Below, piece by piece: positions 1 through 64,000 of a stretch of 64,000 bases of DNA. The notes beneath the pieces were generated by a model. It saw nothing but the letters and a program-made list of their open reading frames with translations, searched no databases and was not told where the DNA came from. Position 1 is the stretch's first letter. Every line of letters starts with the position of its first letter. The position numbers were made by a program, and so were the translations under genes. Source of the stretch: Rhodobacteraceae bacterium EL53 (GTDB taxonomy: Bacteria; Pseudomonadota; Alphaproteobacteria; Rhodobacterales; Rhodobacteraceae); NCBI GenBank assembly GCA_900313015.1, contig OMPR01000017.1, positions 279,512 to 343,511 of the forward strand, written 5' to 3'.

Positions 1-2
1 CG

Positions 3-761
3 TTTGCTGCTGCATTTGAAGCAGATCGCTGTGATATCTATACTGATGTGGATGGTGTTTATACCACTGACCCGCGCATCTGTGACAAAGCGCGCAAGCT
101 GGACAAGATCTCGTTCGAGGAAATGCTCGAACTGGCCTCATTGGGGGCCAAAGTGTTGCAAACCCGTTCGGTCGAGCTGGCGATGCGCTACAAAGTGAAA
201 CTGCGTGTTCTCTCAAGCTTTGAAGAACAATCTGACGAGGCCGGTACGCTGGTCTGCGACGAGGAGGAAATCATGGAATCCAATGTTGTGGCCGGTGTGG
301 CCTATTCCCGCGACGAAGCCAAGATGACCTTGTTGTCGGTTGCGGATCGCCCTGGCATTGCCGCCACGATCTTTAACGCGCTGTCCGATGGTGGCGTCAA
401 CGTTGATATGATCGTGCAGAACATTTCAGAAGAAGGTCGCACTGATATGACCTTTAGCTGCCCTACAGATCAGGTGGCACGCGCTGAGAAATCGCTGTTG
501 GCGATCAAGGATGCGGGTGAGTTGAACTATGCTGAATTGATTGCAGATACGGATGTGGCAAAAGTGTCTGTCGTTGGTATCGGCATGCGGTCCCAGTCCG
601 GTGTTGCGGCCAAAATGTTCAAGGTGCTCTCGGATGAGGGTATTAATATCAAGGTCATTACAACCTCTGAGATAAAAATTTCCGTATTGATTGATCGGAA
701 ATACATGGAACTTGCTGTTCAGGCACTGCATGATGCTTTTGAACTGGACAAGGCAGCCTGA
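3..761 (+). CDS. lysC: Aspartate kinase, C-terminal part (5' end outside window)
   Basis: Phosphorylates L-aspartate, the first step toward lysine, threonine and methionine. The reading frame is open from base 3, so the N-terminal part of the kinase domain lies outside the window. The end of the kinase domain is visible (motif TDVDGVYTTDPR and a helix ending in LGAKVLQTRSVELA). Two ACT domains follow; one carries DRPGIAATIFNAL and the other SQSGVAAKMFKVLSDEGINI. Such tandem ACT domains bind lysine and/or threonine for feedback inhibition in this family. An internal start could give the short beta polypeptide known from some aspartokinases, but nothing here proves it. ptsP follows on the same strand after 45 bases. 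Confidence 0.95.
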   Translation, partial: FAAAFEADRCDIYTDVDGVYTTDPRICDKARKLDKISFEEMLELASLGAKVLQTRSVELAMRYKVKLRVLSSFEEQSDEAGTLVCDEEEIMESNVVAGVAYSRDEAKMTLLSVADRPGIAATIFNALSDGGVNVDMIVQNISEEGRTDMTFSCPTDQVARAEKSLLAIKDAGELNYAELIADTDVAKVSVVGIGMRSQSGVAAKMFKVLSDEGINIKVITTSEIKISVLIDRKYMELAVQALHDAFELDKAA

Positions 762-806
762 GCAAAACGCCAAGGGCCTGCCTGACTGAGATAAGGTGAC
801 AGGCCC

Positions 807-3050
807 ATGGCGGACGGCACAGAAAGTGAATCCCGCAAGCTGCTTGGTCGGCTGCGTGAAGCGATGGCCAGCGATGACGCTGGTCAAGCGCGCTTGGATA
901 AGATCACCCATTTGATTGCGGACAGTATGGGCAGCGAAGTCTGCTCGGTCTATTTGTTCCGTGATTCTGATACTTTAGAGCTCTGTGCGACCGAAGGGTT
1001 GCAATCGGAGTCTGTCCACCAGACACGTCTGCGGATGGGCGAAGGTCTGGTCGGGCGGGTGGCCAAGTACAGCAAAGTTATTAATACCCCTGACGCTCCG
1101 TCGACCAAAGGGTTCCGCTATATGCCGGAAACCGGCGAAGAACGGTTTTCGTCTTTCCTTGGGATACCGATTCAGCGGCTTGGCGAAAAGCTTGGCGTGT
1201 TGGTTGTTCAATCTCGTGAGGCGCGCGAGTTTTCAGCTGACGAAGTGTATGCTTTGGAAGTGGTTGCGATGGTCATTGCTGAAATGACCGAGCTTGGTGC
1301 TTTTGTGGGCGAGGGTGCGGCCTTGTCGCCCTTGCATCAACAATCTGTCTTGTTGCGTGGCGGAACCGGTCAAGAAGGCGCTGCCGAAGGACACGTGCTG
1401 TTGCACGAACCCCGCGTCGTTATCACTAATCCTATTGCTGATGATCCGGTACGCGAAGTTGAGCGCCTAAACGGTGCGGTTGAAGAGCTGCGCGTGGGCG
1501 TAGATAAGATGCTCGAGATGTCCCAAAATGGGGACAAAGAACAGCTGCAAGTTCTAGAAGCGTATCGGATGTTTGCTAATTCCAAGGGTTGGATGCGGCG
1601 CATGGAGGAAGACATCTCGCGGGGGTTGAGTGCCGAAGCCGCCGTCGAGAAAGAGCAATCACAGGCGCGCGCGCGGATGGAGCAAGTCAACGACCCCTAT
1701 CTGCGTGAGCGTTTGGCCGATCTTGACGACCTAAGCAACCGACTATTGCGTATTTTGACCGGGCAAGGTGTTCAATCCGGGGCAGAGCATCCAGCAGATG
1801 CCATTTTGGTGGCCCGGAATATTGGACCCGGCGAATTGCTGGAATATGGACGTGCCCTTAAAGGGATCGTGCTGGAAGAAGGCTCGGTCGGGTCTCATGC
1901 AGCGATCGTTGCGCGTGCATTGGCGATTCCTTTGGTTGTTCATGCGGAACGGATCACGACCGAAGCTTTGAATGGCGATCATGTCATGGTGGACGGGGAT
2001 CAGGGCATTGTGCACTTGCGCCCAGATGACTCGGTTGTGACTGCATTTCGAGACAAAATTGCGATGCAAGCTGACGCGCAGGCTCGCTATGTCTCTATCC
2101 GGGATACGCCCGCAGTGACCCGTGATGGGACGCGGATCAACATGGTGATGAACGCGGGATTGATGGCTGATTTGCCGTCCCTGGATAATTCTGGCGCCGA
2201 AGGGGTTGGCCTGTTTCGAACCGAATTGCAGTTTCTTGTGCGTAACCAGATGCCAAAGCGATCTGAATTGTCAGCTCTGTATTCCCGAGTATTGGACGCG
2301 GCGCATGGCAAACGCGTTGTGTTTCGGACCTTAGACATCGGGTCGGACAAGGTGCTGCCCTATATGAAGCCTACGGATGAACCGAACCCTGCATTGGGGT
2401 GGCGGGCAATACGGGTTGGCTTGGACAAACCGGGCGTGATGCGTATGCAGCTGCAGGCGTTGATGCGAGCGGCGAATGGCCGACCTTTGACGATCATGTT
2501 CCCGTTTGTTGCACAGTTTGAAGAGTATCGCGCAGCGCGTGCTGAGGTGGATAAGACAATCGCGCGCGAAAAGAAACTTGGTCACATACTGCCTGAAACG
2601 ATTGAGGTCGGGGCGATGCTGGAAACGCCATCGTTGGCCTTTGCACCGCAGAAGTTCTTTGACGAGGTGGGGTTTGTTTCAATAGGGGGCAACGACCTAA
2701 AGCAGTTCTTCTTTGCAGCAGACCGTGAAAATGAACGGGTACGCCGGCGGTATGATACGCTCAATGTGAGCTTTCTGACCTTTATTGAAAGGATTGTAGA
2801 GCGCTGTGCTCTGTCCGGAACGCCACTAAGTTTTTGTGGCGAAGACGCCGGGCGTCCGATCGAGGCCTTGTGTCTGGCTGCGATGGGGCTTCGGACGCTT
2901 TCTATGCGGCCAGCATCAATTGGACCTGTTAAGAGCTTGCTTTTGCGATCTAACCTTGAAGAGATCAGAAAGATTATTTCTGATGCACGCCACCGTGGCG
3001 AGCAATCTGTAAGGCCTGCTGTGATGGAGTGGTTGCGTACACAAGGCTGA
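807..3050 (+). CDS. ptsP: Phosphoenolpyruvate-protein phosphotransferase PtsP (EI-Ntr)
   Basis: First enzyme of the nitrogen-related phosphotransferase relay: it takes phosphate from PEP and passes it to the HPr-like protein NPr and then EIIA-Ntr. The 747-residue protein has an N-terminal GAF domain (roughly residues 20-155), which in this family senses glutamine or 2-oxoglutarate. An EI N-terminal domain and a PEP-utiliser swivelling domain follow, the latter with the phosphorylated histidine in GSHAAIVAR (His364). A C-terminal PEP-binding barrel has the motifs GVGLFRTE, FRTLDIGSDK and SFCGEDAG. Length and order match EI-Ntr rather than sugar EI, which lacks GAF. The position behind lysC is common in alphaproteobacteria. 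Confidence 0.95.
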   Translation: MADGTESESRKLLGRLREAMASDDAGQARLDKITHLIADSMGSEVCSVYLFRDSDTLELCATEGLQSESVHQTRLRMGEGLVGRVAKYSKVINTPDAPSTKGFRYMPETGEERFSSFLGIPIQRLGEKLGVLVVQSREAREFSADEVYALEVVAMVIAEMTELGAFVGEGAALSPLHQQSVLLRGGTGQEGAAEGHVLLHEPRVVITNPIADDPVREVERLNGAVEELRVGVDKMLEMSQNGDKEQLQVLEAYRMFANSKGWMRRMEEDISRGLSAEAAVEKEQSQARARMEQVNDPYLRERLADLDDLSNRLLRILTGQGVQSGAEHPADAILVARNIGPGELLEYGRALKGIVLEEGSVGSHAAIVARALAIPLVVHAERITTEALNGDHVMVDGDQGIVHLRPDDSVVTAFRDKIAMQADAQARYVSIRDTPAVTRDGTRINMVMNAGLMADLPSLDNSGAEGVGLFRTELQFLVRNQMPKRSELSALYSRVLDAAHGKRVVFRTLDIGSDKVLPYMKPTDEPNPALGWRAIRVGLDKPGVMRMQLQALMRAANGRPLTIMFPFVAQFEEYRAARAEVDKTIAREKKLGHILPETIEVGAMLETPSLAFAPQKFFDEVGFVSIGGNDLKQFFFAADRENERVRRRYDTLNVSFLTFIERIVERCALSGTPLSFCGEDAGRPIEALCLAAMGLRTLSMRPASIGPVKSLLLRSNLEEIRKIISDARHRGEQSVRPAVMEWLRTQG

Positions 3051-3249
3051 ACCATGGAATTCAATCTATGCGCACGAATTTAGTCGTGAACTCAATGAAT
3101 TGGGATCAATAGCTGAGGCGATGGTTTCGGCTCAGGGCATTCCCGGTCTCAGGTATTTTGGCCCTGAACCCCTGCAATGAGAGGTGGAATCGGATCAATG
3201 AGGGATATTTCGATTGTCTTTTTATGGCTTCTTGGGAGCCTCCTGGTGG

Positions 3250-3285
3250 AAAAAGTTGAAGTTTAATGTCTTTTCTCAACTTTTT
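3250..3285. terminator. Bidirectional terminator-like hairpin
   Basis: A perfect 10-base inverted repeat, AAAAAGTTGA at 3250-3259 and TCAACTTTTT at 3276-3285, is separated by 16 bases. The arms themselves supply a T run on either strand, so it could stop ptsP transcription from the left and the exporter from the right. The stem is AT-rich and the loop long, so strength is uncertain. Confidence 0.5.
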
Positions 3286-3301
3286 GGGTGATGCAAGGGA
3301 A

Positions 3302-3328
3302 AGAGCGCGCATTTTCAATGCTCGCTCT
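3302..3328 (-). terminator. Hairpin downstream of ABC exporter gene
   Basis: Nested inverted repeat: AGAGCG (3302-3307) pairs with CGCTCT (3323-3328) and GCATT (3309-3313) pairs with AATGC (3317-3321), with one mismatch between them and a 3-base loop. It lies about 42 bases after the exporter stop. On the minus strand it is followed by a pyrimidine-rich tail, so it is the likelier terminator of that gene. Confidence 0.5.
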
Positions 3329-3369
3329 TCTCTATTTACCCGATCGCTGGGTTTGGAAACCCGACCGCT

Positions 3370-5229
3370 TCAGGATCCAAAGATCTTGTTCATCAAGCGG
3401 CGGTGCCACGGTGTTTGAGATGGGTCATGATCTGGCTGTCTTGACGAAAGGGCAGCGGCCCCTTGTGGATCGATGATGGTTTTTCCGTCTTCGAACTGAA
3501 GCCGATACAGATCGGCATACATACCGCCACGGGCCAAAAGATCCTCGTGGCTGCCCTGATCAATCACAGCGCCGCGATCCATGACAACGATTTTGTCAGC
3601 GTTTCGGATGGTCGACAAACGGTGCGCGATAACGATGGTCGTACGTCCACCTGACAAGCGATCCAAGGCTTCTTGAACAACTTTTTCGGATTGGGCATCC
3701 AACGCGCTGGTTGCTTCGTCCAAGAGCAGAATTGGCGTGTCACGCAACAGCGCACGAGCAATGACAACGCGCTGACGCTGACCACCGGACAGTGCAGAGC
3801 CGCGAGGCCCAACGAGGGTCTCCAACCCATCGGCCAGTTTTGGAAGAAAGTCAGACACATGCGCTGCGTCCAGAACTGCTTCCAATTGCTCATCCGTGAC
3901 ATCAGTTCGACCGAGAAGGATGTTCTCACGCAGGCTTTCGTCAAACAGCAACGCTTCTTGTGTCACGACAGAAAAGAGATCGCGCAATTTCGGCAGTGCC
4001 ATATTCTGCACGGCGATGCCGCCAACTTGGACAGATCCGTTTTGGGGATCTACCAACCGCGTCAACAAGTTGAAGATTGTCGATTTTCCCGCCCCTGAGG
4101 CCCCGACCAAAGCCGTAGTTTTACCAGCTTCAGCGGTCAGGGTCAGATCCCGTAAGATTTTAGCCTCTCCATAGTTGAGACAAACATTCGTCAGCGTAAC
4201 TTCAGGGCGCCCCGACGGCGCGGCGACAGGGTTGGCCGGGGAGACCATTTTTATGGGTGCATCCATCAGCTCTTTAAGGCGTTCCAATGCGGCAGCCGCA
4301 GCTTGCCACGCACCACTCATCGAGGCGAGGCGACGCATTGGATCAAACAACAGGCCGATGGCGGTGAAAAAGCTCATGAATTCACCCACAGTCTTTTCAC
4401 CGGCAATGATTTCGTGGCCGCCGTAAAACAGCACGCCCATGAAGCCAAGTCCAGCCATCACATCCATCGCCCCAGTGATGGAAGCGGTTCCAAACAAGGC
4501 TCGGATCTCGGACCGTACAAACCAGGACATCTGATCGTCAAAGCGTTTTTGTTGATACGCTTCGAGACTGTTCAGTTTGATTGGGATGATCCCATGAAAA
4601 ATCTCGTCCAATCGCGTTGCCAGTGAGGCACCCAAATCGCGTGCGGCCGAAGCCTTTTTGCGTACATATTTTTGTGCGGCCCCAACGGGGAGCAGTAGGA
4701 GAGGTACGCCAACCAGCATGATCAGTGTCCAGACCAGATCAACATTGATTGCAACGCCCAACAAAACGATCAGTGAAATGACATCTCGACCTGCGCCGGT
4801 CACGATCATCTGCCAAACTTGGTTGACGGCTCCGACGTCCGTTTGAACGCGCTGGATCAAAAATCCGGGCGGGTGTTCTTGATGGAATGAGGTATCTTGC
4901 TGGATCAGGCGGCGAAGCAAATCGCTGCGCAGATGAGCTGCGGTGGTTTGTGTGATTTTGGCCAGCAGCACCTTTTGAGCAACACCGGCGCCGCCCCGGA
5001 TCACAAATATCAGCAGGAAAGCTAGGCTTACCCACTTTAGGGCATCGGTGTTCCCTGCCACAAAAACAGTGTCGAACATCGGTTGCATCATATAGCTCAG
5101 CGCGCCAACCATCGAACCTTCGAGCAGCATAAAGAACATGGCGATGGCAAGGACGCCGATGTGGTGACGCAGATAGTCACGCCATAGCCAGCCCAACAGC
5201 TCGCGCGAAGATTTTTGTTTGGCGCTCAT
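3370..5229 (-). CDS. ABC exporter, fused permease and ATPase (MsbA/lipid-exporter type)
   Basis: A half-size exporter (619 residues) that would work as a homodimer in the inner membrane. The N-terminal half has about six hydrophobic segments (residues 25-310). The ATPase half has Walker A GASGAGKST (376-384), a Q-loop glutamine near 424, signature LSGGQ (480-484), Walker B ILLLDE (500-505) and an H-loop histidine (536), so all catalytic parts are present. Family members carry lipid A, lipids, peptides or drugs. The sequence resembles the MsbA-like group but does not fix the substrate. It is convergent with ptsP and divergent from the aminotransferase gene at 5395. Confidence 0.85.
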   Translation of the reverse strand: MSAKQKSSRELLGWLWRDYLRHHIGVLAIAMFFMLLEGSMVGALSYMMQPMFDTVFVAGNTDALKWVSLAFLLIFVIRGGAGVAQKVLLAKITQTTAAHLRSDLLRRLIQQDTSFHQEHPPGFLIQRVQTDVGAVNQVWQMIVTGAGRDVISLIVLLGVAINVDLVWTLIMLVGVPLLLLPVGAAQKYVRKKASAARDLGASLATRLDEIFHGIIPIKLNSLEAYQQKRFDDQMSWFVRSEIRALFGTASITGAMDVMAGLGFMGVLFYGGHEIIAGEKTVGEFMSFFTAIGLLFDPMRRLASMSGAWQAAAAALERLKELMDAPIKMVSPANPVAAPSGRPEVTLTNVCLNYGEAKILRDLTLTAEAGKTTALVGASGAGKSTIFNLLTRLVDPQNGSVQVGGIAVQNMALPKLRDLFSVVTQEALLFDESLRENILLGRTDVTDEQLEAVLDAAHVSDFLPKLADGLETLVGPRGSALSGGQRQRVVIARALLRDTPILLLDEATSALDAQSEKVVQEALDRLSGGRTTIVIAHRLSTIRNADKIVVMDRGAVIDQGSHEDLLARGGMYADLYRLQFEDGKTIIDPQGAAALSSRQPDHDPSQTPWHRRLMNKIFGS

Positions 5230-5394
5230 GGTTTTGCTTTCTGGAGGGGGAAGGGATCTGTCTGCACTACATCTCTCATGACTATTTCATTTAATCCGCT
5301 CAGGGATTTGGTGCAAGCTTCGCCTATGAGCCAAGACTGATTGACGTTGCTCATCTCCTGGCTAGGGTGTGCCCTAACAGGAGAATGCAAAGAC

Positions 5395-6603
5395 ATGACA
5401 CAGGATCTGAGAGTCGCGCAGGGTCGCGGGTATCTGGCCATTCCGGGCCCATCTGTGATGCCGGATGCGGTATTGCGGGCGATGCATCGGGCCTCCCCGA
5501 ATATTTACGAAGGCGAATTGCTGGACATGATGGAGCCGCTGACGGCAGATTTGCGTCGTGTGGCCCGCACCAAGCATCATGTGGCCATTTATATCGCGAA
5601 TGGTCATGGCGCATGGGAGGCGGCACTGGCAAATGTGATCGCCCCTGGCGAACGGGTTCTGGTGCCTGCGACCGGCCGATTTGGTATTGGGTGGGGTGAA
5701 ATGGCTACGGGTTTGGGGGCTGACGTTCAGGTTTTGGATTTCGGCAAATCCAACCCTTGGGATCTGGACCAGATCGCTGAGGAACTGCGGGCCGATGCTG
5801 GCCATCAGATCAAAGCCGTGCTCGCGGTGCATGTGGACACTTCAAGTTCGGTCCGCAACGACGTGCCGGCACTGCGCGCCGTTTTGGATGAGGTGGGCCA
5901 CCCTGCCTTGCTAATGGCGGATTGCATCGCGTCGTTGGGGTGTGATGAGTTCGAAATGGACGCTTGGGGCGTCGATGTGATGGTGACGGGCAGTCAAAAA
6001 GGATTGATGGTGCCCCCCGGCATGGGTTTTGTGTTCTTTAACGAAAAAGCAGCCGCAAAACGGTCCGTGATGTCTCGAGTTTCGAGATATTGGGATTGGG
6101 TTCCTCGTGCGAACCCAGAGGAATTTTTCCAGTACTTCGGAGGTACAGCCCCAACCCACCACCTTTATGGGCTACGGGCCGCATTAGACATGATCCATGA
6201 GGAGGGCATCGAACATGTTTGGGCCCGCCATCAGCGATTGGCGCAAGCAATCTGGGCAGCATGTGAAACTTGGTCTGAGAACGGTGAGTTGCGTTTGAAT
6301 GTCACTGATCGAACTTTTCGATCGCATGCCGTGACAGCTTTGCGTCTGGATGCACCTAACGGCACAGCACTGCGCAATTGGGTTCAAAAAAACTTGGGTC
6401 TGACCTTGGGGATTGGTTTAGGCATAGCCGAACCCGGTGACCCGGCGAGGGACGCCTTTTTCCGCTTGGGTCACATGGGACATGTGAACGGGCAAATGAT
6501 AATGGGCGTTCTTGGTGGTATTCAAGCGGGCCTGAGCGCACTGGACATTCCACACGGTCGCGGCGCGGTGGAAGCCGCCGCCGCCGTAATTGCAGGGCGC
6601 TAG
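5395..6603 (+). CDS. Class V PLP aminotransferase (serine-glyoxylate / alanine-glyoxylate type)
   Basis: A fold-type I transaminase of 402 residues. Its opening (GYLAIPGPSVMPDAV) and the lysine motif TGSQKGLM (Lys202, predicted to bind pyridoxal phosphate) match the serine-glyoxylate / serine-pyruvate family, which moves amino groups between serine or alanine and glyoxylate or pyruvate. The start chosen is ATG 5395, with AGGAGA at 5379-5384; the open frame runs further upstream but without a ribosome binding site. The serine cycle is not otherwise visible in the window, so the true substrate is unknown. The stop codon interlocks with that of the convergent gene in a shared CTAG. Confidence 0.85.
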   Translation: MTQDLRVAQGRGYLAIPGPSVMPDAVLRAMHRASPNIYEGELLDMMEPLTADLRRVARTKHHVAIYIANGHGAWEAALANVIAPGERVLVPATGRFGIGWGEMATGLGADVQVLDFGKSNPWDLDQIAEELRADAGHQIKAVLAVHVDTSSSVRNDVPALRAVLDEVGHPALLMADCIASLGCDEFEMDAWGVDVMVTGSQKGLMVPPGMGFVFFNEKAAAKRSVMSRVSRYWDWVPRANPEEFFQYFGGTAPTHHLYGLRAALDMIHEEGIEHVWARHQRLAQAIWAACETWSENGELRLNVTDRTFRSHAVTALRLDAPNGTALRNWVQKNLGLTLGIGLGIAEPGDPARDAFFRLGHMGHVNGQMIMGVLGGIQAGLSALDIPHGRGAVEAAAAVIAGR

Positions 6604-7718
6604 CGCCCAGTTGCTGCGCGCGCTGCCGCCAGGGCATTCGGCAGGGCGGCAGCAAATTGTTTCAGATCTGATGCCGGGCCACAGCTGACACGAATGCATC
6701 GGTTTTGAGGTTCGGCAAATGGCATGCGTACAAAAAGGCCAGCCTCGATCAATGCATCAAGGGTGGCCTTTGCAAAAGCTCCATCATGACCACAATCGAT
6801 TGCGACGAAATTAGTGGCCGATGGAAGTGGTGTTAGGCCGTTGTCGTGCGCAATTTGGCTCAGCCTATCCCGCGCGTTAGTGATTTCAGACTGCACATGG
6901 GTCAACCAATCGCTATCTGCTAGTGCAGCAAGGGCTCCGGCCTGCGCAGAGCGGTTCATTCCAAAATGATTGCGCACTTTGTTAAAGGCTGAAATTAGCC
7001 CCGGCGCCCCTAGGGCATAGCCCACGCGCGCGCCCGCCAAACCGTAGGCTTTGGAAAACGTGCGCATCCGGATGACACGGGGATCATTGATATCAACAGG
7101 TGCGGCGGTTCCGTTAGGGGCGCATTCGACATAGGCTTCGTCGAGCACCAAGAGGCACCCCTCGGGCAACGCGTCCATCGCGGTGACGATGTCTGCCCCT
7201 CGATGCCAGCTTGCCATAGGATTATCGGGGTTCGCGAGGTAAACAAGCTTTGCATCTACCTCGGCTGCTTTGGCAAACAGTGACGCGGGATCTTCGTGAT
7301 CGTCTTCATAGGGAACTGTATGCAACACACCGCCAAAACCAGCTACGTGGTAATTGAAGGTGGGATAGGCACCCAAAGAGGTGACAACGCAATCACCGGG
7401 GTTGATCAACAACCGAACGAGATACCCCAAGAGGCCATCGATACCTTCGCCGACGACGATGTTTTCAGGCTGGATCTGATGATGTAACGCCAATGCCTGA
7501 CGAAGGTTATAGTTTTCTGGATCACCGTACATCCACAGATCGGCAGTGGCATCTTGCATAGCGGCAATGGCACGCGGAGAAGGACCAAAGATATTCTCGT
7601 TGGCGCCAAGACGCGCGTCAAAAGGCGCGCCGCGCTGACGCTCTTGCGTCTCGGGGCCGACAAAGGGCACGGTTGCGGGCAAGGATTGGGCAAGCGGGGT
7701 GTAGCGTGGATCACTCAT
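6600..7718 (-). CDS. Class I/II PLP aminotransferase, histidinol-phosphate aminotransferase-like
   Basis: A 372-residue fold-type I aminotransferase with N-terminal motif GANENIFGPSP, the cofactor-binding aspartate and tyrosine in LDEAYVE (Asp193, Tyr196) and the Schiff-base lysine in FSKAYGLAGAR (Lys223). It resembles HisC, but there are no histidine genes around it. Roseobacters usually carry several HisC-like paralogues, some acting on aromatic amino acids, so hisC is not assigned. It overlaps the convergent gene by four bases at the stop codons. Confidence 0.85.
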   Translation of the reverse strand: MSDPRYTPLAQSLPATVPFVGPETQERQRGAPFDARLGANENIFGPSPRAIAAMQDATADLWMYGDPENYNLRQALALHHQIQPENIVVGEGIDGLLGYLVRLLINPGDCVVTSLGAYPTFNYHVAGFGGVLHTVPYEDDHEDPASLFAKAAEVDAKLVYLANPDNPMASWHRGADIVTAMDALPEGCLLVLDEAYVECAPNGTAAPVDINDPRVIRMRTFSKAYGLAGARVGYALGAPGLISAFNKVRNHFGMNRSAQAGALAALADSDWLTHVQSEITNARDRLSQIAHDNGLTPLPSATNFVAIDCGHDGAFAKATLDALIEAGLFVRMPFAEPQNRCIRVSCGPASDLKQFAAALPNALAAARAATGR

Positions 7719-7773
7719 ACCCGCAGATAACCGCAGCGCGACAGCATCGGCAAGCCTCGCGCTGCGTTTTCGA

Positions 7774-8673
7774 TCAGAAGAAGATCAGGTAAATGATGCC
7801 TGCGTAGATGCTGTATTGGATCGCATAGTAGACGGTCGAGTTCCACGCTTTGATCTTTTTACCAAAAGCACGCCCCTTGTAGATCCACGCGAACGCCTTG
7901 TTCACGGCGCCAACTTTGTCGCCAGGCGCGTTCTTTGTCGCCGAAGCAGACATAACCACATTGGAAAAAACGGTGTTGATCCAGTCGATGGGGGCAAAGG
8001 TCACCGGACGTTTGATATCGAGGAATAGAACGATCCGATTCTTGTCCGTCGTGTTAGCAGCATGGTGGATATAGGTTTCGTCAAACATGACGACTTCGCC
8101 ATCGCGCCATGAATAATTTTCACCGTCCACGTTGATATAACAGCCATCGTCGTTTGGGGTTTCCAAGCCCATGTGGTAGCGAACTGAGCCGGCAAAGGGA
8201 TCACGGTGGCGCACCAGAGTTGCCTCGGGAGGGAGGCTTGCGAACATTGCCCCTTTGATCGAGGGAATGTCTTCGACCATTTTCGTTGTGATTGGGCAAG
8301 TATTCGCAGCGGAGTCGAGCGATGAGCCGTACCATTTCAGGTAGAAACGGGTCCACCCCGTTTTAAAGAACGAATTAAAACCGATGTCGTCCAGATCATC
8401 AGAGGCCTTAATCGCGCCTTGCTCGTTCAGGGCCATGGCCTCATCCCGGATGGTTTGCCAATTATCTTGTAGTGGCTTCAATTCAGGGAACAAGGCGGGG
8501 TCTAGGTAGGGCGTCGTTGGAACCTTGGAAAACGCGTAAAACAGACAGTTCAACGGCGCGAACAGATTGGCATGGTCTGTGATCCGGCGGCGTATCAGTT
8601 CGTGACGCAACTTGCCACGCGTTTGGACGTAAACTGAACAAATAATAAAAACCAGAAGCAGGGCGATGCCCAT
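7774..8673 (-). CDS. Aspartyl/asparaginyl beta-hydroxylase family protein, LpxO-like
   Basis: A membrane-anchored Fe(II)/2-oxoglutarate oxygenase. The 299-residue protein has an N-terminal hydrophobic anchor (residues 1-17) and a C-terminal hydrophobic stretch. The iron triad is visible as HRD (His156, Asp158) and a later histidine in YIHHAAN (His203/204), with Arg213 in KNRIVLF placed to bind 2-oxoglutarate. LpxO relatives hydroxylate the secondary acyl chain of lipid A; the same fold also modifies peptidyl Asp/Asn. The start at 8673 is preferred because AAGGAA lies six bases upstream; the longer open frame adds 27 unsupported residues. Confidence 0.8.
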   Translation of the reverse strand: MGIALLLVFIICSVYVQTRGKLRHELIRRRITDHANLFAPLNCLFYAFSKVPTTPYLDPALFPELKPLQDNWQTIRDEAMALNEQGAIKASDDLDDIGFNSFFKTGWTRFYLKWYGSSLDSAANTCPITTKMVEDIPSIKGAMFASLPPEATLVRHRDPFAGSVRYHMGLETPNDDGCYINVDGENYSWRDGEVVMFDETYIHHAANTTDKNRIVLFLDIKRPVTFAPIDWINTVFSNVVMSASATKNAPGDKVGAVNKAFAWIYKGRAFGKKIKAWNSTVYYAIQYSIYAGIIYLIFF

Positions 8674-8812
8674 TCGAAATTCCTTTCTGAAAGATCTGCA
8701 AGAGGGGAGACGGGAGATCCAGATGGCGAGCATATGTGCTGCTAAGGAAAGCATCGCAAGGGGGGGAACGATTTTTAGTGTTCACATTCTTAGTGAGTGA
8801 AACCGTCCGTAC

Positions 8813-8824
8813 GTTTTCGAAAAC
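8813..8824. promoter_or_regulatory. Perfect 12-base palindrome between divergent genes
   Basis: GTTTTCGAAAAC is a perfect palindrome in the divergent gap between the LpxO-like gene (start 8673) and the SMP-30-like gene (start 8964). It could be an operator for either gene, but no regulator is identified and a chance palindrome is possible. Confidence 0.25.
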
Positions 8825-8963
8825 TGCGTTTAACGTTGCAGGGTTGTCTTTACCCTTCTTGGCCATTTGGCATTGCCGGGTTTTGGTGGCAACTCTTGGG
8901 TTGCGTTAGGTGCTGCAGAGCCGCAAGATTTCAACGAAACATGTTCAATCTTAAGGTCATTCT

Positions 8964-10034
8964 ATGCGCTTACTCCTAATTCTATGTTTGGTCGGTTTTG
9001 GGTATCTTTTGCTGTGGCCGGTTCCTGTGTCGCCTGTCGCTTATGAACCACAGGAAACGCAAGGGTTTCAGGGGGTATTTGCTGAAAATCGCGGGTTGGA
9101 TCCCGCTGTGGTCATAGAATTACCAGGGGCCGAAATTGGGCCTGAGGATCTTGCTGTCATGGCTGATGGCACAATTTACACCACCAGTCTGTCAGGCGTT
9201 TTGTATCGCATAGATGGGGAAGCTCCGGAAAAGGTTGATGATTTGGGGGGGCGGCCCCTTGGCCTTAAGGCGGGGCCAGACGGGGCGCTCTACATCGCGG
9301 ACAGTTTTCGCGGTATTTTGCGATGGACCGGACCGGGCAGCTTGGAAACGGTGGTCTCAGAAATTGACGGCAAGCCAATTGTCTATGCCAACCAATTGGA
9401 TGTGGCCCAAGATGGGACGATCTATTTCTCAAATTCATCAGATCGATTTGATCCGGAAACAATGGGTGGAACAAAGCCCACGTCGGTTTTGACCATTTGG
9501 GAGCAGTCCCAAACCGGCTACGTTGCCCGATGGTCAGTGGACGGCAAGGTTGAAAAAATTGCCGAAGGCTTTGTTTACACCAATGGGGTGGCCCTGTCCC
9601 CAGATGAAGATTTTCTTTTGATTAGCGAAACCGGACGCGCACGGGTGCACAGGCTGTGGCTGGTTGGGGACAAGGCGGGGCAAACTGAGGTGTTTTTAGA
9701 CAATCTGCCAGGGTACCCTGACAATTTGGAACGCCAAGCGGATGGTACTTATTGGATGGCCTTTGCCAGCCCCCGGGTGCCTGCAGAGGCGCTGATGCCC
9801 TATCCGTTCTTGCGCAAGGTAATTTGGCGTTTGGGTCCTTTGGTGCGCCCCAAGCCGATCGAACGTGGCATGGTCGTTCAGTTTGACGCGCAGGGTCAGA
9901 TCTTGCGCACGCTGCAGGACCCCTCTGGCCGTCTGGGGATTACGACAGGGGCGCGGATCGTTGATGACGCGTTTTATGTCATGACGCTTGATTCCCGCGG
10001 CTTTGGACGCATGCCGGTCCAAGAGATGCCTTGA
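8964..10034 (+). CDS. SMP-30/gluconolactonase/strictosidine-synthase-like beta-propeller protein
   Basis: A 356-residue protein with an N-terminal hydrophobic segment (residues 2-20) that is a signal peptide or membrane anchor, so it is probably periplasmic. The rest shows repeated strand motifs such as GPEDLAVMADGTIYTT, GLKAGPDGALYIAD and YTNGVALSPDEDFLLI, typical of the six-bladed propeller of the SMP-30/strictosidine synthase superfamily. Members hydrolyse lactones or esters with a bound calcium ion. The substrate is unknown. It is followed on the same strand by a crotonase and a VOC protein, but gaps of about 80 and 18 bases make a shared operon only possible. Confidence 0.75.
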   Translation: MRLLLILCLVGFGYLLLWPVPVSPVAYEPQETQGFQGVFAENRGLDPAVVIELPGAEIGPEDLAVMADGTIYTTSLSGVLYRIDGEAPEKVDDLGGRPLGLKAGPDGALYIADSFRGILRWTGPGSLETVVSEIDGKPIVYANQLDVAQDGTIYFSNSSDRFDPETMGGTKPTSVLTIWEQSQTGYVARWSVDGKVEKIAEGFVYTNGVALSPDEDFLLISETGRARVHRLWLVGDKAGQTEVFLDNLPGYPDNLERQADGTYWMAFASPRVPAEALMPYPFLRKVIWRLGPLVRPKPIERGMVVQFDAQGQILRTLQDPSGRLGITTGARIVDDAFYVMTLDSRGFGRMPVQEMP

Positions 10035-10112
10035 ACTGCCCCCACGTTTGTATGGTGCGACCAGAGTGTTCGCGCCAAACTAACGGCAACATTAAAAAGG
10101 GAGAGGCCGGAT

Positions 10113-10895
10113 ATGGCGCGTGTTTCAGTTAAATATCAGGACAACATAGCGCGGGTGACATTGACCCGTGAGGACAAGATGAACGCGCTGGACACCGCGA
10201 TGATTCAGGCCATTGTGTCTGCAGGTCAAGAAGTTGCCGCATCCGATGCCCGCGCCGTGGTGTTGTCTGGCGAAGGAAAATCATTCTGCGCCGGTTTGGA
10301 TATGATGAGTTTTGGCGCGCTTGCAGCCGAAGAAAATACGGATTGGATCATGGATCGCACCCACGAGGATGCGAACTTGTTTCAAGAGGTGGCACTGGTT
10401 TGGCGCCGGGTTCAGGTGCCTGTGATCGCGGCGGTTCAAGGCGCGGTGTATGGCGGCGGCCTACAACTGGCATTAGGGGCAGATATCCGGATCGCAGCGC
10501 CAGATGCCAAGTTTTCGGTGATGGAAATGAAATGGGGCTTGATCCCGGATATGGGGGGGATGGTGCTGTTGCCGCAACTGATGCGCTCTGATGCGTTGCG
10601 TCAGATGACCTATACGGCACGCCCTGTGGATGTGAACCAAGCGCTGGCATGGGGGCTGGTCACATCAGTGGATGATGATCCGATGACCGCAGCATTTGCC
10701 CTTGCGGAAGAAATCGCAGGCAAAAGCCCTAACGCAATTCGGGCCGCCAAGCGTTTGATCGAATTTGCCGAAAGTCAGAGCCGTCAGGATGTGCTGTTGG
10801 CCGAAAGTGCGGAACAAGGTAAACTGATAGGCAAAGCGGAACAAATGGAGGTCATCGCGGCCAACATGCAAGGGCGTAAACCCGATTTTAAATAA
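10113..10895 (+). CDS. Enoyl-CoA hydratase/isomerase family protein (crotonase)
   Basis: A 260-residue crotonase-fold protein. The two oxyanion-hole segments are FCAGLDM and GAVYGGGLQLALGADIRIA. The usual second catalytic glutamate region reads GLIPDMGG, where aspartate stands in the position often used by isomerases, so hydration versus isomerisation cannot be told. The start ATG 10113 has GGGAGAG upstream. It acts on CoA thioesters in fatty-acid or related breakdown. The VOC gene follows after 18 bases. Confidence 0.85.
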   Translation: MARVSVKYQDNIARVTLTREDKMNALDTAMIQAIVSAGQEVAASDARAVVLSGEGKSFCAGLDMMSFGALAAEENTDWIMDRTHEDANLFQEVALVWRRVQVPVIAAVQGAVYGGGLQLALGADIRIAAPDAKFSVMEMKWGLIPDMGGMVLLPQLMRSDALRQMTYTARPVDVNQALAWGLVTSVDDDPMTAAFALAEEIAGKSPNAIRAAKRLIEFAESQSRQDVLLAESAEQGKLIGKAEQMEVIAANMQGRKPDFK

Positions 10896-10913
10896 GTTGG
10901 AGGTTGGCCAGTC

Positions 10914-11273
10914 TTGCGACTTATTCTCTATACCAAGCGCATGGATGAGATGATCTCGTTTTATGAGACGTATTTCGATTACCGGGCTGAACGGTGTGAA
11001 GGGGATCGGATTGTTGAATTGATCCCTAGGACCCATGGGGTGCCATTGCTGTTGCACCCCGCAGGAAAAGCTACGCGTGAGGGGCAAGTCGCGGTCAAAC
11101 TGGTCTTTGATATTGAAAATGTGCCAGATTTTTGCGTCCGTGCCGCTAAGGTCGGGCTAAGTTTTGGCCCAATTCACAACGCCGATGGGTATTGTTTTGC
11201 CAATGCCAAAGATCCGGCGAAGAATTCGGTCTCGGTATCTAGTCGTGCGTTCAGGGGGCCATCAACTCTATGA
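10914..11273 (+). CDS. Small VOC (glyoxalase/bleomycin-resistance) family protein
   Basis: A 119-residue single-domain protein with the start typical of the VOC fold (LYTKRMDEMISFYETYFDY) and a second half beginning VKLVFDIENVPDFC. VOC proteins form paired beta-alpha-beta-beta-beta modules that hold a metal and serve as lyases, dioxygenases or binding proteins; no specific activity can be assigned. The start is TTG 10914, supported by GGAGG at 10899-10903; no ATG fits better. An intrinsic terminator follows. Confidence 0.7.
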   Translation: MRLILYTKRMDEMISFYETYFDYRAERCEGDRIVELIPRTHGVPLLLHPAGKATREGQVAVKLVFDIENVPDFCVRAAKVGLSFGPIHNADGYCFANAKDPAKNSVSVSSRAFRGPSTL

Positions 11274-11300
11274 ACCTGAGTACCTGAACTAACGGAAACT

Positions 11301-11334
11301 CCCCGCCTCAGTGCACTGAAACGGGGTGTTTTTT
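11301..11334 (+). terminator. Intrinsic terminator after VOC gene
   Basis: CCCCG (11301-11305) pairs with CGGGG (11322-11326), and within the loop TCAG/CTGA adds a second stem around TGCA. A run of six T follows at 11329-11334. It lies between the VOC gene and the convergent valS. Confidence 0.8.
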
Positions 11335-11352
11335 CTCGCTATGCCTGAGATA

Positions 11353-14300
11353 TCAGGCCAACTCTTGCAGGCGCGCGAGCGCCTGTTTGATTTTGCCTTC
11401 TTCTTCTTCACGTTCGGCCAGATTGGCTTGTGTCTCTGCTACAACTTCCGCTGGGGCTGAGTCAGCGAATTTGGGGTTCTTAAGCCGCCCGCGCAGGCCA
11501 CCCAACTCTTTCGCGAGTTTGCCCAATGTCTTTTCAAGACGCGCGATTTCAGATCCGACATCGATGATGTCAGCCAGCGGCAAGCCAAACGTGCCGCCCG
11601 CCACCGGAATGGTCACGGTGCCTTTGGGGAATTCATCAACTGCTGTCAGGCTTTCGATACGGGCCAGACGCTGGATCAGCACATGGTTGTTGTCCCAAGC
11701 GGTTTGACCTTTGTTGTCGAGGCTAGAAACCAGTAACGCAACCTTGAGGCCCGCCGGAACGTGAGTTTGTTGACGGGCCGAACGGACCGTGTCGATCAAG
11801 CCGATGACCCAGTTCATTTCCCGGTCGGCGTCCGCATCCACCAAGTCAGCGGCGGTATAAGTCGGCCAATCCGCATGGATTAACATCTTGGCGCGGGCTT
11901 CGGTTTGGCCCCACAACTCTTCGGTGATGAAGGGCATGATTGGGTGCAGCAGGATCAGCGATTGATCCAATACCCAGCGCAGGGTGGCTTGGGTTTCGGC
12001 CTTAGCGGCGGCGTCTTCACCCTGCAGGATTGGTTTGGAGAATTCCAGATACCAATCGCAGACTTTGCCCCAGACAAAGGCATAGAGCGCGCTTGCGGCA
12101 TCGTTGAAGCGATAGCTTTCGAGTGCTGCGTCAACTTCTTCGCGAACCTTAGCCGTCTCGCCGATGATCCACTTGTTCAAAGTCTGCGTCGCTTCGGGGC
12201 GGATGCTTTCTTTCGAATACGGGATCTCGTAATGCTCGGCAAAGCTGAAGGCGTTCCAAAGCTTGGTGCCGAAATTACGATATCCGGTGATGCGATCCCT
12301 GCTGAGTTTCAGCACACCACCGATGGCGGCCATGGACGCATTGGTAAAGCGCAGCGCATCGGCACCGAATTCGTCCACGATTTCCAGTGGATCGATGACG
12401 TTGCCGGTGGTTTTGGACATCTTCTTACCCTTCTCGTCGCGAACGAGCTGGTGCAGATAGACGGTGTGGAACGGAATTTCGTCGACCACAGCCAATTGCA
12501 TCATCATCATGCGCGCCACCCAGAAGAACAGGATATCCTGACCGGTGATCAACACATCTGTGGGGAAGTATTTTGAGGTGCTTTCATCCCACTCGGGCCA
12601 ACCCAGCGTACCGATCGGCCAGAGACCGGACGAGAACCACGTGTCGAGAACATCGGGGTCGCGCCAAACCGGGAAGACCAATTTGGTGGGATCTTGGTCC
12701 ACAGCATATTGAGCAAGGCTTTCCGCGAATTTGTGGATCGCGTCATGCTTGTCGTCAACTTCAACAACAGTGGCATGATTGAGCGGGGTGGGAATGTCTG
12801 CATTGTCATCGACAAAGCGTTCGATGGCAGCCTCGAAAGAGGGTGCGCAATGCGCAACGTCGCCGCGATGCAACATGCCTCCGGCGTTCAGTAGGCGGCC
12901 AAGTTCAACCAGATCCAAAGCACCATCGTTTTCTTCGTTTGTGAAATCTTCGGCGGACAGGTTGAGACCATACCAAACAGGGATCTGATGTCCCCACCAA
13001 AGTTGACGTGAGATGCACCAAGGTTCGATGTTCTCCAACCAGTGGTAATAGGTCTTCTCACCCGACTCGGGGATGATCTTGACCGTGCCGTCTTTGACCG
13101 CGTCCAGCGCGGGCCCAACGATTTTCTCAGCGTCCACGAACCATTGGTCGGTGAACATCGGTTCGATCACGACTTTGGAGCGGTCGCCAAAGGGCTGCAT
13201 GATCGGTTTGCTTTCGACCAGTGGCACAGTGGTGACTTCTGGGGCTTCTTCACCCTTTTTCAGCTTTGGCTTGGGACCAAGGCGCGCATCGTCAGAGGTG
13301 GTCATCACAGCCAGACCTTCGGCGGTGATCTCTTCTACAACATGGGAACGGGCTTCGAACCGGTCCAGACCACGCAAGTGATCGGGGATCAGGTTGATTG
13401 CGTCAATTTCATTTTCAGTGAAGTCACGTCCGCGCGCAAATTCCTGCGCCTTTGCAGCTTCTTCTCCGTAAGGCGCCCCATCAGCGCGCATTGCGCCTTT
13501 GGTGTCCATCAGGCGATACATCGGAATGCCGCCGCGCTTTGCGACCATGTTATCGTTGAAATCATGTGCGCCGGTGATTTTCACAGCGCCCGAGCCGAAA
13601 TCCTTGTCCGGGTAGTCATCAGTGATGATCGGGATTTGACGACGGTGCTCTTTGGGACCAACGGGGATTTCGCAGAGTTTGCCAACGATAGACGCATAGC
13701 GTTCGTCTGACGGGTGAACTGCAACCGCACCATCGCCGAGCATGGTTTCGGGTCGCGTGGTCGCGATCGAGATATAGTCCCGCTCTTCTTCAAGCGTGAC
13801 GTTCCCGTCGTCATCTTTTTCAACGTAGGTATATGTGACCCCGTCAGCGAGGGGGTATTTAAAGTGCCACATGTGGCCGGGTGTTTCGATGTTCTCGACT
13901 TCGAGGTCAGAAATCGCAGTTTCGAAATGCGGATCCCAATTCACCAGACGTTTGCCACGATAAATCAGGCCTTTGTTGTACATCTCAACAAAGACTTTGA
14001 TCACAGCGTCGTGGAAATTGGCGGAATTTTCGTGACCCGTGCGCGGATCACCTGCAGCTCCTGCCATGGTAAAGGCGTTGCGCGACCAATCACAGGTCGA
14101 GCCGAGGCGTTTGAGCTGATCGACGATCGTGCCGCCGTATTCGCCCTTCCATTCCCAGACTTTTTCCAAAAACTTTTCGCGGCCCAGTTCGTTGCGACCC
14201 GGTTGTTGGGTGGCGGCCAACATTTTTTCCACCTGCATTTGGGTGGCGATACCGGCATGGTCCTGACCAGGTTGCCAGAGCGTGTCGAACCCACGCATCC

Positions 14301-14508
14301 GGTGCCAGCGGATCAGAATATCCTGTAGAGTGTTGTTGAAGGCGTGGCCTACATGTAGCGCGCCCGTGACGTTGGGTGGCGGGATCATGATGGTAAAGGT
14401 TTCGTCGCGCGATTGGTTCGCGCCCGCTTTGAAGCAACCGGCCTCTTCCCAGGCCTTATAGAGGCGGGTTTCGGCCTCGGCTGCGTTAAATGTCTTTTCC
14501 ATCGCCAT
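11353..14508 (-). CDS. valS: Valyl-tRNA synthetase
   Basis: Charges tRNA-Val. A class I synthetase of 1051 residues with HIGH-type motif LHVGH (residues 51-55), an editing domain in the middle, KMSKS-type motif KKMSKTTGN in the second half, an anticodon-binding domain and a C-terminal coiled-coil arm ([15 protein letters not shown] onward). The start at 14508 is chosen because AGGA lies six bases upstream; MEKTF at 14502 is the alternative, and the longer open frame lacks a binding site. Upstream on the same strand is a dienelactone-hydrolase-like gene. Confidence 0.97.
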
Positions 14509-14632
14509 GGGGTGTCCTGCATGATCTTTAGGGGTCAGCGCCTTGCATAGCGTTTGACCACACAAAGGGGAAGGCAGGTTTGTGCTAGATTGGGTGTTTC
14601 GGGGGCACCAAGCGCGTTATTTACAGTCTAAA

Positions 14633-15382
14633 TCAAGATACGGGTGGTGCGCCGGCCTGTTGGAACCTATCGCGAAAGTACCCTTCGACCCGCTGATAGG
14701 CCGCTTCATGGAAGTCCAGAGTCAAAAGCGAGTGTCCAGTTCCGGGAAATTCAACGCTAGTAAGGTCTTCACAAAAGGCGCCTTCCAAGGAACGCATCAA
14801 TCGGGCTGGAGCAAGTTTGTCATTCGTGTACCGCATGGCCAGCCCTGGACCCTTTTCGGCCATTGCTTCGCGCGCGTCTTGGATATCTTGGTCGCTCATA
14901 TGCAGATGATCGCCGCCCAAGACGGGCAGGGCCGGTTGACTGGCCACTCCGCCCAAGACGGCCTCATCAGCCATGAGTGTTAGGGCGAAGCTTCCGGTCA
15001 GGCACATACCAATAACCCCAACCCCCACCGCGCTTTCCCGCTTTCGGATATGATGGACAAGTGCACGCAACCAATCAGAGATTGGGCTTTGTTGTCCCCG
15101 GAGAAACATGTTGAACTCGCGGCGCACACAGAAAAGATGAGCTGCATTGCGCGCTAGGGTGGTTTTGCCAAACTTACCGAAGAGGTGAGGCAGGTAAACA
15201 CGGAACCCTGCCTGTTCAAAGCGACGCACCAAACCCAAGGTTTCAGGCCCGATCCCGGGCAGTTCCTGTAGGATCAGGATCGGCGGCCCGTCCCCCTTGA
15301 CATGAACATCATGACTGACAGCGTCTCCTTTTGAAAGCGGCGCTGCAAAGGAAAAGATCTCGTCTGGTTCCCATCCTGACAT
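14633..15382 (-). CDS. Dienelactone hydrolase family protein
   Basis: A 249-residue alpha/beta hydrolase with the cysteine nucleophile typical of dienelactone hydrolases in GMCLTG (Cys127), a conserved glutamate in LILQELPGI (Glu40) and a histidine in GTGHSLL (His217). Family members open dienelactones or act as esterases; the substrate here is not known. It lies between the oxygenase pair (upstream) and valS (downstream), all on the minus strand, with 168 and 124 base gaps, so co-transcription is uncertain. Confidence 0.8.
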   Translation of the reverse strand: MSGWEPDEIFSFAAPLSKGDAVSHDVHVKGDGPPILILQELPGIGPETLGLVRRFEQAGFRVYLPHLFGKFGKTTLARNAAHLFCVRREFNMFLRGQQSPISDWLRALVHHIRKRESAVGVGVIGMCLTGSFALTLMADEAVLGGVASQPALPVLGGDHLHMSDQDIQDAREAMAEKGPGLAMRYTNDKLAPARLMRSLEGAFCEDLTSVEFPGTGHSLLTLDFHEAAYQRVEGYFRDRFQQAGAPPVS

Positions 15383-15550
15383 GGGGCAGAACCTACCGCA
15401 TGCGCTGACCTTTAGCTATTGAGTTGGCGTTTTTTACATTCGGCAAGCGGAATTTGACCGATTGTATGTTTGAGATTTTTTCAGTCACGGGGGTGGTATG
15501 ATCCAAGGACTGCGTTTTCTTGCTGCCCTGGGAGGTATCAAAATGTGGGC

Positions 15551-16183
15551 TTATGCTGCACGTTCTGCTGCTATTTCAGCGTTTTGCAGCGGCTCCCGGA
15601 CTCCTGCGCGAATAACATCCGGGCTGTAGGGGGGGCGGTCGAAAACTTCGCGGACCATCGGAGCGAAAAACTCGATCGGCAATGTTTCGTATTCCGGGTC
15701 AAAAGAGGACTGGTCCCATCGTTCGCAGAACTCGGCGTTGTCATCGAAATATGGGTGCCCTTTGTGACGGTCCCTTTTGTTTTGGTCAAAACCCTCTAGG
15801 TGCTGTCCATAGTACAGCATTTGGAAATCTCCATGTGTATGGACCACCCATGTGCATTGCTCGCGTACAAAAGGTTTCAGGATCGTGGCAGCATATTCAT
15901 CGTGATTATAGGGCGCATAGATATCGCCTATGTCGTGCAGCAGTGCCGAAACGATCCAGTCGATATCTGCCCCATCCCGATAGGCTCGCGTGGCAGATTG
16001 CACAGAATGGCCCAGCCGCGTGATTTGATAGCCGGACAATCCTTCGTCCAGATCCACCAGCGCCCGAAGCAACCGGTCGGCAGTGTGTTTGGTATGGTCG
16101 ATTTCATGGGCGGTTAGGAATTCGTACTCTTCCTTGGTACCGTCCTTCATCTGGGTAAAGCTGACCTTTTCCATCGCTTGCAT
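15551..16183 (-). CDS. HD-domain mixed-valent diiron oxygenase, PhnZ/TmpB-like
   Basis: HD-fold oxygenases of this kind cleave the C-P bond of a 1-hydroxyalkylphosphonate, releasing phosphate. The 210-residue protein shows the metal-binding set His59, His83-Asp84 (LLHDIGD), His94, His115 and Asp157 in the order seen in PhnZ and myo-inositol oxygenase. It begins eight bases after the oxygenase gene at 16192-17064, the partner it always needs: PhnY or TmpA makes the hydroxyl substrate. Whether the substrate is derived from 2-aminoethylphosphonate, its trimethyl form (TmpB) or methylphosphonate cannot be read from the sequence. ATG 16174 is an alternative start. Confidence 0.8.
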   Translation of the reverse strand: MQAMEKVSFTQMKDGTKEEYEFLTAHEIDHTKHTADRLLRALVDLDEGLSGYQITRLGHSVQSATRAYRDGADIDWIVSALLHDIGDIYAPYNHDEYAATILKPFVREQCTWVVHTHGDFQMLYYGQHLEGFDQNKRDRHKGHPYFDDNAEFCERWDQSSFDPEYETLPIEFFAPMVREVFDRPPYSPDVIRAGVREPLQNAEIAAERAA

Positions 16184-16191
16184 CTTTCCTG

Positions 16192-17064
16192 TTAGCTGGC
16201 GGCTTTGTGGGCCTGATAAAGTGAAACATCCTTTTCGGCTCCTTGCGCAAGGGCTTTGGTCTGGTCCATGCGGATTTGTTGATAGAGCGCGAGGGCCTCT
16301 GCTGAGAACAGGCTGGATGGGGCAGGAATTTGGGCAAAATTGCCCGTTTGGTCAGTGCCACGCACCATCATGGCATAATCGCGTTCCGCGATTTCTTGGC
16401 GGGCATTGGGATTGAGGTACCGGATTGCACATCCGATGCGTCGATCGTTTGAGGTGTTAGCGCCTGACCCGTGGATCGTCAGCCCGTGATGGAGCGACAT
16501 CTGGCCGGGGCTCAGTTCGATGCGGATCTTGTCAGCTTCTGCAACGTCAACGGCGATTTCCTGACCACGCGATAGCAAGTTGGTGTCCGAAAACGTATCA
16601 TTGTGCGGTAGGATCGGGTTTTTGTGACTGCCTGCCACAAAATCCATGCATCCACTTTCAGGTGTTGCTGGGGACAGAGCAATCCAGGCTGTCACCTGAT
16701 CCGAGGTTTCCCCCAAACCCCAATATGTCAGGTCTTGATGCATTCCGACGATATGCTTGCTGTTGGGCTCTTTGATAAAGAACTCAGCTGACCAAACCAT
16801 CAGGTCCGGGCCGAGAATAGCCTCAACTGCATCCAGAACGCGCGGATCTTGCGCCAATCGCGCAGCCAGAGGCATCACGACATGTGCATTCACGCGTTTG
16901 TAGGTCGCAAGTGGCAGTGGCAGGTCCGTGTTGAGCCAATCCGTTTCGGTTTGTTCAAGCTCTGCCCGGGCAGCGATGGTTTCTTCTGGGGTCAGGATAT
17001 CAAGTGGAAAGAGATAACCGTCTTTCCAATATCGCCTGGTCTGGGCGTCAGTCAGCTTGGGCAT
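16192..17064 (-). CDS. Fe(II)/2-oxoglutarate oxygenase of phytanoyl-CoA family, PhnY/TmpA-like
   Basis: A 290-residue PhyH-type oxygenase. The iron site is His109-x-Asp111 in MHQDLTY and the distal His198 in TIHGSG; Arg208/209 or Arg215 would hold 2-oxoglutarate. Phytanoyl-type enzymes paired with PhnZ/TmpB-type HD proteins hydroxylate the carbon next to phosphorus in an organophosphonate. The pairing with the gene at 15551 and a divergent LysR regulator support this role, which is inferred from context. Without the partner it would be called an ectoine-hydroxylase or phytanoyl-CoA dioxygenase family protein. Confidence 0.8.
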   Translation of the reverse strand: MPKLTDAQTRRYWKDGYLFPLDILTPEETIAARAELEQTETDWLNTDLPLPLATYKRVNAHVVMPLAARLAQDPRVLDAVEAILGPDLMVWSAEFFIKEPNSKHIVGMHQDLTYWGLGETSDQVTAWIALSPATPESGCMDFVAGSHKNPILPHNDTFSDTNLLSRGQEIAVDVAEADKIRIELSPGQMSLHHGLTIHGSGANTSNDRRIGCAIRYLNPNARQEIAERDYAMMVRGTDQTGNFAQIPAPSSLFSAEALALYQQIRMDQTKALAQGAEKDVSLYQAHKAAS

Positions 17065-17145
17065 TTGGTGCTCCGGGTATAGAATCGATGTTTGGCGACC
17101 CTAGGCGCGGATTCCATTATTTCAGAACGAAATGCCTTGCTGGTC

Positions 17146-17166
17146 AGGCTAAGTTTTGCTTAGCCT
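17146..17166. promoter_or_regulatory. LysR-type operator palindrome
   Basis: AGGCTAAG (17146-17153) and CTTAGCCT (17159-17166) form a perfect 8-base inverted repeat with a 5-base spacer. It contains the T-N11-A signature of LysR boxes (T 17150, A 17162). It ends seven bases before the regulator's start and lies in the gap shared with the divergent oxygenase pair, where a LysR protein would both repress itself and control the pair. Confidence 0.65.
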
Positions 17167-17172
17167 ACTGGC

Positions 17173-18048
17173 ATGGTAACACGAGTTCCGTCTCTCAATT
17201 GGTTGCGTGTGTTCGAGGCGGCGGCCCGAACCGAAAGCTTTGCGCGCGCCGCGTCTCAGCTCAACATGTCCGCTGCGGCGGTCAGTCAACAGGTTAAGGC
17301 CCTTGAGGGGCATTTGGGGACGCCACTGTTCACGCGCCACGCCCATTCTGTTTCACTCACGGAGGCAGGGCAGGCATATCTCCCTACGGTTCAACAATCC
17401 TTGCTGATGCTGGAAACTGCGACCACCGGGTTGTTCGGGGAAACGCGTGAGCAGCGATTGTATGTTCAATCGGTTTTGTTATTTGCCCATGGGGTTCTGG
17501 CCCCGGGAATGTTGGATTTCCAAACGGCCCATCCAACTGTGAATCTGGTGCTCAGCACGGGCAATTCCGTTATGGATTTCGCCAATCAGTTCACGGATCT
17601 GCAGATCATCTTTGGAAATCCGACACATTACGGCGTGGCCTACGACCGATTGATGGGCGAAGAGCTGTTTCCTGTCGCGACACCAGAGATTGCTGTGCAG
17701 ATCGAAACACCCCAAGATTTATTGAAGTTTCCTTTGATCGAAGTTGCGACACATCGCGCGGGTTGGCCGTATGTGTTTGAGCAATTGCGCGTTTCACCGG
17801 GGTCTGCGCGGTATGTGTTTGCAGACAATACGATTATTTCGTCGGCATTGGCATCTCAAGGGGTTGGCATTGCTTTGGGGCGGGCTCCGGCCAGTGATCC
17901 GGTGATGCAAGGCGCGGGGTTGGTGCCCTGCCTGCCTGTTATCAAGGTACTAGGGCAAGATGCCTATCATCTTGTCTATCCTGATGGAGCCGTTTTGCGA
18001 CCTGCAGCGCGCGCCTTTCGCGATTGGCTGCTAGACTATCTTGTTTGA
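17173..18048 (+). CDS. LysR-family transcriptional regulator (GcvA-like)
   Basis: A 291-residue regulator with an N-terminal winged helix-turn-helix (LNWLRVFEAAARTESFARAASQLNMSAAAVSQQVKALE region, residues 7-45) and a C-terminal periplasmic-binding-protein-like effector domain. The N-terminal wording is that of the GcvA/AmpR branch. It is divergent from the oxygenase pair at 15551-17064, with the palindromic operator between, so it most likely controls that pair in response to a phosphonate-related inducer. That role is inference. Confidence 0.85.
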   Translation: MVTRVPSLNWLRVFEAAARTESFARAASQLNMSAAAVSQQVKALEGHLGTPLFTRHAHSVSLTEAGQAYLPTVQQSLLMLETATTGLFGETREQRLYVQSVLLFAHGVLAPGMLDFQTAHPTVNLVLSTGNSVMDFANQFTDLQIIFGNPTHYGVAYDRLMGEELFPVATPEIAVQIETPQDLLKFPLIEVATHRAGWPYVFEQLRVSPGSARYVFADNTIISSALASQGVGIALGRAPASDPVMQGAGLVPCLPVIKVLGQDAYHLVYPDGAVLRPAARAFRDWLLDYLV

Positions 18049-18162
18049 CTGGGCTTTGAACGCATTTTCCGTTGGGGCGCTTTCTTGGGAAAAAGGTGGC
18101 TCTGGCTGGACATCGGACAAACGACAGCTATCGTCGACCCCTAGGTCATGAGGGAACGCGCC

Positions 18163-20460
18163 GTGGAAAAATTCGGGAAAAGTCAGCCAGTCAAACGCGT
18201 TGAGGATACGCGATTTTTGACCGGGCATGGACAATATGTGGATGACATCACCCCTGTGGGTGCTTTGTTTGCGGCGTATTTCCGTAGTTCTGTTGCACAT
18301 GCCGATATTACTTCGCTTGAATTGGATTCAGCCAAATCAGCAGACGGCGTGCATCTGGTCGTCACATTGGATGACCTAGAGGCCGCAGGCCTTAAGGTGG
18401 CGATGGATGGTACGCAGATGCAAAATCGCGACGGCACCAAAGGGGCCGGTCCTGAACGCCCGATGTTGGCGCGCAATCGGGTGCGTTTCGTCGGAGAGCC
18501 GGTGGCGATGGTGGTTGCGGAAACGCCGGAACAAGCTCGCGATGCCATCGAAATGATCTGGATGGAAACAGAGGATTTACCGGTCAAGACCGATTTGGCT
18601 GTTGGTGGTCCAATGCTTCACCCCGAAGCCCCTGATAATATGGCCTTTGATTGGGGCTTGGGTGACGAAGCCGCGACCGAAGAAGCGTTTCAGGACGCCG
18701 CCCAAACCGTAAGCTTATCGATTCATGACAATCGGGTCATCGTCAATTCGATTGAACCGCGTGGCTGTTACGCTGAATGGGCAAACGATCGTCTGCATCT
18801 ATCTTATGGTGGGCAAGGTGTTTGGGGCATGAAAGCACAGATCGTTGATAAACTTGGCTTGGAGCCTGAGCAGGTGCGCGTGACCACGACAGATGTGGGC
18901 GGTGGGTTTGGGATGAAGGCAATGCCTTATCCCGAGTACTTCTCTGTTGCGCATGCTGCCCGCGTGCTGGGGCGCCCTGTGCGTTGGATGTCTGATCGAA
19001 CCGAAGCGATGCTTTCCGATAACCATGGGCGCGATCTAACATCTGTCGCCGAGCTGGCCTTTGACGCGGATCACCGGATAACCGCCTATCGGGTGAAAAC
19101 GCTCTGTAACATGGGGGCCTATAACAGCCACTTTGCGCAGGCGATCCAAACCCAATTGTTCAGCCGGGTGCTGATGGGGGTCTATGACGTGCAGACGACC
19201 TGGCTGCAGGTTGAGGGGTATTACACCAATACCACTCAAGTTGATGCCTATCGTGGCGCTGGGCGTCCTGAAGCGATCTATGTGCTGGAAAGGGTGATGG
19301 ATCGCGCAGCGCGTGAATTGGGTATTGACCCGTGGGAGCTGCGCCGGCGTAACTTTATCAAACCCGAAAGCTTTCCCTATCTCACCGCCACCGGGGAAAC
19401 CTATGACGTCGGGGATTTCGACATGATCCTGAATCGCGGTGCAGACGAATCCGACGCGCAGGGTTTTGAGGCCCGCCGCGCAAGCGATGCAAAACGAGGT
19501 CTGCTGCGGGGGCAGGGGCTGTGTTACTATATCGAAAGTATTTTGGGTGATGCTTCCGAAGGTGCGAAAGTCGAGTTCCACGCGGATGGCAGCGCAAGCC
19601 TCTATGTTGGGACGCAATCGAATGGGCAGGGGCATGAAACAGTTTATGCACAGTTCCTTGCGGATCAGAGTGGTATACCGGCAGACCGGATCACTGTGGT
19701 GCAAGGGGACAGCGATCGCATCTCACAGGGTGGTGGCACCGGCGGATCCCGTTCGGTGACAACACAAAGCTACGCGACTTTGGCCACAGTTGATGTGATC
19801 ATTGCCGCATTCACGCCCTATCTTGCGGATAAGATGGGGGTCGAGGAGAGCGACGTGAGCTTTGACGACGAAACCTTTCGGGCACCGGGGTCCAATCTAA
19901 CTCCGACGTTGCTGGAAGCCGCTGAAATGGCGCGGGCAGATGGCCGTCAGGATTTGTTAACGCACGAAGCGCGGGCCACATTGCCAGGACGTAGTTTCCC
20001 CAATGGTGCACATGTTGCCGAAATCGTGATCGACCCTGAAACAGGTATCGTGACGGTTGATCGTTATACTGTGGTTGATGATTTTGGCAATCTTATCAAC
20101 CCCACGCTGGCCGAAGGGCAGGTGCATGGCGGGGTGGTGCAGGGCATCGGTCAGGCCCTTTCAGAACATGTTGTCTATGATGAAGAAGGCCAACTGCTCA
20201 CGGCAACGTTTATGGACTATGCCTTGCCCCGTGCGGCGGACGTACCCATGATTGAATTTACCTCTCAACCGGTTCCATCGACGGCCAACCCAATGGGGAT
20301 GAAAGGCTGCGGTGAGGCAGGGACAGTTGGAGCGCTCGCAGCGATCGCCAACGCGGTTCAGGATGCGCTTTGGGAACAAGGGGTGCGTCAAGCGGATATG
20401 CCGTTTACGCCCCTCAAAGTATGGGAATTGATGCAGGATGATCTTATCGCGGCTGAGTAA
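18163..20460 (+). CDS. Xanthine-dehydrogenase-family molybdopterin subunit, form II CoxL-like
   Basis: A large molybdo-hydroxylase subunit of 765 residues. Motif AYRGAGR (362-368) is the form II signature of CoxL-like proteins; true CO dehydrogenases (form I) have a cysteine-containing AYxCSFR loop. The catalytic glutamate is in GCGEAG (Glu718). Form II enzymes have unknown substrates, probably aldehydes or N-heterocycles. The start chosen is GTG 18163 (MEKFGKSQPVKRVED), with GAGGGAA seven bases upstream; ATG 18148 is the alternative. No FAD or iron-sulfur subunit gene is adjacent, which is odd because these enzymes normally work as three subunits. It overlaps the next gene by 23 bases. Confidence 0.85.
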   Translation: MEKFGKSQPVKRVEDTRFLTGHGQYVDDITPVGALFAAYFRSSVAHADITSLELDSAKSADGVHLVVTLDDLEAAGLKVAMDGTQMQNRDGTKGAGPERPMLARNRVRFVGEPVAMVVAETPEQARDAIEMIWMETEDLPVKTDLAVGGPMLHPEAPDNMAFDWGLGDEAATEEAFQDAAQTVSLSIHDNRVIVNSIEPRGCYAEWANDRLHLSYGGQGVWGMKAQIVDKLGLEPEQVRVTTTDVGGGFGMKAMPYPEYFSVAHAARVLGRPVRWMSDRTEAMLSDNHGRDLTSVAELAFDADHRITAYRVKTLCNMGAYNSHFAQAIQTQLFSRVLMGVYDVQTTWLQVEGYYTNTTQVDAYRGAGRPEAIYVLERVMDRAARELGIDPWELRRRNFIKPESFPYLTATGETYDVGDFDMILNRGADESDAQGFEARRASDAKRGLLRGQGLCYYIESILGDASEGAKVEFHADGSASLYVGTQSNGQGHETVYAQFLADQSGIPADRITVVQGDSDRISQGGGTGGSRSVTTQSYATLATVDVIIAAFTPYLADKMGVEESDVSFDDETFRAPGSNLTPTLLEAAEMARADGRQDLLTHEARATLPGRSFPNGAHVAEIVIDPETGIVTVDRYTVVDDFGNLINPTLAEGQVHGGVVQGIGQALSEHVVYDEEGQLLTATFMDYALPRAADVPMIEFTSQPVPSTANPMGMKGCGEAGTVGALAAIANAVQDALWEQGVRQADMPFTPLKVWELMQDDLIAAE

Positions 20461-21514
20461 CAAGGTTCTTGGATGGCTTGGGCGCCCGCTACGGTCTGAG
20501 CATTCCAATGAAACGCGACATCGCGAACCTCAGGCGCATGTGATTATTCTAGACGGGACCATGTCCACCCTGGAACCAGGATTTGAAACCCATGCAGGGC
20601 AGGCGTATCGCTTAGCCTGCGAGATGGGCGGCAAAGTGTCGGTGTTCTACGAAAGTGGCGTGCAGTGGACCAACTGGCGCCGAACCGGCGATGTAATGAT
20701 GGGGCGTGGCATCAACCGTCAGATCCGGCGCGCATATGGGTATTTGGCGTCTCGCTATAAGCCGGGGGATAAGATATTTTTGATTGGCTACTCTCGCGGG
20801 GCATACGGTGTCCGCAGCCTTGCTGGAGTTATCGATATGGTCGGCATGCTGAAGGCAGAGCATGCCACAGTGCGAAATATCCGCCAGGCGTATCGTCACT
20901 ATGAATGTAACCCGCGAGGAACCCATTCAGCAGCCTTTGCAAATGCCTATTGCCACGAGAAAGTAGAGATCGAAATGATAGGTGTCTGGGACACGGTAAA
21001 GGCGCTGGGCATGCGTTTGCCGTTGCTTTGGCGGTGGGCTGAGGCGCGTCATGCCTTTCACAACCATCAACTGGGGCCCAGTGTGAAACATGGCTTTCAC
21101 GCGCTGGCGCTGGATGAAACACGGCAAGTGTTCGAGCCGGTCCTGTGGCAATGCGCTCCGGGATTTCTGGGAAAAGTGGAACAGGCGTGGTTTCGCGGCA
21201 GCCATGGCGATATTGGTGGGCAACTCGGAGGATATGAAGAGGCACGTCCGCTCGCAAACGCCTCTTTGGTCTGGATCATGAAGCAAGCTGAAATATGCGG
21301 TTTGCCCCTGCCCAAAGGGTGGGAAGACCGTTTTCCAGTAGATACAACCGCGCCTTCGGTGGGAACCTGGAGGGGGTGGGGCAAGATCTTTTTGCTACGC
21401 GGAAAACGCACGATATGCCGAGATCGGTCTGAAACAATTCACGACAGCGTACCACTCGACACTCGGCCAGAGATAAATTCTAAGCCATATCTGCAAACAC
21501 AGGCTACGCGCTGA
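20438..21514 (+). CDS. DUF2235 domain hydrolase-like protein
   Basis: A 358-residue alpha/beta-hydrolase-like protein with nucleophile elbow GYSRGA (Ser119), an early aspartate in ILDGTMS, and WFRGSHGDIGG, which carries the catalytic histidine motif of the DUF2235 family. DUF2235 proteins include the Tle1 phospholipase effectors of type VI secretion, but free-standing members of unknown role are common in roseobacters, and no secretion genes are near. The start lies inside the end of the CoxL-like gene (23-base overlap), suggesting translational coupling. The last 40 residues look unstructured. Confidence 0.75.
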   Translation: MILSRLSNKVLGWLGRPLRSEHSNETRHREPQAHVIILDGTMSTLEPGFETHAGQAYRLACEMGGKVSVFYESGVQWTNWRRTGDVMMGRGINRQIRRAYGYLASRYKPGDKIFLIGYSRGAYGVRSLAGVIDMVGMLKAEHATVRNIRQAYRHYECNPRGTHSAAFANAYCHEKVEIEMIGVWDTVKALGMRLPLLWRWAEARHAFHNHQLGPSVKHGFHALALDETRQVFEPVLWQCAPGFLGKVEQAWFRGSHGDIGGQLGGYEEARPLANASLVWIMKQAEICGLPLPKGWEDRFPVDTTAPSVGTWRGWGKIFLLRGKRTICRDRSETIHDSVPLDTRPEINSKPYLQTQATR

Positions 21515-21559
21515 GTGCATCTTCACCAGCTGTTGTTAGGTAGGGGTATCATGCAGTAT

Positions 21560-22018
21560 TTAGGGAATTTTAAAGATCATACAGGTGGTTGAGCCCATTG
21601 CGTAGAGCTTGCCATTTTCAATCCCCCTGATTTCGCCGTGAGCAATGCCCGTTGACCGCCCGGCATGGTCGCTGGTGCCAATCGCTTCGACCTTCATCCC
21701 TTGGGGAATTGCACGAATGATGTTCACTTTGTATTCGAGCGTTGTGTAAGCTGACCCAGCAGGGACATTAGTCCAAACGGCACATGCCATGCAGCTGTCT
21801 AAGATTGCGCCGTACCAACCCCCATGGACACCGCCATGCGGGTTTGTCGTATGCTGCAGCGGAGTGCCGTGAAACACCACATGACCACGTTCGGCCGTAA
21901 CAGGTGTAAACCCGAGTGTCTTGGCTAAGGGGGCACCGGGACTGCGCCCCTCGACAATGTCCAGCATCAAATCCAACCCATTTTGCGTTGAGTAATCAAT
22001 GCTGGCTGTACTTGTCAT
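21560..22018 (-). CDS. PaaI-family hotdog thioesterase
   Basis: A 152-residue single hotdog domain with the family motif HGGVHGGWYGAILDSCMA (residues about 56-74), where HGG and the helix aspartate take part in hydrolysing acyl-CoA thioesters. The substrate is unknown; PaaI members prefer aromatic or medium-chain acyl-CoAs. GGGGAG precedes the start. It lies 55 bases downstream of metF and may be co-transcribed with it, although no functional link is evident. Confidence 0.85.
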   Translation of the reverse strand: MTSTASIDYSTQNGLDLMLDIVEGRSPGAPLAKTLGFTPVTAERGHVVFHGTPLQHTTNPHGGVHGGWYGAILDSCMACAVWTNVPAGSAYTTLEYKVNIIRAIPQGMKVEAIGTSDHAGRSTGIAHGEIRGIENGKLYAMGSTTCMIFKIP

Positions 22019-22073
22019 TGCGTGTCTCCCCTTGTTGGCGACACGCTAGCAGGGACGAGCGTGGCGACAAGGC

Positions 22074-22940
22074 TTACGCCACGTTCTGCAAATCAACCTT
22101 GGGGGTGACGCCGAGCGCATGGCAAACATCACGGGTCAGTTCAGGACGGTTGAGCGTGTAGAAATGCAACTTGTCGACGCCACCGTCGATCAAATCACTG
22201 CAAAGTTCAGTGCACATTGCGGTGGCAAGTAGATCCTCGCGTCCATCACGGGTGGCTTTTTCAAACGCATCTTCGACCCATGCCGGGATGGCTGTGCCAC
22301 AGCGTTTTGCAAAGTTGCGCGCGCCTTTCCAGTTTTCAATGGGTAATATGCCGGGTGTGATTGGAGCATCGATACCAGCTTTTTCACAGGCATCCCGAAA
22401 GCGAAAAAATGTTTCGGCTTCAAAAAAGAACTGGGTCAAAGCTTCGCTCGCGCCGGCGTCGATTTTTGCCTTGAGCCAATCAACATCGGCCCGCCCATCG
22501 GCTGCCTCTGGGTGTATATCGGGATAGGCACCTACGCGTATGTTGAATTCCCCGGTGTTTGCCAAGGCTTCGGTCAGTTCGACCGAGTTGGCGAAGCCCT
22601 GGGGGTGGGGGTGGAACTGGCCTGCGTTTTTAGGAGGGTCGCCACGTAGGGCTACAATGTCTTTGACGCCAGCCTTAGCAAAGTCACGTGCTATAGACAG
22701 AGTTTCCTCTTTGGTGGCTTGTACGCAGGTTAAATGTGCAGCCACGTTGAGCCCGGACGAACTATGCAATGTTGAAACGGCGTCTCGGGTCAGATCACGT
22801 GTGGTTCCTCCGGCGCCATAAGTGACAGAAACAAAACGTGGGTCCAAAGGGGCTAGCGTTTGCACGGTGTCCCAGAGCCGAAACGACGCTGCCAAGTTTT
22901 GTGGCGGGAAGAATTCGAAGGAAATCTCTGGGGATGTCAT
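22074..22940 (-). CDS. metF: 5,10-methylenetetrahydrofolate reductase
   Basis: Makes 5-methyltetrahydrofolate, the methyl donor for methionine synthesis, using FAD and NAD(P)H. The 288-residue protein is an almost textbook MetF: ISFEFFPP at the N-terminus holds the catalytic glutamate, SVTYGAGGTTRD and AHLTCV form the flavin and folate site, and IVALRGDPP is conserved. It is divergent from a MetR-like regulator, with a MetR-type box in the gap, so it is probably activated when homocysteine builds up. Confidence 0.95.
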   Translation of the reverse strand: MTSPEISFEFFPPQNLAASFRLWDTVQTLAPLDPRFVSVTYGAGGTTRDLTRDAVSTLHSSSGLNVAAHLTCVQATKEETLSIARDFAKAGVKDIVALRGDPPKNAGQFHPHPQGFANSVELTEALANTGEFNIRVGAYPDIHPEAADGRADVDWLKAKIDAGASEALTQFFFEAETFFRFRDACEKAGIDAPITPGILPIENWKGARNFAKRCGTAIPAWVEDAFEKATRDGREDLLATAMCTELCSDLIDGGVDKLHFYTLNRPELTRDVCHALGVTPKVDLQNVA

Positions 22941-22994
22941 GTCTGCTCTCTATCGCTTGCTCGGATTTGGCCCCTTGTCGCATGTCGGGCGTTG

Positions 22995-23007
22995 TGAGAC
23001 AATTTCA
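22995..23007. promoter_or_regulatory. MetR-like binding box between metF and metR
   Basis: TGAGACAATTTCA fits the MetR consensus TGAA-N5-TTCA with one mismatch (TGAG). It lies in the 100-base gap between divergent metF and the MetR-like gene, 34 bases before the regulator start. Confidence 0.55.
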
Positions 23008-23040
23008 TAATATTCAAGAACAATATGAGCTGAGCTGCAA

Positions 23041-23946
23041 ATGCATATCGAATTTCGCCATCTTCGCACCATCAAGTCTATTCATGACTGTGGAGGGCTT
23101 GCGCGGGCGGCAGACCAATTGAACATTACGCAATCCGCTTTGAGCCATCAAATTAAGGGGTTGGAGGATCAGGCGGGAATCGAACTTTTTGTACGGCGGT
23201 CCAAACCGATGAAGCTGTCGGCGGCAGGGTTTCGGTTGTTAAGGCTGGCCAATCAGATTTTACCGCAGATCGAGGCGATGCAAGAAGAATTCAGCGCCTT
23301 GCGGGATGGCAAAACAGGGCGCATGCACATTGCTATCGAATGCCATGCCTGTTTTGAGTGGTTGTTTCCCGTGTTGGAGGGGTTTCGGAAATCCTGGCCG
23401 GATGTTGATGTGGATATCAAACCAGGCTTGGCGTTTGACGCATTACCTGCGCTGCAAAAAGAAGAAGTCGATCTGGTGGTGTCTTCAGATCCAGAAGATC
23501 TGCCGGGTGTCGAATTTGTTGAGTTGTTTGATTACAATGCGGTTTTTGTCGCAGCCGCGACACACCCTTTGGCGGCGAAGCCATTTATCGAAGCTGAGGA
23601 TTTCAGGGGGCAAACCCTGATAACTTACCCGGTTGAACGAACCCGTTTGGATGTGTTTAGCCAGCTCTTAATTCCATCTAAAGTTGAACCAGCGAGTATT
23701 CGGCAGGTGGAATTGACAGCCGTAATTTTGCTGCTTGTTGCATCAAACAGAGGGATTTCAGTGTTGCCGGATTGGGTGGTGCGTGAGGTGAAATATAGCT
23801 CAGATTATGTTACACGGCCTTTGACAGAGGCGGGTATTACGCGTCGCTTGTACGCTGCGGTCCGGTCCGAGGATTTAGAAAAACCCTTTGTTCAAGAACT
23901 GGTGAAGCTGGCACGGGTCGAGGCACGAAAGCTCCAAGCGCAATAA
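23041..23946 (+). CDS. metR: LysR-family regulator, MetR-like
   Basis: A 301-residue LysR protein with N-terminal helix-turn-helix (FRHLRTIKSIHDCGGLARAA onward) and effector domain. The motifs LNITQSALSHQIKGLE and the FEWLFPVLEGFRKSWPDVDV stretch are typical of MetR, which uses homocysteine as co-inducer and controls metE, metH and metF. Its divergent placement next to metF and the box between them support this. A large GC-rich palindrome follows the stop. Confidence 0.85.
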   Translation: MHIEFRHLRTIKSIHDCGGLARAADQLNITQSALSHQIKGLEDQAGIELFVRRSKPMKLSAAGFRLLRLANQILPQIEAMQEEFSALRDGKTGRMHIAIECHACFEWLFPVLEGFRKSWPDVDVDIKPGLAFDALPALQKEEVDLVVSSDPEDLPGVEFVELFDYNAVFVAAATHPLAAKPFIEAEDFRGQTLITYPVERTRLDVFSQLLIPSKVEPASIRQVELTAVILLLVASNRGISVLPDWVVREVKYSSDYVTRPLTEAGITRRLYAAVRSEDLEKPFVQELVKLARVEARKLQAQ

Positions 23947-23953
23947 CAGGGTG

Positions 23954-24002
23954 GCGCGGGGGTCAAGCCGGGGGCATGGCTGCCCCAGCTTGACCCCCGC
24001 GC
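23954..24002. repeat. Large GC-rich palindrome between convergent genes
   Basis: A perfect 15-base inverted repeat, GCGCGGGGGTCAAGC at 23954-23968 and its complement at 23988-24002. The loop carries a further stem, GGGGCA with TGCCCC. The whole 49 bases would fold into one long cruciform or RNA hairpin. It sits between the convergent metR and MDR genes and may terminate both without a T tract, or be a dispersed repeat unit. Confidence 0.8.
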
Positions 24003-24022
24003 TGTTGCGCCTGAAATGGCGG

Positions 24023-25063
24023 TTAGATCACTTTTACGATCTGTTTACCCATGTTGCCACCCTGCAGCATCGACATGAAAGTCTGTGGGGCATGTTCCAA
24101 TCCAACTGCGATGTCCTCAAGGTAACTGATGTCTCCGCTTGCAACCTTAGGACCAACTTCTGATAGGAATTCAGGATACCGGTCGAAGTGGTTCGAAATA
24201 ATAAACCCTTTTACAGACAAGAATTTGACCAGGATGGAACGCCAAATCGCCGGTGCGCTGAGCCCTTGAGAGGTCGCACCTGCACCCAATCCGCCCGCAT
24301 TGTACCAACTGATCATGCCACAAATTGGGATGCGGCCATTGTCGTTCATCAAGGGAACGACAGCTTCCAGAACTTTGCCTCCGACGTTTTCGAAATAGAT
24401 ATCGATGCCATCGGGACAGGCGGTGCTCAAGTCTTGTTGTAATTCTGCTGCGGTCTCGTAAGCCCGATGATCAAGGCAGGCATCAAAGCCAAAGGTCTCT
24501 GTCGCCAGTTTGCATTTGTCTGCGCCCCCAGCGATTCCAACGGTACGCAACCCTGCCAATTTGGCGACCTGACCAACCATGGACCCAACGGGTCCCGTCG
24601 CCGCTGCAACAACGAGCGTTTCGCCGGCTTTGGGCTTGCCGTATTCTGTAAGGCCATGCCAGCCGGTAAAGCCGGGCATGCCCAAAACGCCCAACGCGGC
24701 AGTGATGGGGCCCTGAGACGGGTCAAGCTTGCGCAACATATTTGCAGGTTGGACGCCGTGTGTTGCCCATCCGAACATGCCAAATGCGAAATCGCCGGGT
24801 TTAAAGGCAGGGCTGTTTGAGGCGATGACTTCACCCACGCCACCGGCTTCCATGGTGCCCCCAAGGGGGACGGGGGGTGCATAGGATTTGGCATCATCCA
24901 TACGACCGCGCATATAGGGGTCGAGAGACATAAAATGAACGCGGACCAAGACTTCCCCATCGCCGGGAACCGGGATTGGAGCAGGTTCGTAGCTGAAATT
25001 TGCAGCTTCGGGTGCGCCCGATGGACGACTGGCAAGCGCGACACGGAACATCTGATCTGACAT
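24023..25063 (-). CDS. Zinc-independent MDR oxidoreductase (NADP-dependent alkenal/prostaglandin reductase-like)
   Basis: A 346-residue medium-chain reductase. It has the substrate-entry motif SLDPYMRGRM typical of the leukotriene-B4 dehydrogenase / CurA group, a Rossmann segment VAAATGPVGSMVGQVAKLAG, and IDIYFENVGGKVLEAV. Such enzymes reduce the double bond of alpha,beta-unsaturated carbonyls with NADPH. A paralogue lies at 45492-46496. It stands alone, convergent with metR and divergent from the phosphatase gene. Confidence 0.85.
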   Translation of the reverse strand: MSDQMFRVALASRPSGAPEAANFSYEPAPIPVPGDGEVLVRVHFMSLDPYMRGRMDDAKSYAPPVPLGGTMEAGGVGEVIASNSPAFKPGDFAFGMFGWATHGVQPANMLRKLDPSQGPITAALGVLGMPGFTGWHGLTEYGKPKAGETLVVAAATGPVGSMVGQVAKLAGLRTVGIAGGADKCKLATETFGFDACLDHRAYETAAELQQDLSTACPDGIDIYFENVGGKVLEAVVPLMNDNGRIPICGMISWYNAGGLGAGATSQGLSAPAIWRSILVKFLSVKGFIISNHFDRYPEFLSEVGPKVASGDISYLEDIAVGLEHAPQTFMSMLQGGNMGKQIVKVI

Positions 25064-25239
25064 GCAACTTCTCCTCTTCTTTAACGCTCACGGTATCGGT
25101 CTTTTGAACCTTGGCAAGCTCTGCGCCTCTGTTACGCCGCGATAATCGAAAGTATGGGGGCAGCTATGCGAATCCAGCCCCTTGGCAAGTGGCCTCGCGA
25201 CAAGTATACGCGCGATCTGACCGAACAGGAGCCCATTCA

Positions 25240-26025
25240 ATGATTGGCAGTGCAAATCTCAACATCATGATCAAAGCCGCGCGCAAAGCGGGGCGGTCTT
25301 TGGTGAAGGACTTTCGCGAAGTTGAAAACCTTCAGGTGTCGATGAAAGGCGCCGGAGACTTCGTTTCCAAGGCGGATATCGCTGCCGAAAAGATCTTGAA
25401 AGACGAATTGTTGGGCGCGCGACCAACTTATGGCTGGCTGGCCGAAGAAGGCGGTGAACTCCCAGGCGAGGATCCCACCCGTCGCTGGATCGTGGATCCG
25501 TTGGACGGGACGACCAACTTTTTGCACGGCTTGCCACATTGGGCTGTGTCCATTGCATTGGAGCATAAAGGGCAGATCGTCGCTGGCGTGATTTTTGACG
25601 CAGCAAAAGACGAGATGTACTTTGCTGAAAAAGGCGCGGGCGCCTGGATGAACGAGACCCGTATCCGGGTTTCAGGGCGTCATCGTATGATCGAATCCAT
25701 TTTTGCGACTGGTATTCCTTTTGCTGGTCGCTCAGATCTTCCGTTGACCTTGCAAGATCTGGCGCGCTTGATGCCGGCATGTGCAGGTGTCCGTCGGTGG
25801 GGCTCTGCGGCGATGGATATGGCCTATGTTGCCACCGGTCGTTACGAAGGATTTTGGGAACGGCGCCTGAATTCTTGGGACATCGCAGCGGGGATAATTT
25901 TGGTTAAAGAAGCCGGCGGGTTTGTACAACCAATTGATCCGGAAGGGCATGTTCTGTCTGATGGGAATGTGATTTGCGGCAACGAGCCTATTTTTGACGC
26001 GTTCGCCAAGGTCATTCGCGGCTGA
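25240..26025 (+). CDS. Inositol monophosphatase family protein (SuhB-like)
   Basis: A Mg-dependent phosphatase of 261 residues. Metal-binding residues are in WLAEEGG (Glu70), VDPLDGTTNF (Asp86, Asp89) and WDIAAGIILV. It may dephosphorylate inositol phosphates or, as in E. coli SuhB, also affect RNA processing. The start ATG 25240 has AGGAG eight bases upstream; the longer open frame adds 43 residues with no binding site and unusual composition. Two hairpins follow the stop. Confidence 0.9.
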   Translation: MIGSANLNIMIKAARKAGRSLVKDFREVENLQVSMKGAGDFVSKADIAAEKILKDELLGARPTYGWLAEEGGELPGEDPTRRWIVDPLDGTTNFLHGLPHWAVSIALEHKGQIVAGVIFDAAKDEMYFAEKGAGAWMNETRIRVSGRHRMIESIFATGIPFAGRSDLPLTLQDLARLMPACAGVRRWGSAAMDMAYVATGRYEGFWERRLNSWDIAAGIILVKEAGGFVQPIDPEGHVLSDGNVICGNEPIFDAFAKVIRG

Positions 26026-26044
26026 AGCTTAGGCTGAAAGAATG

Positions 26045-26096
26045 GCCCTTTCACTTTGAAGGGCTTTAGATGAAAGGGGCGTTTTGCGTCCCTTTT
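26045..26096 (+). terminator. Tandem hairpin terminator after suhB-like gene
   Basis: Hairpin one: GCCCTT (26045-26050) with AAGGGC (26059-26064), followed by TTT. Hairpin two: AAAGGGGCG (26073-26081) with CGTCCCTTT (26087-26095, one G-U pair), followed by T residues. It lies two bases before the end of the convergent GFA gene and may serve both directions. Confidence 0.75.
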
Positions 26097-26097
26097 A

Positions 26098-26466
26098 TTA
26101 CGTCCGGTCAGATGGGTGGTTGATGCCGTCGTGCCAAGGAATGTCACCGCGCATGCGCGGATCTGCACCTTCAATACATCCTAGGTTTACGCCGCATTCA
26201 TTTGGGTCAGAACGTCGTTGATGATGTGTGTAGATGCCACAGGTTTTGCAAAAATAGTGTTTGGCTGTGTGACTGCCCCATGTGTAAAGGCTCAGGTTCT
26301 CGGACCCCTTCAGTACTATTAGGGACGCAGCAACCGCGGTCACCGCAGCGGCGCCCCTGCGTTTACAGAACGAGCAGTCACATCGCGAGGCCGAGGACAG
26401 CCCATCAGGAAACTCAGCCGTCAATTTAACAGCGCCGCAATGGCAAGAGGCGTTCAACTGTGTCAC
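26098..26466 (-). CDS. GFA-family (glutathione-dependent formaldehyde-activating-like) zinc protein
   Basis: A 122-residue protein with the zinc-binding cysteine sets of the GFA/CENP-V fold: SCHCGAVK, CDCSFCKRRG and CKTCGIY. Some relatives bind glutathione or bring formaldehyde and glutathione together; most have no known role. The start is GTG 26466, overlapping the rhomboid stop codon in GTGA, with AAAGG upstream; the open frame extends upstream but inside the rhomboid gene. Coupled translation with the rhomboid gene is likely. Confidence 0.75.
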   Translation of the reverse strand: MTQLNASCHCGAVKLTAEFPDGLSSASRCDCSFCKRRGAAAVTAVAASLIVLKGSENLSLYTWGSHTAKHYFCKTCGIYTHHQRRSDPNECGVNLGCIEGADPRMRGDIPWHDGINHPSDRT

Positions 26467-27206
26467 TTTTTCATAACCTTTGGGATGCGAGAGGCAGAAT
26501 AGCGATACTCTTTTTTTGGGTGCGGGGGCTGGCCTTTGGTTTTGTTCCAGAACTTGACCCCTCCGCGTTTGAGCCAAAGTGGAACACACAAGGCTAGACC
26601 AACTGCAAAACCACCGGTATGGGCCCAATAAGCGACCCCTCCCTGGTCAGGGTTAGATCCGATACTGCCAATGAATTGAAATCCCAGCCAGATTCCCAGC
26701 ATAACAAAGGCAGGTACAGTGAAAATTCGGAAATAGATAATTAGAATCAGAAGAACATCGACCTTGGCTTTGGGGAACAGCAATAAATATCCCCCCATGA
26801 CACCGGCAATAGCGCCGGATGCACCAATAGTTGGAACACCCGAATAGGGGGCAGAAATTACATGAATGAGGCCCGCGCCAATTCCAGAGATCACGTAGAA
26901 AATGAGAAACGGGATGTGCCCCATCTCTTCTTCTAAGTTGTCACCGAAGATCCAAAGGAACAACATGTTCCCGGCAAGATGCATCCATCCGCCGTGCAGA
27001 AACATAGAGGTCACTAGCGTATCATAGCGCGCACCATCTGTTATGCGTGCTGGAAGAATAGCCCAATCGTAGAAAAGCTTATTTATGCTTTCTGGATCAC
27101 CCATCTTGCTGACATACAACAAGAATATGATGACATTCGCAGCCAACAGGAAGTAGACAACGTACGGAGAGCGGCCAGAAGGGTTATGATCTCGAATTGG
27201 AAACAT
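26463..27206 (-). CDS. Rhomboid-family intramembrane serine protease
   Basis: A 247-residue integral membrane protein with about six hydrophobic helices. The catalytic serine is in GASGAIAG (Ser130) and the histidine in WAHTGGF (His196), and HGGWMHLAGNMLFLW forms the loop and helix with the conserved Asn80. Rhomboids cut single-pass membrane proteins within the bilayer; substrates in roseobacters are unknown. It ends with a basic cytoplasmic tail and is coupled to the GFA gene downstream. It is divergent from the TPR gene. Confidence 0.9.
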   Translation of the reverse strand: MFPIRDHNPSGRSPYVVYFLLAANVIIFLLYVSKMGDPESINKLFYDWAILPARITDGARYDTLVTSMFLHGGWMHLAGNMLFLWIFGDNLEEEMGHIPFLIFYVISGIGAGLIHVISAPYSGVPTIGASGAIAGVMGGYLLLFPKAKVDVLLILIIYFRIFTVPAFVMLGIWLGFQFIGSIGSNPDQGGVAYWAHTGGFAVGLALCVPLWLKRGGVKFWNKTKGQPPHPKKEYRYSASRIPKVMKK

Positions 27207-27425
27207 AGCGCGACGCTGTGCTGAAAATTGGGCGCCGTCAAGGTTTCTTCAAAGGTTGAAGGGCCTGTACAGGCAACTGGGTATTACGGATGACAAATTT
27301 GTAGCCAAAATTCTGCTAGTGGCAGTTGGTGCTGTAAGTCGAGGGCTCTGATACAATAAGGAACGCAGTATCGGGTTTCAGAAACGTGAATTGACCTGAT
27401 GCCAAAAAGCTCCAGACTTAAAATC

Positions 27426-27992
27426 ATGAAATCATTTTTGCTTAGTCTTTGCCTGATTGCAGTATCGACACAAACCGCATCCGCAGATCGGTGCCCTGCG
27501 GCTCCGGATCATTCCGCAGGGTTAAACCAGCTCATTCAGGAAATTCAAAAGGTTCAAACAGAAGGCGCTGCCCGAGACATTTCAGGGCAAATGTGGGGGC
27601 TTTGGGCTGACGCCCCAAATGAACAGGCGCAGGCAATTCTGGATCAGGGTATGAGCAAACGATCCAGCTGGGATTTGACTGGCGCTCTTCAAGATTTCAA
27701 TCGGTTGGTTGAATACTGTCCTGACTATGCCGAAGGCTATAATCAACGCGCCTTCGTTCACTTTTTGCGGCACGATTTTGCATCTGCATTGACTGATCTG
27801 GATCGTGCTATTGTGCTGTCACCAAAACACATTGCAGCGCTGAGCGGCCGGGCGCTCTCATTGATGGGCTTGGGGCGCACTCAAGAGGCACGAGATGCTT
27901 TGATCGAAGCTTTGGCACTAAATCCGTGGTTGCCAGAGCGCGGCTTGATAGATGCAGGAGGACGATTGGCCCCTACAGGCGAAGAAATCTAG
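27426..27992 (+). CDS. Secreted TPR-repeat protein
   Basis: A protein of about 188 residues with a clear signal peptide (MKSFLLSLCLIAVSTQTASA, cleavage before Asp), so it is periplasmic. The C-terminal half holds two or three tetratricopeptide repeats, for example GALQDFNRLVEYCPDYAEGYNQRA and ALTDLDRAIVLSPKHIAAL. Two cysteines may pair. TPR proteins mediate protein contacts; no specific role is recognised. ATG 27399 would add nine residues; the later start gives a more normal signal sequence, but neither has a strong binding site. Confidence 0.7.
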   Translation: MKSFLLSLCLIAVSTQTASADRCPAAPDHSAGLNQLIQEIQKVQTEGAARDISGQMWGLWADAPNEQAQAILDQGMSKRSSWDLTGALQDFNRLVEYCPDYAEGYNQRAFVHFLRHDFASALTDLDRAIVLSPKHIAALSGRALSLMGLGRTQEARDALIEALALNPWLPERGLIDAGGRLAPTGEEI

Positions 27993-28094
27993 ATGTCCCA
28001 GGCAGTTTTTAATCGAACAAAAACTTTCTGAAAGCACAGTTCTACCGTTGAGCTCTTTCTATTCCCAGTTTAGAGGAAGGGGATACCCTTGGGC

Positions 28095-28160
28095 TACCGG
28101 CGTGATGGACTGGTGGACATGCCAGATTTAGAACTCTTGAGTCTGTGCTGTAATGTACAT
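28095..28160 (+). pseudogene. Degenerate partial copy of tRNA-Leu
   Basis: From about 28095 the sequence follows the intact tRNA-Leu at 28243 closely for some 40 bases (GGCGTGATGGA, TGGT, GACAT, CCAGA and TTA are shared in order). Most differences are transitions. The match then fades through the variable arm, and the T arm and 3' acceptor are missing. The anticodon stem no longer pairs. It reads as a decayed duplicate rather than a working tRNA. Confidence 0.6.
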
Positions 28161-28242
28161 ACGGAACAAGGCGTTGCGACGAAGAGACCGTTTTCAGGCC
28201 CGATAAAGGCCTGAAACTGAAAATTGAAGAACAACGCCAGAT

Positions 28243-28328
28243 GCGGGCGTGATGGAATGGTAGACATACCAGACTTAAAATCTGGAGGCCGTATGGCCGT
28301 GTGGGTTCGAGTCCCACCGCCCGCACCA
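28243..28328 (+). tRNA. tRNA-Leu (anticodon UAA)
   Basis: An 86-base tRNA including the encoded CCA. The acceptor stem GCGGGCG pairs with CGCCCGC, the anticodon stem CCAGA/TCTGG encloses loop CTTAAAA (anticodon TAA), and there is a long class II variable arm and T-arm motif GTTCGAGTC. It flanks integrase remnants, fitting a former integration site. Confidence 0.95.
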
Positions 28329-28419
28329 CTATATGAATGCTCTTGTACGAAGATGCATGGAATTGCTTGAAAATATGAGTAATTTAGGCTGACACCACTA
28401 GATTGACACTCTGTGATAA

Positions 28420-29210
28420 GTGAGAATGCTCACTCGATTACGCACTTTTCACGTAGGACCTCTTTTAGGAAGCACAGCAAGGGGTTGGCGCGCAGCGGTA
28501 TTCAGCCAAGGTATTCGCAAGAGCAAGGTCTTTTCTGCGACACGTGAGGTGCAAGATTGGGCCACGCGCACAGAGTTCGAAATTCAACATGCGAACAAAG
28601 TGGCTGACAAAACTCTGCTGGGTGTTGTTTTCCACCGTTATGCGCGCGATGTTTCCCCTCAGAAAAAGGGGGGCGTTGGGAAGTGATCCGGCTGGAAAAG
28701 TTGCAATGGGACCAGACTCCAGAGATCCAATGGGGAAAATTGGCCCTGTTAGATTTTGCGGATTGGCGCGACCAAAGATTGCAGGAAGTTCAACCCGTGA
28801 CAGTGATCCGAGAAATGCAACTCATGTCTTCGGTGCTGAGTACTGCAAGAAGAGAGTGGGGATTTATCAGTTCCAACCCGCTTAGCTTTGTGTCAAAGCC
28901 AAGAAAGACGCCCCCTCGTGACCGCCTGCCAACTCAGCACGCAATCGAAGCGATGCTGCATTGTGTAGGATCGGATCTGGCAAAAGCGACGGCGCGGGCG
29001 TTTCATGCATTTCGATTTGCGCTTGAAACGGCGATGCGGGCCGGTGAAACTGCGAGGCTTGAATGGGATAGGGTGTATCTGGATCGCCGGGTTGCGCGTC
29101 TCATCCACACAAAGAATGGCCGCCCTCGTGATGTCCCATTGTCCTCTCAAGCAGTTGAGTTGCTAGACACAGGACCTGTTAATCTGATTGAGGTTGCCGG
29201 TTCGGCGTGA
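28420..29210 (+). pseudogene. Tyrosine recombinase (phage/ICE integrase), frameshifted and truncated
   Basis: The N-terminal arm-binding part (QGIRKSKVFSATREVQDWA) is in one frame to 28686. The core-binding part and first half of the catalytic domain continue in another frame from 28683. Joining them needs one extra G in the A5G6 run near 28665-28675, which would give the expected ...GGRWEVIRLEK. The first catalytic arginine (ETAMRAGETARLEW) and lysine (TKNGRPRD) are present. The H-x-x-R box and tyrosine are lost where the insertion sequence begins. It lies about 90 bases after the tRNA-Leu, the usual place for an element that integrates into that tRNA. Confidence 0.8.
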
Positions 29211-29211
29211 T

Positions 29212-30016
29212 TCAAGCTCCTAAACTGCGGGGGCTTATGAGCAATCTTTACTGGCTGAACGAAGATCAAATGGCACGGATTCGGCCCTATTTTCCGAAGA
29301 GCCAAGGTGTGCCACGCGTCGATGATCGACGCGTGCTGAGTGGTATTATATTCATCAATCGCAATAGCTTACGTTGGTCTGATGCGCCAAAGGAGTATCC
29401 TCCACCTAAGCCGCTTTATAATCGTTGGAAGCGGTGGAGCGATATGGGCGTGTTTGCCCGAATTATGGAGGGCCTTGCCGCTGAAGCGCCTGACCATAAA
29501 ACGCTTTCAATCGACGCGACTTACCTCAAGGCCCACCGGACAGCTTCCAGCTTGTCGGCCAAAAAGGGGGGGCGGACGCCTGATCGGGCGTACCAAAGGC
29601 GGTATGAACACAAAGCTGCATGCTGTGACTGACACGGTTGGGCGGCCTATTCGGTTCTTCATGACCGCCGGTCAAGCAAGCGACTACACTGGGGCGAGAG
29701 CTCTTGTGAGTAGCCTGCCATCAGCGGACTGGCTACTTGGGGATCGTGGCTATGATGCGGATTGGTTCCGGGAAGCCCTTGTAGATATGGGAATAACGCC
29801 TTGCATCCCCGGACGAAAGTCACGCGGCAAGGCCGTCAAATATGACAAACGTCGATATTAACGCCGCAATCGTATCGAGATCATGTTTGGCCGCTTGAAA
29901 GATTGGAGGCGCGTGGCAACCCGCTATGACAGATGCCCAAAGGTGTTCCTTTCGACCATCGCTCTCGCCGCAACCGTAATGTTCTGGTTATAAGTCCCGT
30001 GCCTAGGGGGCTGACA
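29212..30016 (+). mobile_element. IS5-family (IS427-type) insertion sequence, degenerate
   Basis: About 0.8 kb element with a two-frame transposase. The boundaries are approximate: imperfect end similarity runs from CCTAAACTGCGGGGGCTTAT on the left to the complement of ATAAGTCCCGTGCCTAGG on the right. It cuts the integrase gene on its left and abuts another integrase fragment on its right. Its transposase carries a premature stop, so the copy is probably immobile unless helped by another copy. Confidence 0.75.
29237..29993 (+). pseudogene. IS5/IS427-type transposase (orfA/orfB, premature stop)
   Basis: OrfA starts at ATG 29237 (MSNLYWLNEDQMARIRPYFP) and runs to 29632. OrfB continues in another frame. 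The switch would occur at the A5G7 run near 29561-29572, the usual programmed slip of this group. The first DDE aspartate is in LSIDATYLK and the second in GDRGYDADWF. An in-frame TAA at 29859 interrupts orfB just before RIEIMFGRLKDWR, which holds the catalytic glutamate; the frame then stays open to the normal end FWL-stop at 29993. The enzyme is therefore inactive without readthrough. Confidence 0.8.
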
Positions 30017-30029
30017 CAAGAAGACGGTA

Positions 30030-30276
30030 CCAGTGCAGTTTTCGCTAAATTCTGCGAGTAATCGCGGATATCTGTGAAGACGATGGCCGTAAAGCCATGG
30101 TCCTGATGGCTGCCCATGCCCATTTCGCGCTTCTTTCCGTCATGGGTGTAGCGGAATATCCACGTCAGGTTGCCATTGCGATTGCGGATATAAAGACCGC
30201 CGCCGTCCGATGTCAGACCGGGTGGTGCGTGACGGACTTTGCGGTCAGATAGCAGATTCAGACGTGTGCTTCTCAT
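30030..30276 (-). pseudogene. Integrase N-terminal fragment (DUF4102-type arm domain)
   Basis: A start at 30276 leads into LLSDRKVRHAPPGLTSDGGG and then LTWIFRYTHDGKKREMGMGS, the N-terminal DNA-binding arm of P4-type integrases. After that the similarity ends near the insertion sequence and the frame runs on into unrelated sequence. It is of a different type and strand from the integrase at 28420, so two elements have left remains here. Its start overlaps the stop of the small upstream gene in ATGA. Confidence 0.65.
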
Positions 30277-30425
30277 AGATTTTGGTTGCCCGACTTCGCC
30301 ATAACCAAACGTTTTGCCAACTCTCGGTAAATTTCCTTTTTATCAACGTTCAGATCAGCACTTAGCAATTCGGCTGTTCCAAGCACCCCATCGACGTATT
30401 TTCTCGCCAGCCTGTATTGTGCCAT
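30273..30425 (-). CDS. Small hypothetical protein upstream of integrase fragment
   Basis: A 50-residue protein, rich in charged residues and predicted helical (MAQYRLARKYVDGVLG ... LAKRLVMAKSGNQ). ATG 30425 is preceded by AAAGAGAA. It overlaps the integrase fragment's start by four bases (ATGA), which suggests a once functional pair. I do not recognise the family. A longer frame to 30500 is open but lacks a binding site. Confidence 0.4.
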   Translation of the reverse strand: MAQYRLARKYVDGVLGTAELLSADLNVDKKEIYRELAKRLVMAKSGNQNL

Positions 30426-30515
30426 ATGGGTTCTCTTTGTGTACGAAAACGGCCTAGCACTTGATAAATGATGTCTTCCCACTTCATCCGTGACACCCAA
30501 ATAGACAGTTATCTG

Positions 30516-30749
30516 TCAACATATATCACTCGCGCCTAAGGTTTTTGCTTCACGAATTAGCCTGTCATGATCACAGGTATCAGGATTGAATTCATCCTCC
30601 AGTGACCAATGCGAACCAGAGGGCTGAATGCCTTGCTTCTTATGGTGATCAATCAACCACTCAGAGTAATAAAGGACTCGCTTGAAACTACTGTGGAAAT
30701 TTTCACCAAGTTCGTGCGAAACCCGCAAGCTAATTTGACGACTCGACAT
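30516..30749 (-). CDS. Hypothetical protein in mobile remnant
   Basis: A 77-residue protein starting MSSRQISLRVSHELGENF, with a strong AGGAGAGGAAA immediately before ATG 30749. It has a helical middle (SFKRVLYYSEWLIDHHKK) and an acidic tail ending GASDIC. I know no family for it. The beginning resembles small DNA- or plasmid-associated proteins in general wording only. It lies between the integrase remnants and tRNA-Ser, so it probably belongs to the acquired segment. Confidence 0.5.
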   Translation of the reverse strand: MSSRQISLRVSHELGENFHSSFKRVLYYSEWLIDHHKKQGIQPSGSHWSLEDEFNPDTCDHDRLIREAKTLGASDIC

Positions 30750-30962
30750 TTTCCTCTCCTGAAACAACTTTTGCAGCTTTGGACTTGGTGTTGGCTTTTT
30801 TTTGGCGACTGCGGAACACCCACAGCTCCAGCCCATCCAAAGCCCATACCGCAACGTGCGCTTCAGTGGTATCCGCTGGCATAGGGTGGTGTCAAATATG
30901 GGGAAGTTCCCCTTATTTATATAGCACTATGGGGTATGCTGACATCCACTGGTGCAGCGTTA

Positions 30963-31052
30963 TGGCGGAGAGACAGGGATTCGAACCCTGGGTAGGCTTG
31001 CACCCACAACGGTTTTCGAGACCGCCCCGTTCGACCACTCCGGCACCTCTCC
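30963..31052 (-). tRNA. tRNA-Ser (anticodon CGA)
   Basis: A 90-base class II tRNA on the minus strand with encoded CCA. The 5' acceptor GGAGAGG pairs with CTCTCC, the anticodon loop is CTCGAAA (CGA), the variable arm is long, and the T arm contains GGTTCGAATCC. It marks the right edge of the mobile remnant. Confidence 0.95.
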
Positions 31053-31175
31053 GCGGGGGTCTGTGAGGAGGGGATTTAGTTGTCTATGCCCGGGGGCGCA
31101 AGCGGAATTTTTGTAGTTTTTCGACAATGTCTGGTTTTCCGTTGCCCATAGTCGCAAATCACTTAGGCTGGGATC

Positions 31176-32021
31176 ATGAAACGTGCATTTTCTTTTTCCG
31201 GTTTCTTTCGTCTTTTGCTGATTGTGGGCTTTACCCTACAGTTGTCGACAACAGCGGAGGCTACGAGCCGCGAACGGATCGAAGCTTTTTTAGAAACAAC
31301 TGGATTTGATGTGGCCTTGGATGGCATTGCGTTTGCCTCGACATCCGCCCCACAGATGTTGGGAATGGTGCCAGATGATTTTGGGACGGATTGGGCCCGT
31401 GCAGCGAAGCAGGTGTTTGATGTTCAAATCATGCATCGACTCGCCGTTGAGATCTTGGAACAAACCCTGACTGAAACTGCATTAGAACATGCCATAACCT
31501 TTTACTCCAGCGAGCTGGGGCAGCGATTGGTCGAGGTCGAAAATGCGTCGCATAAAATTGAAGATGACACATATAAACAAGAGCAAGGCAGGGCAATCGT
31601 TGCCGACTTAGTCAAAAATGGAGCACCCAGGGTTGAGATTTTGAATCGAATGAACCGAGCCATCGATTCAAGCGATTCCGCGCTCAGAGCTTTGCAGGAA
31701 ATTCAGATCAGATTTCTACTGGCAGCGCATTCTGCAGGCGTTATTGAGCTTGGTCTTGACGGAGACGATTTACGCCAAGCCATTAAACAAAACGAATCCG
31801 CGACGCGAACGGCCTTGCGCATGTCCGCTCTGGCTGGGGCAGCGTATACATATCAGGTCTTTCCTGATGAGGACATTCAGACCTATGCCGAGGAGTTGGA
31901 ACATCCGCTGATGCAGGAAGTTTACGAACTTTTGAATGCCGTTCAGTATGAGATCATGGCCAACCGGTTCGAAGCCCTGGCGCAAAAAATGAAAAACTTG
32001 GAAACAGGGCAGGACATTTAG
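31176..32021 (+). CDS. DUF2059 domain secreted protein (first of tandem pair)
   Basis: A 281-residue protein with an N-terminal signal sequence (hydrophobic residues 10-24, cleavage near TTAEA). It is almost all helical. The segment ALEHAITFYSSELGQRLVEVE is the hallmark of DUF2059 (helix, FYxSxxGQ, helix), seen in periplasmic proteins of unknown role. The next gene, two bases on, is a paralogue, so the pair arose by duplication and is co-translated. Confidence 0.75.
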   Translation: MKRAFSFSGFFRLLLIVGFTLQLSTTAEATSRERIEAFLETTGFDVALDGIAFASTSAPQMLGMVPDDFGTDWARAAKQVFDVQIMHRLAVEILEQTLTETALEHAITFYSSELGQRLVEVENASHKIEDDTYKQEQGRAIVADLVKNGAPRVEILNRMNRAIDSSDSALRALQEIQIRFLLAAHSAGVIELGLDGDDLRQAIKQNESATRTALRMSALAGAAYTYQVFPDEDIQTYAEELEHPLMQEVYELLNAVQYEIMANRFEALAQKMKNLETGQDI

Positions 32022-32023
32022 GT

Positions 32024-32830
32024 ATGCGTTTCTTTTATTGCTTTTGGGTGGCGCTTTGTTTTGCCACGTCTGCCCTGGCCCAAAACACCGTCGACGACTT
32101 ATCCCGTGCTCTGCGTTTGAAAGACGTCGTTTCCATTCTCAGAGATGAGGGGATCCAATACGGCAAGACATTGAACGATGAGCTGCTTGATGGGACAGGT
32201 GGTGCGTTCGTTGATCAGAAAGTAGATGAAATCTATTCCTCAGACAGAATGGAAAGCGTTCTACGTCACGCTCTTGCGGACAGCATGACGCAAAAAGATA
32301 TTGAAGAAGCTGTCCTGTTTTTTGAGACCCCGTTGGGGCAAACGATTATCTCGCTCGAGAATTCCGCGCGTCGAGCGTATTCCGACCCAACAGTCGAAGA
32401 CATCGCCAAAACCCAGTACCAGAAGATGGATAGATCAAAACCACTGTATGGTTTGATCGAAGAGTATATCGCCACAAACGATCTGATCGGGCAGAATGTC
32501 GACTCTGCCATTCGCGCAGACTACGAGTTTTTTCGAGGCATCAGTCAGGGGCAGGGGGTGCGGCAAGACGATCAGGCCGTGCTCTCTGATCTTTGGGCCC
32601 AAAAGGATGTGACGCGGCAAGAGACCCGCGATTGGTTGTTTGGGTTCTTGTTGCTCGCCTACCAACCTCTCAGCGATCGTGAAATGCAGGAAAACCTTGA
32701 GTTTTCAAAAACGGATGCTGGGCGGGCTTTGAATTCGGCACTGTTCGTGGGATTTGAACAGATGTATAATGAAATTTCATTTGAGTTGGGTCTTGTGATT
32801 GGACGCTCGATGGTCGCCCAAGATCTTTGA
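32024..32830 (+). CDS. DUF2059 domain secreted protein (second of tandem pair)
   Basis: A 268-residue protein with a signal peptide (MRFFYCFWVALCFATSALA, cleavage before Gln). The DUF2059 signature appears as IEEAVLFFETPLGQTIISLE, and a weaker second copy as MQENLEFSKTDAGRALNSAL, so the protein may hold two half-repeats. It starts two bases after the stop of its paralogue. The function is unknown; both copies are probably soluble periplasmic proteins. Confidence 0.75.
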   Translation: MRFFYCFWVALCFATSALAQNTVDDLSRALRLKDVVSILRDEGIQYGKTLNDELLDGTGGAFVDQKVDEIYSSDRMESVLRHALADSMTQKDIEEAVLFFETPLGQTIISLENSARRAYSDPTVEDIAKTQYQKMDRSKPLYGLIEEYIATNDLIGQNVDSAIRADYEFFRGISQGQGVRQDDQAVLSDLWAQKDVTRQETRDWLFGFLLLAYQPLSDREMQENLEFSKTDAGRALNSALFVGFEQMYNEISFELGLVIGRSMVAQDL

Positions 32831-32857
32831 TCAGGTCAGTACTGTGCGATAAAGCGA

Positions 32858-32886
32858 TTGACTTGCTATCCTAAATCCTCAATAAG
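32858..32886 (+). promoter_or_regulatory. Probable sigma-70 promoter for rplU-rpmA
   Basis: TTGACT at 32858 and AATAAG at 32881 are separated by 17 bases. The -35 matches five of six consensus bases and the -10 four of six. It lies about 175 bases before rplU, leaving a leader with a GC-rich hairpin (CCCGGC at 32894-32899 with GCCGGG at 32912-32917, followed by TTT). Confidence 0.45.
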
Positions 32887-33061
32887 CGCGCATCCCGGCA
32901 CGGATTCCCGCGCCGGGTTTCGTTATCGTTTGGCCTTCGCTTTGTGCAAGGCTTGAAAATACGCCCGCACATCGGGCGCGCTGTTCGTAGGTGATCTTGG
33001 GTTTCAAGATCGGGAACGCCCACAAGGGGACCGAAGAACGCGGTAGAAAAGGAAAAGACGC

Positions 33062-33610
33062 ATGTTTGCGGTCCTCAAGACTGGCGGCAAGCAGTACAAA
33101 GTTCAGGCGGGTGATATCCTCCGCATTGAAAAATTGGCTGCAGATGCTGGCGAAACAGTACAATTCGACGAAGTTCTGATGCTGGGCGGCGACGCCCCAG
33201 TTGTTGGAGCTCCTCTGGTAGACGGTGCAGCGGTTAAGGCCGAAGTAATCGACCAGATCAAAGGCGAAAAGGTTATCCACTTCGTCAAGCGCCGTCGTAA
33301 GCACAGCTCGAAGCGCACCAAAGGTCACCGTCAGAAGCTGACTTTGGTCAAAATCACCGACATCATCGCCTCTGGCGCTGTTGCATCGGCTGCCCCTGCT
33401 GCCAAAGCAGAAGCACCTTCCGCTGCTGGTTCGGACGATCTGACCAAGTTGAACGGTGTTGGCCCCGCGGCCGCCGCCAAGCTGGCTGATGCTGGCGTGA
33501 CTTCGTTCGCTCAATTGGCGGCATTGTCGGATGACGCAATTGCTGCTATCGAATCGGTCAAGATCAAACCCGAGTGGGTTGAGCAGGCCAAAGAGCTGGC
33601 TCAAGGCTAA
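33062..33610 (+). CDS. rplU: 50S ribosomal protein L21 with C-terminal helix-hairpin-helix extension
   Basis: Residues 1-102 are normal L21 ([14 protein letters not shown], then [16 protein letters not shown] binding 23S rRNA). An alanine-rich linker follows, then about 60 residues with a helix-hairpin-helix motif ([21 protein letters not shown] ... [16 protein letters not shown]), making 182 residues in place of about 103. This extension is usual in Rhodobacterales and may add RNA or DNA binding. rpmA follows after 11 bases with a shared leader. Confidence 0.95.
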
Positions 33611-33621
33611 GGAGAGAAAGA

Positions 33622-33891
33622 ATGGCACACAAAAAAGCTGGTGGTTCCTCCCGTAACGGCCGCGACTCTGCTGGTCGCCGCCTTGGTGTGAAACTCTATG
33701 GTGGCCAAGCGGCTATCCCGGGCAACATCATCGTGCGTCAGCGCGGTACCAAATTTTGGCCGGGCGAAGGCGTAGGCCTTGGTAAAGATCACACGATCTT
33801 TGCAACTGTCGAAGGTGCTGTCACCTTCCACAAAGGTCTCAAAAACCGCACCTTCATTTCGGTTCTGCCAGTGGCGGAAGCCGCCGAATAA
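33622..33891 (+). CDS. rpmA: 50S ribosomal protein L27
   Basis: An 89-residue L27 with the conserved N-terminus [20 protein letters not shown], which reaches the peptidyl-transferase centre, and [24 protein letters not shown] lies before the start. There is no N-terminal cleavage extension of the Firmicute type. It ends the rplU-rpmA operon, followed by a strong terminator. Confidence 0.97.
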
Positions 33892-33922
33892 GCCGTAACC
33901 TGAAGGTTAAGAAAAAATTCAG

Positions 33923-33955
33923 GGGGATCGGCGATAAACGCCGGTCCCCTTTCTT
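33923..33955 (+). terminator. Intrinsic terminator after rpmA
   Basis: GGGGATCGGCG (33923-33933) and CGCCGGTCCCC (33939-33949) form an 11-pair stem with one T-G pair and an ATAAA loop. A T-rich tail (TTTCTTG) follows. Confidence 0.85.
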
Positions 33956-33987
33956 GTTTCACCCAATTGTTACCCTGAGTGAGTATC

Positions 33988-34596
33988 ATGGCTGTAGCTG
34001 CCACCAGTTTCCTAATTTTTGCGGCCAGTCAGGTCGGCACACCGGGCCCTGCCAATATGGCATTGCTCGCGACAGGTGCACGTTTTGGATTTCGGGCCGC
34101 TTTGCCTTTTGTGGTTGGGGTCGCTTTGGGGAAGCAGCTTGTGATTTGGCCAATCGGATTTGGCCTGATGGCATTGGCAGATCAGGTTCCGTGGTTGTTT
34201 GAGGCGTTGAAATACATTTCCGCAGCCTACATCTTTTGGTTGGCATGGAAGGTCGCAAATTTGCGTCTCAGCAGCGGGGGAGGGCCAGAAAAGGCCCCTG
34301 GATTTGCAGCTGGTCTTTTGGTGCATCCCCTTAACCCCAAAGCCTGGGGAATGATCATTGCTGGGTTCACGGGCTTTGTTGAACCTGGAACGCCTGTGTT
34401 CCAAGCAACAGCGATCATCGCTCTCGTTCTGTTGAGCTGTCAGGTGGTTTTGCACCCCATTTGGACCTTTGCTGGGGATCGGATCGCTCATGCGGTTGAA
34501 GGTCGGCCTTCGGAGAAATATTTGATGTGGACATTGGCGGGGTTAACCGTCGCTTCTGTTCTTTTTGTGTTGTTCGGAGGAGGAGCGCACACATGA
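33988..34596 (+). CDS. LysE-family amino-acid exporter (RhtB-like)
   Basis: A protein of about 202 residues with six hydrophobic segments and the family motif GTPGPANMAL near the N-terminus. Family members export amino acids such as lysine, threonine or homoserine lactone. ATG 33988 is taken as the start with GAGTGAG just ahead; GTG 33979 is possible. The stop overlaps the start of the GNAT gene in ATGA, so the two are coupled. Confidence 0.85.
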   Translation: MAVAATSFLIFAASQVGTPGPANMALLATGARFGFRAALPFVVGVALGKQLVIWPIGFGLMALADQVPWLFEALKYISAAYIFWLAWKVANLRLSSGGGPEKAPGFAAGLLVHPLNPKAWGMIIAGFTGFVEPGTPVFQATAIIALVLLSCQVVLHPIWTFAGDRIAHAVEGRPSEKYLMWTLAGLTVASVLFVLFGGGAHT

Positions 34597-35132
34597 AACT
34601 TGATGCAATAATAAATCAGCCCGTGATTGAAACGGAACGGTTTGATCTGCGTCCATTGCGCCGGTCGGATTTAGGTCTGATTGAGCACTATGCATCGGAT
34701 GAACGGGTGGCGCGAATGACGACTTCTATTCCTCATCCTCTGCCCCCTGGATTGATCGAAGGGTTCATAGCGCGGGCCATGACGGAAAGTCGTGACGAAG
34801 ATGTCTGGGCGATCGATGGTTCCAAAGATGGCGGCAACGAGTTGAAGGGCGTGATTTCCTTGAAAAAACTTGATCGCAACCAATCTGAAGTTGCTTATTG
34901 GGTTGCTCCGATATTTTGGAACAGTGGCATCGCATCCTTGGCGGTTGAAGCGTTGGTTACAGCCAACCCGATGAAGAACGACACAATGTTTGCGAGTGTC
35001 TTTCAGGACAACCCCGCCTCGGCGCGGGTCCTGACCCATTGCGGGTTCCAATATCTGGGCGACGCCGAAAGCTTTGCTGTTGCGCGCGATGCGACGGTTC
35101 CGACATGGACGTATAGCCACAAGCTGATCTGA
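34593..35132 (+). CDS. GNAT-family N-acetyltransferase (RimJ/RimL-like)
   Basis: A 179-residue protein with the opening IETERFDLRPLRRSDLGLIEHY and a second half (ISLKKLDRNQSEVAYWVAPIFWNSGIAS ... FASVFQDNPASARVLTHCGFQYLG) typical of the RimJ/RimL branch, which acetylates amino groups of proteins or small amines. The start ATG 34593 is set by its ATGA overlap with the LysE gene and the GGAGGAGG upstream; the longer frame runs inside that gene. Substrate unknown. Confidence 0.85.
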   Translation: MKLDAIINQPVIETERFDLRPLRRSDLGLIEHYASDERVARMTTSIPHPLPPGLIEGFIARAMTESRDEDVWAIDGSKDGGNELKGVISLKKLDRNQSEVAYWVAPIFWNSGIASLAVEALVTANPMKNDTMFASVFQDNPASARVLTHCGFQYLGDAESFAVARDATVPTWTYSHKLI

Positions 35133-35270
35133 GTGACGGCTGTCGCCCCTGAAAGCATACAGAAATACTCCAAACAGGTGCTGGACAGCATGGGCAAACG
35201 AAAGCCTGAGGTGTCAGCGCCTAAAGGGACGGAGAAAAACAGAGTTGACGCTTTGCTGCCTCCGTCTTAA
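35133..35270 (+). CDS. Possible 45-residue small protein
   Basis: An open frame starting GTG immediately after the GNAT stop (TGAGTG) and ending TAA at 35270. It encodes a basic peptide (ESIQKYSKQVLDSMGKRKPE in the middle) without hydrophobic stretches. There is no ribosome binding site beyond the end of the GNAT gene. It may be a coupled small gene or chance; I recognise no family. Confidence 0.25.
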   Translation: MTAVAPESIQKYSKQVLDSMGKRKPEVSAPKGTEKNRVDALLPPS

Positions 35271-35304
35271 ACCCACTTTTTCCATTGGTTCAGGGGCCTA
35301 AGCG

Positions 35305-36339
35305 ATGAAATTTCTCGATCTTGCAAAGGTCTACATTCGATCCGGGGCCGGCGGCGGCGGTTGCGTCAGTTTTCGGCGTGAAAAGTTTATGGAATATGGC
35401 GGCCCTGACGGTGGGGACGGCGGTACAGGTGGCTCTGTCTGGGCCGAGGTTGTTGATGGGCTGAATACGCTGATCGATTTCCGATATCAGCAACATTTTT
35501 TTGCTAATAATGGCCAACCCGGAAAGGGACAGCAGCGTACGGGTAAAGATGGTGATGACATCATTTTGCGCGTCCCTGTTGGCACTGAAATTCTGGATGA
35601 AGACCAAGAAACCGTCATTGCGGATTTGACCGAAGTTGGTCAACGCTTTTTGTTGGCACGTGGCGGGAACGGCGGGTTTGGCAACCTCCACTTCAAATCA
35701 TCGACCAACCAAGCGCCGCGGCGTTCAAACCCTGGTCAAGAAGCGGTTGAACGGACCCTATGGCTGCGACTTAAGCTTATTGCGGATGTGGGGTTGTTGG
35801 GGCTGCCTAACGCCGGGAAATCGACCTTTTTGGCGGCAACGTCCAATGCGCGTCCAAAAATCGCGGATTACCCCTTTACGACCCTTCACCCAAATTTGGG
35901 TGTTGTTGGCATCGATGGTGTCGAGTTCGTGATTGCGGATATTCCGGGCTTGATCGCTGGCGCACACGAAGGGCGCGGGATCGGAGATCGGTTCTTGGGT
36001 CACGTCGAACGGTGTGCCGTGTTGCTTCACCTCGTGGATGGCACGTCGGAAACCGTCGCAGAGGATTACCATACCATCATCGGCGAACTCGAAGCCTATG
36101 GTGGGCATTTAGCGGACAAGTCTCGCATCACTGTGCTCAATAAGATTGACGCTTTGGACGAAGTTGAACTCGCCGAGGCCAAAGCAGAACTTGAAGAGGC
36201 AGTCGGTGCGCCTGTGATGGTCATGTCCGGTGTCGCACATCAGGGCGTTCCTGAGGTTTTGCGTGCCTTGAGGTCAGAAATTGACGAAGATCGCCTGCGC
36301 CACAAACCCGTTGAGGAGGCCCCTAAGTGGCATCCCTAA
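35305..36339 (+). CDS. obg: GTPase Obg/CgtA
   Basis: An essential GTPase linked to 50S assembly and stress. The glycine-rich Obg domain covers residues 1-157 ([27 protein letters not shown]). The G domain has G1 GLPNAGKST (166-174), switch [13 protein letters not shown]3 DIPG (212-215) and G4 NKID. The 344-residue length lacks the C-terminal OCT domain of some Gram-positive forms, as usual for alphaproteobacteria. It follows the L21-L27 region in the conserved order and overlaps proB by 13 bases. Confidence 0.97.
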
Positions 36340-37433
36340 AACAGGCCAAACGCTTGGTGGTCAAAATTGGATCGGCCTTGCTTGTTGACCGTAACACCGG
36401 GGCGTTGCGGTCGGAATGGCTGCATTCACTGGCAGAAGATGTTACTTGGCTCAAGTCATTGGGCACGGATGTGATTTTGGTGTCTTCGGGGTCTATCGCC
36501 CTTGGACGGGGTGTTCTTGGATTACCCGCTGTAGAGCTACCCTTGGAGCAATCCCAAGCGGCCGCGGCAGTGGGGCAAATTCGACTGGCGCGCGCTTATG
36601 AGGAGGCGCTGGCCCCTCATGGTATCAAAACCGCACAAATCCTCGTCACGCTCGAAGACAGCGCAGATCGACGTCGGTATTTAAATTCTCGGGCCACCAT
36701 GGAAACCTTGCTAGGCTTAGGTGTGGTTCCCATCGTGAATGAGAATGACACTATCGCCACGGATGAGATCCGGTATGGCGACAATGATCGGCTGGCTGCA
36801 CAGGTTGCGGTCACCGTTGGGGCGGATCAATTGATCCTTTTGTCCGATGTTGACGGTTTTTACACGGGCAATCCCGTCGAAGATCCAACCGCAACCCGGT
36901 ATGACGAAATTCACGAGATCACGCCTGAAATCGAAGCCATGGCCGGTGATGCGGGATCTGGTTTGTCCAAAGGTGGGATGAAAACAAAACTGCTTGCGGC
37001 CAAGATGGCAACGGTGGCGGGGTGTGATATGGCGATCACCGAAGGTTCGCCTCTCAACCCACTGAAAACACTCGAAGACGGTGCTAATTCCACCTGGTTT
37101 GGCGCCACCGAAGATCCGCAAGCGGCCCGCAAACGATGGATTGCTGCCATGAAGCCTCGCGGTGAGCTACACGTGGACGCGGGTGCTGCTCAGGCCCTTG
37201 GGAATGGGAAAAGTCTTTTGCCTGCGGGCGTTGCCAAGGTGACCGGAAAATTCGGTCGCGGGGATCCGGTTGCGATTGTTGGACCGGATCAGCGTATTCT
37301 GGGGCAGGGCTTGACGCGCTACACCGTACAGGAAGCCCGAGCCATTAAGGGGCGCAAATCTGCGGACATCGAACCAACGCTTGGGTACCCGGGACGCGCA
37401 GCTTTGATCCATCGCGACGACATGGCGCTGTAA
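36327..37433 (+). CDS. proB: Glutamate 5-kinase
   Basis: First step of proline synthesis, ATP-dependent phosphorylation of glutamate. The 368-residue protein has the amino-acid-kinase domain ([50 protein letters not shown]) and a C-terminal PUA domain from about residue 275. It starts at GTG 36327 within the end of obg, so it is coupled to it. proA follows after about 80 bases. Proline feedback inhibition is expected from the family. Confidence 0.96.
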
Positions 37434-37514
37434 ACCGATCCTCTCAATTGCTTTCTCTTTTCTTTCTGGCGGCATAACGTTCAGTTGCCCCAACTCAGAC
37501 CTAAGGCGCACAAT

Positions 37515-38777
37515 ATGAAAGATCTCAATAACATTCCCGCCCTGATGGCCGACATTGGAACGCGGGCCAAAGAAGCCTCAAAAGATTTGGCCTTTGCCTC
37601 TGCTGAACGCAAACACGCGGCCCTGATTGCAGCGGCTGATGCCGTGTGGCGCAACCGTGCAGATATCATTACCGCCAACGCCAAAGATCTTGATTTTGGG
37701 CGTGACAAAGGGTTGAGCACGGCAATGATGGACCGCCTGATGCTCGACGAAGCCCGCATTCAGGGGATGGTTGATGGTTTGCGCACCGTCGCCGAACAAG
37801 CTGACCCTGTGGGTGAGATTCTGGCTGAATGGGATATGTCATCAGGGTTGAACATCCAGCGTGTTCGCACGCCATTGGGTGTAATTGGTGTGATCTACGA
37901 AAGCCGCCCCAATGTAACAGCTGATGCCGGGGCCCTGTGTCTAAAATCAGGGAATGCTGTCATACTGCGAGGTGGATCTGAAAGCTTCCATTCTTCAGGT
38001 GCAATCCATGCGTGTTTGGTCGAAGGGCTCAAGACTGCAGGCCTGCCTGAAGGAGCCATTCAATTGGTGCCAACACGGGATCGCGCCGCTGTTCAAGAGC
38101 TGTTGACGATGACCGATACCGTTGACGTGATTGTACCGCGCGGCGGTAAAGGGCTGGTCGGGCTGGTTCAACGCGAAGCCCGCGTGCCGGTTTTTGCCCA
38201 TCTCGAAGGTATCGTGCACATTTACATCGACAAAGCTGCGGATTTGCAAAAAACGATGGACGTGGTGTTGAACGCCAAAACGCGGCGCACCGGGATCTGT
38301 GGAGCGGCCGAATGTTTGCTTGTACACCAAGATGTCGTTGACACTATTGGGCACGATGTCGTGGCAGCAATGGTTGCCGCAGGCGTGGATGTTCACGCCC
38401 AAGGCGCGTTGGCGCTGGACGGAACGACACCAGCGAGTGATGCGGATTGGGGGCAAGAATTCCTTGATATGATCATCGCGGCCAAACCTGTTGCAGACGT
38501 TGACGACGCGATCAATCACATCCGCGCTTATGGTTCAAACCATACGGATTGCATTTTGACCGAAGACAACTCAACCGCAGCTCGGTTCTTTGAACGTCTC
38601 GATAGTGCGATTTTGATGCACAACGCTTCAACCCAGTTTGCAGATGGCGGTGAATTCGGGATGGGTGCAGAAATCGGCATTGCAACAGGCAAAATGCATG
38701 CACGCGGACCCGTTGGGGCGGCACAACTCACCAGCTTTAAATATCTGGTGCGTGGAAACGGGACAGTTCGCCGTTAA
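37515..38777 (+). CDS. proA: Glutamate-5-semialdehyde dehydrogenase (gamma-glutamyl phosphate reductase)
   Basis: Second step of proline synthesis: reduces glutamyl-5-phosphate with NADPH. The 420-residue aldehyde-dehydrogenase-fold protein has the catalytic cysteine in [10 protein letters not shown] (Cys262), [12 protein letters not shown] and [12 protein letters not shown]. The start ATG 37515 is preferred; the frame opens earlier at 37485 without a binding site. It closes the obg-proB-proA run, with a terminator after it. Confidence 0.96.
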
Positions 38778-38788
38778 AAAGCTTATGG

Positions 38789-38821
38789 GCAGCACCCGAT
38801 CACAGGCCGGGTGCTGCTTTT
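38789..38821 (+). terminator. Intrinsic terminator after proA
   Basis: Perfect 10-base stem GCAGCACCCG (38789-38798) with CGGGTGCTGC (38808-38817), a 9-base loop and TTTT at 38818-38821. It overlaps the end of the convergent chpT. Confidence 0.9.
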
Positions 38822-39416
38822 AAAACCGAATTGTCACGCTTGTATCAGTGATATCGGTTGAGACTGCCCGGCCAAGTTCAGCTGCATAGAGTGGCAGCAG
38901 CGCAAACTGTACCTGTGCGGGGGTCACGTTTTGAGCATTCTCTGACGAGGTTAGGCCAGTCCACAGGGCGGGATCGATTTTTAGCTTATCCGCCGTCCCC
39001 ATGATCATCCACTTTCCAGCATCACACATGAGATGCACTGTCCCGCCAAAGGGCATGGCTGTTTCACAGCATTGCAAAGCCAAAAAAGCCAATCGCACCT
39101 CAGATCTTGGGTGGGAACCTTGTGATGACCATTGTGTAACCAAACGACTGCCGGTGCTCAAATCTTGCAAAACGCCTACAACTTCGGCGCGTCCCACAGG
39201 TTGTTCGCTGGCTGCACCATAAGCGATACGGAAAAATCGGATTCGCGCCCCAGCGTTGCCAACACTGTCTGAAATAAGATCCATTTCAGGGCCTTGGGTG
39301 TTTCCACCAATGCCCAGCAGCTCCAACCCGTTGTTTATTGCCCCAATGGGGCTGATCAGATCATGACAGATCCGAGAACCAATTAATGCCGCCAGGTTGA
39401 CGTTGCTTTCACCCAT
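38820..39416 (-). CDS. chpT: Histidine phosphotransferase ChpT
   Basis: Relays phosphate from the CckA kinase to the cell-cycle regulators CtrA and CpdR. The 198-residue protein opens with an H-box, GSRICHDLISPIGAINNGLELL, where His18 is the phosphorylated residue. The rest is a degenerate histidine-kinase ATPase-like domain, ending PLYAAELGRAVSTDI. In roseobacters this phosphorelay governs motility, gene-transfer-agent release and cell division. It is divergent from the small DUF3553 gene. Confidence 0.85.
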   Translation of the reverse strand: MGESNVNLAALIGSRICHDLISPIGAINNGLELLGIGGNTQGPEMDLISDSVGNAGARIRFFRIAYGAASEQPVGRAEVVGVLQDLSTGSRLVTQWSSQGSHPRSEVRLAFLALQCCETAMPFGGTVHLMCDAGKWMIMGTADKLKIDPALWTGLTSSENAQNVTPAQVQFALLPLYAAELGRAVSTDITDTSVTIRF

Positions 39417-39464
39417 GCGTTACCTCCTACTCGTGTGTCCATCCCCATCGGCGAGGAGCCGAAT

Positions 39465-39647
39465 ATGACAGACCTTAATGCCATCCTTGCACCTGGCATG
39501 TTCGTGCGCCATCCCGATTTCGATGAATGGGGGATTGGCCAAGTCCAATCCAACATCGGTGGCAAAATCACCGTGAATTTCCGCGATCAAGGAAAGGTCG
39601 TGATTGATGGCGCGCGCATCGCCTTGTTGCCTGTCTTTGATCCGTGA
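39465..39647 (+). CDS. DUF3553 family small protein
   Basis: A 60-residue protein containing GMFVRHPDFDEWGIGQVQSNIGGKITVNFRDQGK split over a beta-rich SH3-like unit. This matches DUF3553, often found free-standing or attached to UvrD-type helicases, where it may bind DNA or protein. GAGGAG precedes ATG 39465. It is divergent from chpT with a 48-base gap. The function is unknown. Confidence 0.8.
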   Translation: MTDLNAILAPGMFVRHPDFDEWGIGQVQSNIGGKITVNFRDQGKVVIDGARIALLPVFDP

Positions 39648-39755
39648 AACTGGTTGATGAAAGGTTAACGCCGATATGGAAGTTGTGGTGATGTGTTGCC
39701 AATTCCGACAAGACTGAGGTATCAGCAGGCAACCTCTCTGATGTAGTGAAATCCT

Positions 39756-40511
39756 ATGGCGACTGACGGTCCTAATATTACCATCAAAATCGCCCAAACC
39801 GATGAAGAGCTGCGCGCAGCGCAGCGCTTGCGCTATGATGTTTTTGTTAAGGAACTCGGCGGCGGCGGAGAGATGGTCGATCATGACCAAAGGTTAGAGC
39901 AAGATCGCTTTGACCCTTTCTTTGACCACATGCTTGCGACGGACATCAATACAGGTGAGGTAATTGGTGTGTATCGACTGTTGCGAGCGGAACAAGCACT
40001 GGCGATGGGGCAGTTCTATTCCGAAGACGAATATGATTTGACTTCGCTTAGAAACAGTGGCCGTAAACTTTTGGAATTGGGACGTTCCTGTTTGCACCCA
40101 GATTATCGCGGTGGCACGGCGATGTTTCATTTGTGGACTGGTCTGGCCCAATATGTTGCCCAACACGAGATCGAAATTCTGTTTGGGGTCGCCAGCTTTC
40201 ATGGGACTGACCTTAACGATTTGGCACAACCGCTTTCAATGTTGCACCACAACCATCTTGCACCCGAAGAGCTGCGCGTCCGCACTCAGCCAGACCATTA
40301 TGTGGACATGAACAGGCTTGCAGTCATGGACTTGGATCGCCGCGAGGCAATGCGACAGGTTCCAGCGTTGATCAAGGCGTATCTACGTTTAGGGGGATTT
40401 GTAGGTGATGGTGCGTTTTTGGATCATGCCTTTAACACCACAGATGTCTGTTTGGTTTTGGACACAAACCGAATGAATGCCCGCCAACGCCGTATCTATG
40501 GTGGGACTTAA
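39756..40511 (+). CDS. olsB: L-ornithine N-acyltransferase
   Basis: Adds a 3-hydroxyacyl chain from acyl-ACP to the amino group of ornithine to form lyso-ornithine lipid. The 251-residue protein is a GNAT-like acyl-ACP transferase with LRYDVFVKELG near the N-terminus and LELGRSCLHPDYRGGTAMFHLW, the pattern of the OlsB/hemolysin-acyltransferase group. olsA starts two bases later, so the two steps are encoded together. A glutamine-lipid enzyme (GlsB) is the close alternative; adjacency to olsA favours OlsB. Confidence 0.85.
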   Translation: MATDGPNITIKIAQTDEELRAAQRLRYDVFVKELGGGGEMVDHDQRLEQDRFDPFFDHMLATDINTGEVIGVYRLLRAEQALAMGQFYSEDEYDLTSLRNSGRKLLELGRSCLHPDYRGGTAMFHLWTGLAQYVAQHEIEILFGVASFHGTDLNDLAQPLSMLHHNHLAPEELRVRTQPDHYVDMNRLAVMDLDRREAMRQVPALIKAYLRLGGFVGDGAFLDHAFNTTDVCLVLDTNRMNARQRRIYGGT

Positions 40512-40513
40512 GA

Positions 40514-41365
40514 ATGGCACCCCTTTGGGATAGCGAGGAAGCCGCAGAACCAATCGTTATCGGACCGCTGGGATGGGCTTTGGTCATCCTGCGCGGTGTG
40601 CCGCTAGGGGGGCTGGTCTTTGGCGGGTTGATAATATTGCTGTTGATTCGACTAGTTGAACGCCCAATCTGCGGACTTCACCGCCCCGTCACACCGTTCA
40701 TTACTCAATTTGTGTGCCGGAATGCGTTTCGGATTCTGGGAATTGGTTACAAGACCACCGGTGAATTGATGATACAACGCGGAGCCGTGGTCGCAAATCA
40801 TACGTCGTGGCTGGATATCTTTGCGCTCAATGCCCGCAAGAGGATTTACTTTGTGTCCAAATCCGAAGTCGCAAACTGGCCCGGAATTGGGTGGTTGGCG
40901 CGCGCTACTGGTACCGTGTTCATCGAGCGTAACCCAAAGAAAGCGCGGGAACAGACAGAAGTTTTCGAAAATCGCCTGAAAGCAGGGCACAAGTTGTTGT
41001 TTTTTCCCGAAGGAACGTCGACAGACGGGTTGAGAGTTCTCCCTTTTAAAACAACCCTGTTTGCTGCGTTCTTTTCAGAACAACTCCGTGAAATCATGTA
41101 CGTTCAGCCGGTTTCTGCGGTGTTTCATGCACCTCAGGGAGAACCTGATCGGTTCTATGGGTGGTGGGGCGATATGGAGTTCGCACCCCATCTTCTTAAA
41201 ACTCTTGCGGCGCAACGGCAGGGGTGGGTAGAGCTCATTTATCACAGCCCCGCCAAGGTTTCCGATTTTGACAATCGAAAAGCACTCGCCGCTCATTGCG
41301 AAGCAGCGGTCCGTCACGCCCACACATTGGCGCGCGTAGATAGGAAAGAAACCGGCAAAGAGTGA
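40514..41365 (+). CDS. olsA: Lyso-ornithine lipid O-acyltransferase
   Basis: A PlsC-type acyltransferase that adds the second chain to lyso-ornithine lipid. The 283-residue protein has a hydrophobic N-terminal anchor (residues 19-46), the catalytic NHTSWLD box (His96, Asp101) and FFPEGTS (163-169). In roseobacters OlsA also serves phosphatidic-acid and glutamine-lipid synthesis. It is coupled to olsB. Confidence 0.85.
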   Translation: MAPLWDSEEAAEPIVIGPLGWALVILRGVPLGGLVFGGLIILLLIRLVERPICGLHRPVTPFITQFVCRNAFRILGIGYKTTGELMIQRGAVVANHTSWLDIFALNARKRIYFVSKSEVANWPGIGWLARATGTVFIERNPKKAREQTEVFENRLKAGHKLLFFPEGTSTDGLRVLPFKTTLFAAFFSEQLREIMYVQPVSAVFHAPQGEPDRFYGWWGDMEFAPHLLKTLAAQRQGWVELIYHSPAKVSDFDNRKALAAHCEAAVRHAHTLARVDRKETGKE

Positions 41366-41526
41366 ATATCACTTGTACCCGTTTCAGACCTGTCGTATAC
41401 GCGCGCCATTCAAACCCGCAGGCGGGGTTTGGGTCTGTTCAGGGGAGACATCCTTGACGTGACCGCCGGTTGGAGCATCCGCTCTGAACCCCCGCCGAGG
41501 CGCAAACCGGAAAAAGGATATTGAGC

Positions 41527-42300
41527 ATGGCTCTTCCCGAGTTCACATTGCGTCAGCTGCTCGAAGCTGGCGTTCACTTTGGTCACCAGACACAGCGCTG
41601 GAACCCACGCATGGCACCATACATCTATGGTGCGCGTAACGGCATCCACATCATGGATCTGACACAGACTGTTCCTATGCTGGACCAGGCTCTGACTGTC
41701 ATCCGCGAAACTGTTGCCAAAGGTGGCCGCGTTCTGTTCGTTGGCACTAAGCGTCAGGCGGCACAGCCAGTTGCAGAAGCAGCTGAAAAGTCGGCTCAGT
41801 ACTACATGAACCACCGTTGGCTCGGCGGCACCATGACCAACTGGAAAACTGTTTCCCAGTCGATCAACCGCCTGAAGCAAATCGACGAAGCCATGGAAGG
41901 CGGCGCCGAGGGTCTGACCAAAAAAGAACGTTTGGGCATGGAACGTGACCAGACTAAACTCGAAGCTTCCCTGGGCGGTATTCGCGACATGGGCGGTGTT
42001 CCTGACCTGCTGTTCGTCATCGACGTGAAAAAAGAAGCATTGGCCATCGCCGAAGCAAACAAACTGGGAATTCCAGTTGTAGCTGTGGTTGATACCAACT
42101 GCTCGCCCGACGGTGTTGATTTCATCATCCCAGGCAACGACGATGCGGCACGCGCAATCGCTCTGTACTGTGACTTGGCTGCGCGCGCAGCTCTGGACGG
42201 CATGTCCGCTCAGCTGGGCGCTGCTGGCGTCGATCTGGGTGCAATGGAAGACGCGCCTGTCGAAGAAGTTCTGGCCGAAGAAGCTCCTGCAGAAGCTTAA
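41527..42300 (+). CDS. rpsB: 30S ribosomal protein S2
   Basis: A 257-residue S2 with [22 protein letters not shown] at its start, [13 protein letters not shown] and [13 protein letters not shown], and an acidic C-terminal tail ([12 protein letters not shown]). The start is ATG 41527, with AAAGGA upstream; TTG 41521 is less likely. The 160-base leader has a GC-rich hairpin near 41412-41430 and may hold the S2 autoregulatory site. tsf follows in the usual order. Confidence 0.97.
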
Positions 42301-42323
42301 TCGCCTGTCACTGATTTGATACA

Positions 42324-42347
42324 TGGGGCAGGGTATGACCTGCCCCA
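42324..42347 (+). terminator. Hairpin between rpsB and tsf
   Basis: Perfect 9-base stem TGGGGCAGG (42324-42332) with CCTGCCCCA (42339-42347) and a 6-base loop. No T run follows, so it may be a partial terminator or attenuator that lowers tsf relative to rpsB, or protect the rpsB mRNA end. Confidence 0.5.
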
Positions 42348-42377
42348 AATCCGTTTTGATTTGAGGAGAGCCAAGAT

Positions 42378-43253
42378 ATGGCAATCACAGCAGCACTCGT
42401 TAAGGAACTGCGCGACAGCACCGGCGCAGGCATGATGGACGCGAAAAAAGCGCTGACCGAAACTGATGGCGACATGGAAGCCGCAGTTGATTGGCTGCGC
42501 ACCAAAGGTCTGGCAAAAGCCGCCAAGAAATCCGGCCGTACCGCCGCCGAGGGTCTTGTGGCCGTCATGGTCGAAGGCACCAAAGGTGTTGCCGTCGAAG
42601 TGAATTCGGAAACCGACTTTGTTGGTAAGAACGCCGAATTCCAGGAAATGGTTGCAGGTATTGCTACGGCAGCTCTGGGTGTGTCCGACATCGACGCGCT
42701 GAAAGCCGCGGACATGGGCGGCAAATCCGTCGAAGCGACCATCACCGACAAGATCGCCACAATTGGCGAAAACATGTCTGTACGCCGCATGGCTGCGTTG
42801 GAAGGTGACGTTGTTGTATCCTATGTACACAATGCCGCAGCCACAGGCATGGGTAAAATCGGTGTTCTGGTTGCCCTGAAAGGCGGCGACGACGCACTGG
42901 GCAAGCAGATTGCGATGCACATCGCCGCCGTAAACCCTGCCGCTCTGTCCGAAGCTGACATGGACGCCGACGTCATCGAGAAAGAAAAGCAGGTCCAGAT
43001 GGACATCGCTCGTGAATCTGGCAAACCAGAGCAGGTGATCGAAAAGATGATCGTTGGCCGGATGAAGAAATTCGTTGCCGAAGCGACTCTGTTAAACCAG
43101 GCGTTCGTTGTGAACCCTGACCTGACTGTTGGTGCTGCTGCTGCCGAAGCAGACGCAGAAATCACTGGTTTTGTTCGCCTCGAAGTTGGTGAAGGCATCG
43201 AGAAAAAAGAAGAAGATTTCGCAGCGGAAGTTGCCAAAGTCGCTCAGGGTTAA
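42378..43253 (+). CDS. tsf: Translation elongation factor Ts
   Basis: Guanine-nucleotide exchange factor for EF-Tu. The 291-residue protein has the N-terminal UBA-like domain ([21 protein letters not shown]), the signature ETDFVGKN near residues 80-87, and two core subdomains. GAGGAGAG precedes the start. It ends the rpsB-tsf operon, followed by an intrinsic terminator. Confidence 0.97.
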
Positions 43254-43305
43254 GTTTCTCTGATCCGGTTATCGCCGACGTTCCGCGATAGTCCGCAAGA
43301 TTAAG

Positions 43306-43340
43306 AAAACCGGTTGCATCTTTTGCGGCCGGTTTTTTTT
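43306..43340 (+). terminator. Intrinsic terminator after tsf
   Basis: AAAACCGG (43306-43313) pairs with CCGGTTTT (43329-43336), with an inner GCA/TGC pairing, and is followed by more T (eight in a row at 43333-43340). Confidence 0.9.
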
Positions 43341-43372
43341 GTGTCCCCCAAATAGGCGGTCATAAAGCAAAC

Positions 43373-43398
43373 AAAAAAAGGGCGCGAAAACGCGACCC
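43373..43398 (-). terminator. Minus-strand intrinsic terminator
   Basis: Read on the minus strand, GGGTCGCG and CGCGCCC pair (one bulged T) around TTTT, followed by seven T (43379-43373). It lies about 260 bases past the luxR stop. Confidence 0.8.
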
Positions 43399-43553
43399 GG
43401 ATCAAAACAGGATTGAGATGAGGGACCCCAACGATGGGGATGGATGGAGCCCCTCAATTTTTTCCGGGGCAAGTACGGAACAATACGTACCTAACACCGA
43501 ACAAGAAAGAGTGCCCTGAAATCGCAGGGGTCTTTCCCTTTGTCCCCAGGCTA
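43373..43553 (-). ncRNA. Candidate structured small RNA
   Basis: The gap between tsf and luxR contains no convincing gene but a chain of hairpins. In plus coordinates: ACAA/GAAAGA (43501-43510) with TCTTTC/TTGT (43531-43543) around CCCTG/CAGGG (43514-43529); GTACG/CGTAC (43473-43490); GCCCC/GGGGC (43449-43470); CCCCA/TGGGG (43426-43439), the last also able to sit inside TGAGGG/CCCTCA (43419-43456). It ends in a hairpin (43380-43398) followed on the minus strand by seven T. A free small RNA or a structured luxR 3' end are both possible; no clear promoter was found. Confidence 0.45.
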
Positions 43554-43619
43554 AAGCCACCACTCACGGAACTTGAATATATTGCGGCGGCTAGGCTCGT
43601 TTTGAAAGTCATGTATTCC

Positions 43620-43632
43620 TTACCCTGGGTAA
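43620..43632. promoter_or_regulatory. Palindrome TTACCC-T-GGGTAA downstream of luxR
   Basis: A perfect 6-base inverted repeat around one T, 28 bases beyond the luxR stop and upstream of the candidate small RNA. It could be a regulator site for that RNA, but this is unsupported beyond the symmetry. Confidence 0.25.
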
Positions 43633-43659
43633 CCTACCGGCAAAAGCAGTCAAAATGGG

Positions 43660-44415
43660 TCAGGCTTCCATGATAAACATCTGGTTGTGCAATGCGGCTT
43701 TCAGCACCGCTTGGGCTGTTGTTTCCACTGACAGGGATTCCCGCGCCAGCCTCAGATGCTTTTCTACAGTGGCGGATGTGAGCCCCATAAGTAGCGCGAT
43801 ATCTTGCGTCGTTTTACCGTCTCCGACCCACTCTAGCGCCTCGCGTTGACGCTTTGTTAGTGCTCGATTGGGTGCGCTATAAGGAAGAGTCAGGATCTTG
43901 AGATGTGCAACATTGTTCATCAGCAAGATGTCTTGACCACGTTCTGCCCAAATCGCATCCAGTTCTTCTTGGGTAATCCCAACTTGAGCACAAAGTGAGA
44001 TGGCCCCCTTGGACCGTTGGGAAACGGAATTGAAACTGACAGTGTAGCCAACGGTTACACCTTTGCTCAGGTTAAAATCATAAACCTGCTGCTCTTTCTT
44101 TCCTAGGGCCTGCTGGGACATCAGCCGCCCGATCATGGCCCAGCTTGCCGCACCATCGTTGTCCAATGCCCATCTCAGCATGGGGGCGTGGAAATACAGC
44201 CCCGAATGCAGAAACCCGTCGATATAGTCCTGACTATGGTTGGTCAGGATCACGAAATCTTCAGGATCACCCAAAGAGGTTTCAGTACGGTGTTGTGTAC
44301 AACCATACAGGAGGCGGTCAAACCCATACTCGGCCATCTGTTCGGTGTGAGCTGCCCAAAGCTCTTCGAGCGTTGTCGTATAACTGATGAATTGAAGGTA
44401 TTCACTGAGCGTCAT
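43660..44415 (-). CDS. LuxR-family regulator with autoinducer-binding-type domain (LuxR solo)
   Basis: A 251-residue regulator with an N-terminal domain of the autoinducer-binding fold and a C-terminal LuxR helix-turn-helix (LTKRQREALEWVGDGKTTQDIALLMGL split, then SATVEKHLRLARESL). No luxI is present nearby. Residues that contact acyl-homoserine lactones in TraR (Trp57, Tyr61, Asp70) appear replaced by Tyr64, Phe68 and Ala77, while the Trp85 equivalent (Trp92) is kept, so the ligand may differ. ATG 44415 lies inside the end of aroQ (14-base overlap), so the two are coupled. Confidence 0.85.
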   Translation of the reverse strand: MTLSEYLQFISYTTTLEELWAAHTEQMAEYGFDRLLYGCTQHRTETSLGDPEDFVILTNHSQDYIDGFLHSGLYFHAPMLRWALDNDGAASWAMIGRLMSQQALGKKEQQVYDFNLSKGVTVGYTVSFNSVSQRSKGAISLCAQVGITQEELDAIWAERGQDILLMNNVAHLKILTLPYSAPNRALTKRQREALEWVGDGKTTQDIALLMGLTSATVEKHLRLARESLSVETTAQAVLKAALHNQMFIMEA

Positions 44416-44860
44416 TGGATCGCTTCTTTCCAAGATGCTCAACCAGAGCGTCTAGTGCCAAAATATACCCATGTGCCCCGAACCCGCAGATTTGCCCAAC
44501 GGCTACGGGTGCAATGTAGGATCGGTGGCGAAAAGGTTCGCGAGCGTGAATGTTTGACAGGTGGACTTCTATCAATGGCAACTCTACCGAAGCAATGGCA
44601 TCCATCAGGGCGATCGACGTATGAGTGTAGGCGCCAGCGTTCAGAACAAGACCATCCTGAACGCCTCTGGCAGCATGGATCGTATCGATCAATGTGCCTT
44701 CGTGATTGGACTGCTTGCATTCAACTGCGAAACCCAGTCTCTCTCCGTGGGACGTGCAAGCTGTTTCAACATCCTGAAGCGTCGTGCGTCCGTACACTTC
44801 GGGTTGACGAGTCCCCAACAAATTCAGATTCGGGCCGTTCAAGACCAAAATTCTATTCAT
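44402..44860 (-). CDS. aroQ: 3-dehydroquinate dehydratase, type II
   Basis: Third step of the shikimate pathway. The 152-residue protein has ILVLNGPNLNLLGTRQPEVYG (active-site loop with arginine and tyrosine), NSNHEG-like QSNHEGTLID, NAGAYTHTSIALMDAI and EVHLSNIHAREPFRHRS split over conserved blocks. The start MNRILVL (44860) fits the binding site GGGGA; ATG 44869 is too close to it. luxR overlaps its end. Confidence 0.95.
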   Translation of the reverse strand: MNRILVLNGPNLNLLGTRQPEVYGRTTLQDVETACTSHGERLGFAVECKQSNHEGTLIDTIHAARGVQDGLVLNAGAYTHTSIALMDAIASVELPLIEVHLSNIHAREPFRHRSYIAPVAVGQICGFGAHGYILALDALVEHLGKKRSNDAQ

Positions 44861-45001
44861 AACAGCCATTTCCCCATTCTATGCTGTCATAGTCACCTCG
44901 AAAGGGATCTGTCTAGATTTCCTGACAGAAAGAGGGCGTGTTCCTGCGAAGGTGACGCTAATAAGAAACAGATTCACGCCCTTGAATGGGGTTGTCGAAG
45001 G

Positions 45002-45472
45002 TCAAGCCTCGAAAATGCTCAATCCCAACCAATCGGCAATCAAAGCTGGAGTTTCCTTACCCTCGATTTCGATGGTGAGTTGATGTTCCCGCAGCAGTTC
45101 TGTCTCTGACCGTTTTCGCACGGATTTGAGTTCGAAACGGCCACGAACTTTTGAACCAGCCAGAACCGGTGAAAGAAAGCGCAGTTTGTTGAAGCCATAG
45201 TTGATCCCCATGACTTGTCCATCATGTGCCTCAAAGCAGTCATATGCAAAACGACTTGCTAACGAGAGCGTCAGGAACCCATGTGCAATCGCACCGCCAA
45301 ATGGGGTCTCGGTTGCAGCACGATCTGGATCAATATGGATCCATTGTTCATCTTGGGTCGTCGTTGCAAATTGGTCGATCATTGCCTGATCTACGGTTAT
45401 CCAGTTGGCGACACCAATTTCGGTATTCAGTTTCAATTCTTCTGCGGCAAGCGCTGCGTCTATCGCGGTCAT
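45002..45472 (-). CDS. MaoC-family (R)-specific enoyl-CoA hydratase-like protein
   Basis: A 156-residue hotdog protein with the hydratase-2 motif: DEQWIHIDPDRA, TPFGGAIAHGFLTLSL and the catalytic aspartate/histidine it contains. It hydrates trans-2-enoyl-CoA to (R)-3-hydroxyacyl-CoA in this family. AAAGGAAA precedes ATG 45472. It is the last of a minus-strand run, after a crotonase and an MDR reductase, 19 bases downstream of the latter. Confidence 0.85.
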   Translation of the reverse strand: MTAIDAALAAEELKLNTEIGVANWITVDQAMIDQFATTTQDEQWIHIDPDRAATETPFGGAIAHGFLTLSLASRFAYDCFEAHDGQVMGINYGFNKLRFLSPVLAGSKVRGRFELKSVRKRSETELLREHQLTIEIEGKETPALIADWLGLSIFEA

Positions 45473-45491
45473 GTCATTTCCTTTTCGGCTA

Positions 45492-46496
45492 TTAAGAAGG
45501 GTCAGCTGAGACTCGAACCATGCGCTTGCCACGATTTTGCCCAGCCAAAAGACCGATTAGGGCTGAAGGCGCGTTTTCTAGCCCTTCAACGATGTCTTCC
45601 TGAACTTTGATCTGTCCCGTCGAAACCCAATGTTTTAGCGCACGCAGGGCAGTCGCATCTTGATCAGCGAAATCCATGACGATGAACCCCTCCATCCGTA
45701 AACGCTTGACCACCACTAGTCCTGGTAAATTGCGGGGTCCCGTTGCATTGTTGGTGTCGTATTGGCTTATCGCCCCACAACACACGACACGACCGCGTTC
45801 ATTCATGTGGAACAGGGCTGTTTCCAGAACTTTGCCGCCAACATTATCAAAATAGATATCGACCCCATTCGGGCAAGCGGCCTTGAGTGCCTTGAACAGG
45901 CCAGGATCTTGGTAATCAACACAGGCGTCAAACCCAAGGTCTTGCACAACACTGGCACATTTATCGGGTCCACCGGCGATGCCAACAACACGACACCCCA
46001 GCGCCTTAGCGATTTGCCCAACATATCCGCCAACAGACCCAGCCGCAGCTGAAACCAAAACTGTCTCACCGGCGATAGGTTTGCCAACGCCAACCAGTCC
46101 GTGAAACGCAGTTTTCCCTGCAATACCATAGACTGACATCAAATTAGATAGCGGGGCCATGTCTGGCAGCTTTTGCAACTGTCGGGCAGGGCACACGACA
46201 TAATCTGCCCATACAGACTCGGTTGCAACGATATCACCCGCGGCAAAACGGTCAGATTTGCTTTCGACCACTTCACAGATTGAATAGGTCGGCATTGCGT
46301 CTCCGGCTTTTACCGCCGCGCGGTAGGTTGCACCCTGCATCCAAGAGCGGTTCGCGGCATCAATCGACATCAGGATTGTGCGTAGCAGAACCTCATTGTC
46401 CTTTGGCGTTGGCATGATCGCTTTTTCGAGTGCGAAGTTGGCCTCGGTCAGTGTGCCGGTTGGCAATTCAGCCACAGCAATTTGTCGGTTTTGCAT
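45492..46496 (-). CDS. Zinc-independent MDR oxidoreductase, NADP-dependent
   Basis: A 334-residue medium-chain reductase related to the gene at 24023 (shared VDIYFDNVGGKVLETA and Rossmann VSAAAGSVGGYVGQIAKALG). It has MSIDAANRSWM in place of the SLDPYMRGRM entry motif, so the substrate pocket differs. It probably reduces an enoyl or enone with NADPH. It starts three bases after the upstream crotonase stop, so the two are an operon. Confidence 0.82.
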   Translation of the reverse strand: MQNRQIAVAELPTGTLTEANFALEKAIMPTPKDNEVLLRTILMSIDAANRSWMQGATYRAAVKAGDAMPTYSICEVVESKSDRFAAGDIVATESVWADYVVCPARQLQKLPDMAPLSNLMSVYGIAGKTAFHGLVGVGKPIAGETVLVSAAAGSVGGYVGQIAKALGCRVVGIAGGPDKCASVVQDLGFDACVDYQDPGLFKALKAACPNGVDIYFDNVGGKVLETALFHMNERGRVVCCGAISQYDTNNATGPRNLPGLVVVKRLRMEGFIVMDFADQDATALRALKHWVSTGQIKVQEDIVEGLENAPSALIGLLAGQNRGKRMVRVSADPS

Positions 46497-46499
46497 ATC

Positions 46500-47324
46500 T
46501 CAGTGTCCTTTGAAATCAGGTTGCCGCTTTTCCATAAAGGCACGTGCGCCCTCGGAATGGTCCGCGCTTAGCATGGTGCGGATCATACGATCAGCTTCCA
46601 TGTCCAATGCTGTGCGTAGATCGACTGACCGCGCACGATTGTGGTTTTCTTTCATGTAACGCAGGGCCATTGGCGCAAATTGTGCAATCTCATGGGCCAT
46701 CGCATGCGTTTCTTTTTGCAGGTCTTTATCTGCGACGCATCGGTTGAAAAGCCCCAATTCAACGCCCTCTTCGGAGAGAATACGCCGATTGGTAAAATAG
46801 AATTCCTTGGCGCGCGCAGGGCCGATGTAATGGCTTAGTAACCAGCTGCCGCCAAAATCACCACTGAGCGCAATCGCCCCAAACGCGGGCAGCATAAAGC
46901 CACTTGTCGCGCAGATCCGTAAATCACAGGCCAAAGCAATCGACATGCCAGCCCCAGCAGCAGCGCCAGGAAGGGCCGCGATAGTGGGCTTGGTATATTC
47001 ATACAGCCGCAAACTGCAGGTATTTTGCGCTTCGCGCAGTCGACGGATCATAGCATCTGCGTCTGGTGATCCTCCACCGGCCAGTGCACTGCCCATGCTG
47101 GTGATGTCACCCCCGGCACAAAATGCGCCTTCCGATCCGGTCAGAACCAACACTCGGACATCGGGGTCGGCCTCGGTCTCGGTCAGCATTTTACGCAAGG
47201 CAGGGGTCATTTCATCCCCCAACGCATTGCGCTTTTTGGGATTGTTCAGGGTGATTGTTGCTACGTGATCGGTGACAGAACACAGCAACATATCGGTGCC
47301 CGTGTCCAAGGTTCGAGTGGTCAT
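46500..47324 (-). CDS. Enoyl-CoA hydratase/isomerase family protein
   Basis: A 274-residue crotonase with oxyanion-hole motifs EGAFCAGGDI and LPGAAAGAGMSIALACDLRI and a helical C-terminus ending EGARAFMEKRQPDFKGH. The start ATG 47324 has AAAGGA upstream; 49 further residues of open frame have no support. It heads a three-gene minus-strand operon with an MDR reductase and a MaoC hydratase, a set fit for modifying an unsaturated acyl-CoA. Confidence 0.88.
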   Translation of the reverse strand: MTTRTLDTGTDMLLCSVTDHVATITLNNPKKRNALGDEMTPALRKMLTETEADPDVRVLVLTGSEGAFCAGGDITSMGSALAGGGSPDADAMIRRLREAQNTCSLRLYEYTKPTIAALPGAAAGAGMSIALACDLRICATSGFMLPAFGAIALSGDFGGSWLLSHYIGPARAKEFYFTNRRILSEEGVELGLFNRCVADKDLQKETHAMAHEIAQFAPMALRYMKENHNRARSVDLRTALDMEADRMIRTMLSADHSEGARAFMEKRQPDFKGH

Positions 47325-47380
47325 TGCAAATCCTTTCAGCTTTGGCGCAGGATGCGAGAAACAAAATAAGGGAGGCCGAG

Positions 47381-48037
47381 ATGGCTCAAGAATACAGGCA
47401 GCACGTGTATCAACCGCCCAAAGGCGCCGTAGATCTTTTGCTGGTCCGTCATGGAGAAAGCCAACCCGCACGTCCCGGTGAAAGCTTTCCGTTGAAGGAT
47501 GGCCATGGCGATCCGGCGTTGCATACCAATGGCGAAGCGCAGGCGATTGCCGTGGGCAATCGATTGAAATCTGAACCGCTGGACGCCTTGTATGTCACGA
47601 CGTTGATACGGACCCATCAAACGGCCGCCCCTTTGGCAGGGCATTTGGGGATTGAACCGATTATTGAACCCGACCTGCGCGAAGTGTACCTGGGCGATTG
47701 GGACGGTGGGGAATACCGGGTTCGTGCAGCAAACAACGATCCGGCATTTCAGCGTGCCAAAGAAGGGCAGGAGTGGGGCGAAATCCCCGGCGCAGAAACC
47801 ACAGCTACTTTGCACCAACGTGTGCGTGCGGGATTGCTTCGCATTGCCAAGAACCATGGGGATCAACGGGTCGCGGCGTTTGTTCACGGTGGTGTAATTG
47901 GCGCGGCGATGGCGGTTGCCAGCGGTGCCGCGCCTTTTGCCTTCAATGGGGCCGCCAATGGGTCCATAAGCCGCCTGGTTATCCTGGGCGATCGAATGGA
48001 AATCCGGGGCTTTAACGATTGCGCGCATCTCACCTGA
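47381..48037 (+). CDS. Histidine phosphatase family protein
   Basis: A 218-residue phosphoglycerate-mutase-like phosphatase. LLVRHGES carries the phosphorylated histidine, TTLIRTHQTAAPLA the second arginine, and AFVHGGVIGA the other catalytic histidine. The substrate is unknown. GGGAGG lies ahead of ATG 47381. It is divergent from the crotonase operon and convergent with the quinone-reductase-like gene. A second member lies at 54272. Confidence 0.85.
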   Translation: MAQEYRQHVYQPPKGAVDLLLVRHGESQPARPGESFPLKDGHGDPALHTNGEAQAIAVGNRLKSEPLDALYVTTLIRTHQTAAPLAGHLGIEPIIEPDLREVYLGDWDGGEYRVRAANNDPAFQRAKEGQEWGEIPGAETTATLHQRVRAGLLRIAKNHGDQRVAAFVHGGVIGAAMAVASGAAPFAFNGAANGSISRLVILGDRMEIRGFNDCAHLT

Positions 48038-48041
48038 GCCT

Positions 48042-49037
48042 TTAGTCCAGCGTGATAACCACTTTGCCCATCACTTTGCGGTCCTGCATCATCTCCAATG
48101 CTTGCGAGACCTTAGCCAATGGGAAACGCGCCGAAATCTGCGGTTTAATCTTACCCTCTGCATAGAGGCGGAACAGGTCTGCCATATTTTCGGCATGACC
48201 CTTGGGTTCCTGAAATACGGATGCCCCCCAGAAAACGCCCAAGATCTGGCTGCCTTTCAACAAGGTCAGATTCAATGGAATTTTGGGGATGCCTGCAGGA
48301 AAGCCAACGACCAGAAAACGTCCTTTCCAAGCCATCGCGCGCAGGGCGGGTTCTGCATAATCTCCGCCGACAGCATCATAAACGACATCGACACCTTGGC
48401 CTCCTGATAGCTTTTTGATTTCGGCTGAAAGGGCACGCTGGGCATCGCGGTCTAACTCTCTCGGGTATACGATAGTTTCATCGGCGCCAATCTGGCGGCA
48501 GAACTCAGCTTTCTCATCTGACGATACTGCGGCGATGACTTTGGCCCCTGCAGCCTTAGCCAATTCAATAGCAGCCGCACCAACACCGCCTGCCGCACCG
48601 AGGATCAGCAAAGTTTCACCCGGTTGTATTTGAGCGCGATCCTTAAGCGCATGGTGCGACGTCCCATAGGTGAAAATGAAACAGGCGGCATCCTCAAAAG
48701 TCATTTCATCGGGTATTTTGACTGCTGCGCTGGCTTTGATGTTTAGATGCGTGACAAAGCCGCCATGCCCTGTAAGGGCCAAAATGCGATCCCCCTCGGT
48801 GAAACCGCTAACGCCTTCGCCAATGGCCAAAACCTCGCCCGCAATCTCCCCACCCGGCGCAAACGGGCGCTGCGGCTTCATCTGGTAAAGATCCCAGATT
48901 ATCAATGTATCTGGAAAGTTCACACCCGCCGCACGAACCCGGATCAACAACTCGCCCTTACCCGGTGTCGGGTCTGCCATTTTAGTCAATTCAAGTGTTT
49001 CGGGGCCACCTACGGCCACGCTCAACATCGCTTCCAT
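48042..49037 (-). CDS. NADPH:quinone oxidoreductase family protein (MDR)
   Basis: A 331-residue zinc-free MDR protein with RAAGVNFPDTLI and FAPGGEIAGEV at the N-terminus and Rossmann motif LGAAGGVGAAAIELAKAAGA, typical of the quinone oxidoreductase / enoyl reductase branch. It likely reduces quinones or enoyl-CoA/enones with NADPH. It is divergent from the acyl-CoA dehydrogenase gene at 49173, so it may share regulation with that cluster. Confidence 0.85.
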   Translation of the reverse strand: MEAMLSVAVGGPETLELTKMADPTPGKGELLIRVRAAGVNFPDTLIIWDLYQMKPQRPFAPGGEIAGEVLAIGEGVSGFTEGDRILALTGHGGFVTHLNIKASAAVKIPDEMTFEDAACFIFTYGTSHHALKDRAQIQPGETLLILGAAGGVGAAAIELAKAAGAKVIAAVSSDEKAEFCRQIGADETIVYPRELDRDAQRALSAEIKKLSGGQGVDVVYDAVGGDYAEPALRAMAWKGRFLVVGFPAGIPKIPLNLTLLKGSQILGVFWGASVFQEPKGHAENMADLFRLYAEGKIKPQISARFPLAKVSQALEMMQDRKVMGKVVITLD

Positions 49038-49172
49038 TCGTCAATCTCCTTGGTGGAAAAACCACCGTACTGCCATTTGACGTGAAGTCTTGGGACCGCT
49101 CTGCCTGTTGTCAACCGAATTTCGAAATGCAATTCTGCATAGCGAAACAGATATATGCGGGTAGGAGGAAAC

Positions 49173-50336
49173 ATGACAGAGGACGCGGATCAGCTAGAGG
49201 TATTTCGCAGCGAATTGCGTGACTGGCTTGAACAAAACTGCCCTGCATCGATGCGTGATAGTGGCAATGACGAGGGTAGCATTTGCTGGGGCGGAAAGAA
49301 CTGGGACTTCACGTCAGATGACCAGCGTACCTGGCTACAACGCTGCGTCACCAAAGGGTATACAGTGCCGACGTGGCCGGTCGAGTACGGTGGAGCAGGT
49401 CTGAGCCGGGTGCAAGAGAAGGTTTTCCACGAAGAAATGGCGGCGATTGATGCCCGCTATCCCTTGCAGAGTTTTGGCATTTGGATGCTTGGACCCGCTC
49501 TTTTGCACTTTGGGACTCATGAGCAGAAACTGCACTATCTTCCGCCGATTGCACGAGGCGAAGTGCGATGGTGCCAGGGCTATTCTGAGCCGGGTGCTGG
49601 CTCGGATCTGGCCAACGTCCAAACCAAATGTGAGGACAATGGCGATCACTGGTTGGTCAATGGTCAAAAAATCTGGACCTCATACGCAAACAAAGCTGAT
49701 TGGATCTTTGCACTGGTTCGCACAGATAAGGATGCGCCCAAACACAAAGGGATCTCTTTTGTATTGATCGATATGGAAACACCGGGTGTTTCTACACGAC
49801 CAATCCAGCTGATTTCTGGTGTATCTCCGTTTTGCGAAACGTTCTTTGATGATGTGTCCTTTCCCAAGGAACAAGTTGTTGGTGAAATCAATCGGGGTTG
49901 GGATGTTGCGAAATACCTACTGACCCACGAGCGCGAGATGATTTCAGCCGGTGGCGGATCCATGGGCGGTGGTCGTGCCTTGGGGGCTGTGTTGGCTGAC
50001 AGTGAGACGGGGCTATGCGATCCGATACTCCGCGGAGACGCGATGCGCGCCGAAGTTGACACATTGGCGGTCGAACTGACGCTGGAACGCTACAAAGATC
50101 AATCCGAATCCGGGCAGGGCACGGGCGATGCTTCGGCCATGTTGAAATACATGGGCACCGAGCTGAACAAACGACGGTTGGAACTTGTTATGGCCGCCGG
50201 TGGGGCAGAGGCCTTGGAATGGGATGACGGGCGCGCACCAAATTGGCTTCGTACCAAAGCCAATTCCATCGAAGGCGGGACATCCGAAGTGATGCTGTCA
50301 ATCCTATCCAAACGCGTTCTTGGGCTTCCGGGGTAA
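49173..50336 (+). CDS. Acyl-CoA dehydrogenase family protein (probable heteromer subunit 1)
   Basis: A 387-residue flavoprotein with GYSEPGAGSDLANVQT and the middle strand domain WLVNGQKIWTSYA, ending EGGTSEVMLSILSKRVLGLPG. The GGTSE ending, lacking the YEGT glutamate of medium-chain enzymes, is like the FadE26 subunit of steroid/isoprenoid-type alpha2beta2 dehydrogenases. ATG 49173 has AGGAGG. The partner gene starts five bases after the stop, so the two probably form one enzyme. It heads a co-directional run to 56776. Confidence 0.85.
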   Translation: MTEDADQLEVFRSELRDWLEQNCPASMRDSGNDEGSICWGGKNWDFTSDDQRTWLQRCVTKGYTVPTWPVEYGGAGLSRVQEKVFHEEMAAIDARYPLQSFGIWMLGPALLHFGTHEQKLHYLPPIARGEVRWCQGYSEPGAGSDLANVQTKCEDNGDHWLVNGQKIWTSYANKADWIFALVRTDKDAPKHKGISFVLIDMETPGVSTRPIQLISGVSPFCETFFDDVSFPKEQVVGEINRGWDVAKYLLTHEREMISAGGGSMGGGRALGAVLADSETGLCDPILRGDAMRAEVDTLAVELTLERYKDQSESGQGTGDASAMLKYMGTELNKRRLELVMAAGGAEALEWDDGRAPNWLRTKANSIEGGTSEVMLSILSKRVLGLPG

Positions 50337-50341
50337 AAGAA

Positions 50342-51457
50342 ATGGCAAAACTGGTAACAACAGAAGAAGAAGTCATGCTCGCGGATGCGGCACGCGGTTT
50401 TCTTGACGATGCTGCACCCGTTTCACATCTGCGCGGATTGCGTGATGCAGGGCAAACACATGATGCGGCTTTGTGGAAATCCATGGCCGAAATGGGTTGG
50501 GCTGGTATTCTTGTTCCCGAAGACGCGGGCGGCTCAGATATGGGCCATGCCGCTGCCGGTGTTCTGGCTGGTGAAATGGGCAAAACGCTTGTGTCATCAC
50601 CTTTTATTGCGACAGCGGTGATCGCTGCGACGGCGTTGCGACAGGCCAGTGATACACGCGCAACCGAGGCTCTGCGCCAGATTGCGTCGGGCGACGTTAC
50701 ATATGCGCTTGCTGTTGACGAAAGCGCCAAGTTCAATCCGGAAGCCACGCAACTCGAGGCGCGTCGCGAAGGCAATGGTTTCCGTCTTTCAGGTGAAAAG
50801 CGGTTTGTTGTTGATGGTGGGAACGCGGATCGCATGCTGGTACTGGCTCGAACCAATGATGGGTTGACCCTATTTGACTTACCGACCGATCGACCAGGTA
50901 TCACACGCGAAGCCAAAGCGATGATTGATAACCGAAATGCGGCTTTGGTCAATTTCGACAATGTCGAAGCGAACGGTGAGGATGTGTTGGGAGAGGTCGA
51001 TGACGCAATGCGTGTTCTGAAACCAGCACTCGAAGCCGGGCAGGCCGCACTTGCGGCTGAAATGGCTGGCCTTGCCGCTGGCGCGTTTGGAATGACGCTT
51101 GAATACCTTAAAGAGCGCAAGCAGTTCGGTATTCCGATTGGAGCGTTTCAGGCCCTGCAACACCGTGCTGCGCATCTGTGGTGCGAGTGTGAAGTGACAG
51201 CTTCAGCGATCTTGAACGCTGGTCGCGCATTGGACCAAGACCCAGAGAACGCCTCTATGGCTGTGTCTCTTGCCAAAGCCCGCGCAACAGAGACAGCACA
51301 GCTCGCGGTTCAAGAAGGCGTGCAAATGCATGGGGGCATCGGCATGACCGACGCCTTTGATATGGGCTTTTACATGAAGCGCGCACGTGTCGCTACGGAA
51401 TGGTTGGGCGACTATGGATACCACGCTAACATTATCGCGCAAGCGCGCGGATTCTAA
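50342..51457 (+). CDS. Acyl-CoA dehydrogenase family protein (probable heteromer subunit 2)
   Basis: A 371-residue protein with the C-terminal motif VQMHGGIGMTDAFDMGFYMKRAR, as in the FadE27-type partner subunit of heteromeric acyl-CoA dehydrogenases. The usual SEPGAGSD loop is lacking in its middle, which reads ALAVDESAKFNP. Pairing with the preceding gene would supply a complete active site. The start ATG 50342 follows directly; the longer open frame lies in the first gene. Its substrate may be branched, cyclic or side-chain acyl-CoA. Confidence 0.82.
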   Translation: MAKLVTTEEEVMLADAARGFLDDAAPVSHLRGLRDAGQTHDAALWKSMAEMGWAGILVPEDAGGSDMGHAAAGVLAGEMGKTLVSSPFIATAVIAATALRQASDTRATEALRQIASGDVTYALAVDESAKFNPEATQLEARREGNGFRLSGEKRFVVDGGNADRMLVLARTNDGLTLFDLPTDRPGITREAKAMIDNRNAALVNFDNVEANGEDVLGEVDDAMRVLKPALEAGQAALAAEMAGLAAGAFGMTLEYLKERKQFGIPIGAFQALQHRAAHLWCECEVTASAILNAGRALDQDPENASMAVSLAKARATETAQLAVQEGVQMHGGIGMTDAFDMGFYMKRARVATEWLGDYGYHANIIAQARGF

Positions 51458-51466
51458 GGATTAACT

Positions 51467-52288
51467 ATGACACCCGAAGCACTTTTTTCACTTCACGGTA
51501 AAACAGCTCTGGTTACGGGCGGCGCAACTGGCATTGGTCGCATGGCGGCCGAAGCGCTCGTGCGTGCTGGGGCACGCGTCCTTATTGCGTCTCGTAAAGC
51601 GGACGCTTGCGAAGCCGTGGCGCAGCAACTGAACGATCTAGGTGCGCCCGGCACCGCCGAAGGGTTCGCCGGAGATGTTGGCACCAAAGAAGGGGTTGAT
51701 GCGCTCGTTGCTAGCGTGAAAGGTCGAACTGAAACACTTGATATTCTTATGAATAATGCTGGTGTTACTTGGGGCGCGCCACTAGGCCAATTTCCGCACG
51801 AAGCGTGGGAAAAAGTGATGGCCGTCAACGTCTCTGGCGTGTTTGATCTCACTCAGAAACTATTGCCAATGTTGATTGAATCTGGATCTGTCGATGATCC
51901 AGCGCGTGTTGTGAACGTTGGATCTGTCATGGGCGAAATCCCTATGGGAGATGGCGCTTATAGCTATGCCGCATCAAAAGCCGCGGTGATCCATATGAGC
52001 AAGATTTTAGCGAAAGAATTGGCAGGACAAGCCGTGACTGTCAATTCTCTTGCACCGGGCCCCTTTGTGTCGCGGATGACCGCCTTTGCGACTGCAGATG
52101 AGGATATGCGTGAAAAAGTTGGAGGCGATGTTCCTTTGGGGCGCGTCGGACGTGACGAAGATATCGCCGGATGCATGTTGTTCCTGTGCGGACGTGGCGG
52201 CGCCTATATCACAGGCGCGGTTATCCCCGTTTCTGGTGGTATTAATGTGATGTCGGGCCATAATCTTTTCGAAAAAGCAATGCATTAA
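51467..52288 (+). CDS. Short-chain dehydrogenase/reductase
   Basis: A 273-residue classical SDR: cofactor motif TGGATGIG, NNAG, catalytic serine after NVGSVMG, and YAASK (Tyr-x-x-x-Lys). It oxidises or reduces an alcohol/ketone with NAD(P). It lies nine bases after the second acyl-CoA dehydrogenase gene and so probably works on the same pathway intermediate, such as a hydroxyacyl-CoA. Confidence 0.88.
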   Translation: MTPEALFSLHGKTALVTGGATGIGRMAAEALVRAGARVLIASRKADACEAVAQQLNDLGAPGTAEGFAGDVGTKEGVDALVASVKGRTETLDILMNNAGVTWGAPLGQFPHEAWEKVMAVNVSGVFDLTQKLLPMLIESGSVDDPARVVNVGSVMGEIPMGDGAYSYAASKAAVIHMSKILAKELAGQAVTVNSLAPGPFVSRMTAFATADEDMREKVGGDVPLGRVGRDEDIAGCMLFLCGRGGAYITGAVIPVSGGINVMSGHNLFEKAMH

Positions 52289-52299
52289 GGGACGCAGTT

Positions 52300-53229
52300 A
52301 TGGATATTCGATTTGACGATCGCGTCGCGATAGTAACGGGTGCTGGAACGGGCCTTGGACGCAGCCATGCATTGGGTCTGGCGGCACGCGGTGCAAAGGT
52401 TGTGGTCAACGATCTAGGCGTCTCAACAGATGGTCAGGGTCGTTCGTCCGATGCCGCTGAAGCTGTGGCCGAAGAAATTCGTACCGCCGGGGGCGAAGCC
52501 TTTGCACACGGAGCGGATGTCGCCTCTGAGGCGGAAGTGGCCGATATGGTCGCTAAAACCATGGACACTTGGGGTCGCATCGACATTCTGGTCAATAATG
52601 CCGGTATTCTTCGCGACAAAACGTTCGGCAAAATGACGATGGATGATTTCCGAAAAGTGGTTGATGTCCATTTGATCGGCAGCGCGAACTGCACCCATGC
52701 GTGTTGGCCAGTTTTTCGTGCCCAAGGATACGGGCGCGTGGTGCTGACCTCATCCGGGTCCGGCCTGTATGGGAATTTTGGTCAGGCCAACTACGGGGCC
52801 GCCAAGGCCGCCATGATGGGCTTGATGAATGTTCTCCATCTGGAAGGCGCTCGCGAAGATATCCGCGTGAATTGTCTGGCTCCGACGGCCGCTACGCGCA
52901 TGACTGAAAGTTTGATGCCACCTGAAGCCCTTGAATTGCTCGCACCAGAAACCATCACTCCCGGTCTGCTATATCTTGTCAGCGAAGATGCTCCGTCTCG
53001 TGTGATTATGTCGGCAGGCGCTGGCTGTTTCGCTCAAACGCGCGTTTATGAAACGGATGGAATCTTGTTGCAGGGGGATGAAATCACTCCTGAAAACGTG
53101 GCCGCGCAGATGGACCAAATGCAGAATGGAATCAATCAGCAAGAGCTGACAGATGCCTTTAGCCAAACAAAAAAATATGCCCGCAAAGCTGCCGAAGCGC
53201 GTGGCCTTTCTCTCCCTTGGGGTGAGTAA
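52300..53229 (+). CDS. SDR of the MFE-2/17-beta-hydroxysteroid dehydrogenase 4 type
   Basis: A 309-residue SDR. It has TGAGTGLGRSHALGLAARGA, NDLGVSTDGQG, NNAGILRDKTFGKM and YGAAKAA, which match the dehydrogenase unit of peroxisomal multifunctional enzyme 2. That enzyme oxidises (3R)-hydroxyacyl-CoAs, including branched and steroid side chains. The C-terminus (TDAFSQTKKYARKAAEARG) fits too. It begins 11 bases after the previous SDR and supports a beta-oxidation role for the cluster. Confidence 0.85.
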   Translation: MDIRFDDRVAIVTGAGTGLGRSHALGLAARGAKVVVNDLGVSTDGQGRSSDAAEAVAEEIRTAGGEAFAHGADVASEAEVADMVAKTMDTWGRIDILVNNAGILRDKTFGKMTMDDFRKVVDVHLIGSANCTHACWPVFRAQGYGRVVLTSSGSGLYGNFGQANYGAAKAAMMGLMNVLHLEGAREDIRVNCLAPTAATRMTESLMPPEALELLAPETITPGLLYLVSEDAPSRVIMSAGAGCFAQTRVYETDGILLQGDEITPENVAAQMDQMQNGINQQELTDAFSQTKKYARKAAEARGLSLPWGE

Positions 53230-53257
53230 CCTTAATTTTTCACGACAAGGTGTTGAA

Positions 53258-54268
53258 ATGAAAGACAGTAACTGGACACGCGACGACAGCCATCTGCCGA
53301 AAGCCCTGCGTGGGCTGCGGATCCCATTGATAGGTTCACCGTTGTTTATCATTTCGGTTCCCGAATTGGTGATTGCGCAATGCAAAGCGGGCATCATCGG
53401 GTCGTTTCCCGCACTGAACGCCCGCGAAGCCGAGGGTGAACCTCCCTTGCTGGATGCGTGGCTCAAGCAAATCACCGAAGAACTGGACCGTCACAATCAA
53501 CAAAATCCAGATAATCCAGCCGCGCCCTATGCGGTGAACCAAATCGTGCATCGGTCAAACACGCGTCTAGAACGAGATCTGGAGATATCCGCCAAATGGG
53601 AGGTGCCTGTTTGGATTACGTCTTTGGGTGCACGGGTCGAAGTAAACGAAGCAGCGCATTCCTGTGGTGGCGTGGTTCTGCACGATATCATCAACAACAC
53701 ATTCGCAAAAAAGGCGATTGAAAAAGGTGCGGATGGCTTGATTGCTGTTGCCGCGGGTGCCGGCGGTCATGCTGGCCAACAATCGCCGTTGGCGTTGATC
53801 CGTGAAATCCGGTCGTGGTTTGACGGGCCTCTTGCCCTGTCCGGGGCCATCGCTAGTGGCGAGGCATTGCTGGCAGCGCGCGCTTTGGGGGCTGACTTTG
53901 GCTACGCAGGTTCTCCCTTTATTGCGACAAAAGAGGCCAACGCCCAAGAAGAATACAAACAGATGATCGTGGACAGCACAGCGGAAGACATCATTTATTC
54001 GTCACTGTTTACGGGTGTACATGGCAACTATCTCAAAAAATCCGTCGAACGAGCGGGAATGGATCCAAATGATCTACCGTCTGCAGACTCTTCGTCGATG
54101 AATTTCGGACAGGGGTCTTCCAAACCAAAAGCCTGGAAAGAAATCTGGGGATCGGGCCAAGGTATTGGCGACGTCCAAGACGTAGTAACTGCAGGGGAGC
54201 TGGTCGATCGGATCGATCAGGAATACCGCGCTGCAGGTGCACGGCTGGCATCCGAGTTCACCGGGTGA
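53258..54268 (+). CDS. Nitronate monooxygenase family flavoprotein
   Basis: A 336-residue TIM-barrel FMN protein of the 2-nitropropane dioxygenase family: IPLIGSPLFIISVPEL at the start, GAGGHAGQQSPLALI with the conserved histidine, and LSGAIASGEALLAARALGADFGYAGSPF as phosphate-binding blocks (shown in part). It may oxidise nitronates, or be an enoyl reductase-like family member. ATG 53258 is taken as the start with AAGG upstream. The next gene starts three bases after its stop. Confidence 0.82.
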   Translation: MKDSNWTRDDSHLPKALRGLRIPLIGSPLFIISVPELVIAQCKAGIIGSFPALNAREAEGEPPLLDAWLKQITEELDRHNQQNPDNPAAPYAVNQIVHRSNTRLERDLEISAKWEVPVWITSLGARVEVNEAAHSCGGVVLHDIINNTFAKKAIEKGADGLIAVAAGAGGHAGQQSPLALIREIRSWFDGPLALSGAIASGEALLAARALGADFGYAGSPFIATKEANAQEEYKQMIVDSTAEDIIYSSLFTGVHGNYLKKSVERAGMDPNDLPSADSSSMNFGQGSSKPKAWKEIWGSGQGIGDVQDVVTAGELVDRIDQEYRAAGARLASEFTG

Positions 54269-54271
54269 ATC

Positions 54272-54922
54272 ATGGCTGAACTTCTGGTTGTCCGGCACGC
54301 TCAGGCGTCTTTCGGAACTGACAATTATGATCGTCTAAGCGATCTGGGCCACCAGCAATCAGAGATGGCTGGTGCCGCCCTGCGAGAGATGGGATGGGTC
54401 CCTGACCGCTTGGTGACTGGCTCGTTGACCCGCCAAAAAGAAACGGTTGCGTCGATGGGGTATGATGCGATCCCCGAAGAACATCCCGGGTTCAACGAGT
54501 ATGACTTTGATGATCTGTTGCGCGTTAAATTTGGGGGAACGATCCCCGATCTTGTGCGTGGAGATCGCAAAACGCATTTTCGCACGTTGCGAGAAACCTT
54601 GCGGGAATGGCAAGCTGGCGGCTTAGAAGGTGCAAGCGAAACCTGGATCAACTTTAAGACGCGCTTGCAGGACGCACAAGCGTTCGCTGTGAAAACGGAT
54701 AAACAACGAGTGTTGGTTGTCAGCTCAGGTGGCGCAATTGGGCAGCTGGTCGCAAATTGTCTAAATGCCCCGCCTGAACAGATGATCGCGTTGAATCTAC
54801 AGGTCAAAAACACGGCTATGACAAAATTCATTTTTTCAAGCCGCGCTTTCTTTCTGCATGAATTCAATACCACACCCCATTTTGCTACACCTGATGCAGC
54901 AAAATTGCTGACCTACAGCTGA
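54272..54922 (+). CDS. Histidine phosphatase family protein next to APH-type kinase
   Basis: A 216-residue phosphoglycerate-mutase-like phosphatase with LLVVRHAQASFG (catalytic histidine), LVTGSLTRQKETVA and a late SSGGAIGQLVANCL, where glycine-rich wording replaces the usual histidine block. It lies between the nitronate monooxygenase and the kinase gene and may remove phosphate from a phosphoacyl intermediate, or regulate the kinase product. That is inference from position. Confidence 0.8.
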   Translation: MAELLVVRHAQASFGTDNYDRLSDLGHQQSEMAGAALREMGWVPDRLVTGSLTRQKETVASMGYDAIPEEHPGFNEYDFDDLLRVKFGGTIPDLVRGDRKTHFRTLRETLREWQAGGLEGASETWINFKTRLQDAQAFAVKTDKQRVLVVSSGGAIGQLVANCLNAPPEQMIALNLQVKNTAMTKFIFSSRAFFLHEFNTTPHFATPDAAKLLTYS

Positions 54923-54935
54923 TGAGGAGCCCAAC

Positions 54936-55964
54936 ATGAGCAATACAGCACAAACGCTAGATCTGACGGCCGTTGATGCGTATTTGAGCGCCAATTTGCC
55001 AGGATACCAAGGCCCATTGGAGGCCGACAAGTTTGCAACAGGGCAGTCGAACCCAACCTTTTTGTTGAAAACACCGACGCGCAATTATGTGCTGCGTCGT
55101 AAACCACCCGGTGTATTGCTCAAATCCGCCCATGCAGTCGATCGGGAATTTCGCGTCCAGCGCGCGCTTGCTGACAGCGAAGTGCCTGTCGCCAAGATGC
55201 ATCTTCTGTGTGAAGATGATGCGATCATTGGGTCCTCATTTTATATTATGGATCATTTGGACGGGCGCAATTTCTCTGAACCGACCATGCCGGATGAAAG
55301 CAATGAGACCCGCACAGCGGTGATTGATGAAATGAACCGGGTGCTTGCAGCCCTGCATATGGTTGATATCGATGCTGTTGGATTGTCCGATTATGGTCCA
55401 CCGGGCAATTACTTCGAGCGTCAGATCGGGCGCTGGTCCAAGCAATATAGGGCATCTGAAACTGATAAAGTCCCGGAAATGGACCAGTTGATCGAGGCTT
55501 TGCAATCAAACATGCCAGCAGATGATGGACAACGTACATTGGTGCATGGCGACTATCGTATCGATAACATGATGTTTGAAAAAGACGGAACCAAATGCCT
55601 TGGCATTCTGGATTGGGAGCTTTCGACTATTGGTCATCCCTATGCGGATCTTGCCGCGGTAATCATGCAATGGCAGATGCCCGTTGGAAACGAAGGACGT
55701 GGCATGGCAGGGATTAATCGGGTCGCCCTTGGCTTGCCCTCTGATGCAGAGTTTATTGCCAAGTATTGCGAACGCCGTGGCTTGGATGGGATTGAAAATT
55801 TCGGATTCTATCTGTCTTTCAATTTTTTTCGAATGGCAGCCATAATTCAGGGGGTCCTTAAACGCGCCCTAGATGGCAATGCATCCAACCCTGAACGCGC
55901 GATGACGCTAGGCCAGTATGTGCCGGTCTTTGCAAAACGCGGGTTAGAGGCGCTGGACATGTAA
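54936..55964 (+). CDS. APH-fold phosphotransferase, ACAD10/11-LvaA-like hydroxyacyl-CoA kinase candidate
   Basis: A 342-residue kinase with nucleotide loop GQSNPTFLL (36-44), an invariant-lysine region LRRKPPG (Lys56), catalytic HGDYRIDN (Asp206, Asn211) and Mg site LDWE (Asp226). This family includes the kinase domain of eukaryotic ACAD10/11 and LvaA of levulinate breakdown. These phosphorylate 4-hydroxyacyl-CoAs so that an acyl-CoA dehydrogenase-like partner can remove the phosphate. Two dehydrogenases in the same run support a like role; it is not proven. Confidence 0.82.
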   Translation: MSNTAQTLDLTAVDAYLSANLPGYQGPLEADKFATGQSNPTFLLKTPTRNYVLRRKPPGVLLKSAHAVDREFRVQRALADSEVPVAKMHLLCEDDAIIGSSFYIMDHLDGRNFSEPTMPDESNETRTAVIDEMNRVLAALHMVDIDAVGLSDYGPPGNYFERQIGRWSKQYRASETDKVPEMDQLIEALQSNMPADDGQRTLVHGDYRIDNMMFEKDGTKCLGILDWELSTIGHPYADLAAVIMQWQMPVGNEGRGMAGINRVALGLPSDAEFIAKYCERRGLDGIENFGFYLSFNFFRMAAIIQGVLKRALDGNASNPERAMTLGQYVPVFAKRGLEALDM

Positions 55965-55975
55965 CGGAGCTTGGT

Positions 55976-56776
55976 ATGGGTGATCAGGGAAATAACGCTG
56001 CGGGTCTTGAGGATCCTAAAGATCGCAATTTTGTTACGGCTCTTTCTCGTGGGCTGGACCTGTTGTGTTGCTTTCGCCCAGGAGAGGTTTCTCTGAGTAA
56101 CCTGGATTTTTCGGAGCGGACCGATCTACCCAAACCGACAATATCTCGGTTGACCTATACCCTGTGTCGTTTGGGTTATCTTGTTAACGACTCCCAATCC
56201 GGGACGTATCGGTTGGGGGTCGGGGTATTGAACCTTGGATTTGGGGTTCTGTCCGGTATGGATATTTGTGACCGCGCATCAGATGTTTTGCGATCCCTCC
56301 GTAACAGCGGCAACTCTTACATTACCGCCGCTCTGGGTGAGGCACATCGCAGCGATGTCATCTATGTTGCTGTTCACCGGTCACGCGAAGATGTGTCTTT
56401 ATCGATGCACGTTGGATCAAGGTTGCCCTTGTTTCGATCTGCCATTGGTCGGGCCATTCTTGTTGGACTTGCCGAACAAGATCGCGAAATCATGATAAAA
56501 CAAAGCGCAAATGATCTGGGCGTGCCAGCGTCTGAGTTGTGGGACAGCTATGCTGCGGCACAAGCTGAGTATGATAAAAAGGGCTACTGCTCTGGATTTG
56601 GTGATTGGCGTGCGGATGTAAACGGGATCGCAGTGCCAGTGCGATCGTTGAACAATGCCCGGGTGTACGGGTTGAATGTCGGCGGGCCAAGTTTTCATGT
56701 GTCACCAGAGCAACTAGAACGCGAATATTCCCCTCAATTGATCGAAGCGGCCAATTTCCTCAGCCTCAAGCCCTGA
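55976..56776 (+). CDS. IclR-family transcriptional regulator
   Basis: A 266-residue regulator with an N-terminal winged helix (FVTALSRGLDLLCCFRPGEV, LPKPTISRLTYTLCRLGYL) and a C-terminal GAF-like effector domain (LPLFRSAIGRAILVGL, GFGDWRADVNGIAVPV). It begins 11 bases after the kinase gene and likely controls the 49173-56776 run and perhaps the binding-protein gene after it, in response to a catabolic intermediate. Confidence 0.88.
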   Translation: MGDQGNNAAGLEDPKDRNFVTALSRGLDLLCCFRPGEVSLSNLDFSERTDLPKPTISRLTYTLCRLGYLVNDSQSGTYRLGVGVLNLGFGVLSGMDICDRASDVLRSLRNSGNSYITAALGEAHRSDVIYVAVHRSREDVSLSMHVGSRLPLFRSAIGRAILVGLAEQDREIMIKQSANDLGVPASELWDSYAAAQAEYDKKGYCSGFGDWRADVNGIAVPVRSLNNARVYGLNVGGPSFHVSPEQLEREYSPQLIEAANFLSLKP

Positions 56777-56877
56777 CAAATGGATCAAACTGTTGACTTT
56801 GTGAGAGTATGTGCAAGCCTAAGAAAGCCACGGCAAACAACAAACGCCGGGCTTGGATTAGGGAGGAGAAATCCAAA

Positions 56878-58119
56878 ATGCGCACTATTACAAGGTTTGG
56901 TTTGTCTACCGCACTTGCATTGGTTGTAAGTGCTTCTGCTGGCTTCGCCGAAAATATCAAGATCGCTTTTATTGATCCGTTATCAGGACCTTTCGCCGCT
57001 ACGGGCGAAGATGGTTTGCACCAATATGAATTTGCCGCAGATCAGCTGGTGAATCAAAAAGGGGGCGTTCTTGGTGGGCAAGAATTCGAAATCGTCCCAT
57101 TTGATAACAAGATCAGCGCCAAAGAATCCCTGATCCAACTGCAAGTTGCTATCGATCAAGGCATCCGGTTCATTGCACAGGGGAATTCTTCGGGTGTTGC
57201 GAATGCTTTGACTGACGCAATCAAAAAACATAACAAACGCAACCCAGACAAACGCGTTTTGTTTCTGAACTATTCCGCTGTCGACCCGGCGCTTACAAAT
57301 GACAAATGTAATTTCTGGCATTTCCGTTTCGACGCCAACGCTGACATCAAAATGGACGCCCTGACGGATGTCATCGCTGAGAAAGATGAAATCAAGAAGG
57401 TTTATGTGATCGGCCAAGACTATTCCTTTGGTAAGGCGGTCGCAGCAGCGGCAGTCAAGTTCCTTGGCGAAAAGAGACCTGATATCGAAATCGTCGGCAA
57501 CGAGCTGCACCCAATCGGGAAGATCAAGGATTTCACCCCATATGGCCGTAAGATCATGGCCGCTGAAGCGGATGCTGTGATCACCGGTAACTGGGGCGCG
57601 GATATGCGCGGTCTGGGCAAAGCCATTCTGGAAAACGGGTATGAGGGGCCGATTTATACCTATTATGCTGCCGGAACAGGGATCACAGCCGCCTTTGGTG
57701 AATCTGGAAAAGGTTCATTGAAGTTGGTTGGCGAAGGGCAAATCAACCCACCTGTTTCAGATCGCGCAGATGCTTATTCCAAAGCATTCAAAGCCCGGTA
57801 CCCTGATGATGATCTGGGGCAGCCACGTATCGCCAATGTGATGGAGATGCTTGCACGTGCGATCGATGATGCGGGGTCAGCAACTGATGTAGTTGCAATT
57901 GCGCATGCTCTTGAAGGCATGGAGCACGACTCGATCTGGGGAACCAAGATCAAGATGCGTGAATCTGATCACCAGGCGATCCAAGCTGTTCATATACAAG
58001 GGCATACCGATCAGGTCACCCACGATATGGACAACTCTGGGTATGGGCTTTTGGTTGAGAACACGGTGGACATGGCTGCAGCCGACAGCCCCACAACGTG
58101 TAAGATGAAGCGTCCATAA
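56878..58119 (+). CDS. Branched-chain amino-acid-type ABC transporter substrate-binding protein
   Basis: A 413-residue periplasmic protein with a signal peptide (MRTITRFGLSTALALVVSA up to about residue 23, cleavage before Glu). The IAFIDPLSGPFAATGEDGLH opening and two-lobe plan are those of the LivJ/HAAT binding proteins, which also bind aromatic or other acids. No permease or ATPase genes follow in the window, so partners are elsewhere. ATG 56878 has GGGAGGAG upstream. The ligand is unknown, perhaps the cluster substrate. Confidence 0.88.
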   Translation: MRTITRFGLSTALALVVSASAGFAENIKIAFIDPLSGPFAATGEDGLHQYEFAADQLVNQKGGVLGGQEFEIVPFDNKISAKESLIQLQVAIDQGIRFIAQGNSSGVANALTDAIKKHNKRNPDKRVLFLNYSAVDPALTNDKCNFWHFRFDANADIKMDALTDVIAEKDEIKKVYVIGQDYSFGKAVAAAAVKFLGEKRPDIEIVGNELHPIGKIKDFTPYGRKIMAAEADAVITGNWGADMRGLGKAILENGYEGPIYTYYAAGTGITAAFGESGKGSLKLVGEGQINPPVSDRADAYSKAFKARYPDDDLGQPRIANVMEMLARAIDDAGSATDVVAIAHALEGMEHDSIWGTKIKMRESDHQAIQAVHIQGHTDQVTHDMDNSGYGLLVENTVDMAAADSPTTCKMKRP

Positions 58120-58127
58120 ATCTATCC

Positions 58128-58154
58128 TGAGCCCGTCAAACCTTGGCGGGCTCA
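58128..58154. terminator. Bidirectional terminator-like hairpin
   Basis: TGAGCCCGTCAA (58128-58139) and TTGGCGGGCTCA (58143-58154) pair over 12 positions (one G-T) with a 3-base loop between convergent genes. There is no T run on the plus strand. Confidence 0.7.
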
Positions 58155-58157
58155 ACA

Positions 58158-58757
58158 CTACTTCATATATATTTCAATATCTTGCAATGCATTCTTTCCG
58201 AAAAATGGTTCATCATCAACAAACATAAATGGGCTACCAAACACTCCGCGATCAACTGCACTCGTTGTTGCAGTCACTAGGGTGTTTTTTACATCAGGAT
58301 CTTGCGTCGCTTCCAGAATTTCTTGAGTTGGCAAGCCTGCTTCGTTCAAAACTTCTTGTATAACAGACGGATCATCCATTTTTTGACCATGTACCCACAT
58401 GGCTTCAAAAATGGCGTCACGATATGTCGCCTCCCAAGGTTTTCCTTGAGCAAAAACAGCACCTCGCATGATGCCCAGAGTTACAACAGGAAAAAACGGA
58501 TTCATATGGAAGGTCAATTTGTGGTGTTCAACGAACCGTTTTATTTCAATGGCTTGGTAGGCAATCTTATGTTTCACATTAGCAAACGCAGCCATCGGGC
58601 TTTGATTGTTGGTTGCCTTGAAAACACCACCCAACAGGATCGGTTGGTATCGTACTGACGCATTATTTGCCTGAGCCAAATTCGGCAATACCTTGTGCAC
58701 AAGATAGGCGTTCGGGCTTCCAAAATCGAAATAGAAATCAATAACTTGTGTCACCAT
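58158..58757 (-). CDS. 2-hydroxychromene-2-carboxylate isomerase / DsbA-like kappa-GST family protein
   Basis: A 199-residue thioredoxin-fold protein with FYFDFGSPNAYL, where the GSP serine takes the place of the CxxC cysteines, and FGSPFMFVDDEPFFGK near the end. Members isomerise 2-hydroxychromene-2-carboxylate in naphthalene breakdown, or act as kappa-class glutathione transferases. It overlaps the SDR stop by seven bases and shares an operon with a GST, so a glutathione-dependent isomerisation is likely. Confidence 0.85.
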   Translation of the reverse strand: MVTQVIDFYFDFGSPNAYLVHKVLPNLAQANNASVRYQPILLGGVFKATNNQSPMAAFANVKHKIAYQAIEIKRFVEHHKLTFHMNPFFPVVTLGIMRGAVFAQGKPWEATYRDAIFEAMWVHGQKMDDPSVIQEVLNEAGLPTQEILEATQDPDVKNTLVTATTSAVDRGVFGSPFMFVDDEPFFGKNALQDIEIYMK

Positions 58758-59482
58758 TTTTCTCCATACGGGCGTAGATCCAATTCAAACGTCCAGGCAT
58801 CCCGGTTCTGCTGGTGTAACATCCAATATGCGTCGGCCACGGAATTGGGGTTCATCAACGTATCAGGAGGGAGTGTATCAGGATTTCCTCCAGCCTGCTT
58901 GATCCGTTCCCTCACAAAGGCTGTATCAACGCCCGCATCTATGACCAGATGGGCCACATGGATGTTCTTTGGCCCCAGTTCTTTCGACAAGCTCTGCGCC
59001 ATGGCGCGTAGTCCCGCTTTGCCCGCAGCAAAAGCCGCAAAGCCGTCGTTCCCGCGCATGGAGGCAGATGCGCCAGTAAAGAAAATAGATCCCCGTTTGC
59101 GTGGCACCATACTACGTGCGGCTTCGCGTGCAGTCAGGAAACCCGCAAAGCATGCCATCTCCCAAACTTTTCGGAAGACCCGCGAAGTTGTTTCTTCGAT
59201 TGGAAACCGTACGTTGCCGCCAACATTGAAGATGACCGCCTCTAACGGGCCTATGTTGTTTTCAATTTGGGCGAACGTTTCGACCACGGACTCTTCGTCT
59301 CGCGCATCCATGCTAAAGGAATGGGCCTGTGCGCCCATAGCTTCGATTTCGGTCACCAACGGCGCGAGCTTATCACCATTGCGACGTCCTAGGCAGGCCG
59401 TGAAACCGCCTTGGGCAAACCGCTTTGCGATTGCGGCACCAATGTAATCACCAGCCCCAACGATTAAAACAACAGGAGCCAT
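58751..59482 (-). CDS. Atypical short-chain dehydrogenase family protein
   Basis: A 243-residue SDR-fold protein. The cofactor motif is LIVGAGDYIG and the NNAG motif reads NVGG. The catalytic Tyr-x-x-x-Lys is FAAGK, so phenylalanine replaces the tyrosine while lysine is kept; serine-like residues (GASAS) precede it. It may therefore bind NAD(P) without normal redox catalysis or use a different mechanism. ATG 59482 shares a base with the GST stop (TGATG); the tail overlaps the isomerase gene. Confidence 0.82.
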   Translation of the reverse strand: MAPVVLIVGAGDYIGAAIAKRFAQGGFTACLGRRNGDKLAPLVTEIEAMGAQAHSFSMDARDEESVVETFAQIENNIGPLEAVIFNVGGNVRFPIEETTSRVFRKVWEMACFAGFLTAREAARSMVPRKRGSIFFTGASASMRGNDGFAAFAAGKAGLRAMAQSLSKELGPKNIHVAHLVIDAGVDTAFVRERIKQAGGNPDTLPPDTLMNPNSVADAYWMLHQQNRDAWTFELDLRPYGEKW

Positions 59483-60087
59483 CACAAGGACCACGCTTTT
59501 TGCAAGGCAGGGCGCGCCATCAGCCGATCCGCATAGGCTTGAAGATTGGGTTTATCGCTCAGATCACCGCCCATGCGCCCGGACATGATTACCGAGTGCC
59601 CGGTCATAATGTCCGCTCCGGAAAATTCACCCGCAAGGTATTGCCGTCCGTCCATATGATGCTCAACAACAATCAACATTTGGTTCAGCAGTTTGAGCGC
59701 ACGTTTCGCATGAGCTTCTGAACGTCGATCCGGTGGGAGGAGGATCGTTTCGACCACGATTGTATTGATCGGTGGCATAATCATGCCCTCACAATAATGA
59801 AGCCATTGCAAATAGTTAGGAAACTCCTCTGAATTCACGTCGGGGGAAAGCCTGCCATCGGCGTAGCGCTCGAGTATGTATTGAACAATGGCTCCGGATT
59901 CAAAGATAGAAACATCACCATCTTCCAAGGAGGGGACGCGACCCATCGGGTGAATCTCACGATAGGATGGATCTCGCATGGCCTTGTCACCTAACGAAAA
60001 CTTTTCAATCTCGTAGGGCAGTTCCAACTCTTCAAGAAGCCAGGCAATGCGCACGGCACGGCTGTTTTGAGCATAGTATAGTTTCAT
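59482..60087 (-). CDS. Glutathione S-transferase family protein
   Basis: A 201-residue GST: thioredoxin-like domain (MKLYYAQNSRAVRIAWLLEE, GRVPSLED, then FESGAIVQYILERY) and a helical second domain. It conjugates or transfers glutathione in the cytoplasm. ATG 60087 has GGAGGA upstream; the longer open frame adds 34 residues without support. It heads the minus-strand operon with the atypical SDR and the DsbA-like isomerase and is divergent from a crotonase. Confidence 0.88.
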   Translation of the reverse strand: MKLYYAQNSRAVRIAWLLEELELPYEIEKFSLGDKAMRDPSYREIHPMGRVPSLEDGDVSIFESGAIVQYILERYADGRLSPDVNSEEFPNYLQWLHYCEGMIMPPINTIVVETILLPPDRRSEAHAKRALKLLNQMLIVVEHHMDGRQYLAGEFSGADIMTGHSVIMSGRMGGDLSDKPNLQAYADRLMARPALQKAWSL

Positions 60088-60269
60088 TTGTCCTCCGGAT
60101 GTCTCAACAGGTCGCAGGTCAGTTTCTCCCGAGCGTAAAGAGATGAGTAAAACTCTGTCAACGAATGTAAAAACGACGTTGCGACCCAAGGTTATATTGG
60201 TTTCCCTCCTATAAGCTCTCGACGCAGATCAACCCGGCCCGCTACTGTTCTAGAACGGAGGAGAGACAC

Positions 60270-61019
60270 ATGACATCACGAGCAAACTTGACGCGCAAAA
60301 ACCACGGCGATGGCGTGGTCGAACTGGTTTTAGGACGTGCACCAGTGAATGCGTTAAGCGCGATCTTTTTGATGGATTTCGCTGCTGAAATCGAAGCGTT
60401 GGGTCAAGATGATGCAGTTCGTGCAATCGTTATTTCCAGCAATTTCAAAGTGTTTTCAGCCGGACTTGATTTGCGCGAGGCACAGGCGTTCGATTTATCT
60501 CAACAAAACGCGATCGTCGAAGGCTTGAATGTAGGTTTTCTAAAATTGTTTGACTGCCCAAAACCAACGGTTTGCGCCGTTAATGGCGCAGCTATTGCCG
60601 GGGGCCTGTTCTTTGTCTTGGCAAGCGACCTGCGCGTCTCCAAAATGAAGGCGTCATTTGGTTTGGCCGAAGTGCGCGTCGGTGCAGATTTCCCGGTAGG
60701 TCCATTGGAAATCGCCCGCGCAACTTTGGACCCCAACATGTTGCGCCGTCTGATGCTTACCGGATTTCCGATTGATGCTGAAACAGCGCACCGCGCAGGT
60801 ATTATTGATGTCCTGGACGAAACGCCTATCGAAAAGGCCATCTCCGAGGCCCGGAAATTGGGCAAAAACCCACCTAAAACGTACGCTTCGATCAAACGCC
60901 AAATCCGCGGTGAAACAATCACTTTGATCGAACGGACGATGCAAGAGCAAGCCAAGACCCCCAATACTAGTTGGTTCAGCGATGAAACCAAATCGGCAAT
61001 GCAGCGCATGATTGGCTAA
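60270..61019 (+). CDS. Enoyl-CoA hydratase/isomerase family protein
   Basis: A 249-residue crotonase with oxyanion-hole motifs FKVFSAGLDLREA and VNGAAIAGGLFFVLASDLRV. The second-glutamate region reads RVGADFPVGPLEI, unlike normal hydratases, so isomerase or thioester-hydrolase chemistry is possible. CGGAGGAGAG precedes ATG 60270. The esterase and acetoacetyl-CoA synthetase genes follow on the same strand. Confidence 0.85.
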   Translation: MTSRANLTRKNHGDGVVELVLGRAPVNALSAIFLMDFAAEIEALGQDDAVRAIVISSNFKVFSAGLDLREAQAFDLSQQNAIVEGLNVGFLKLFDCPKPTVCAVNGAAIAGGLFFVLASDLRVSKMKASFGLAEVRVGADFPVGPLEIARATLDPNMLRRLMLTGFPIDAETAHRAGIIDVLDETPIEKAISEARKLGKNPPKTYASIKRQIRGETITLIERTMQEQAKTPNTSWFSDETKSAMQRMIG

Positions 61020-61074
61020 CTGCGTGTTCTGATTTCACCTGCCAAATCCAAATATTTCAAAGGGGTAAAATTCT

Positions 61075-62313
61075 ATGGTCACCGATTTCAACGGACACCG
61101 ATTTGACGTTCAACGACTAGATCGCATTGGCAATTGGATGCAAGCCTATGTTGATCAACGAAAATATGCTGGCAGCTCTGTCTTGATCAAACAAGGCGGC
61201 GCAGAGGTGTATTTCAACGTCTGTGGTCAACGCAGTGTCGAAAACGATCTGCCATTTGAACGGGATACTGTTGCACGCATATATTCGATGACAAAACCGA
61301 TCACGTCGGTCGGGGTGATGATGCTAATTGAACGTGGGCTGTTCACGCTCGACACGCCGATCTCGAAATTCATCCCTTCTTTTAGTGACATGCAAGCCCT
61401 TGTTCCCGGAGCAACCGCGATTGACCAGGTTACGCCGTGTGCGACACCGACGGTGCACCACCTTTTGACCCACACCAGCGGGTTAAGCTATCCCTTCAAC
61501 CCCGGCGTTTTGGCGCAAGAGATGGAGGCACAGGATCTTGTGTTCAAGCCGCGCGGCGGCACCTTGGCAGAGCAAGTTGAGTTGGTCGCCGCTTTGCCAT
61601 TGGCTTTTGAACCGGGTACGAGATGGGAATACTCTGTTGGCATCGACATACTTGGTCACATCATCGAAATCGTATCTGGGAAATCACTCGATCAGTTTTT
61701 TCAGGATGAAATTTTCCTTCCACTCGGCATGATTGATACTGAATTTAGTGTTCGCAACCAAAATGTTAATCGGTTCGCTTCACTCTATACACCGCTTGAA
61801 GGCAACGCCATGGACCTGAATGCCGATCAAACCGGGAGGTCGTCTTTGCGACTTGCCGACGAAGCAGGCAGTTCCCCATTCGAAGCCGCAACAGTTTGGT
61901 CTGGCGGTGGCGGGCTATTGGGAACTCTAGATGACTATATGCTTTTTGCAGAAATGATACGGCACGGAGGCAAAGGCCGGGAAGGGCACTTGCTCAGCCC
62001 AAAAACCCTGCAATTCATGATGTCGAACCATCTGCCCGGTGACATTGCATCCATGGGCCCGCAGAGTTTTGCTGAACAACCGATGGAGGGCATGGGCTTT
62101 GGTTTAGGCGGTGCTGTTGTCTTGGACCCGGCACGCGCGCGCTGTCCCGGCAGCATTGGCGATTTCAGTTGGGGCGGCATGGCCTCAACTTTCTTTTGGG
62201 TGGATCCAGTTCTCGACCTGTCTGTTGTCTTCTTCACTCAACTTTCTCCCTCTAGCAGCTATTCGTCTCGCGCAGAGCTCAAAGCCCTTATTCACGGAGC
62301 CCTTTTAACATGA
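61075..62313 (+). CDS. Serine hydrolase, beta-lactamase class C/esterase (EstB-like) family
   Basis: A 412-residue protein without a signal peptide, so cytoplasmic, with nucleophile motif SMTK (Ser71, Lys74), YSV (Tyr186) in WEYSVGIDILG, and TSGLSYPF as conserved loop. The family includes esterases such as EstB, LovD-like acyltransferases and D-peptidases. Lack of export argues against a beta-lactamase role. Its stop overlaps the next start (ATGA), tying it to acyl-CoA metabolism. Confidence 0.85.
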   Translation: MVTDFNGHRFDVQRLDRIGNWMQAYVDQRKYAGSSVLIKQGGAEVYFNVCGQRSVENDLPFERDTVARIYSMTKPITSVGVMMLIERGLFTLDTPISKFIPSFSDMQALVPGATAIDQVTPCATPTVHHLLTHTSGLSYPFNPGVLAQEMEAQDLVFKPRGGTLAEQVELVAALPLAFEPGTRWEYSVGIDILGHIIEIVSGKSLDQFFQDEIFLPLGMIDTEFSVRNQNVNRFASLYTPLEGNAMDLNADQTGRSSLRLADEAGSSPFEAATVWSGGGGLLGTLDDYMLFAEMIRHGGKGREGHLLSPKTLQFMMSNHLPGDIASMGPQSFAEQPMEGMGFGLGGAVVLDPARARCPGSIGDFSWGGMASTFFWVDPVLDLSVVFFTQLSPSSSYSSRAELKALIHGALLT

Positions 62314-64000
62314 CAGATCTTCGACCCATCTTGTGGACGCCATCGAAGGAACGCGCAGATAGTAGCCGTATGGCTGAGTTTACAGGTTGGCTAGAACAGA
62401 CGCGGAATATGCAGTTCGACGATTACCAAGCCTTGTGGCAGTGGAGTGTGAATGATCTGGACGGGTTCTGGTCTGCGGTCTGGGAATTTTTCGGGATTCA
62501 GTCCAGCGCGCCGCATTCGGCGGTTCTTGCTGACCGCAAGATGCCAGGCGCCGTCTGGTTTCCCAGAGCAAAGATCAACTTTGCGCAACAGATGCTGCTG
62601 CACGCTGCCAAGACCCCAAATGATCCATGCCTGATCGTGCAATCAGAAACATTTGGCAGGACCGAATTGTCTTGGGGCGAATTCGCGGCACAGGTGGCTA
62701 GTGTTGCTCAGCATTTGAAATCAACGGGGGTCGGGCAGGGCGATCGGGTTGTGGCGATTTTGCCGAACACCGAAACCGCCTTTGTCGCTTGCCTCGCGAC
62801 GGCCAGTATCGGGGCTATCTGGTCCCTGTGCGCCCCCGACATGGGGCATGTCGCGATCTTGGACAGGTTCCGTCAAATCGAACCTAAGGTGTTGATTGCT
62901 CAGGATGGGTATGTTCATGCCGGCAAAATGATTGATCGATCTGACGTACTCGAAACGATCAGAAACGGTTTGCCAACTCTAGAACAAACTGTGTTGGTGC
63001 CGGTGATCGGGCAGGTCAGCAAAGGGGTCCGCGCCTGGTCTGATCTGATTCACACCAAAGCAGAGCTCGAGTTCGCGCAGGTGTCTTTTGATCACCCCCT
63101 TTGGGTGGTGTATTCTTCGGGGACCACAGGCAATCCGAAACCGATTGTCCACGGTCATGGCGGTATTTTACTCGAAGGGAGCAAACAATCCCTGCACCAA
63201 GATCTAAAGGCCGGTGACCGGTTCTGTTGGTTAACGTCATCGGGGTGGGTCATGTGGAATGCTCAATTTGTGGCGTTGGGGCAGGGTGCCTCGGTGTTGA
63301 TGTATGACGGTGCCCCGAACCACCCGGATATGATGACCGTCTGGCGCAGTGTCGCACAGGAACGTGTCAACTATTTCGGGGTTGGCGCGGCCTATGTCAC
63401 GATTTGTGCAAAAGCCGGGATCCGGCCTTGTGATGATCTTGATTTGAGTGCGCTCAGATCGCTGGGAACAACTGGGTCGCCATTGACGTCAGATGGGTAT
63501 GATTGGATCTATGACGCCGTACGTCAGGACATCTGGCTCGCGCCCATTTCTGGTGGCACCGATTTTTGTGGCGCATTTGTAGGAGGCAATCCCATGCTTC
63601 CGGTACGCGCTGGTGAAATGCAATGTCGTGCCTTGGGGAACGCCGTTCGCAGCTTTGATGTGCATGGCACTGAATTGATTGGAGAAGTTGGAGAGCTGGT
63701 TTGCACTGAACCATTGCCCTCGATGCCATTGTTCCTGTGGGGAGATGAAGACGGTCAGCGGCTTTACGAAAGCTATTTTGATACTTATCCCGGTATTTGG
63801 CGTCATGGCGATTGGATTGAGATCACCGAAGAGGGTGGATCCGTTATTTACGGTAGATCTGATGCGACGATCAACAGGCAGGGTTTGCGACTGGGTTCTT
63901 CTGAAATCTATCAGGCGGTCGAAGGTCTGAGCGAGGTGTTGGATTCACTTGTCATTGATCTAGAATTCCTCGGGCGCGACAGCTTTATGCCGCTGTTTGT
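62310..64000 (+). CDS. Acetoacetyl-CoA synthetase (3' end outside window)
   Basis: An ANL-superfamily ligase, 563 codons visible. The N-terminal ACAS-type segment (ILWTPSKERADSSRMAEFTGWL) and PGAVWFPRAKINFAQQML suit acetoacetyl-CoA synthetase. The ATP loop is VVYSSGTTGNPKPIVHGHGG and an adenylate motif is GGTDFCGAFVGGNPMLPV. It activates acetoacetate, or a related keto acid, with ATP and CoA. ATG 62310 overlaps the esterase stop by four bases. The C-terminal lysine domain lies beyond the window end. Confidence 0.9.
   Translation, partial: MTDLRPILWTPSKERADSSRMAEFTGWLEQTRNMQFDDYQALWQWSVNDLDGFWSAVWEFFGIQSSAPHSAVLADRKMPGAVWFPRAKINFAQQMLLHAAKTPNDPCLIVQSETFGRTELSWGEFAAQVASVAQHLKSTGVGQGDRVVAILPNTETAFVACLATASIGAIWSLCAPDMGHVAILDRFRQIEPKVLIAQDGYVHAGKMIDRSDVLETIRNGLPTLEQTVLVPVIGQVSKGVRAWSDLIHTKAELEFAQVSFDHPLWVVYSSGTTGNPKPIVHGHGGILLEGSKQSLHQDLKAGDRFCWLTSSGWVMWNAQFVALGQGASVLMYDGAPNHPDMMTVWRSVAQERVNYFGVGAAYVTICAKAGIRPCDDLDLSALRSLGTTGSPLTSDGYDWIYDAVRQDIWLAPISGGTDFCGAFVGGNPMLPVRAGEMQCRALGNAVRSFDVHGTELIGEVGELVCTEPLPSMPLFLWGDEDGQRLYESYFDTYPGIWRHGDWIEITEEGGSVIYGRSDATINRQGLRLGSSEIYQAVEGLSEVLDSLVIDLEFLGRDSFMPLF

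Follow-up and report, generated by a model that had tools for sequence, protein, structure and literature searches.

Related regulatory RNA circuits

GacA of Pseudomonas is a response regulator. It controls rsmY and rsmZ, whose activating sequences are given as TGTAAGCATTCTCTTACA and TGTAAGCATTCGCTTACT in the part of PMC4353343 available to us. The regulator proposed for the present locus likewise carries a LuxR-type helix-turn-helix, and the dyad in front of the RNA, GGTAAGGAATCCNTKACTT, is very similar to the activating sequence and resembles the GacA-type arrangement TGTAAG-N6-CTTACA. The proteins that would bind the two sites differ in type, however, as the regulator here has an autoinducer-binding domain; an array of GGA loops was not seen by eye, and homology of the RNAs is not implied. 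Lrs1, a quorum-sensing-regulated sRNA of Pseudomonas aeruginosa (PMC11949849), is alike in the quorum-sensing control of an sRNA, but belongs to another bacterium and is likened by description only. VtlR, a conserved one-component regulator of the Alphaproteobacteria, directly activates the AbcR/VrsA sRNAs (PMC7486931) and offers the same scheme of a one-component regulator acting on sRNAs, except that VtlR is LysR-type and the RNAs and the order are others. These comparisons draw on portions of the cited articles, and the likeness is one of design, which does not imply homology to the rsmY/rsmZ, Lrs1 or VtlR circuits.

CerM, CerN and other LuxR proteins of Cereibacter sphaeroides are LuxR homologues from the same bacterial group. 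They differ in the CerM site, TNT(N5)AAGACA(N2)T, and in the cerR locus, and the terms sRNA and tsf are absent from the main text of PMC11655674 as far as it was accessible. The function of orphan LuxR regulators of the group is reported as unknown in the accessible text of PMC4046655 and PMC3824088. The RNA described below was not announced by any of the papers listed in searches of the open-access literature, nor is it described in the available portions of PMC8307010, PMC2864571 and PMC5107571. The "riboswitch82" of R. pomeroyi, which lies beside the LuxR gene SPO1974, was first taken as its orthologue; since the available text of PMC4809877 counts a cobalamin riboswitch among three known RNAs, riboswitch82 is not equated with this RNA.

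At the gathering thresholds of Rfam 15, only two tRNAs are detected in the window (the whole 64,000-nucleotide stretch analysed) and no family matches the RNA; as a family, it would have no counterpart in Rfam at that score. The best Rfam match at lax thresholds is SorY of Rhodobacter sphaeroides (RF02651), which aligns over its full length to the 3' part and has a similar terminator; it was rejected because its score lies far under the cut-off (21.9 vs 111 bits), and the SorY consensus lacks AUCCCCA. Qrr (RF00378), whose match covers the tsf terminator on the plus strand, was rejected at 20.5 vs 50 bits. 6S RNA (RF00013) was rejected as well, the genome's only match lying elsewhere (locus L032, G000:C17:164264-164416, minus). 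That match scores 30.5 bits vs a cut-off of 46.4, which suggests that 6S RNAs of this group may be under-called by Rfam.

Organization of the locus

The RNA gene occupies the gap that separates luxR, which ends at 43660, from the convergent tsf, which ends at 43253. The features are as follows, all positions being those of the window.

43373..43572, minus: small RNA gene, ~200 nt; start and structure conserved in relatives, 5' end predicted
43542..43572, minus: P1, containing the nearly invariant 5' segment GUUCCGUGAGUGGUGGC (alignment and sequence check)
43503..43538, minus: P2 (helices 3-5; double changes in 6/10 pairs)
43466..43498, minus: P4 (helix 6; double changes in 9/10 pairs)
43420..43455, minus: P5 (helix 7; double changes in 7/8 pairs), with AUCCCCA in the apical loop at 43435-43441
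43398..43373, minus: intrinsic terminator, GGGTCGCG-TTTT-CGCGCCC-T7 (sequence)
43579..43584, minus: -10 element CAATAT (alignment of 17 loci and sequence check)
43608..43623, minus: putative LuxR-binding dyad of 16 bp, spanning -51 to -36, 7/8 fixed bases here (comparison and sequence)
43660..44442, minus: luxR, autoinducer-binding type, proposed regulator (PF03472 and PF00196)
44402..44869, minus: aroQ, neighbour upstream (PF01220)
42378..43253, plus: tsf, convergent neighbour (PF00889)

By eye, tsf has its own T-tailed hairpin at about 43306-43340.

Structure of the RNA

The sequence-only reading had placed a candidate small RNA with several hairpins at 43373-43632. The hairpins are present on the minus strand, of which 190 nt fold with an energy of -69 kcal/mol vs -56.5 +/- 3.7 for shuffled sequences, none of 200 shuffles equalling it. 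When the gap was searched by BLAST against 61 genomes, matches started repeatedly at 43572; relatives have in common GTTCCGTGAGTGGTGGC, a short loop and GCC..GGAAC, followed further on by ATCCCCA in most. The start of the RNA is probably near 43572, making it ~200 nt long and leaving 43573-43632 as promoter.

Covariation was assessed on 29 of 39 distinct nearer loci, kept for their common P5 loop and good alignment (ten were dropped), in a plain MAFFT alignment made from sequence only. RNAalifold predicted 38 pairs, 23 of them with double changes; one stray pair was excluded, and the remaining 37 were scored against shuffles and slides. Double changes occur in 22 of these 37 pairs, compared with a mean of 11.6 over 500 shuffles, so that the compensatory changes looked for in relatives are present. 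The covariation score was 0.345 vs 0.210 for shuffled alignments, with 0/500 shuffles as high and every slide lower, and 93.9% of paired cells were able to pair against a shuffled mean of 86.9%. Helices P2, P4 and P5 are thereby supported by covariation in the alignment. The P1 pairs are almost invariant, so covariation neither proves nor disproves this helix.

The same reading had proposed two mutually exclusive pairings. One of them, TGAGGG/CCCTCA, is conserved and corresponds to helix P5, where 92.2% of cells are paired. The other, GCCCC/GGGGC, is not supported, lying near shuffle level (55.9% vs 52.8% of cells paired; 40/500 shuffles as high), and the idea of a switch goes with it. ATCCCCN is present in 106/148 loci, vs 3.8% of mononucleotide shuffles, and absent from 42. 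The predicted minus-strand T7 terminator exists by sequence, though a simple terminator scan of the region did not list it and listed one other hairpin, with 1.0 expected by chance; under a strict rule, 86/148 loci have a T-tailed stem. The minus strand at ~43572..43373 is apparently a structured, non-coding RNA gene with a terminator at its end.

Proposed circuit and mode of action

Our reading, to which we assign a probability of roughly 0.7, is that the locus encodes a trans-acting sRNA of ~200 nt under direct control, most likely activation, by the upstream LuxR. In this scheme LuxR, whose ligand is probably not a standard AHL, would occupy the 16-bp dyad (centre near -43) and bring RNA polymerase to a promoter whose -10 reads CAnnnT. 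The transcript would then fold as P1, P2, P4, P5 and the terminator, and would pair with mRNA in trans via conserved segments that are left exposed, namely GUGAGUGGU close to the 5' end and/or AUCCCCA in the P5 loop. Direct LuxR binding, activation over repression and the base-pairing mode of action are inferences. With tsf convergent, there is no downstream gene on which the RNA could act in cis. Control of the RNA by LuxR, if true, would be the first known job for this orphan receptor, which gains a testable output, one promoter and one RNA, common to 272 of the 394 family genomes sampled.

Complements of the 17-nt 5' end gave 43 matches in 37 genomes, 11 of which were the RNA gene itself, and no recurring antisense target was seen among the six inspected of the other 32. 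In the window's own genome the complement falls midway along a 901-aa frame, an oxidoreductase by reading. In genome G001 (locus L027) a 16-nt complement lies at the start of a transporter, of BCCT type by reading; since that genome has no R1 (see below) or LuxR match at the thresholds used, it was taken as chance. The lack of a recurring target would suit an RNA that mainly binds protein or acts as a sponge, as would its strong structure, its two invariant segments and the resemblance of the dyad to the activating sequence before rsmY/rsmZ in the part of PMC4353343 available. Such a role is possible, though we consider it unlikely, as the array of GGA loops typical of RsmY/Z is missing by eye from the window RNA. 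We know of no binding protein for it.

Promoter architecture and the conserved dyad

The promoter has a 16-bp dyad, GTNNGGN4CCNNAC, at -51..-36 and centred near -43, with CAnnnT as the -10; the window's copy has 7/8 fixed bases. The 13-base palindrome noted earlier upstream of the hairpins is present (TTACCCTGGGTAA, 43620-43632) and overlaps one end of the conserved element, the dyad at 43608-43623. A simple scan found no sigma-70 consensus in the region. Sites centred near -43 are typical of activators that replace the -35 element. Repression of the RNA by LuxR, or a feedback loop formed by the two, would also be compatible with the known facts, which are only the dyad site and its co-loss with luxR, and persistence of the RNA without luxR is as compatible with release from repression as with a promoter that has been rewired. 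We nevertheless judge repression or feedback unlikely, given the activator-type position of the dyad and the missing sigma-70 consensus.

The dyad scores 7 or 8 (of 8) at 132 of the 135 luxR-bearing loci. Among distinct loci with luxR adjacent and in an open frame it is found in 123 and absent in two (L107 and L141), vs three with and six without where luxR is non-adjacent or truncated. Some loci were found with queries covering the dyad (the BLAST gap and R1), which biases these counts towards the dyad, a bias from which the named pattern loci are free. At L088 and L132, two of the three dyad loci without an adjacent luxR, the gene lies 1.3 and 4.5 kb upstream, and the third, L060, belongs to a genome (G118) with a LuxR match. 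The dyad-less loci are L094, L178 (= G128), L154 and those of genomes G246, G024 and G240; no LuxR match at E<=1e-40 was found in G128, G246, G024 or G240. At L154, with luxR upstream of 4814, the luxR frame has only ~103 codons and the dyad is degraded at the same locus. Of the loci truly without an open luxR, 0/6 retain the dyad.

This pattern bears on a further explanation, in which a different regulator binds at the dyad and the joint loss of dyad and luxR is a coincidence. L107 and L141 would fit it, having luxR without the dyad, and the dyad is a predicted LuxR site; it is hard to square with the loss of the dyad at all six loci and with the presence of luxR nearby or in the genome at the three exceptions, and we regard it as doubtful. 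We retain LuxR as the probable regulator acting at the dyad. RNA structure, promoter architecture, linkage and the co-loss of dyad and luxR are established by comparison among relatives.

A weight matrix for the dyad finds one site in the window and, in 879,352 bases of the named loci, the RNA promoters plus five sites that are the same palindrome read in reverse, and a second copy at six loci. These second copies stand in tandem at -101 to -115, in L073, L080, L097, L128, L158 and L170. A 22-column dyad model, trained partly on genomes later searched, ranks the window promoter first in its own genome (18.8 vs 13.4 bits for the next site) and the RNA promoter first in 9/11 RNA-bearing genomes searched and second in G009 and G204. 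The notion of a LuxR dedicated to one RNA was dropped, since some relatives have other good dyads. In the 25 genomes with LuxR only, a dyad scoring 7-8 lies within 320 nt behind luxR in 13, followed in three of these (L200, L213, L218) by CATCCCC; the other 12 have no convincing dyad in those 320 nt, so LuxR persists there without this RNA. In two LuxR-only genomes, G362 (L228) and G016 (L238), the best dyad is at 1501-1521, 84-92 nt before a gene (starts 1593 and 1585) with two cold-shock-like domains, named by reading, which may be another LuxR target.

Between the dyad and the -10 (43585-43607, minus), many relatives have TTACG....GTAA-like bases. Loci without the dyad often retain CTTCCCCTACG between the dyad position and the -10, possibly a second regulator site. 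At L197 (G078, 1480-1800), luxR and the dyad are kept and the 5' segment is altered, with GTTCC..GGAAC and no GTGAGTGGTGG.

Distribution and linkage

At E<=0.01, R1, a sequence-only model of positions -58..+40 (promoter and 5' end) built from 17 loci, matches 272/394 family genomes. Most of these have a single match; a minority (e.g. G005, G026, G093, G149) have two matches. In a class-wide sample R1 matched 6/289 genomes, four from the same family and two, weakly, from other families, and these two weak matches have no luxR, aroQ or tsf beside them. An exact pattern found at least 119 stretches in named genomes, by title largely Rhodobacteraceae or Paracoccaceae, with some vaguer MAG titles, one Sphingomonadales and one Nocardioides among the matches listed, and gave no exact match in viral contigs. 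R1 and the exact pattern detect near relatives, and the spread may be wider.

LuxR is found at E<=1e-40 in 293/394 genomes. RNA and LuxR occur together in 268, the RNA alone in 4, LuxR alone in 25 and neither in 97, counts that are inflated by relatedness among the genomes. The usual order across loci is luxR, RNA and convergent tsf. At the 143 loci whose upstream sequence extends for 1,300 nt or more, luxR is just upstream on the same strand in 135 and tsf is convergent in 130; this set includes some loci fetched twice and also L096, L120 and L162, which have no luxR, aroQ or tsf and were dropped from later tables.

The sequence-only reading had left a choice between a regulatory RNA and an aroQ-luxR transcript with a structured 3' end. 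Processing from the aroQ-luxR mRNA, with no promoter of its own, would agree with the position of luxR on the same strand, ending 47-246 nt upstream of the RNA in most luxR-bearing loci, and with the failure of a simple scan to find a sigma-70 consensus. We give this little credence, as it leaves unexplained the nearly invariant 5' end at fixed spacing to the dyad and the -10, and the retention of the RNA at loci without luxR and at the two where luxR is displaced. Its persistence where luxR is gone indicates that LuxR is not indispensable for expression of the RNA. The comparison speaks for an independent regulatory RNA transcribed from a promoter of its own, on account of the compensatory stem changes, the nearly invariant 5' end with its fixed spacing to the dyad, and the loci with RNA but no luxR. 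A short protein gene instead of an RNA gene is hardly credible and was ruled out on frame evidence, since the 52-aa frame that runs across the region begins inside the promoter at 43612 and is disrupted by the uneven P1 loop lengths (at 149 loci these split 95/33/21 among the three frames, leaving no conserved reading frame by this measure), and the stems covary.

The LuxR receptor

The luxR product matches Autoind_bind (PF03472, 92.2 bits) and GerE (PF00196, 35.0 bits), both above cut-off. No luxI is adjacent to luxR, making the protein a LuxR solo; two luxI-type genes lie on other contigs. The canonical AHL pocket residues are W, Y, D, P, W and G, as listed in the accessible part of PMC11655674. 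With the register taken from an alignment to CviR and the four commonest residues counted per column, the 132 full-length relatives, some from genomes fetched twice, have Y/F for W in all 132, F for Y in 123 and A/G for D in 127. The pocket of this protein is a departure from the canonical AHL set as judged from the alignment, which suggests that its signal is probably not a standard AHL.

We tentatively suggest, as a speculation, that throughout a large bacterial family a LuxR solo whose non-canonical pocket is conserved may sense a small molecule, with a single RNA as its most conserved output. A switch of this kind, in which a one-component receptor acts on an sRNA through an operator that resembles the GacA box, might have evolved apart from the Gac/Rsm and Qrr circuits. 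The P of the AHL pocket is kept in 131/132 full-length relatives and the second W in 132/132, and much of the LuxR helix-turn-helix is invariant among them.
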